NCBI GenBank assembly: GCA_018817165.1
Contig: JAHITY010000017.1
Location: 1 to 32,894, forward strand
Source: Candidatus Omnitrophota bacterium
Lineage (GTDB): Bacteria > Omnitrophota > Gorgyraeia > B26-G9
Length of the DNA stretch: 32,894 nucleotides
Reading direction: 5' to 3'
Part shown: positions 1 through 32,894 of the stretch, in pieces
How the letters are laid out: every line of letters begins with the position of its first letter
Numbering within the stretch: position 1 is the first letter of the stretch
Made by a program: the position numbers and the translations under genes
Notes under the pieces: generated by a model
What the model saw: only the letters and a program-made list of their open reading frames with translations
What the model was told of the DNA's origin: nothing
The model's database searches: none

Positions 1-535
1 GTCCTTCGGTAGATTCTCCGCAATGGTGAACAGTATCGGCTTCGATAAAGCCTGGACGAAATTCATCCCATTGATCAGTTTTAATTGGTATTTGATTCCG
101 CAAAAGAGATCCTGGTTTAGTTAAAGATCGGCCTTTTCCGCAATATTGTGCTCGGATAGGTTTTAAAACACGATCAATACTGCTGGCAGATATGTTAGTT
201 AAGCGATAAATAACTTCTTGAGATAATTGTTCTTTGAATTCTTCTTCGTAGTATGGCAGCCAGAGTGGTAAAATTATTTTAAATCGTTTTGAACAAGGCA
301 GATGAGATGCTAGCCAAATGTGTTTAAGGGGCTTAAAAACATCTGGATTTTTATAAATGGATGGTTTACCTTTCTTTTTATGTTTTGGCTTGCTGAAGCG
401 TTTAAAGGTTCTTAGTGCGCGGATAGCATGTTTTCGGTGATGGCCACAATTTGCACAGAACTCGTTGAGAATAGCTGTTTTCTGTTTGCGGGTACCTTTT
501 TTGTAGCGTAAAAAGATACTTTCAAGATATTCCAT
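1..535 (-). mobile_element. IS transposase (integrase-like DDE type), N-terminal part; gene truncated by the left window edge
   Basis: Minus-strand open frame from ATG at 535..533 reads MEYLESIFLRYKKGTRKQKTAILNEFCANCGHHRKHAIRALRTFKRFSK...PGFIEADTVHHCGESTEG; the N-terminal HTH-like part and 'EADTVHH' are typical of integrase-catalytic-domain transposases. Not in the ORF track because it runs off the window. Confidence 0.8.
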
Positions 536-554
536 TTTGGCTCCTATTGTCATT

Positions 555-581
555 ATAATAACCCCCTTTAAGAGTTATTAT
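555..581. other. Inverted repeat (8-bp perfect arms) upstream of the transposase gene
   Basis: ATAATAAC (555-562) / GTTATTAT (574-581) with an 11-nt loop. Confidence 0.5.
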
Positions 582-584
582 TTG

Positions 585-674
585 GGTAACATTATTTATG
601 AGTCAACGAATACCTTAAAAATATTCTTTGGTAACATTTTATGTGAGTCAATTCGGATCAAAAATATTTTTTGC
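585..674. repeat. Two tandem imperfect ~45-bp repeats, probable IS terminal repeats
   Basis: GGTAACATTATTTATGAGTCAA at 585-606 and GGTAACATTTTATGTGAGTCAA at 630-651, each followed by an AAAAATATT(C/T)TTT tract; adjacent to the transposase start. Confidence 0.7.
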
Positions 675-725
675 AAATATAACACTCTTGTGATAGACTT
701 TAATGTTTTGCAAATCGGAGGAAAT

Positions 726-3700
726 GTGTTTATAAAACCTTATATTAAGAATTTGATTTTTTTTATCCTTATTCAAGCCTTGCTACTATCAAATATTACC
801 TTGGTATTGGCAGAACTGACTGAGACCAGAATCTCTTGTGCGACTATTTCTCCATCATTGACCATGGAGCAACAAGCGCTGCAAGATATTTTCTATCAAC
901 AAATACGGGAACAGCTCTTTTTTGCTGAAAAACCTCAACAGCCGCATAAAATTTCTCGTTTAAAGAATTTATCTCAAATGATCATAGATGCCTTTAAATC
1001 GCCCGAATCATTCAAAATGAATCGACGTAGCTTCCTTATGATAAGCGGGGTACTTACTCTGGGCTTAATGAATCTTTCTTTACCATCCATGGTGCAAGCT
1101 ACATCACACGAGGAAAATATTCTCTTAACACTGCCGACACTGGGGAGAAACCCTGGCGAAACATACTTGGAAAAAATTGCTCAACTTTTAATATCCAAAG
1201 AAATCGACCAGCAAAAAACAACAGCAATGCTCTGGAAGGTAATCAACACCACCCCTCTCATTTGGGCAAAAAAAGCTGCAATAAAAACCCTGTTTACCGC
1301 AGGATTACTCACGGAAAAAGACATTGAGAAAATTATCCAAAACATTCCGGAAACAGAAGTTTTATGCTCCTTAGCGGAAACTGTATACTTTGAAAACCCA
1401 GCCAGAAACCTAAATGATCTCTGGGCGTGGTATGAAAAAGAGGGAGACCCGCAATTAAAACAGCACTTGCTGGAATTACTAATAAAACAAAGATACCCTA
1501 AAGCCATATCCATACTCATTGACCAGCATAAAAAAGAAACGGATGTTGAAAAAATCAGAGACTTGACTCAGCATTTGGGTCTTGCTGCTCGGAACAATCC
1601 AATTGCCTTAAAATATTTAATCAATCATATCAATTCTCTGCAAAAACCAGAAGTCGCGCAAAAATCGATCGTTCAGCTTGTAGAAGATATTGCCGCTTTA
1701 GGCCAAACGCAAACTCCTGAAGCCGGAAAAATCCTGGTATCTCTTGCTGAAAAACATCGCCCTAAGGAATATCTTGAAGAAGGCAGTTCTATCTATCCAC
1801 AAATCATAGAAGCTCTTGGCAATGTCGCGCAATACGATAAAAGCTCCTTTAATTATCTTAAACAGATATTTTTTTCAAAAGATATTACTTATATAAGAAA
1901 AATATCGCAGGCCATTGGGATAGCCGCTCGGAAAAACCCAGAAGCATGGAAATTTTTAAAAACAAACTTTACCACTGTATGCCAAAACAACGGAGCTGAT
2001 TGCGCATATCTTATTTTGAGCTTAGGAGAAGCAGCACGAGAAAACCCTGAAGCGGCACAAATACTTTACTCCCTAACGGATGACGCAATGAATATTCCTC
2101 AAAAAAAATGGATGGTCATTTATGCGCTTCAAGCGCTTGCTCTATCCGAGACACCGGAGGCAATTAGCAAATTGGCGAGTTTTGGATCAAGTCTTTTTGA
2201 TGTATTAACAATTGACATGTTAACAAATTCTGTGATCCCGGCATTGGCAAAATCGAATGATCCTGTCGTAGCAGAACTGCTTTATTCTCAAAGTGTTAAA
2301 TATTTACAGTCTAGCTTTCAAGACGCAGAAATCGGCCTGCAAATATTTAAAGCATTGGGAGCCACCGGATCTCCTGAGGCAATTGATTCCTGCTTGAGCC
2401 TGATAAAAAGCATTGTTCCCGCGCATCGCCGGCTTGGATTAGAAGGACTAGTTAGTTCCGGCAGCATCAAAGCTTTGAATCTCTGCGTCGATCTTAGTGT
2501 TCACAAAAACGATATGTTTGACAGTGAAGAGCTGGCGTCCAATATTATTGCCCTGTCTGGATTTAGTGGATTTGAGCTTGTCAGAGAAAAACTTATCACC
2601 TTACTGGATCCTGACAAAGATTTTATAACCGAAACTATTGCAGCAATGGTTAAAAAAACGTTTAATGAAAAAATGGAATTAATTGAAGATAATTCAAATG
2701 ATAAAGACCATAATACCGACAAAATGATGCAATGTTTTTTTAATCGATTTAGTGAAATGCCTTTTGCGCTTTATGCCACCATCGCGAACAGCCAGAAGCT
2801 TACCAGTCATAGCTTTCCGCCGCTTTACACGATCTTTGAGAGAAATCTTCGCGCGCAATACGGCAGTGTCGATACTTTGCGCTATATAAAAGAGAAAACA
2901 GGTGGAATTTTCGTTGCGGAATTTATATATACAATCACAATATTCGGGTTTTTAAAACAATGCTTGCAGCAATATGCCGATCAAGGGGCCACGTTAACGG
3001 ACTTCTTATTGGAAGATAAACATATCGAAATTTTTATGAAGTATCCCTCTCTTTTCGCGAAAGTTGCCAGTGAAATACTCAACTGGAACAAAAAAGAATT
3101 AAACAACAGCTTCATTGAAAGACTCCTAGAGCTTGCGACACACGGCGATAAACGTTTTCAAATTCTTTTGTCGTTGTTTAACCAATATAATATTATCCAT
3201 GATGACCGCATCAATATTTTCCAAGAAGCGCTGCCGAATATTAATCCTTCCTGGATGGGGCCTCAGAAAAATTGGATAAACAATAACAACGAAATAGAAT
3301 TCGGCGTTTACTGGTCCACCATCAAAAAAACAGAAAAAGGACATTTTGAAAGATTCCCTGAAATATTCATGAATGGAGAGCGAGTCTCTGCATATTATAA
3401 AGATTTTAAAGGATATAAAGAAGCCCCCGCCGGCTCCCGTGAAGATACGCGAAGGATTGCCTTGGGTGCAATCAAGGTTTTTTACAAATCTTTCCCGGAA
3501 ACCGGAAGGAAAGTCGTTTTCTACCTCTATGACAATCTTGACAACATACGTGAAAGTGAACATGCCATTGTCGTCAGCCGGGGGCATGATAAAGAGAAAA
3601 ACGTGAAAATGAATTGTAGGGCTACCGGACGACTTCTCATTACCAGTCATTGCCGATCGAGAGGAGACATGGATGAAGCAATCTGGCAGAATCCGGAAAA

Positions 3701-4070
3701 CGCGGTAATTTCAACAATCGGAACAACGCGTGCTCTCGCTACCAATCCCTTACTCTACTGGGCAGCGGAATATCTGGGCAGAACAAAAGAATACGGAACC
3801 TATCAAGATCTTTATGGATATATTCAACCGCATATTCCCCTCACAATACAGCAATACGATATCCCCATGGTAAATAATGATATCAGCGCGGTTTATGCCG
3901 TCGTATTACGAAAGCTGTATCTCAATATAGAGTTGCCCACAAAAAAAAATATTAACCATGGGACACATATTACCCCTCACTCTCCAAACACGCAAAACTC
4001 TCGATCTGGACATAAGCATATAAATATTCTCTGCGCCGGGGTTAAGTCTGTAATTACATCATTAATATAA
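726..4070 (+). CDS. Large exported HEAT/ARM-like alpha-helical repeat protein with an internal Tat-like signal (MNRRSFLMISG) and a C-terminal domain bearing RGH and SHCRS motifs (candidate caspase-like fold)
   Basis: Track ORF is 537..4070, but the first ~63 codons overlap the IS end. GTG at 726 follows GGAGG and gives VFIKPYIKNLIFFILIQALLLSNITLVLAE, a signal-peptide-like start. Repeating helical units such as AIGIAARKNPEAWKFLK and LGEAARENPEAAQIL. Confidence 0.75.
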   Translation: MFIKPYIKNLIFFILIQALLLSNITLVLAELTETRISCATISPSLTMEQQALQDIFYQQIREQLFFAEKPQQPHKISRLKNLSQMIIDAFKSPESFKMNRRSFLMISGVLTLGLMNLSLPSMVQATSHEENILLTLPTLGRNPGETYLEKIAQLLISKEIDQQKTTAMLWKVINTTPLIWAKKAAIKTLFTAGLLTEKDIEKIIQNIPETEVLCSLAETVYFENPARNLNDLWAWYEKEGDPQLKQHLLELLIKQRYPKAISILIDQHKKETDVEKIRDLTQHLGLAARNNPIALKYLINHINSLQKPEVAQKSIVQLVEDIAALGQTQTPEAGKILVSLAEKHRPKEYLEEGSSIYPQIIEALGNVAQYDKSSFNYLKQIFFSKDITYIRKISQAIGIAARKNPEAWKFLKTNFTTVCQNNGADCAYLILSLGEAARENPEAAQILYSLTDDAMNIPQKKWMVIYALQALALSETPEAISKLASFGSSLFDVLTIDMLTNSVIPALAKSNDPVVAELLYSQSVKYLQSSFQDAEIGLQIFKALGATGSPEAIDSCLSLIKSIVPAHRRLGLEGLVSSGSIKALNLCVDLSVHKNDMFDSEELASNIIALSGFSGFELVREKLITLLDPDKDFITETIAAMVKKTFNEKMELIEDNSNDKDHNTDKMMQCFFNRFSEMPFALYATIANSQKLTSHSFPPLYTIFERNLRAQYGSVDTLRYIKEKTGGIFVAEFIYTITIFGFLKQCLQQYADQGATLTDFLLEDKHIEIFMKYPSLFAKVASEILNWNKKELNNSFIERLLELATHGDKRFQILLSLFNQYNIIHDDRINIFQEALPNINPSWMGPQKNWINNNNEIEFGVYWSTIKKTEKGHFERFPEIFMNGERVSAYYKDFKGYKEAPAGSREDTRRIALGAIKVFYKSFPETGRKVVFYLYDNLDNIRESEHAIVVSRGHDKEKNVKMNCRATGRLLITSHCRSRGDMDEAIWQNPENAVISTIGTTRALATNPLLYWAAEYLGRTKEYGTYQDLYGYIQPHIPLTIQQYDIPMVNNDISAVYAVVLRKLYLNIELPTKKNINHGTHITPHSPNTQNSRSGHKHINILCAGVKSVITSLI

Positions 4071-4185
4071 AAAAGGAAAGGTTCTGTTTTTTTAAGATTG
4101 CTCGATTATTTTGTTTGTCTCTCATATTAAACTGCTTTGGTATTTAAATTGGCTTTGAGACTTGAATTTAACATGAAATATTTTT

Positions 4186-4563
4186 TTAATTTTTTTTTAA
4201 CAAAGAGATGATATTACTTTCCAATTGATCTAAATCGCACGGTTTAAACATATAGATGTCTGCTCCAATAACCCTTTCGATAATCCGATCAGCATCAGTA
4301 TCTTTGGCAGTTAGCATAATCACAGGAATATGTTTATATTCGTCACTCAACTTCAATTCCCGGCATAGATCTTCTCCAGAAAGCTTAGGAATCATTAAAT
4401 CCAAGATAATTAAATCAGGATTTTGCGTTTTAGCTTTATAGATACCATCCATTCCATTGTATGCAATGAGAGGTTCATACCCTAAATCAGATACAAAAAT
4501 CTCCAGAGTACGATTAATATCTTTATCATCTTCAACTATAAGTATTTTCTTTTTATTTCCCAT
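4186..4563 (-). CDS. Single-domain CheY-like response regulator
   Basis: MGNKKKILIVEDDKDINRTLEIFV...DLIILDLMIPKLSGEDLCREL...PVIMLTAKD...MFKPCDLDQL; internal ATG at 4563 with upstream GGAAGG preferred over the track start at 4665. Confidence 0.9.
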   Translation of the reverse strand: MGNKKKILIVEDDKDINRTLEIFVSDLGYEPLIAYNGMDGIYKAKTQNPDLIILDLMIPKLSGEDLCRELKLSDEYKHIPVIMLTAKDTDADRIIERVIGADIYMFKPCDLDQLESNIISLLKKN

Positions 4564-4595
4564 TATAACCTTCCTTTCCATTCTAGTTTTATTGA

Positions 4596-6710
4596 TTAAC
4601 GACTTCGCCATTTGGGTAAAGTAAAATAAAAGGTTGTTCCTTCCCCCAATTTTGATTTCACCCAAATTTTACCGCCCTGCAGTTCAACAAGCCCCTTTGT
4701 GATAACTAATCCTAAACCACTGCCTCCTTTTTGACGCAGCGTGGCGTCCGGAGATCGGTAAAACTTGTCAAAGATCTTGTCCAATTCTGAATCAGCAATC
4801 CCATAACCCTTATCTGCAATCGAGATCAAGACATCATTCTCCTGCTCTATGATTTCAACAATAACCTGACTGTTCTCCGGTGAATATCTAACCGCATTAC
4901 TGATAAGATTCCCGAGGATTCTTTCAGTATGGTCAATATCGACAGGAACAGACAGTGTCTTTACACTGGATTTAAGGTCAATAGAAATATTTTTCTCCAT
5001 AGCCTGTGAACTCAAAATCTGCAGGGTATCCTGGGTTAAGGTCCAAAGGTCGTAATATTTAATATCTAAGGCTAATACGCCGGATTCTATTTTTGTCACA
5101 TCTAAAAGATTACTCACCATACTTGCCTGACGTTCCGTGTTCTTTAGAATAAGCTCAATTAATTCCTTCTCCTGCGCGCTGGAAAACCCATTCTTCGTTT
5201 TGTCCCGGATAAGGATCGTTACCGCATTTTTAATAGCAGTTAGGGGTGTTTTTAAATCGTGCGAAACTATTGACAAAAAATCTGTTTTTACTTGTCCTGC
5301 TGCTTTGAGCTTTGTGTTAACCTCCTGAATATATTTGATCAACGTCTCTTTTTTTTGCATTGCCACAAATATAATGATGATCGCTATGCAAATGAATAAT
5401 GAGATCAATATTCCAAAAACACGATATTCCAAAAGCAATTTAACTTTTATGATTTTAGACAATATTACATACGCACCGATACCGCCTTCCGCATTTTCAA
5501 TCGGATAACTGACAAAATAAATACGTTCACGGTCAGCTGAAACAGGCGACAAATGATATCCCGCCTGATTTAATTCCGCATCACGAAAATATAATTTAGA
5601 GATATATCGGAGTTCATGAACTTTTTCAGGTAAAGGCTCTCCTGCAGACGCGATTACAGCGCCTTCTTTATCTACAATATAACAATTCACCAGTTTTTCT
5701 TTTGTCAGTAGCTTTTCGAGAATCTCCTGAACTTTCTCTCTTCCGTCCAAGGAATTAATTGCTGCCCGGATAACCTGTGATTTGCTAAGCGAAATACATA
5801 TTTTTTCAAGAGTCGATAATTCTTTCAGAAGTTTCTGCAGCGGCGACCCTTTAATATCCATGCTTTTTTTGATCAGCTTAATATTAGAATAATAATCCAT
5901 GAAATTAGTCAGTCCCCACCCTAATCCCAGGACGATAATAACCGACAGAATGACAGACAAACGGGAAAATTTTAAGTTCAAATAATTCTTCTTCACGTCA
6001 TAATTTACAGAAGAAAAAGTATTAAAAAAGAACAAAGTCGTTGTTAACAAAGACAGTATCAGCACCGCACGGCAGAACTCTAAAGGAAATCCAAAGAATG
6101 TAAAAAAGGTATCATTGTTCCAATGGGCTGCTAAAAAAACATCAGATTTTTCCACGAAAAGTCCGGTCAAAATCGCATAAATAATAAAATGCGCACCAAT
6201 TATCCAATAATATTTTTGTTGTTTTTTATCTGTTTTTGCGGCGGAAATAACAGTAATCGCGGCCAGAATTCCCGCGGGAAATCCCAGAACATAACGAATG
6301 TAAATAGACAGCCCATTTATCGCTGATTGCGCGCCAACAAAGATCATAAACCCTATGGGTAAATATATCCATGGCCTTACAAGGAGTTTTTTATTGATTT
6401 GAAAATATCCCATACGGGCAAACTCAAAAAGAAAAAAATAAGACACAATCCGAAGCGTGGAATGCAAAAACGATGTAACAACTCCAGTACCTACGATTAT
6501 GATAAAAAGCTGCAGCCATTCATTTATCCCATGGATAATCCCGAACAAGCCTAGCAAAAACCAAGGTAATTTTTGAGATTGTTTAAATCCAGAGTTAAGA
6601 CAGATGACGCCGAAAAAGAAAAAGGAAAAGCCGTAAAAGAAATAGATGTAATCAATTTGTCCATTAAGAAATTGCGATATGTTTTTTGATAGGAAGTTAA
6701 ATAGAATCAT
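4596..6710 (-). CDS. Membrane sensor histidine kinase (multi-TM N-terminus, extracytoplasmic region, HisKA/HATPase)
   Basis: H-box FLSIVSHDLKTPLTAIKNAV; N-box NLISNAVRYSPENSQ; G-boxes ADKGYGIADSEL and GGSGLGLVITKGLVELQGG. Confidence 0.92.
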   Translation of the reverse strand: MILFNFLSKNISQFLNGQIDYIYFFYGFSFFFFGVICLNSGFKQSQKLPWFLLGLFGIIHGINEWLQLFIIIVGTGVVTSFLHSTLRIVSYFFLFEFARMGYFQINKKLLVRPWIYLPIGFMIFVGAQSAINGLSIYIRYVLGFPAGILAAITVISAAKTDKKQQKYYWIIGAHFIIYAILTGLFVEKSDVFLAAHWNNDTFFTFFGFPLEFCRAVLILSLLTTTLFFFNTFSSVNYDVKKNYLNLKFSRLSVILSVIIVLGLGWGLTNFMDYYSNIKLIKKSMDIKGSPLQKLLKELSTLEKICISLSKSQVIRAAINSLDGREKVQEILEKLLTKEKLVNCYIVDKEGAVIASAGEPLPEKVHELRYISKLYFRDAELNQAGYHLSPVSADRERIYFVSYPIENAEGGIGAYVILSKIIKVKLLLEYRVFGILISLFICIAIIIIFVAMQKKETLIKYIQEVNTKLKAAGQVKTDFLSIVSHDLKTPLTAIKNAVTILIRDKTKNGFSSAQEKELIELILKNTERQASMVSNLLDVTKIESGVLALDIKYYDLWTLTQDTLQILSSQAMEKNISIDLKSSVKTLSVPVDIDHTERILGNLISNAVRYSPENSQVIVEIIEQENDVLISIADKGYGIADSELDKIFDKFYRSPDATLRQKGGSGLGLVITKGLVELQGGKIWVKSKLGEGTTFYFTLPKWRSR

Positions 6711-6786
6711 TATACCTCTTATGTAAATATGGTTTTAAAAAACGTTAAAAAGGAAATTGATCCTATTTCTCGTAGTGCTATTATCT

Positions 6787-6814
6787 ATTATACAGTAGAA
6801 CGTTCCTACTACAA
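6787..6814 (-). promoter_or_regulatory. Candidate promoter for the HK-RR operon with a palindrome filling the spacer
   Basis: Minus strand: TTGTAG-16 nt-TATAAT; spacer region holds AGTAGGAACGTTCTACT (6794-6810), a near-palindrome centred on GAACGTTC. Confidence 0.5.
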
Positions 6815-6930
6815 GATAATTAGTTGTACAAAGCATATAGGTAAAAATAGGTGAAATCTGAGTGTGAAAATAAGGCAAGCCTATAATTACGTCATTGCCA
6901 CAAAAAAGCAATCCTCCATTTATTTTCCTT

Positions 6931-8937
6931 CTATTTTATCGGCAATTCTTTTCGGGCAGACCATTCGGTCCATCCGCCGTCATACCAATAAACATTCGTG
7001 TATCCAAGTAAATTCTTTAATATAAAAAATGTCTGGCTTGCCTGATGACCTGTGCGGCAATGTACAATAATTTTAGAAGCATTTGTCGGAATAATTGATT
7101 TATAAGCTGTCGTGAGTTCATCAACGGTTTTAAATAAAGAATATTTGTCTGCTTTGCGGATATCTTCCGTATAAGGCCTATTGATTGCCCCAGGAATATG
7201 CCCTGCGCGAGCTTCGTCGGATTTTTGACCAAGATAATAATCCTGCGGACGGACATCTAAAATAATCGCGTCTTTATCCTTAATTGCCTGCAAAACAGTT
7301 TTATAATAAACAGTGAAATTATCCGCATAATTTAATCGATAGCTTGAATCAATGACTTTGGGTAATTCCGTATCCACCAGACGTCCTTCACTTTGCCACT
7401 TTAAAAATCCCCCATTTAATATCCCGTAATTTTCATGCCCCAGTCTTTCAAATACCATACTAACAAGCGTCGCATCATGCGGCTTTTCACCATAAACCAA
7501 TACCACAAAATCATTTGGTTTTATTCCCATCAAAGAAATAGTTTGCGATAAAATAGCAGCCGGCAGAAGCACAGAAGGAACGCCCTTTACTACTCCGCGA
7601 AAACTCTCGGGTGAAATCGCCAGAGATCCCGGAATGTGCGAAGTATTATATTCATTCTGACTCCGTAAATCCAATATTTTCATATCAGGTTTTTTATAGT
7701 TTTCTGAAAGCCACTGAGTATCGATAAGCCCGGGAGCTTTATGCGCGAAGTTTCTAACTTCTTCCACCCCTTTTTGCCCTTTAGCTTGTCCTAAGAAATA
7801 ACCTCTCCATAAATTTATTTTTTGAGCAAGTCCATCCGGCACTGGCTCTGAACGTAAAGCAACAGGCTTTAGACAAAGATCAACAAATCCCAATAATCCA
7901 TCGGTCAATATATAAACATTATTAAATCCTTGTCTGTTTAAGGAGTCTCTTGCCTGAGCCGGGTGGGTCATTCCATTAGAATATAAAACAATTATCCCTT
8001 GGTTTTTATAGCCAATTAACTGCTCAGATAAATCCGATAAGCGAATATTAACCGCTCCTTTTATATGAAAATTTGCATATTCATTTTCCGGTCTTACATC
8101 AACTAATAGGACTTCTTGATTATTATTTAATAATCGCTCCGCTAATTCTTCAGCGGCGATATGATCTTGCGCTTCTTCTACCTTTTGTAATAAAGCCTGT
8201 TCTGAAAATAAACAAGCAGTCTGGGTGTTTTTAAAAAAAGGATAAACCAAAGCTTTTCTTGTAGTTTGACCGTAAATAAGCATCAATCCCAAAGCCGCAC
8301 TAAACAAGACAAATGAAAATATTTTTAAAAATTGACTGCCTAAGTATTCGCTTTTTCCAGTTACTTTCTGTTCTATTTTTTCCACACCCCAAAAAGCAGC
8401 AATTCCTATTATTGTAAAAAGAAAAGCTGTTACTCCTTTTGAAAGATGCAAAGAATCAGATAAAAATAAAATGCCCTGGTTTCCGTTAGTATATAAAGGC
8501 TGGATAAAATGAAAAGTTTCATTAAATAATATACTGCCTAAAATCGCGCCCAAAATACAAATAAGCGCATCCCATTTGCCGGAAGCAAGTCCCACAGCTG
8601 CTGTTCCGGGACACCAGCCGCTCATAACAAAGCCTATGCCAAACAATAATCCTCCAATAATTTGAGCGCCATAAATTGTCGGCATTAAATACACGCTCTC
8701 CACGCTGATAAGCCCTAAAGCCTGCGCGTACAGCAAACCGAGCATGGCTGTGATCAGGGCAGTGAACATAACCTTTAAAACCGCCATATCTTTAAAATAA
8801 AATATCCCGGACAATCTTCGTGAACTCCCAAAGCCAGCCTTTTCTAAGGCAACTCCAAACAATATCCCCAGAACAAGCGAAATTAAAAGTGCTAAAGATG
8901 TATCTAAAATGTTGAGGCTATATAGTGTATCAATCAT
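6931..8937 (-). CDS. YeeE/YedE-type sulfur transporter domain fused to three rhodanese domains
   Basis: N-terminal TM region with FVMSGWCPGTAAVGLASG; three rhodanese-like segments (LLVDVRPENEYANFHIKGAVNI; ILDLRSQNEYNTSHIPGSLAI; ILDVRPQDYY...AGHIPGAINRP), only the last with an active-site loop Cys (VHCRTGHQAS). Confidence 0.88.
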   Translation of the reverse strand: MIDTLYSLNILDTSLALLISLVLGILFGVALEKAGFGSSRRLSGIFYFKDMAVLKVMFTALITAMLGLLYAQALGLISVESVYLMPTIYGAQIIGGLLFGIGFVMSGWCPGTAAVGLASGKWDALICILGAILGSILFNETFHFIQPLYTNGNQGILFLSDSLHLSKGVTAFLFTIIGIAAFWGVEKIEQKVTGKSEYLGSQFLKIFSFVLFSAALGLMLIYGQTTRKALVYPFFKNTQTACLFSEQALLQKVEEAQDHIAAEELAERLLNNNQEVLLVDVRPENEYANFHIKGAVNIRLSDLSEQLIGYKNQGIIVLYSNGMTHPAQARDSLNRQGFNNVYILTDGLLGFVDLCLKPVALRSEPVPDGLAQKINLWRGYFLGQAKGQKGVEEVRNFAHKAPGLIDTQWLSENYKKPDMKILDLRSQNEYNTSHIPGSLAISPESFRGVVKGVPSVLLPAAILSQTISLMGIKPNDFVVLVYGEKPHDATLVSMVFERLGHENYGILNGGFLKWQSEGRLVDTELPKVIDSSYRLNYADNFTVYYKTVLQAIKDKDAIILDVRPQDYYLGQKSDEARAGHIPGAINRPYTEDIRKADKYSLFKTVDELTTAYKSIIPTNASKIIVHCRTGHQASQTFFILKNLLGYTNVYWYDGGWTEWSARKELPIK

Positions 8938-9442
8938 TCCATTGCCTCCTTACAAAATAGGCGGCTAAATAACCGCCCGCGAATAAACAGATTAAGAAAA
9001 CAAGGCTTCCGGTAAGTAATAATGCCCCTCCGGTTAAGGCTTGTCCCGAGGTGCAGCCCTGTGCCAATCGGCTGGCATAACCAATAATGATTCCGCCGAT
9101 CAAGGCAAAGCTTATTCTTAATAACCGAGAAGCCGCTTTGCCCTTCTCAAGCTGAAAAGAGATTCTTTTTGCCGCTAAAGCGGAAAATAAGCCTCCCAAA
9201 ACAGTCCCGACAAACATAAAAACCAAATAATAATTAAGCGGTGTCTCTCCCCATTTCCCGAAATATTCAGAAGATAAGGTATGCGTCTTAGCGATACTTA
9301 ATTCTAATGCTGCTGCAATCCTTGCCAAGCCGGATGATGCGCCTAAGCCCGCGCCAAGCACAAGAAATGAAGCTAAAAGAACTGATCCCAGGAAGACCCC
9401 GGCCAGATATGGATTCATATATGGTTTTGGACTATTCTCCAT
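8930..9442 (-). CDS. YeeE/YedE family protein (second half-transporter)
   Basis: MENSPKPYMNPYLAGVFLGSVLL...SRLAQGCTSGQALTGGALLL; ATG at 9442 preferred over the track start; overlaps the downstream gene by 8 nt. Confidence 0.85.
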   Translation of the reverse strand: MENSPKPYMNPYLAGVFLGSVLLASFLVLGAGLGASSGLARIAAALELSIAKTHTLSSEYFGKWGETPLNYYLVFMFVGTVLGGLFSALAAKRISFQLEKGKAASRLLRISFALIGGIIIGYASRLAQGCTSGQALTGGALLLTGSLVFLICLFAGGYLAAYFVRRQWND

Positions 9443-9443
9443 C

Positions 9444-11483
9444 TTAGCACCCCGCACTTTTCTTTTGCGCTTTTTGCGGTGCTTGGATTTCAGGCTGCGG
9501 CTGAAGCGCGGGGATTACAGTCTGACTTGCCGGAATTTGCATTTTTTTAGAGGAACCCAAAGGCATAGACATGGCCGGTATTTTTGTATCCAGCAAATCT
9601 TTAAGCTCTGATTCAGCCCAGTAGGCTTCAAGACCTCCGCGCAGTGCTTTAATCGGTCTTTGCGTTTTTTGAAATAGCATTCCGGCAATAATCATCGAAA
9701 GCGAACCATCGCGATCAATAATAATTAACGGCCCGGTTCCGACCAGATACGCCGGACTGTTCATTAAATCCACAATGTCCGCGTTAACTGAACCAGGCAG
9801 ATGATAGTCAGCGAATTGTTCCGCTGGTCTAATATCAACCAAATCAAAGGTGCCGGGTAAATCCATAATTAGACTTTTCAGTTCCACACAAGATATTCTG
9901 CCCGGCAGCTTAATTTCTCTTTTAGGTATTGAAACCGCGGCAGTTTTCGCGGATTGTTCAGTCTGCGCGCCAAAAACCGGAAGTCCGGCATTGATCCAGG
10001 CTTCACTTCCTCCGGCTAAACTACTTACTTTTGTAAATTCCTTACGCTCTAAAATACCGATCGCCATGCTTGAGCGATAGGCGGAGTTGCATACGGCAAC
10101 AACCGGCTGCTTTGGATCAAGTTTTGAACAAAGATTTTCCAATTGATTTAAGGCCAAATTAATAACTTTTCCTATCCTTAATCCCATCCATTCACTAGGC
10201 AATCTGACATCTACTATGATCGGAGCCTCTCCTTTTTCCATAAGCGCGTACAAATCTTTTGGCTCAACCATATTGTTTTTTGTCATCGCCATACCGGAAC
10301 TTTTCCAGGTGTCAAAGTTAATTACCTTGGCTTTATATCCCACACGATGCAGCCGATACACAGCTTCTTTTAACTCTTCATCATTTCCGGTTAGGACTAA
10401 TTTTGAATCCCACGGGACCATAATTCCCGTCCAAGTCTCTATGCGACCCCGCAAACCAATATTAACTGAATTCGGGATGTGGTTTTGAGCAAACTCATTC
10501 GCGCTTCGAATATCCACTAGATAATAATATTTTGAATCAGTTAACAGTTTATCAGCCTTCACCTTATCCAGCGGTTCATCCCAATTAATCAATTCCGGCC
10601 CATTTTTATTCATCGCCGCATTATATTTAAAATACTGCGGAGCCTCCGGCAGTCCTTCAAGAACTGCTGCTATAAATTCATTGCGGTTCTTGATCTGCAG
10701 ATAAACATTTGTTTTTCTTTCTCTGCCAATAGTAGAATATGGGTCATCGCTTAGATGCGCTCCGCACAAAGATCCCGCGCCATGAGCCGGAAAAACAACC
10801 ACACTATCATCAATAATCGATAATTTTTTTGTCCAGGTATCAAAAGACATTGAAGCAAGTTCCGCGGCAGAAATTGTCCCGCCCATCAAATCAGGCCGGC
10901 CAATACTGCCCACGAAAAGCGTATCTCCTGAAAACGCGACCTTAGGTATATTTTTATCATCAGAGCTATAGACAAGTGAAGTTGTACAATCAAGTGTATG
11001 TCCGGGAGTCTCAAGAACTTTAATCGTCACATTGCCTAATGAAATAATCGAACCGTCTCTGGTCGGTGTATGCGCATACCCCGCATTCGCTTTTTCGCTA
11101 ATATAGATAGGCGCTTTGGTTCGTTTTGCTAATTCATTGTGACCGGCGACAAAATCAGCATGACTGTGGCTGAGGAGGATTCCTTTTATTTCCACATTTT
11201 CTTGTTTAGCAACATCAATGTATTTAAAAACATCTCTTCCGGGATCAACAACAATAGCTTGATTGCCACTGATAAGCATATAGGAATAATGCGAAAGCAC
11301 TGCTAGATTAAACTGAATGATTTTAAACCCCGGGTACTGATAAGTATCCACAATATCGTAAATCGCGGCTGTATCAGCATGGGATGCTGATTCTGTATCT
11401 TTGAGTTTAGCGGAATAACATAAACTGGTATTTAAGCTTAAAATAATCAAAGCCAAACTGAAAAGCAATATTCTTTTAAACAT
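9444..11483 (-). CDS. Exported MBL-fold hydrolase (persulfide dioxygenase/glyoxalase II-like) with three C-terminal rhodanese-like domains
   Basis: Signal peptide MFKRILLFSLALIILSLNTSLCYSA; MBL motif LLSHSHADFVAGHNELAKRTKAP, PGHTLDCT, FSGDTLFVGSIGRPDL; rhodanese segments VDIRSANEFAQNHIPNSVNI, VDVRLPSEWMGLRIG...VCNSAYRSSMA, VDIRPAEQFADYHLPGSVN; C-terminus KSAGC. Confidence 0.88.
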   Translation of the reverse strand: MFKRILLFSLALIILSLNTSLCYSAKLKDTESASHADTAAIYDIVDTYQYPGFKIIQFNLAVLSHYSYMLISGNQAIVVDPGRDVFKYIDVAKQENVEIKGILLSHSHADFVAGHNELAKRTKAPIYISEKANAGYAHTPTRDGSIISLGNVTIKVLETPGHTLDCTTSLVYSSDDKNIPKVAFSGDTLFVGSIGRPDLMGGTISAAELASMSFDTWTKKLSIIDDSVVVFPAHGAGSLCGAHLSDDPYSTIGRERKTNVYLQIKNRNEFIAAVLEGLPEAPQYFKYNAAMNKNGPELINWDEPLDKVKADKLLTDSKYYYLVDIRSANEFAQNHIPNSVNIGLRGRIETWTGIMVPWDSKLVLTGNDEELKEAVYRLHRVGYKAKVINFDTWKSSGMAMTKNNMVEPKDLYALMEKGEAPIIVDVRLPSEWMGLRIGKVINLALNQLENLCSKLDPKQPVVAVCNSAYRSSMAIGILERKEFTKVSSLAGGSEAWINAGLPVFGAQTEQSAKTAAVSIPKREIKLPGRISCVELKSLIMDLPGTFDLVDIRPAEQFADYHLPGSVNADIVDLMNSPAYLVGTGPLIIIDRDGSLSMIIAGMLFQKTQRPIKALRGGLEAYWAESELKDLLDTKIPAMSMPLGSSKKMQIPASQTVIPALQPQPEIQAPQKAQKKSAGC

Positions 11484-11601
11484 TTACCCCTCCTATTTTA
11501 AAAATATAATAAATCACGAAACATATCCCCAAAAATAAAGCTAATTTTATCAATCGATAATTTACTTGAATAAGCCAATACTCTTATGCCCACTCTTCTA
11601 C

Positions 11602-11647
11602 CGAAACATTAAGCAAACCACTACACTTAATAAACCAAACCTTCTAC
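11602..11647. repeat. Degenerate tandem pair of ~23-bp units in a G-poor stretch upstream of the MBL-rhodanese gene
   Basis: CGAAACATTAAGCAAACCACTAC (11602-11624) then ACTTAATAAACCAAACCTTCTAC (11625-11647). Confidence 0.35.
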
Positions 11648-11808
11648 AAAAACTCTACCACTCGCATAGCTCAATAGCAAGTGTTATTACACAACAAAAG
11701 CAATGTATTTAGAGAATAATCTATTAAAAAAAATCGGAAAGGTTCTGTTTAGTTTTCAGCTATTAGCTATAAAGCCATCAGCTATTAGTTTTTTATTATT
11801 TATTCAGT

Positions 11809-12192
11809 TTAATTTATTAGAAAAAATGCTGTGTTTAAATATGTAGCAAATATAATCCAAACTAGATAAGGCAGTAATAATAGCGCGGATATCCTGCATT
11901 GCCTCCAAAAGTATCTTATTATTATGATCAAACTAATATCCATAAAAATAATATCTCCTAGAGCTAAGCCCGGTGACTTTAAGCCAAAGAAAATCCAGGT
12001 CCAAATAAAGTTGCTGATCAAATGTGCTGTAATTAAAAAATATATCCCCAATGCATGCTGAGCTTTATGCTTCTTAATAAACAGGATAATCGAAAGCGCG
12101 ATCATCACATACAGGATTGACCAAACCGGGCCAAATACCCAGTCTGGGGGCGCCAGCAATGGCCTATTTAATTCATTGTACCATTCGTTCAT
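11809..12192 (-). CDS. tspO: TspO/MBR family protein
   Basis: MNEWYNELNRPLLAPPDWVFGPVWSILYVMIALS...NFIWTWIFFGLKSPGLAL...LPYLVWIIFATYLNTAFFLIN, characteristic TspO/MBR motifs. Confidence 0.92.
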   Translation of the reverse strand: MNEWYNELNRPLLAPPDWVFGPVWSILYVMIALSIILFIKKHKAQHALGIYFLITAHLISNFIWTWIFFGLKSPGLALGDIIFMDISLIIIIRYFWRQCRISALLLLPYLVWIIFATYLNTAFFLIN

Positions 12193-12244
12193 TTACTATC
12201 CTTTTGAAGTTAAAGTTTGAATACAGCGACTATTCTACATTATA

Positions 12245-12279
12245 AAAAAAGGATAGCCGTTTTCTGGCTATCCTTTTTT
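12245..12279 (-). terminator. Intrinsic (probably bidirectional) terminator downstream of the small repeat-peptide gene
   Basis: Perfect inverted repeat AAAAAAGGATAGCC (12245-12258) / GGCTATCCTTTTTT (12266-12279), 7-nt loop, A/T tracts on both sides. Confidence 0.85.
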
Positions 12280-12296
12280 CTTTTAAAATAGAGCTT

Positions 12297-12512
12297 TTAT
12301 TTACCTGAACCGTCAGAAACTCCATCACCGGAATTTGGCGCAGGAGTTCCTGTGCCACTTCCACTTGGTCCGTCTTGAGTGGTCATCCCACTTCCGTCAG
12401 AAACACCATCACCTGAATTAGGCGCGGCTCCCTTGCTGTCCGCGGCAAAAACGCCTTGAGTGAATGTAAATAAACAAACTGCCAACAACCAAAATCCAAC
12501 AAATTTCTTCAT
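12297..12512 (-). CDS. Small secreted Gly/Ser/Asp-rich peptide with two 13-residue repeats
   Basis: Signal peptide MKKFVGFWLLAVCLFTFTQGVFAA; mature part contains APNSGDGVSDGSG twice; RBS AGGAGGAAG, promoter and terminator present. Confidence 0.75.
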   Translation of the reverse strand: MKKFVGFWLLAVCLFTFTQGVFAADSKGAAPNSGDGVSDGSGMTTQDGPSGSGTGTPAPNSGDGVSDGSGK

Positions 12513-12542
12513 AACTACTTCCTCCTTTTCTATATAAACTAT

Positions 12543-12571
12543 ATGATAACTCGATATTTTTAATTAGTCAA
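12543..12571 (-). promoter_or_regulatory. Candidate sigma70-type promoter for the small secreted peptide gene
   Basis: Minus strand TTGACT-17 nt-TATCAT, ~30 nt upstream of the start codon. Confidence 0.55.
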
Positions 12572-12689
12572 TAGCGTAATTAATCTACCAGGAAATTGGA
12601 CCAGTTCTGTTTTTTAACTATAAGAGAGCAATCATCGACTTAATGACCTGTGTCATTGTGATCTTGTGTTAATTAGTTTGTGCTTTAGC

Positions 12690-12735
12690 ACGTGCCCGAG
12701 TTAGAAGCAAAATATTATTCAACTCGAAAACACGT
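12690..12735. other. Imperfect stem-loop downstream of the O-antigen ligase-like gene
   Basis: ACGTGcccGAGTTaGAA ... TTCAACTCGaaaaCACGT arms around an AT-rich loop. Confidence 0.35.
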
Positions 12736-12759
12736 TAACTCGAGAACTTTTTTCTGTAG

Positions 12760-14763
12760 CTATCTTGTCCCTTTTTTATAAAATTTCTTCAGGTACTCTG
12801 CTTGCTTTTTTTCTTTTTCACTGTCTTCTGGGCGGCCAAGTATGCCATAAAATTGGGCAAGTTGCTCATGATAAAAAGGTTGTACAGGATAAAGTTCTGC
12901 TGCTTTTTTAAATTCTTGCTCAGCTATTTGCAGATCTTGCTTCTGACCAGAATTAAACAAGACCTGCCCTAATTTATAATGATAACGCGGTAAAAATCGG
13001 TCGAGATTTACCGCTGTTTGAAAATTGCTGATTATTTGGTTTAATAATTCTTTTTTTTCAGCAATACTGATATTTGGGTTGGAAATCATTTTCTCCAGAA
13101 TAATCCCGCGGTGAAAGTAATACTCTGCGCAGTTTTTTTGGAGATTAATTGCTTTATCCGCTAAACTCAAAGCATGGGGATAATTATTATTTATATACTC
13201 TTGAGATGCTTTTTCATCATAAGCCAGGGCTGTATACATCTGCATTGCATAAAAGATTAAAACCGCCAAGAACAGACAAACAAGAACCAAACAAATTTGT
13301 TTAAGCCATCCCCAAAAAGGTTTATTTTTAGAACTAATATCCGATAATTCTGATTTGATATTTAGTCCTAAGCTGAGATGATATTGCAATAATCCAAGCA
13401 AACCAAAAGCAATTAAAGCTGTTTGCTGATCGAATAAACTAAAATCAATCAGATTAATTAATAGAAAACAAATAATACTGCAAAACAAACCAATGCTGAT
13501 AAAGCGCGAACTATCTGTGATTTTTTTTAGGTTTACAATTGCCTGTTGAAGAAACTTTAACCAAAACAAAATAAATACAATAAAAACCAGACTGCCTCCT
13601 TCTGCCCATATCTGTAAAAAACTATTATGTGCCATTATGGTTTCTTCACCGTTCAGAGTTTTAAAAAGCGGATATACACTGCTGAAAGTTCCAGGGCCAA
13701 ACCCGAAAATTGGTCTTTGGCAGATCATCGCCCATGTTGCCTTCCAATACTCCCATCGGACTTCAAATGAAGCAATGAAATTAATCATTTTCGGCAAATG
13801 GATTTTATCCGAGCTGCTGATTAGCATAAAACTTGCAATAAATAATCCAGATAAACCAAGAATGGATTTAAACAGCAAAGATTTATCTCGGGTTTTTGGC
13901 CTGAGCAGAATAAAAAAACATATTAAACTCAATAGCAAAGCCATCCAGGCGCCTTTAGCCTTGGTCAAAATTAATAAAGGAATTATTGCTATCAGGATGA
14001 GATATTTAAACAACAAAACCGAGTTAAATTTTGTTTTCAATAAACTTCCTTCAGACAAACAAAATCCCAAAATGGTTAAAAACATCATGCTTAAATAACA
14101 GCCAAATGCCGGAGCATATAAAAAAGTGGAAAATACGACATTAGATTTCATTCTGCGGATAAACTCTTGCGTCTGAATCATCTGCTCTGGGTTTTGAGCC
14201 AAAAATTTACGCATACTCTCAAAACCAATACTATATTGATAAAATCCATAAACAATCAAGCAAAAGCTGGCGCAGAAAATTATTGTTTGAAAGATACTGC
14301 TGAGATTTTTATGCTGGGGTAAACTGCTGATCAGCTTATACCAAACAAACAGGGATAAAAAATAAAACAGACTACTGATACTCGCCTGTTTATAAACCGA
14401 AAAATAAGCGCTGATCCCTAAACCAAAAACAAACAAACCAAGTATTTTATCTGCCCAATCAAAAGAAAAGCGAAACCCTGAATTATTCGCTGAAGCAAGA
14501 TTAATCGGATTAAACTTATATTTATAATTTATATTTATATAAAGATAGGTAAAATAAATAAATCCTAAACTGAAAATCAGAGTTTGAAACACCAAACACG
14601 GAGCGAAAAAATAAGTTTCACCTAGAATTGCTCTCAGAAAAAAAACTCCTGCAACCAAAGCTGTGATTATGCGTGCTGTTAATAGTAAATCTTTTAATTT
14701 GCGAAAAATCAGCCAAAACCCAGCAGACAATCCAATGACCAAAGCCAGGAGAATACGAATCAT
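12760..14763 (-). CDS. O-antigen ligase/polymerase or PglL-like O-oligosaccharyltransferase with C-terminal TPR region
   Basis: Multi-TM protein with PIFGFGPGTFSSVYP...EETIMAHNSFLQIWAEGGSLVF (Wzy_C signature) and C-terminal TPR-like helices; start MIRILLALVIG at 14763 gives an ATGA overlap with the upstream gene. Confidence 0.85.
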   Translation of the reverse strand: MIRILLALVIGLSAGFWLIFRKLKDLLLTARIITALVAGVFFLRAILGETYFFAPCLVFQTLIFSLGFIYFTYLYININYKYKFNPINLASANNSGFRFSFDWADKILGLFVFGLGISAYFSVYKQASISSLFYFLSLFVWYKLISSLPQHKNLSSIFQTIIFCASFCLIVYGFYQYSIGFESMRKFLAQNPEQMIQTQEFIRRMKSNVVFSTFLYAPAFGCYLSMMFLTILGFCLSEGSLLKTKFNSVLLFKYLILIAIIPLLILTKAKGAWMALLLSLICFFILLRPKTRDKSLLFKSILGLSGLFIASFMLISSSDKIHLPKMINFIASFEVRWEYWKATWAMICQRPIFGFGPGTFSSVYPLFKTLNGEETIMAHNSFLQIWAEGGSLVFIVFILFWLKFLQQAIVNLKKITDSSRFISIGLFCSIICFLLINLIDFSLFDQQTALIAFGLLGLLQYHLSLGLNIKSELSDISSKNKPFWGWLKQICLVLVCLFLAVLIFYAMQMYTALAYDEKASQEYINNNYPHALSLADKAINLQKNCAEYYFHRGIILEKMISNPNISIAEKKELLNQIISNFQTAVNLDRFLPRYHYKLGQVLFNSGQKQDLQIAEQEFKKAAELYPVQPFYHEQLAQFYGILGRPEDSEKEKKQAEYLKKFYKKGTR

Positions 14764-15833
14764 TGCGTATTCCCTTCTAAAAGCGCAATTATAAAAATCA
14801 TGCACACTGCCTGGATTAAAATCAGATAGCAGCCCTGATAATTTAAATCCCGCAGCAATAATGCTCCCAAGCCGATACTAAAATTAACCAGATAAATAAA
14901 AAACAAAGTCTGCTTGACGCTCATTCCCCGGTTCAGCAGTCTGTGCGAAAGATGGTTTTTATCCGCCAGAAAAATCGGTTGTTTATTTTTAATTCTGATC
15001 CATATAACGGAAAATGTATCAAAAATTGGCACCGCCATGATCAATAAAGGCATAACAATTGGCGTGACTGTGGGCGTTGAATTAGTATAATAAGTGCTGA
15101 TTATGGTCAGAATGCTTAAAGTATAACCAATAAATAAGCTGCCGGCATCTCCCATAAATACTTTGGCCGGCGGAAAATTAAACCATAAAAACCCGATTAA
15201 AACTCCGCAAAAACAAGCTAGAATCGTGGCAACAAAAAACTGCTGAGCAAAAAAAGCCGCGATAAAAAAAATAACACTCGAAATCAATGCTATGCCGCTG
15301 CTTAAACCATCCATATTATCCAATAAATTAAAGGCATTGCTGATGCCGACGATCCATAAAACTGTCAATAGCCAGCTGATAAATTGATTGTCGACAAATA
15401 AACTGATCTTTATGCCGCTAAAAAACACGATACTGGCCAAGCCGATTTCCCAGCCTAATTTCAGCCAAGCCGGCAGGTTTTTAATATCATCATAAATTCC
15501 CATAAGCACTAAAATGAACGTTGTGCTTAAAATAGCGATAAGTTGTGGGGCTATGGATTTTATCCCCGCCAGATACGGATAGATATACTTTGGGATCATT
15601 CCTTGCCGTGAAGCAAAATATACAATTATTAAATTTAAGCCAATGGTCAAGGTAAAAGCTGCGTACATTGCCGCTCCGCCTAAAAGTGGGGTTGCGGTTT
15701 GATGGATTTTTCTTTGCGCCTGGGGCAGATCAATGATTTTAAATTTAATCGCTAGCTGGCGAAAAACACTTACTAAAAGTAGTGAAGCGATTGCGCTGAA
15801 AATAAAAATATAACTGTAAATTATTTTCCACAT
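14760..15833 (-). CDS. Glycosyltransferase family 4 (WecA/MraY-like undecaprenyl-phosphate sugar-1-phosphate transferase)
   Basis: LLDNMDGLSSGIALI, VFMGDAGSLFIGYTLSIL, KNHLSHRLLNRGMSVKQT motifs, multi-TM. Confidence 0.92.
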   Translation of the reverse strand: MWKIIYSYIFIFSAIASLLLVSVFRQLAIKFKIIDLPQAQRKIHQTATPLLGGAAMYAAFTLTIGLNLIIVYFASRQGMIPKYIYPYLAGIKSIAPQLIAILSTTFILVLMGIYDDIKNLPAWLKLGWEIGLASIVFFSGIKISLFVDNQFISWLLTVLWIVGISNAFNLLDNMDGLSSGIALISSVIFFIAAFFAQQFFVATILACFCGVLIGFLWFNFPPAKVFMGDAGSLFIGYTLSILTIISTYYTNSTPTVTPIVMPLLIMAVPIFDTFSVIWIRIKNKQPIFLADKNHLSHRLLNRGMSVKQTLFFIYLVNFSIGLGALLLRDLNYQGCYLILIQAVCMIFIIALLEGNTQ

Positions 15834-15855
15834 ATTTTGTATTTATTTTATTGGA

Positions 15856-17115
15856 TTAATTAATTTTTTTATTAAGTTTTTTTATTTTTTTATTAATCTT
15901 TTTAATTTGCTTCAGTTCATCTTTGTTTGTAACTTTACTGTCTAATGATTTTAATAATCTGCGGTATACAAAATCAATTGACGAGACCATGGTTTGACTG
16001 CCAAAAGCTTCCCTGACCAAAAGATTACCCTGCGCGCCCATTTGCTGGCGAAGTTTTTTATCGCCCAGTAATTGGCTTAAAGCATTGGCTAATTCCTGGA
16101 TATTCTTCGGACTGACCAAAATTCCATTTACTTGATTGCGGATAATATCTTTCGCTCCATCCAGATTAAAGCAAACCGCGGGTATTTCTAAGGCAAAGCT
16201 CTGGACAACTGCCCGAGGCAATCCTTCATGCAAAGAGGTATGCGCTAAGACATCGACGCACTGAAGATAATAAGGCACAGCTTCTGGACGAATTAAGCCG
16301 GTAAAAATAAGATTGTCGCTAAGCCCGAGTTTTTTCGCTTTTTTTTCTAATTGATTGCGAAGAATCCCATCACCAATAAATAAAATTTTCAACTTGGGGG
16401 ATTTTCGTTTAACAATTACCGCGGCATCTAACAGAAAATCATGTCCTTTTAAATTAAATAATCTGGCTAATTTTCCAATCACCAGACTATTCGCAGGGAT
16501 GCCCAGTCTTTTGCGATAAGCCGCTCTGATCTCAGGATCTTTTTTATAATGAATCAATTCAATGCCGCTATAGATTTTTACAAATTTTTCTTTTTCTGCT
16601 ATTTTAGCATCTACCGCTTGATCAATAATTGATTGTGATACACAGATAATTGTTTGCGTAAAACGCGCAACGAATTTCTCCAAAGCAATGTATCCTTTAT
16701 TTTTCAGATTACTTTGTTCAGCAAAAAAAGGCAGGCCATGTATGGTATGAATAATTATCTTTGTTCCGGCAAGTTTTGCTGCCAATCTGCCTAATATTCC
16801 GGCTTTGGAACTGTGAGTATGCACAATATCAAACTTGTTTTTTTTAATAAAGCTATATATTTGGCAAAAAGCAATAAAATCAAACAGCGGATTAATATTT
16901 CTTCGCAGATAATGACACAGCTTAATTTTAAAACTGCTGGATTTACTCAGCAATTCTCCTTCCGGGCCTAAAGACGGTCCGGTTAAAAGCGTAAGTTCAT
17001 AGTCAGGAATTCGCTTTAAGCCATTTACCGTTAATAAGGTATTTTCCTGAGCGCCGCCGACGATCATGCGAGTAATTAAATGCAATACCTGAATTTTTAT
17101 TTGTTTTTCTTTCAT
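15856..17115 (-). CDS. GT4-type glycosyltransferase
   Basis: VLHLITRMIVGGAQENTLL..., LAHTSLHEGLPRAVVQSFALEIPAVCFNLDGAKDII (GT-B/GT4 signature); Lys-rich C-terminal tail. Confidence 0.9.
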   Translation of the reverse strand: MKEKQIKIQVLHLITRMIVGGAQENTLLTVNGLKRIPDYELTLLTGPSLGPEGELLSKSSSFKIKLCHYLRRNINPLFDFIAFCQIYSFIKKNKFDIVHTHSSKAGILGRLAAKLAGTKIIIHTIHGLPFFAEQSNLKNKGYIALEKFVARFTQTIICVSQSIIDQAVDAKIAEKEKFVKIYSGIELIHYKKDPEIRAAYRKRLGIPANSLVIGKLARLFNLKGHDFLLDAAVIVKRKSPKLKILFIGDGILRNQLEKKAKKLGLSDNLIFTGLIRPEAVPYYLQCVDVLAHTSLHEGLPRAVVQSFALEIPAVCFNLDGAKDIIRNQVNGILVSPKNIQELANALSQLLGDKKLRQQMGAQGNLLVREAFGSQTMVSSIDFVYRRLLKSLDSKVTNKDELKQIKKINKKIKKLNKKIN

Positions 17116-17213
17116 AATAATAAACTTATTATTTGTTTAGATGTTTTGAGCTTAAATTTATATTTTTGAATATTAATATTCTGGGTAAAAAATAAATAAT
17201 GGTTAAACAGTTA

Positions 17214-17738
17214 CTATTTTCTAAGTTCAATAACCAAAATCTTGCCGTCTTCCATGACAATAACCTGATTTCTCTCGATATCGACCACTGTCTTTCCTTC
17301 AACTATGTCACCAATTTTCACAATATTTGAATTAATGATTGCTGAAGGGATCTTATCATCCCAAAGGATGCCGCTTACTTTTAAATCAACAGTTGCTTTT
17401 TTTATTGCAATAGCTTTTACTTCCTCGGGATGCTTGGATGAGAGAAAAGGATCTCTAATTCTCTTAATTTCTGGTTCAATTATTATCAATTCATCATTTG
17501 TTTTTTTGACAAAAAGCGGGGCCGGCAATTTAGGTTTAAATGCAGGTGTTAGAGCGATAACAACATTGTTTTTATTTTTCAAAGAAATAATCCAATTATT
17601 AAAAAAATAATTACCAATTAAAATGCAAGTTATCAAGATAATAATTAAACCAATTTTTTCTTGGGTAGAAAAACGCTTAGCTGCCATTTGATTTAAAATT
17701 TTAAATATTTGATTTTTACTTATCTTTATTTTATCCAT
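17214..17738 (-). CDS. PilP/GspC-like inner-membrane-anchored protein
   Basis: Single N-terminal TM; C-terminal VDLKVSGILWDDKIPSAIINSNIVKIGDIVEGKTVVDIERNQVIVMEDGKILVIEL (PilP/GspC HR-like); position after pilO. Confidence 0.7.
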   Translation of the reverse strand: MDKIKISKNQIFKILNQMAAKRFSTQEKIGLIIILITCILIGNYFFNNWIISLKNKNNVVIALTPAFKPKLPAPLFVKKTNDELIIIEPEIKRIRDPFLSSKHPEEVKAIAIKKATVDLKVSGILWDDKIPSAIINSNIVKIGDIVEGKTVVDIERNQVIVMEDGKILVIELRK

Positions 17739-17743
17739 TTTAC

Positions 17744-18310
17744 CTACCTGGCGAGTATTGCAAGATTTAATCTGATTACCAAATTTGGTCTTTCACTAAC
17801 CTCAATATAAATACTCTCCGGAAATACCGGCATTTCTTTTAAACGCTCGAGAAAATCCAGCAGACTCTGAAATTGGGAATTAACTTCCATATTCAATGAC
17901 ATACTATTATAATCCTGCTTCAAAGTAAACTCTTTTGGTTCCAGCGCCTTGATATCAAAACCCACATCATAAGAAAGTAGCGCTATCTGCTCAAGAATTT
18001 TAGAAAATTGATTTTTATTAGCCAGTTTGCTTTCATATTTTTCAATCCCCATAAGCACAGCGTTCTTTTTTGCCTTGATATTGCTTAATATCTCCGGATC
18101 AGTTTTAGTGTCTGAGTATTCTAAAGTTCTGATTATTTTCAAAGTGTCTTCTACCGTCAGTAGTTCAGATTCTAATCCCTCGATTTTTTCGGCATGGGGC
18201 TTGTAGGCATGATCATAATAATAGCCCAGACACAAAGCAATTATTCCAAGCGCGGCGATTACTTTATACTTCGTCTGAATATTTGGCAAATTTATTGCGG
18301 GCATGTCCAT
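17744..18310 (-). CDS. pilO: PilO-like type IV pilus assembly protein
   Basis: N-terminal TM, coiled-coil KIEGLESELLTVEDTLKII, ferredoxin-like tail SMSLNMEVNSQFQSLLDFLERLKEMPVFPESIYIEV; adjacent to pilMN. Confidence 0.82.
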   Translation of the reverse strand: MDMPAINLPNIQTKYKVIAALGIIALCLGYYYDHAYKPHAEKIEGLESELLTVEDTLKIIRTLEYSDTKTDPEILSNIKAKKNAVLMGIEKYESKLANKNQFSKILEQIALLSYDVGFDIKALEPKEFTLKQDYNSMSLNMEVNSQFQSLLDFLERLKEMPVFPESIYIEVSERPNLVIRLNLAILAR

Positions 18311-18312
18311 GT

Positions 18313-19917
18313 TTATTTTTTTCCTACGGTTATTTTAAAATAGATGGTAATAGCTGTATTGTTTTTCAAGTCTGCTTTTTCTTCAACTGACTCCAGCATA
18401 ACACTGCTAAAATAAGGTAAAGACTCCAGCTTGCGAACAAGTTCCAATACCAAGATATTTGTTTGCCCGGCGCCTTTTAAAACAATTTTTTTATTTTTTT
18501 CTTCCATAGTAATTGAGTTGAGCCAAACTCCTTCCGGAATAATCTCACTTATCCCGCGAAAAATTTTAATCCATGTTTCTTGATTATCTGGTAAAGATTT
18601 GAGAAATTTTAATTTTCTTTCAAAATCCTGCTGCTCTTTCCAATTGCTGATAATCTCTTCTTTGGCTACTTTATCTCGAGTTAGAGTTTTTTCTGTATCA
18701 ATTAATCTTCCATAGATAAAAAATAGCGCGAATATTAGGATTACGGGAATTATTTTGCACAATGTTTTTTTTATGCCGAGGCTCTTGTCTTTTCGCAGAT
18801 CAGCCGGCAGCAGATTTATTCGTTTAGCATTGCCGCTGTTCAAAGCCGCGCCAATTGCTATCGCGAAAAACGCGGAAAAGTCATCAATATTCTCAAAAGC
18901 TTTTTGATTAAACAACAAACCATTGAGCGGCAATCCGATCTCAGCATATATTCCCAGCTCTTCCGTAAGAAATTTATCCAGATTAATCAATTTTGCCGTG
19001 CCGCCGTAGATAACCAGACGATCAATTCTTTCAATATGAAACTGAGCCTTATAATAACCAAATGATCTGTCCATTTGTCCGGAAAGCTGCTTGAGCGTAT
19101 CAGCGATTGTTGAATAATAAGCTGAAGCTTCACTTAAACCGTATCTTAGCTTAAGGTTCTCAGCCTCTTCATAGGAAAGATTATGATCCTTTTGCAATGT
19201 CTGCGTAAGGCTTTTTCCGCCGAAAAATATTTCCCGGGTAAATCGCAGGATATTTTTTGTGAAAATACTAATTTTTGTAGAAGCAGCGCCAATATCCACC
19301 AAGGCAATTGTATCATCTTCTTTCCATTGATTGGATTTTTGAAATGTGTTCCAAAGACAAAAAGCCGGAATATTAATTGAACTGACTATTAGCTTATTTC
19401 TCGTATATCTTTGAATAAACTGATTGATTTCCTCACTTTGCGCGGCAACAACTTCTAATTCCAAATTCTTTGCTCCCGAACGGATAGTTTCTCCGGAAAC
19501 TAAAAAATCTACAGTAGCGGTATCAATCGGATAAGTAATATTCTGTTCCATTTCCCAGCGAACTGATTCCTTTAATTCTTCAGCTGGCATTGAAGGCAAA
19601 CTAAGATTTTTAATATTTAAAGACGGCGTAATAATAATTGTATTTACTTTTTTTATTTTTGTAGTTAGCTGAGAAATTGCTTTTTTAAATGCGGAATTAA
19701 TTCTTTTTTTCACATCCTCGGGGGTTTCCTCAGCAGCCGGCAAAGGAATTTCCACGCAGGCAAGACTAATCAAACGGGTCCCGATCGGAGCTTCTTTAAG
19801 CACCGCGATTTTAATCAAATCAGAACCAATATCAATACCCACCAGTTTCTGCCCTGGTTCAAATAAATTGATTTCCTGATCTAAGTTGCCTTTGATTTGT
19901 TTGAGTTTCGGTAGCAT
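18313..19917 (-). CDS. PilM-PilN fusion protein
   Basis: PilM actin-like half (LVGIDIGSDLIKIAVLKE, VALVDIGAASTKISIF, RLVIYGGTAKL) continuing in frame into PilN (AKRINLLPADLRKD, TM IIPVILIFALFFIYGRLI, GVWLNSITMEE). Confidence 0.9.
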   Translation of the reverse strand: MLPKLKQIKGNLDQEINLFEPGQKLVGIDIGSDLIKIAVLKEAPIGTRLISLACVEIPLPAAEETPEDVKKRINSAFKKAISQLTTKIKKVNTIIITPSLNIKNLSLPSMPAEELKESVRWEMEQNITYPIDTATVDFLVSGETIRSGAKNLELEVVAAQSEEINQFIQRYTRNKLIVSSINIPAFCLWNTFQKSNQWKEDDTIALVDIGAASTKISIFTKNILRFTREIFFGGKSLTQTLQKDHNLSYEEAENLKLRYGLSEASAYYSTIADTLKQLSGQMDRSFGYYKAQFHIERIDRLVIYGGTAKLINLDKFLTEELGIYAEIGLPLNGLLFNQKAFENIDDFSAFFAIAIGAALNSGNAKRINLLPADLRKDKSLGIKKTLCKIIPVILIFALFFIYGRLIDTEKTLTRDKVAKEEIISNWKEQQDFERKLKFLKSLPDNQETWIKIFRGISEIIPEGVWLNSITMEEKNKKIVLKGAGQTNILVLELVRKLESLPYFSSVMLESVEEKADLKNNTAITIYFKITVGKK

Positions 19918-19920
19918 GTT

Positions 19921-20412
19921 TTACGGTCCAGTCATTTTTGACAAACCAGTGGTAGCAAACACATTAATAATTACCTGGTCTGCTGAATTCTTCCCCTTTA
20001 TATTAATCTGAGCTGCGATATTTGCCTGGCCCTTAGGCATAAATGTAGTGTCCACAGCTTGGGTGATATCATTGCTAAGTGTTCTGGTAGCAACAGTTGC
20101 AATCAAAGCATTAGTCCCCGAGTTCCTTTGCTCAATAATATAAGAATCACTATTTAGATCAAATACAAAGCTATAATTATTATGCTCAATAATCGCTAAT
20201 TGGCGATATGAACGCAAATCTGAAACCAGCTTCCAAGCGTCGCTCTTCAAAGAAGAAAACTGGATAAAATCCCGAAACAAAGGAATTCCCAATAATGTCA
20301 AGATTCCAATAATCGAAATAACAATCAGTAACTCAATTAAACTAAACCCGGAATTCGCTTGAATGCCGGATAAAAAATTAAGTCTTTTATATTGTGATTT
20401 TCTTTTTAACAT
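19921..20412 (-). CDS. GspH/FimT-like pseudopilin
   Basis: Prepilin motif SGFSLIELLIVISIIGILTLLGIPLFRDFI; C-terminal beta region. Confidence 0.85.
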   Translation of the reverse strand: MLKRKSQYKRLNFLSGIQANSGFSLIELLIVISIIGILTLLGIPLFRDFIQFSSLKSDAWKLVSDLRSYRQLAIIEHNNYSFVFDLNSDSYIIEQRNSGTNALIATVATRTLSNDITQAVDTTFMPKGQANIAAQINIKGKNSADQVIINVFATTGLSKMTGP

Positions 20413-20439
20413 ATTTAATTAAAAGGGTTTCCGTGTTTA

Positions 20440-20469
20440 ATTTTATCATTAAGTGTAATTAGCTGTCAA
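20440..20469 (-). promoter_or_regulatory. Promoter of the minus-strand pilus operon
   Basis: Minus strand TTGACA (20469-20464), 18-nt spacer, TAAAAT (20445-20440), upstream of the start at 20412. Confidence 0.65.
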
Positions 20470-20494
20470 GTAAAGTTTTCCCTCGATAATTGGC

Positions 20495-20523
20495 TTGACA
20501 TACAATCAGTCAAATGGTAAAAT
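20495..20523 (+). promoter_or_regulatory. Promoter of the plus-strand minor pilin/pilT operon
   Basis: TTGACA (20495-20500), 17-nt spacer, TAAAAT (20518-20523). Confidence 0.7.
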
Positions 20524-20632
20524 CAATTCAGGAAAAATAAGGCCATAAATCACGGAAAATAGTATAGTTACCTATAATTTTGACCTAAAACTGATTAGGT
20601 TTTTGCTTGTTTAATAACCCTATGGTTGCCCA

Positions 20633-21214
20633 ATGATAAGTCCAGAAAGCGTATTAAATGAAATGAGAAAATATTCAGGTTTCTCATCTAATTCCAGCCT
20701 CGCCAAGGCTTATTGCCAAGCGGGGTTTTCTTATATCGAAGTCCTGATGGCAGTAATGATTCTCGCCTTAGCGCTTATCCCCCTTTTATCTCAATTTTAT
20801 ATTGGTTTCCAAGGAAATATCAATGCCGAACTGGTTACCCAAGCTACTGATTTAGCTGATGACCTGATGGAAGAAATCAAAAGCAGACGTTTTGATGAAA
20901 ATGAATTTCCCGATGAACCGGTTAATCTGAGTTCTTTTGGCCCGGATTTTGGCGAAAACGCGAATAATCGCGCTACTTTTGATGATATTGATGATTATAA
21001 TAATTGGAGTAAACATCCGCCGGAAAGCCTTGATCAGCTGGTACTGACTGATTTTAAAAATTTCACCAGAAGCGTTAGCGTTAAATATGTAAGGGTTAAT
21101 AATAATAGCTGGGTAATATCCAGTTCTCCGACATATTATAAAAGTATTACTGTGCGAGTCACTCATCCAAAACTAAACGACAAAACAATTGAAACAATTG
21201 TTTCAGATTATTAA
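20633..21214 (+). CDS. Minor pilin/pseudopilin (PilV/GspI-like)
   Basis: Prepilin motif CQAGFSYIEVLMAVMILALALIPLLSQFYIGFQG; the start codon could be the internal ATG at 20663. Confidence 0.82.
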   Translation: MISPESVLNEMRKYSGFSSNSSLAKAYCQAGFSYIEVLMAVMILALALIPLLSQFYIGFQGNINAELVTQATDLADDLMEEIKSRRFDENEFPDEPVNLSSFGPDFGENANNRATFDDIDDYNNWSKHPPESLDQLVLTDFKNFTRSVSVKYVRVNNNSWVISSSPTYYKSITVRVTHPKLNDKTIETIVSDY

Positions 21215-21224
21215 AATAATATTG

Positions 21225-21824
21225 ATGAAGATGAAGATTAAAATTAAAAATAAATTAAATAATTATTTAAAACGAATTATAGAGCCTAATTTAAAGCTGA
21301 AAAGATCAGCAATGAGTCTGGTCGAGCTTTTATGCACTTTAATGATTCTCTCCCTCATCCTTTATCCGATTTATGAATTTTTGCGTCAAGGCGCTTTATC
21401 TTGGGAAACCGGTGAAAATAAAACAGAAGTTATTCAAAACGCTAGAATCGGATTAGATAAAATGTGTGATGAAATCAAACATAGTCGTGAGTTTTATACA
21501 ATCTCTGCTAATCAGATCCGTTTTTGGTATGCGGATACAAATGATAACAAAATTGCTGATAGCAATGAAATTATTTCTTTTACTTGGGATGGAACATCCG
21601 GGACAGATCTATTAAGAAAGTTTGACTCGGAAACAGCGGCTTCGCCTTTGGCGAATTATGTCGATCTATTTGAACTGAAATATTTTGACCAGTACTCTGC
21701 TATTACTACCAGCCCTGGCAATGTTATTTTTATCACCGCGACTTTGCGGATTAAAAAAACCGGCAAGCTGACTGATTATACATCAACTATGCGCAAAGCA
21801 ATTTATTCAAGAAACATACAATAG
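21225..21824 (+). CDS. Minor pilin/pseudopilin (PilW/GspJ-like)
   Basis: KRSAMSLVELLCTLMILSLILYPIYEFLRQGALSWETGENKTEVIQNARIGLDKMCDEIKHS; start set to internal ATG 21225 after the stop of the preceding gene. Confidence 0.8.
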   Translation: MKMKIKIKNKLNNYLKRIIEPNLKLKRSAMSLVELLCTLMILSLILYPIYEFLRQGALSWETGENKTEVIQNARIGLDKMCDEIKHSREFYTISANQIRFWYADTNDNKIADSNEIISFTWDGTSGTDLLRKFDSETAASPLANYVDLFELKYFDQYSAITTSPGNVIFITATLRIKKTGKLTDYTSTMRKAIYSRNIQ

Positions 21825-21883
21825 ATTTAATTTTTATTTGATTTTGTCGAGTATGATTTAAGTAATTAATTTATAGGACTAAA

Positions 21884-23884
21884 ATGGAAAAAAATTGTTT
21901 TTCAAAAATCAAACAAGCAATAATCAATAAAATCGTTCCTCAGCGAAAAAAAAGAAACAATAAAGGCATTGCATTGCTTTTGGCTTTGATTGTCATGGTG
22001 ATTTTATTTATGCTTAGCACCACTTACTTATCGACAATGCTCAGTGAAAGCGGTATTGCCCGCAATCAGGAAAATGGCGAAAAAGCTTTTTTTGTCGCTG
22101 AAGCCGGCATTGATCGGGCAATGCGTCTGATTGTGGAAACCCCAAAAGCTGATACCATGCCCTGGTCTTATCAGGAAAACATGACTGATGGTTATTATAT
22201 TGTCACAGTTGCCGAAGCCACGGATATTGGTGAGGATTTTGTCCGGATTATTTCCACTGGCTATGTTGGCGCTGCGCAGCGCACTACTGAGGCGATTATT
22301 TATTTATGCGCTTGGAAATTCCTCTTAATGTCTAATACTAATATTACTTTTGCTGATACAGCCATCGGTAGTTTAGACGGAGATATTCATGCCAATAATA
22401 GTGTATTAGGCCTGGGCATTGAATCTGGGTTTCATTATGTTGATGGTTCCCGAGATCAAAACTCTAATTCTAATCTAATATTTGATGTGAAAAATGAAAC
22501 CGGAGCAACCTTAACCCTTACTCAATTAACCGCTACTTGGACAACTCCCACTGCTTATTATACTGAAGTCAGTATTAGAGTCTCTGGCGGAACAAACTAT
22601 GGCACTGTCTGGGATAGTCTTGACAATGGCGGCAACCGCGCTGCCAGCGGCGAAATGATTAACTTTGATGAACCTGTGCTTATTGCCAATAATGCTACTG
22701 CCCAGATTAGTTTGGAAGCTTTCAGCAGTAGAATCAGCGGAAATATTAATCCCCAGATTGATATGGATAATACGACTTTTAATATTACTTTTTCTGATGG
22801 CTCAACTTTTTATCCAGTCAGCGTAGGACTTGCCTCCAGTTCTGCGGCTAATGATCTGGAAATTGACGGTGATATTGCTCAAGGTTCTTTGGGTGATCCT
22901 CTGGTCAGCATGCCGTCAGTCGACTTGCTGGCTTACCGCAATCGGGCCACTAAATTTTTTGACGGAGATTATACTTTTAATGGTTTGGATAGTTTTGTTG
23001 ACTCTGTTACTGCCTCATCCACAACCGCTAATTATAAAGAAGACAGTTATTATATAACCGGCAAAGTGATTATTAATTCTTATTACAAAAATCTATCTTT
23101 CCCTAGATGCATGATCACGGCAGTCGGGGGAATCGAGATTATCAATGAATATCGCCCATCTGGGCTGGATTATATTGATCTGACCCGGATAGCTAATACC
23201 AACAGTGATGTGGAATTTCAGATTCGCAATAATAGTGATGTTCCTTTAACAATTACTGGCTTGAGTATTGCCTGGGATCCGCCTCCTAATTCCGCGGCTT
23301 ATGAAAACATCCGCAGCAAAGTCCAAGGACAGGCAGCGTTTATTACTAATTGGACTTTTCCTCCTCCTTCTGGTCGAGCGGAAAACAGTCAAACGGTTAT
23401 TCTTAGTCCAGCTATTAGTTTAAATCCCGGACAATACGCTGATATGCAAATTGATAATTTTTGTAAATTTTCCTCAGGCAAAGGCAACGAAGACATGGAT
23501 AATGAGGTTTTTAGTATTAATTTTTATACTGCGGCAAAAAGTTATCAGACAATTGTGTTTCGCGCTGGAGAAGTTATTGTCCCCACTGGCGGGAGAATTT
23601 TCTTCCGGCAATGGCGGCCAGAATACCCGACATTAATTACTAAAGATGGAGATATTATTGAAAGCGGCGTAACTGATCCCCAAGACCGCGATTTTGACGG
23701 TATTTTATTTTCCGAAAACGGAATTGTTGATTTAGAGACTTTCAAGCTTGAAGGCTGTATTGTCGCAAATGAAATCATCTTAAGAAAAGCTTTAGATTTA
23801 GAATATAAGCCGATAATGGTTCCTGATCCTCCTCCGGATTTTATTGCCGGAATTTCCTTTATAAAATGGCAGGAAAATTATTAA
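21884..23884 (+). CDS. PilX/GspK-like pilin with two large extracellular beta domains
   Basis: N-terminus KKRNNKGIALLLALIVMVILFMLSTTYLSTMLSESGIARNQENGEKAFFVAEAGIDRAMRL (PilX N-terminal-like), then two mutually similar beta-rich segments. Confidence 0.85.
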   Translation: MEKNCFSKIKQAIINKIVPQRKKRNNKGIALLLALIVMVILFMLSTTYLSTMLSESGIARNQENGEKAFFVAEAGIDRAMRLIVETPKADTMPWSYQENMTDGYYIVTVAEATDIGEDFVRIISTGYVGAAQRTTEAIIYLCAWKFLLMSNTNITFADTAIGSLDGDIHANNSVLGLGIESGFHYVDGSRDQNSNSNLIFDVKNETGATLTLTQLTATWTTPTAYYTEVSIRVSGGTNYGTVWDSLDNGGNRAASGEMINFDEPVLIANNATAQISLEAFSSRISGNINPQIDMDNTTFNITFSDGSTFYPVSVGLASSSAANDLEIDGDIAQGSLGDPLVSMPSVDLLAYRNRATKFFDGDYTFNGLDSFVDSVTASSTTANYKEDSYYITGKVIINSYYKNLSFPRCMITAVGGIEIINEYRPSGLDYIDLTRIANTNSDVEFQIRNNSDVPLTITGLSIAWDPPPNSAAYENIRSKVQGQAAFITNWTFPPPSGRAENSQTVILSPAISLNPGQYADMQIDNFCKFSSGKGNEDMDNEVFSINFYTAAKSYQTIVFRAGEVIVPTGGRIFFRQWRPEYPTLITKDGDIIESGVTDPQDRDFDGILFSENGIVDLETFKLEGCIVANEIILRKALDLEYKPIMVPDPPPDFIAGISFIKWQENY

Positions 23885-23924
23885 GCGCAAAAAAAATAAC
23901 TAGTATTCAAAGGTTGTTAAATTT

Positions 23925-25514
23925 ATGCTCGAAGAATTAGTAAAAACAATGCAGGAAAAAAAAGCGACCAGCATGCATATGAGTGCTGGACTTCCGGCTT
24001 TGTTTAATATTGCAGGCAGATTGATCCCGGGAAATTCGCAAAAAATTGACGCGCGGCAAATTGATCATTTGGCTGATTCTTTAATGAATTCTGCTCAAGC
24101 AAAAGTATTTGCCCAGGATAATTCTGTAAATTTTACTTATGTTCTGGATTCATTGGGCAGGATCAGGGTTAGTTTTTACAAACAAAAAGGTTTTACCAAT
24201 GCTTTATTCCGCACGCTTTCCGAAAATACGCCCACAATCCCGGAGCTGAATCTTCCGGAGAATATTAATAAACTATCTGAATTAAAAAAAGGGCTGGTTA
24301 TCCTTGGCGGCCCTGCCGGCTGCGGCAAAACCAGCACTTTGTCTGCGATTCTTGATGCTTTAAATAAAAAACGCGGCTGTCATATCATTACTTTGGAAAA
24401 TCCGATTGAATATTTCTTCCAACCGATTAAATCATTATTTTCTCAAAGAGAAGTCGGCACTGATTGTATTAGCTTCCCCTGCGCTCTCCGCGAAGCGATT
24501 CGTCAGGACGCGGATGTTATCGTAATCAATGAAATGCGCGATATGGAAACAATTCGCATTGCCCTGGAAGCCGCAGAAACCGGAATCTTGGTTTTTGCCA
24601 CCATGTCTACCACGGACTGTATTCAAACAATTACCCGCTTAGTCGGGGCGTTTCCCGCTAATGCTCAGCACCAGATCAGAACCCAGCTTGCTATCTCGCT
24701 ACAGTCGATAGTTTGCCAGCAACTAGTCATGCGCCATGATAATAGCGGACGGGTTCCGGCTTTGGAAATTATGCATTCAAACCAAGCTATTCAGAATTTA
24801 ATTCGGGAAAAAAAATATCATCAGATTTATTCAGCAATTGAAAGCGGTAAAGAGCAAGGCATGCAGACTTTGGACCAGGCCTTACAAAAACTTTACCAGA
24901 AAAATATAATCTCTGATTTAGAAGTTGTTACTAAATCAGTTAAACCCGAACAATCACATAATAAACTGATCCGCAATGATATTCCCTCTCCTGAAGAAAT
25001 TGCCAGTTTAAATTTTATTGATTTGGGAGAAGAAATGATTCCCCTGGAAAATAAAATGATCAAATATCGTTCAAACTTTACGCCGGGACAGGAAAGCTAC
25101 TGGACTTCTTCTGCTAGCGTAGTCTTTCAAGACCCGGGAATGATTTTAACCAAACTTGCTAGTTCAGGTGCCAATAGATTTTATATTTCGGATTTTAATA
25201 TTGTCAGTAAAAAAGTTTCTCCTTTTGAACTGCCGCACAGATTGCTGCTTAGATTTAAAATTGAATACGATCCGAAAAATATTCCGGACATTGAGAATCA
25301 TCTGGTTTTAAAACTATTTACTTTACCGGAAAAAGATAAACCAACTAGTTTTGTAAAAACAAATTCCAATTATCCTATGGAGTTAAATGATCGCTGGCAT
25401 ACATGTGTAATAAATATTCCACCGGAAGCTGTAGGTAAATTACTGAAAATAGTAATGTTCGAATTCCCCGAATTCTTGACAAAGGTATTGATAAGCGATA
25501 TTATATTTTTCTAA
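23925..25514 (+). CDS. Divergent PilT-family ATPase paralog with a C-terminal beta-rich extension
   Basis: Walker A GGPAGCGKTST, ITLENPIEYF, VIVINEMRDMETIRIALEAAETG, ATMSTTD; aligns collinearly with the downstream PilT but His-box His is Ser; ~180 extra C-terminal residues. Confidence 0.88.
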   Translation: MLEELVKTMQEKKATSMHMSAGLPALFNIAGRLIPGNSQKIDARQIDHLADSLMNSAQAKVFAQDNSVNFTYVLDSLGRIRVSFYKQKGFTNALFRTLSENTPTIPELNLPENINKLSELKKGLVILGGPAGCGKTSTLSAILDALNKKRGCHIITLENPIEYFFQPIKSLFSQREVGTDCISFPCALREAIRQDADVIVINEMRDMETIRIALEAAETGILVFATMSTTDCIQTITRLVGAFPANAQHQIRTQLAISLQSIVCQQLVMRHDNSGRVPALEIMHSNQAIQNLIREKKYHQIYSAIESGKEQGMQTLDQALQKLYQKNIISDLEVVTKSVKPEQSHNKLIRNDIPSPEEIASLNFIDLGEEMIPLENKMIKYRSNFTPGQESYWTSSASVVFQDPGMILTKLASSGANRFYISDFNIVSKKVSPFELPHRLLLRFKIEYDPKNIPDIENHLVLKLFTLPEKDKPTSFVKTNSNYPMELNDRWHTCVINIPPEAVGKLLKIVMFEFPEFLTKVLISDIIFF

Positions 25515-25526
25515 GGAGATGCTTAT

Positions 25527-26597
25527 ATGACAATTTTTGATTTGATTGACGAAGTAACCGAAAAACATGCTTCAGATTTACATTTAGTTGCCGGAGCTCC
25601 GCCTGCCATGCGGATTAATGGTGAATTGTATTTTTCTGATAAAGAAAAACTTACTCCTGATGAAGTCAAACGTCTTTCTTACGCGATTTTAAATGAGCCG
25701 CGTAAAGAAAAATTTGAAAAAGAAAATGAACTGGATTTCTCCTATTCTTATTTAAATGAAAAACGCGATCTGTTCTGTCGGTTCAGAGTCAATCTTTATA
25801 TTCAGCGCAACAGTGTTGCCTTAGCCCTAAGATTCATTCCCAATCAGATTTTAAGTTTTTCCGATTTAGGTTTGCCTCCGATTTTAAAAGATATTGCCCG
25901 CAGACGCCGCGGCCTTATTCTGATTACCGGAGCAACCGGATCAGGTAAATCAACAACTTTGGCGGCAATTGTCGATTTGATAAATGCGGAACGCAGCTGT
26001 CATATTATTACTTTAGAAGATCCCATTGAATATTTTCATACCCATAAAAAATCATTGGTCTCCCAGAGGGAAATCGGTCAGGATACGGCCTCTTTTGCTT
26101 TTGCCTTAAGAGAAGCTTTGCGGCAGGATCCGGATGTGATCCTAGTAGGAGAAATGCGCGATTTGGAGACAATAAGTATTGCGATCACTGCTGCGGAAAC
26201 CGGACATCTAGTTTTAGCTACTCTACATACCACTGATGCTGTGCAAACCATTGATCGAATTATTGATGTATTTCCCCCGCATCAACAACAACAAGTTCGA
26301 ACCCAAATTTCAATTACTTTACAAGCAGTTGTTTCTCAGCAATTAATCGTTACAGCTGACGAGCAAAGCCGCGTACCGGTGGTTGAAATCATGGTGGTTA
26401 ACTCGGCAATCAGAAACCTGATCCGGGAAGGTAAAACATATCAAATTTATTCAGTTATTGAAACATGTCGGGAACAAGGCATGCAGACTCTTGATCAGGC
26501 TTTGCAGGAACTGCTCAACCGCAAATTAATCGGAACTAGTGAAGCCATGCAGGTTACTCGCGATCCGGATAATCTTAAAAAGAAATTGGCAGGCTAA
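25527..26597 (+). CDS. pilT: Type IV pilus retraction ATPase PilT
   Basis: GATGSGKSTTLAAIVDLIN, IITLEDPIEYFH, DPDVILVGEMRDLETISIAITAAETGHLVLATLHTTDAVQTIDRIIDVFPPHQQQQVR; RBS aaggag upstream. Confidence 0.95.
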   Translation: MTIFDLIDEVTEKHASDLHLVAGAPPAMRINGELYFSDKEKLTPDEVKRLSYAILNEPRKEKFEKENELDFSYSYLNEKRDLFCRFRVNLYIQRNSVALALRFIPNQILSFSDLGLPPILKDIARRRRGLILITGATGSGKSTTLAAIVDLINAERSCHIITLEDPIEYFHTHKKSLVSQREIGQDTASFAFALREALRQDPDVILVGEMRDLETISIAITAAETGHLVLATLHTTDAVQTIDRIIDVFPPHQQQQVRTQISITLQAVVSQQLIVTADEQSRVPVVEIMVVNSAIRNLIREGKTYQIYSVIETCREQGMQTLDQALQELLNRKLIGTSEAMQVTRDPDNLKKKLAG

Positions 26598-26747
26598 TAG
26601 CTGATGGTCAATGACTGATAGTAAAAGCCCTTCGACTTCGCTCAGGATAAATAAAAAAATATAAAAAAGTTTGATTTTTATTTTTGTAGTTTTTGGTTTA
26701 TTTAGGATTTAGATTTTTTAAAAACTATCGACTATTAGCTATTGACC
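26594..26747. repeat. Intergenic repeat region between convergent genes: CTAATAGCTGATGG motif, CCCTTCGACTTCGCTCAGG element, flanking imperfect inverted repeat
   Basis: CTAATAGCTGATGG (26594-26607), CCCTTCGACTTCGCTCAGGAT (26628-26648), ACTATCGACTATTAGCTATTGACC (26724-26747), which is roughly the reverse complement of GGTCAATGACTGATAGT (26606-26622). Confidence 0.6.
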
Positions 26748-26767
26748 TTATGTCCTTGTGCCGAGGT

Positions 26768-28345
26768 TTACTGCAATTCTTTTTCACTAAACACTTCCGC
26801 GGAAAAAATAAATATTTCCGCTCCTTTTTTCCAGTCATCCTTGCTTAACCCTGCTTTTACACAAGTTTCAGCCAAAAACTCTTCTTTACTCCAATTATAC
26901 TCTGCGGCTACTTGCGGCAATAATAATCCTGAATTATATCCTTTGCTAACGATCAATCCATGCTTTCCCACTTGAATCAGGTTTATATCAGTGATTCGCT
27001 CAATCGGACTGATTACTGAAATTTCCAGTTCAATATTATCCAGTTCATCTTCACTCACAGGCGCAAACCGAGGATCGCGAGTTGCGGCTTGTACAGCCAT
27101 ATCATTTACCACCTTAACCAATGGCTGGTCTGATTTAATCATCCCAATACAGCCGCGCAAAGCATTATTTTTATAAATCGTAACAAATGCGCCTTTATCT
27201 TGCATCAGTTCCGGATCATCAGAACTAACAATTTGTTTTCGATTACTTTTAACAATATTAACTATTGATTCACGAGCAACACTGATCAATTCTTTTTTTT
27301 GATTGCTGTTTAGCATTAAGCCACTCCTTTGGTTTGAGTTTATTGCTAATTTCTTCGGGTTGGTAAAAATAACCGCGGCATAGCCCACAACACTGGTTTT
27401 ATCCAGACTGGGCATATAAGCTGAATCAGCAGATGTCGCGTATTTAAGCAACTGAGCATTATTTGCTTTTAGATTTATCATTACTTGGAGTAATGTAGCT
27501 ACCGCTGCTGAGCCGCAAAGTTCGCTTTTACCCTCAGACACAAAATCAAATAATTGTTTAGGCTGTAACTTTAAAATATATTCTAATGTCTGCTGATCAA
27601 TTTTATTCGCGGTAGCCAGATCATGATAATGCGATAAGTCTGTGCTGGCAATTATCAGCACATCGTCTCTATCTGCGGTTAACGCGCTTAAAGCTTGCGC
27701 TAATGATTGAGTAAATTCATATGATAATGCCGGAATAAGAATCGGAACTATTTTAAAATCATCCTGGGTTTTTTGTAAAAAAGGCAGCTGGACCTCAATC
27801 GCATGTTCTTTTTCAAAAACACTGGGATTATAAGTAAATAGTTTAGTCTCATTTTTAATTAATTGCTGCGCAAATCCCTGATCAATGCTTACCAGGCCTA
27901 AAGGAGTTTGAAAAGACCCTTGGCTGTATATCGCCGCACAATCAAGCTTAAAGTAATGTGATGGCGCGAGAATTACTATGGTCTTATATTGGTTCGGGGT
28001 AATCGCCTGATAGTTTTTGGCCGCGACTTGTCCGGAATATATATATCCGGCATGCGGACTGATAAGCCCATAGACATGATGTTTAATTATGGGTTTTTCC
28101 TCAGAATTAAGTAAAAAGTCCAGGATATTATTTAACTCAACGCGATCCTTTGGATAAAATCCTCCCGCTACATTCGGGCTCTTTATATTGACTTGATTGT
28201 TCCCAGACTGCTTGGTGTTTGTTTTGTCTATAGCCCAGCAAGGTATCGCGCCAATCAGCAAATAATTTAACACCAATCCGGTGGTAATTCCCCTTTTCAG
28301 CCATATCCATGCCTGAGAATTAAAAATCGCAAGTTTAAAACTCAT
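26768..28345 (-). CDS. AmmeMemoRadiSam system protein B (Memo-like) fused to AMMECR1 (system protein A), with N-terminal signal/TM segment
   Basis: Memo: VAGGFYPKD, GLISPHAGYIYSGQVAAKNY, LAPSHYFKL, ASTDLSHYHD; AMMECR1: GAFVTIYKNNALRGCIGMI, AAEYNWSKEEFLAETCVKAGL; N-terminus IWLKRGITTGLVLNYLLIGAIPCWA. Confidence 0.9.
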   Translation of the reverse strand: MSFKLAIFNSQAWIWLKRGITTGLVLNYLLIGAIPCWAIDKTNTKQSGNNQVNIKSPNVAGGFYPKDRVELNNILDFLLNSEEKPIIKHHVYGLISPHAGYIYSGQVAAKNYQAITPNQYKTIVILAPSHYFKLDCAAIYSQGSFQTPLGLVSIDQGFAQQLIKNETKLFTYNPSVFEKEHAIEVQLPFLQKTQDDFKIVPILIPALSYEFTQSLAQALSALTADRDDVLIIASTDLSHYHDLATANKIDQQTLEYILKLQPKQLFDFVSEGKSELCGSAAVATLLQVMINLKANNAQLLKYATSADSAYMPSLDKTSVVGYAAVIFTNPKKLAINSNQRSGLMLNSNQKKELISVARESIVNIVKSNRKQIVSSDDPELMQDKGAFVTIYKNNALRGCIGMIKSDQPLVKVVNDMAVQAATRDPRFAPVSEDELDNIELEISVISPIERITDINLIQVGKHGLIVSKGYNSGLLLPQVAAEYNWSKEEFLAETCVKAGLSKDDWKKGAEIFIFSAEVFSEKELQ

Positions 28346-28372
28346 AATATCCTTATCTTGTTTATATTCAGT

Positions 28373-28879
28373 TTAAACTAAATCCTTGAGATAGGGCCGC
28401 AGCCAGGTTTTTATAATAACCAAACTGGTAATTCCCGCCAAAACAACGAGTATTGCTCTTAGTCCGGCTTGATTTAAAAATAAAGCTAAAGCCATGCCGG
28501 CTGCCGGAGGATGTTCGGTATTAGTGATCACCATTAAAAATATCGACAAACCCACAGCAATTGCGCAAAAGATAACCGCGGAATGTTGATTTAAAATTTG
28601 AACATTTTGCATAAATCCCGCTATCGATATAAAATAACATAAATTTCCGATAATAACCCCAATCATGTATCCGCCAACCAGACAACGAAAGCTTGATTCT
28701 TTAGCATGGGGCATTGTAAACGCGATAAACGAACTTGCTCCTAAACTGGCGATAACCGCTGAATTGGAAACCGGATCAAGCACTAAAAGAATAATAAACA
28801 CCACGGCTGTTGCCAGCAAGCTTTGCAGGAAAAATCCCAATTTATTTTTTTTAAATTTTTCATCTAAAATTTTTAGCAT
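28373..28879 (-). CDS. HPP family membrane protein
   Basis: ASLGASSFIAFTMPHAKESSFRCLVGGYMIGVIIG...TNTEHPPAAGMALALFLN, HPP family motifs. Confidence 0.88.
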   Translation of the reverse strand: MLKILDEKFKKNKLGFFLQSLLATAVVFIILLVLDPVSNSAVIASLGASSFIAFTMPHAKESSFRCLVGGYMIGVIIGNLCYFISIAGFMQNVQILNQHSAVIFCAIAVGLSIFLMVITNTEHPPAAGMALALFLNQAGLRAILVVLAGITSLVIIKTWLRPYLKDLV

Positions 28880-28889
28880 TTAATCAGTA

Positions 28890-29462
28890 TCAATCTGTAA
28901 AGTTTTTATTTTTTAAAAATGTGCTTAAGCCTAAAGCAAATAAAAGCAGCCCCAAATTGAAAAACTTGAAATCCCGCCAAGGCATTTTAAATCTCGCCTT
29001 TCGGCGGATTACCAGCGCTGCATTATAAGGAGCAATCCAATTGCCGCTGGTTTTATAACAAAGCGTTCCATTAAAACTGCTTTTAAAATCATATGTTCCT
29101 AAATGATAATACTGCCCTTCCTCTGTGCCATTGCGCCATGATCCGAACCGGAAATCATTTTTCCATGTTGTATCAATTGCTCGATTAAAATCAGTGATAT
29201 TAACGCTTAACTGAAAATCTTTATTTTCAACACGCCGGTCAGGTATTTTTATCCAAAATGAAAGATGTTCATTTTTTTTCGCGATAAAATTACCGCAAGC
29301 CGAATCTGTTTTTTGCCCGGCTAACTTTACGGTAAAAGTATACAGATCATCATATTTACTGTTAGCAATCTGAATTATCCCAAAAACAAGACTGGTTATC
29401 ATTATTGTGCTGCTGATGATAATCGCGATTACAACTAAAACTAGTTTTTCCTTTTTATACAT
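28890..29462 (-). CDS. Uncharacterised membrane-anchored protein, extracytoplasmic beta domain between two TM segments
   Basis: N-terminal TM (LVLVVIAIIISSTIMITSLVFGII), soluble region with two Cys, C-terminal TM (FFNLGLLLFALGLSTFL). Confidence 0.6.
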   Translation of the reverse strand: MYKKEKLVLVVIAIIISSTIMITSLVFGIIQIANSKYDDLYTFTVKLAGQKTDSACGNFIAKKNEHLSFWIKIPDRRVENKDFQLSVNITDFNRAIDTTWKNDFRFGSWRNGTEEGQYYHLGTYDFKSSFNGTLCYKTSGNWIAPYNAALVIRRKARFKMPWRDFKFFNLGLLLFALGLSTFLKNKNFTD

Positions 29463-29471
29463 AATTACCTT

Positions 29472-29770
29472 TTAATTTATCGCTGTTTCCGCAAATTCAA
29501 TTAGTTTGTTTTCACATGCTGATAAGGTTATCGTAACAATTCCAATGCTCACAAACATATTAAATAGCATGCTGATCAGGTGATAAGCATATATCCAAAA
29601 CTATTCAGCGGCAAAGTATTCATCACCGCGCTCAGAATCAGTCCAATAATAAATATTACCAGAAACATGGCGCATAGCATCCAGAAATTAGTTTTTGTCG
29701 CCTGCCAGCCGAATTTAATCGCTTATCCCGCGGAAAATCCTTTTTTAGTTATCAACGCTCCTTATTTCCA
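29472..29770 (-). pseudogene. Decayed small multi-TM membrane protein gene
   Basis: Minus strand reads LITKKGFSAG*AIKFGWQATKTNFWMLCAMFLVIFIIGLILSAVMNTLPLNSFGYMLIT* then, after a frame change, LISMLFNMFVSIGIVTITLSACENKLIEFAETAIN*. Confidence 0.6.
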
Positions 29771-29962
29771 TTTTTAATTAACCGAGCAATACCTCTGATT
29801 ATCTTGCTCTAATTTTAGCATATTTAGTGCTTAAAGTGAAGTTTCTTTAAAAAAATTTAAATAAGGCTATTTCCTTTGTGATTTTGCTTTAAGGTCGGAG
29901 ATAAATCTCAGCTTAGTTTTAGAGCAGGCTTGATCCGAGTGCTGGAATTATTATCCAAATAC

Positions 29963-30304
29963 TTAAGACTGACTATGCCTATATTTGATTACTCTTACTT
30001 TTTCCATTGTAATCATTCCCTCCTCAACCGTCTGATCGAGAAAAGGCAATAGTTTATTTAGGTTCTCTTCGGTATCTACAATTTCAATAATTATTGGCAA
30101 GTCTTCGGATATTCGTAATATTTTAGCAGAGTGCATACGGCTATCAGCCCCAAAGCCCATGATTCCATGAATCACAGTTGCTCCCGCAAGTTGCAATTCT
30201 CTGGCCTCAAAGACAATTTGTTCATAAAGCGGCTTTCCTTTGTGTTTGTCCGATTCGCCAATAAAGATTCTTAAAAGCATTCCTTCTTCAGGCAATTTTA
30301 TCAT
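29963..30304 (-). CDS. DUF190 family protein
   Basis: MLLRIFIGESDKHKGKPLYEQIVFEARELQLAGATVIHGIMGFGADSRMHSAKILRISEDLPIIIEIVDTEENL is a typical DUF190 sequence; adjacent to crcB. Confidence 0.9.
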   Translation of the reverse strand: MIKLPEEGMLLRIFIGESDKHKGKPLYEQIVFEARELQLAGATVIHGIMGFGADSRMHSAKILRISEDLPIIIEIVDTEENLNKLLPFLDQTVEEGMITMEKVRVIKYRHSQS

Positions 30305-30316
30305 TTTTCCATCCTT

Positions 30317-30703
30317 TTAATGCACTGCGCTAAATAGGTAACGGCTTAAAAAATACCCGGCAAAGACAAGTATCATCCCCAGGATGAAACTGGCTAAAAC
30401 ATTTATAGCGAAAAAATTATATTCCCCATCTCGCAATAAATGAAAATTTTCGATCGAAAATGTCGAAAATGTCGTGAAAGAACCCAGGACCCCGATAAAA
30501 CAAAAAAGTTTAATATTTTGGGAAACAATTACTGACTCAAAAGCGCCCCAGAGGAATCCAATTATCAATGCCCCGATTAGATTAACGCTTAAAGTACCCC
30601 AGGGAAATCCCCCGTTAAAAAAACGCTGAATAAAACCGGAAATCCAATACCGCAACAATGCTCCGGTCGCGCCGCCAATCCCGATATAAAAAAACTTAAT
30701 CAT
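30317..30703 (-). CDS. crcB: CrcB/Fluc fluoride channel
   Basis: MIKFFYIGIGGATGALLRYWISG, GTLSVNLIGALIIGFLWG, GVLGSFTTFSTFSIENFHLL; start at 30703 gives a TAATG overlap with the upstream small ORF. Confidence 0.93.
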   Translation of the reverse strand: MIKFFYIGIGGATGALLRYWISGFIQRFFNGGFPWGTLSVNLIGALIIGFLWGAFESVIVSQNIKLFCFIGVLGSFTTFSTFSIENFHLLRDGEYNFFAINVLASFILGMILVFAGYFLSRYLFSAVH

Positions 30704-30870
30704 TAAAATTTCCAATCCTGTTGATCAATTGGACCATGATATTTTTCCCAACGTCTGACCCTGTCAACAATCCGCTGCTGACGAGTATTCACCTTATTCA
30801 GGGAATTATCTTTTCTGATTTTATTTACAAACCAGATATCATGTTCTGAAGGTTTTTTCGGGCCTTTCAT
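30703..30870 (-). CDS. 55-aa small protein translationally coupled to crcB (absent from the ORF track)
   Basis: MKGPKKPSEHDIWFVNKIRKDNSLNKVNTRQQRIVDRVRRWEKYHGPIDQQDWKF*; stop TAA overlaps the crcB ATG (TAATG). Confidence 0.65.
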   Translation of the reverse strand: MKGPKKPSEHDIWFVNKIRKDNSLNKVNTRQQRIVDRVRRWEKYHGPIDQQDWKF

Positions 30871-30878
30871 AATCAAAG

Positions 30879-30906
30879 ATTATATCACAGAATAATCTTT
30901 TGTAAA
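30879..30906 (-). promoter_or_regulatory. Promoter for the small ORF-crcB-DUF190 operon, possibly giving a leaderless mRNA
   Basis: Minus strand TTTACA-16 nt-TATAAT, with the small-ORF ATG only 8 nt after the -10 hexamer. Confidence 0.6.
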
Positions 30907-30941
30907 ATAAAAGCTGCCCTTACCCAACACTAAACATTAAT

Positions 30942-32597
30942 TTACTTGATTGTGTTTTTTTCCAAACTCTCCTGGCGTTCCATAGTCCGAATATTTACCG
31001 ATTCAATTAATGGGAAATATTCCACGATTCCCACAATCTCTTTAGATGTAGCGTTTTTTACTACTGGTAAATATTCTAGTTCTCTTTTTTCAAAAATGTC
31101 AAAAGCTTCTCTTAATGGCTGATCCGGATACAGGATTATTCTTACTGGTTCAGCCAAATCGCGAGCCAAAATAATATTATCCAGCTGTTCTTCGCCAAAT
31201 ACATTTTTTAAATTACCCAAAGATATTAATCCAGTTAATTCGCCTTGATTATTGACAACCGGAAAATGATATGATTCTCTTTCTTTAATTGTCTGCATGA
31301 TTTTATCTAAACCAGCGTTTTCTTTTACAAAATTAAAATCCTTGCGCATAAAATCAGCAACTGTACTTGAATCGATTATATCCTCTTCCGTAACATTCCG
31401 CCAAGCTTCATCAGCTTTGGTTATAGCAATCTTCACACAGGCAGGCCCGATTAACTGAACGACAAATGTGGTTGCCGTAACAATATTCAGCACGAGCAAT
31501 CCAATTTCCTTCCCTTCCGGGCCAAGCAAACTAAAATTATGATAGACAACCATGGCTAAACCAATAGCCACTCCCGCTTGAGAAAACAAACACATCCCTA
31601 AATATTTTCTTACACTTTTCTGCGCTTTAGATAGCCAAGCACCTAAATAAGCGCCAGCCATTTTACCAAAAGTTCTGCCAAACAAATATACAATTGCCAA
31701 TGAAGTAATGCTTAGATTTAAAAATAATTTTGCCTGTAAACGCGCTCCTACTAAAATAAAAAACATTACATAAATCGGCGGACTGAAAGATTCAATAGTA
31801 TCAAATACTTTTTTACTGATTTGTGGAGCGATATTAGTAAATACAGCGCCTAAGGTCATTGCGGAGAGAATAAAATCAAGCTTGAAAAAAATTGCTAAAC
31901 CAACAGTAAAAATAATAAAAGCAAGGGAAAAAGAAAACATCAGTTCCTTGTCTTTGATTTTACGTAAAAGAGCAGACAGGGCAAACCCAGCGCAAGCGCC
32001 GATAAGGCAAGACATGCTCAGATCAAATATAGGCATTAATACACTTTGAAATAAAGAAAAATCAGAATGCGCCATCATTGATTTGGCAAAAACACTGGCA
32101 AAGCCATAGATAATCAATGCCAAAGCATCATCTAATGCAACAATCGCAAATAATGTTGTAGTTAGCGGTCCTCTGGCTTTGTATTCCCAAAGCACATCTG
32201 TTGTAGCTGCCGGAGCAGTCGCTGAAGCAATTGCCCCTAATAATAGTCCTAGATGCAGTTTTTTTGTCACTAAGGTAACCACTGCTGTAACCACGATAAA
32301 TGCCAGCATTCCTTCGCCAAACAAAATCATGTAAATCGAGCGGCCGTATTTCTTAAATACTTCTCCTTTTAACTCTGCCCCGATCCTAAAGCCAATAATT
32401 CCTAAAGCAATATTTATCAAAGGGGTGAACATCTCAATGGTTTGAGCATTCAGTATTCTTAAACCTGACTGGCCCAAAATAACCCCTACCACAATATAGC
32501 CTACGACTTGCGGGATTTTTAATTTTTTAAATAACTTACCGCCAAAAGTCCCCAAAAAAATTGATATTCCGGTTAATAAAAGTAAATTGATATTCAT
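30942..32597 (-). CDS. CPA2-type monovalent cation/proton antiporter with C-terminal CBS domain pair
   Basis: QVVGYIVVGVILGQSGLRIL, IGFRIGAELKGEVFK, ASATAPAATTDVLWEYKARGPLTTTLFAIVALDDALALI; CBS-like ESYHFPVVNNQGELTGLISLGNL and ELEYLPVVKNATSKEIVGIVEYFPL. Confidence 0.92.
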   Translation of the reverse strand: MNINLLLLTGISIFLGTFGGKLFKKLKIPQVVGYIVVGVILGQSGLRILNAQTIEMFTPLINIALGIIGFRIGAELKGEVFKKYGRSIYMILFGEGMLAFIVVTAVVTLVTKKLHLGLLLGAIASATAPAATTDVLWEYKARGPLTTTLFAIVALDDALALIIYGFASVFAKSMMAHSDFSLFQSVLMPIFDLSMSCLIGACAGFALSALLRKIKDKELMFSFSLAFIIFTVGLAIFFKLDFILSAMTLGAVFTNIAPQISKKVFDTIESFSPPIYVMFFILVGARLQAKLFLNLSITSLAIVYLFGRTFGKMAGAYLGAWLSKAQKSVRKYLGMCLFSQAGVAIGLAMVVYHNFSLLGPEGKEIGLLVLNIVTATTFVVQLIGPACVKIAITKADEAWRNVTEEDIIDSSTVADFMRKDFNFVKENAGLDKIMQTIKERESYHFPVVNNQGELTGLISLGNLKNVFGEEQLDNIILARDLAEPVRIILYPDQPLREAFDIFEKRELEYLPVVKNATSKEIVGIVEYFPLIESVNIRTMERQESLEKNTIK

Positions 32598-32657
32598 TTA
32601 AACAAATCTCCAATCATTCTAGATATTTAAACATCTTTTGACTATTTCAATTAAGAC

Positions 32658-32738
32658 TAACCTTAACCTAAAGTGACTTAAACTAACCTAAAGTAACTCT
32701 AACCTAGAGACTATACCTGAAAACCCGCTTTTTGTCAA
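32658..32738 (-). promoter_or_regulatory. Near-consensus sigma70 promoter with AGGTTA direct repeats immediately downstream, in front of the antiporter
   Basis: Minus strand TTGACA (32738-32733), 17 nt, TATAGT (32715-32710); TAACC(T) on + at 32658, 32664, 32684 and 32700, including two exact TAACCTAAAGT copies 20 bp apart. Confidence 0.7.
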
Positions 32739-32778
32739 TATTAATTCAAATTACATAGTGTCAAGAACTCTGTTGCTT

Positions 32779-32894
32779 TTACTTTGTAACCTTTATGGTG
32801 TTGGCCGGTTTAATTTCAGTTATTAAAGCATCCAGCCATCTCTTGCAACTTTGCGTATTCGGAAATCTTCTAAATGGTTTTATCCTGCGTTTTA
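32779..32894 (-). CDS. C-terminal fragment of an ORF continuing beyond the window, possibly a transposase
   Basis: Minus strand reads KRRIKPFRRFPNTQSCKRWLDALITEIKPANTIKVTK*; the '(K)RR.KP...FPN...C' pattern resembles mutator-type transposase C-termini. Confidence 0.3.
   Translation of the reverse strand, partial: KRRIKPFRRFPNTQSCKRWLDALITEIKPANTIKVTK

Follow-up and report, generated by a model that had tools for sequence, protein, structure and literature searches.

A protein of Candidatus Omnitrophota with a HEAT-like scaffold and a probable clan-CD-like cysteine peptidase domain

A gene of a Candidatus Omnitrophota bacterium (positions 726 to 4070, + strand) encodes a protein of 1114 amino acids, probably a cysteine peptidase that is secreted or located in the cell envelope, belongs to an unnamed clan-CD-like family and has a HEAT-like scaffold. 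The window, to which all positions refer, is the whole stretch of 32,894 nucleotides that was analysed (contig JAHITY010000017.1). The C-terminal domain (3219 to 3968, +; residues 832-1081 of 1114), delimited by alignments A2, A4 and A10 and by AlphaFold2, is best read from its sequence as founding a new and unnamed family. Its candidate catalytic residues are His954 (3585 to 3587, +) and Cys976 (3651 to 3653, +), both invariant in 18 homologs; in profile alignments, the histidine pairs with the catalytic His of CHAT and C25, and the cysteine with the catalytic Cys of CHAT, C25 and C14.

In the proposed mechanism, His954, behind one core strand, would activate Cys976, behind the next strand, and the activated cysteine would attack a peptide bond nucleophilically, in the manner of caspases, gingipains and CHAT proteases. 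The HEAT-like scaffold may position the substrate or control access to the active site, a part proposed for the helical N-terminus of separase. This peptidase activity and this role of the scaffold are predictions from the protein sequence. The most plausible substrate is an envelope protein or a polyprotein, because the protein carries export signals and the same module occurs inside giant open frames of Omnitrophota.

Gene start, putative export segments and helical scaffold

The open frame extends from 537 to 4070 (+) and contains the peptides quoted in the original prediction, which had placed the gene, the codons of both candidate catalytic residues and the distance of 22 residues between the His of RGH and the Cys of SHCRS exactly. 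Residues are numbered from the GTG at 726, a start supported by the Shine-Dalgarno-like GGAGGA upstream of it (717 to 722, +) and by an N-terminal hydrophobic segment that lies at the same place in relatives. This segment (756 to 806, +), located by a hydropathy scan and found at the same position in relatives L036 and L037, is a predicted signal peptide or membrane anchor. The source genome has a single copy of the gene.

A twin-arginine-like segment, MNRRSFLMISGVLTLGLMNLSLPSMVQA (1017 to 1103, +), follows, with an RR-x-F motif common to relatives (SRRKFI in L036, SRRDFL in L037, ERRDFL in L039). Tat signals are normally N-terminal, and an internal RR-x-F placement is unusual. Judged against an N-terminal S-R-R-x-F-L-K, the window protein and its relatives have RRSFL and a hydrophobic stretch placed internally rather than at the N-terminus, and the Pfam TAT_signal model gave a sub-threshold match in L039 only. 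The segment lies about 490-860 residues before the helical-plus-protease module in the window protein, L036, L037, L039, L074 and L081. In L039 and L074, the frame is long and runs for hundreds to thousands of residues before the RR-x-F motif and hydrophobic stretch are reached. From these segments, the 1114-residue protein is predicted to be exported to the cell envelope or secreted. Another motif, GGI[DE][FLM], recurs towards the C-terminus in L038, L039, L074, L078, L079 and L082, followed near the end by GL/GF-x-PVI in L038, L039 and L078; GGI[DE][FLM] might serve as a tag for protein sorting in Omnitrophota.

The helical, HEAT-like scaffold (1107 to 3218, +) had been described as about 800 residues of HEAT/ARM-like repeats, which profiles support in part. 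The scaffolds of relatives are well above the Pfam HEAT_2 cut-off (E of 2e-14 and 3e-10 in L036/L037, and of 2e-12 in L038), whereas the window protein has a single HEAT_2 match (2328 to 2495, +) just under the gathering score (26.6 bits versus a cut-off of 27.7). The final 160 residues or so ahead of the C-terminal domain are conserved and helical, and are not recognised as HEAT.

Relatives of the C-terminal domain and conservation of Arg, His and Cys

Nothing usable was found for the C-terminal domain in Pfam, NCBIfam, PHROGs, PADLOC or PDB sequences, and neither the viral contigs scanned nor the plasmids searched with the window domain yielded a relative. A role in defence was rejected, as PADLOC gave only sub-significant HEAT matches and the export segments speak against it. 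The first distant relative, located in a 5205-residue open frame, was found among related genomes, of which most belong to the same class, and the four closest relatives, from a scan of GTDB genomes, all belong to Candidatus Omnitrophota MAGs. A two-member profile found about ten further relatives in 386 Omnitrophota genomes; a nine-member profile had matches at E up to 0.01 in 18 of the 386, some of them permuted forms or chance matches. By these profile searches, relatives are present in about 4% of the sampled Omnitrophota genomes. A divergent branch (L029, L062, L063) with the pattern RGHSY[YH] ... G[SA]CGG leads to hypothetical proteins on Azospirillum plasmids (E of 5e-40). L013-L017, L033 and L035 match only weakly, apparently by chance, and were set aside. 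The gene neighbours of L036, L037 and L038 were compared and are not conserved, so that nothing about function can be read from the genomic context.

In an alignment of 18 members (A10; 14-41% identity to the window protein, 210 columns scored for information), the only invariant columns are Arg952 (3579 to 3581, +) of the R-G-H motif, His954 and Cys976, and the two with the highest information are the Cys and the His; thus, the motif is more than a chance occurrence. The original prediction had staked itself beforehand on conservation of the two residues in homologs, and on this point it survived. All strong-scoring profile matches, in Omnitrophota and in Azospirillum, retain both. Some relatives were chosen by the motif while their loci were being read, but these had been found by profile beforehand, so this choice does not create the conservation.

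The family motif is R-[GS]-H ... C-[RGN]-[SG], and the residue preceding the Cys is variable (H, A, S, E or G), being Ala in some members only. Elsewhere in the family, the Cys stands behind a hydrophobic strand in the contexts LSAC, VSSC and GSCGG, which match the usual setting of clan CD cysteines. The spacing of His and Cys is 22-31 residues across all 18 members, compared with 43 in the CHAT proteins of Omnitrophota. The shortness of the interval in the window protein, which had been a concern at the outset, is therefore a stable trait of the whole family rather than the sign of a chance motif.

Comparison with clan CD and with alternative folds

The catalytic dyad of clan CD lies at the C-terminal ends of successive, adjacent parallel strands (PMC4357240). 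A conserved His-then-Cys dyad, a feature of that clan, is present in the 18 homologs; as for its His-Gly ... Ala-Cys blocks, His-Gly is absent from them, R-[GS]-H taking its place. Pfam gave no match to CHAT (PF12770) in any member and none to peptidase C14 (PF00656) or C25 (PF01364), and separase (PF03568) was not matched at E up to 5.

CHAT, C25 and C14 profiles were built from Omnitrophota genomes and compared with A10 by hhalign. The best local alignment with CHAT places His on His and Cys on Cys with a score of 24. In two separate runs, 0 of 400 and 1 of 300 shuffles scored this high, a significance somewhat overstated since shuffling erases homology and with it the pattern of local strands; no shuffle of 300 paired both catalytic residues at that score. 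True clan CD pairs, compared by the same method, scored 37 (CHAT-C14), 49 (CHAT-C25) and 21 (C14-C25), and the A10-CHAT score is thus within the range of remote clan members. With C25, both His and Cys pair, at a score no better than that of shuffles; with C14, the Cys alone pairs, at a marginal score that 17 of 300 shuffles reach. A GTPase profile used as a control scored 14.6, near the shuffles. The absolute hhalign probability of the A10-CHAT match is only about 4%.

Two AlphaFold2 models, of the window domain (pLDDT 65.6, pTM 0.72) and of relative L036 (pLDDT 71.1, pTM 0.78), each made from five sequences, are alpha/beta sandwiches in which one strand stops immediately ahead of the His and another immediately ahead of the Cys. 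Confidence is low in the catalytic half (pLDDT about 44-67). The core of caspases and haemoglobinases has strands in the order 2-1-3-4 with helices 1-3, and alpha3 lies between the His and Cys strands. AlphaFold2 predicts no helix between these strands in the present domain, and this absence and that of His-Gly are real differences from clan CD. Foldseek ranks Ras-like GTPases first in PDB and BFVD (TM at most about 0.45, rmsd mostly 6-20 Å), and no clan CD or caspase structure is among the top 50 matches in these databases. Of the original proposal of a clan CD protease, the conserved His and Cys have stood and gained the support of the CHAT profile; as to the fold, the modelled sandwich is compatible with clan CD, which it does not demonstrate, and caspases are missing from the Foldseek matches.

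The prominence of other alpha/beta sandwiches in Foldseek, the missing counterpart of alpha3 and the low absolute hhalign probability would all agree with a different, Rossmann-like fold that acquired a clan-CD-like motif by convergence, in a His/Cys hydrolase, acyltransferase or transpeptidase. This explanation is unlikely: the profiles of CHAT and C25 each pair with the family at both catalytic positions, and in the models His and Cys stand directly behind successive core strands, an arrangement known from clan CD (PMC4357240). It is quite improbable that the domain serves binding rather than catalysis, with His, Cys and Arg as structural residues or metal ligands; invariance extends to just three residues, and the catalytic role of the dyad is itself deduced from sequence, but its confinement to a dyad behind successive strands is typical of catalysis, and other conserved Cys or His ligands were not found. 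A relationship to Ras-like GTPases, with which the models share a similar strand order and a beta hairpin besides the top Foldseek ranks, is very improbable, since the P-loop G-x4-GK[ST] occurs in none of the 18 members, the structural superpositions are poor, the profile score is near that of shuffles, and no function in GTPases is served by the invariant Arg, His and Cys. The reading as a Cys-dependent phosphatase or rhodanese, with SHCRSRGD of the window protein (HC, then Arg residues) as its HC-x5-R loop, is scarcely credible and was rejected on the conservation pattern, C-x5-R being found in 0 of 18 members and the residue ahead of the Cys being variable.

Among known systems, the clan-CD-like peptidase proposed here is closest to CHAT proteins, with His and then Cys behind core strands, the best profile match and both catalytic columns paired. 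Helical repeats are frequent partners of CHAT domains within one protein. CHAT proteins are cytosolic, whereas the window protein is predicted from its sequence to be exported, lacks His-Gly and has the shorter spacing of the dyad. Gingipains (C25), like the window protein as predicted, are exported bacterial peptidases, of clan CD, and share its His/Cys register in the profile alignment, but they differ in domain layout and in a profile score not above shuffles. C25 was found in 13 of the 78 relatives searched, and the source genome itself carries a gingipain-like C25 gene (G000:C123:38834-40042, L052; E of 3.5e-51) in an 862-residue frame.

Separase (C50) has a long helical N-terminus, thought to consist of ARM, HEAT or TPR repeats, and a C-terminal caspase-like domain (PMC4626109). 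The window protein would have a comparable layout, with a HEAT-like N-terminus present and the caspase-like C-terminus predicted from motif and profile. Separase is eukaryotic and intracellular, and PF03568 is not matched by the window protein; the resemblance is likely one of architecture only, and convergent. YabG (MEROPS U57, proposed clan CD) is a His-Cys peptidase without sequence similarity to other clan CD families and also lacks the canonical His-Gly (PMC12445089), which indicates that this block is not universal in clan CD. YabG, compared by description only, differs in being a spore protein with a His-Cys spacing of 46.

Giant frames, apparently permuted forms and other genes of the window

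Several relatives of the C-terminal domain lie inside large frames of 1,800-5,800 amino acids. Such frames are a recognised and poorly understood feature of Omnitrophota (PMC10066038), and the giant proteins have few annotated domains and poorly understood processing (PMC10066038, PMC11573180). Three relatives (L030, L031, L034) have TRHHS at the place of RGH, and the Cys strand after it is missing; they have a conserved VDGGCGGINRIP 108-115 residues after the His. Their sequences apparently represent a strand-relocated (permuted) form, in which the Cys strand now comes after the C-terminal part.

These observations allow, rather than show, a role in the processing of giant polyproteins. In the most far-reaching form of this idea, cysteine protease modules throughout the phylum would free themselves and their neighbours from giant polyproteins, and would exist in two forms, one with a relocated Cys strand. 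Even where it lies far within a giant frame, the module is accompanied by a twin-arginine-like segment, which would fit such release, but the proposal as a whole is rather improbable. The putative catalytic dyad in some giant proteins offers a testable handle on possible cleavage of themselves or of other proteins. Should the predicted fold be confirmed, clan CD gains a form with short spacing and without His-Gly and, apparently, a strand-relocated form, both of which would be useful for understanding the evolution of caspase-like enzymes.

Elsewhere in the window, two adjoining rhodanese fusion genes are found at 6931 to 11483 (-), one encoding a sulphur-transport domain and the other a metallo-beta-lactamase, each fused to three rhodanese domains; they look like genes of persulfide or sulfur handling. 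Two adjacent PilT-like ATPases are encoded at 23925 to 26597 (+), of which the first (529 amino acids) has an altered Walker A motif (GPAGCGKTS) and is extended at its C-terminus by about 200 amino acids that have no Pfam match. A gene at 26768 to 28345 (-) combines Memo and AMMECR1 domains in one protein, with a possible signal peptide ahead of them.
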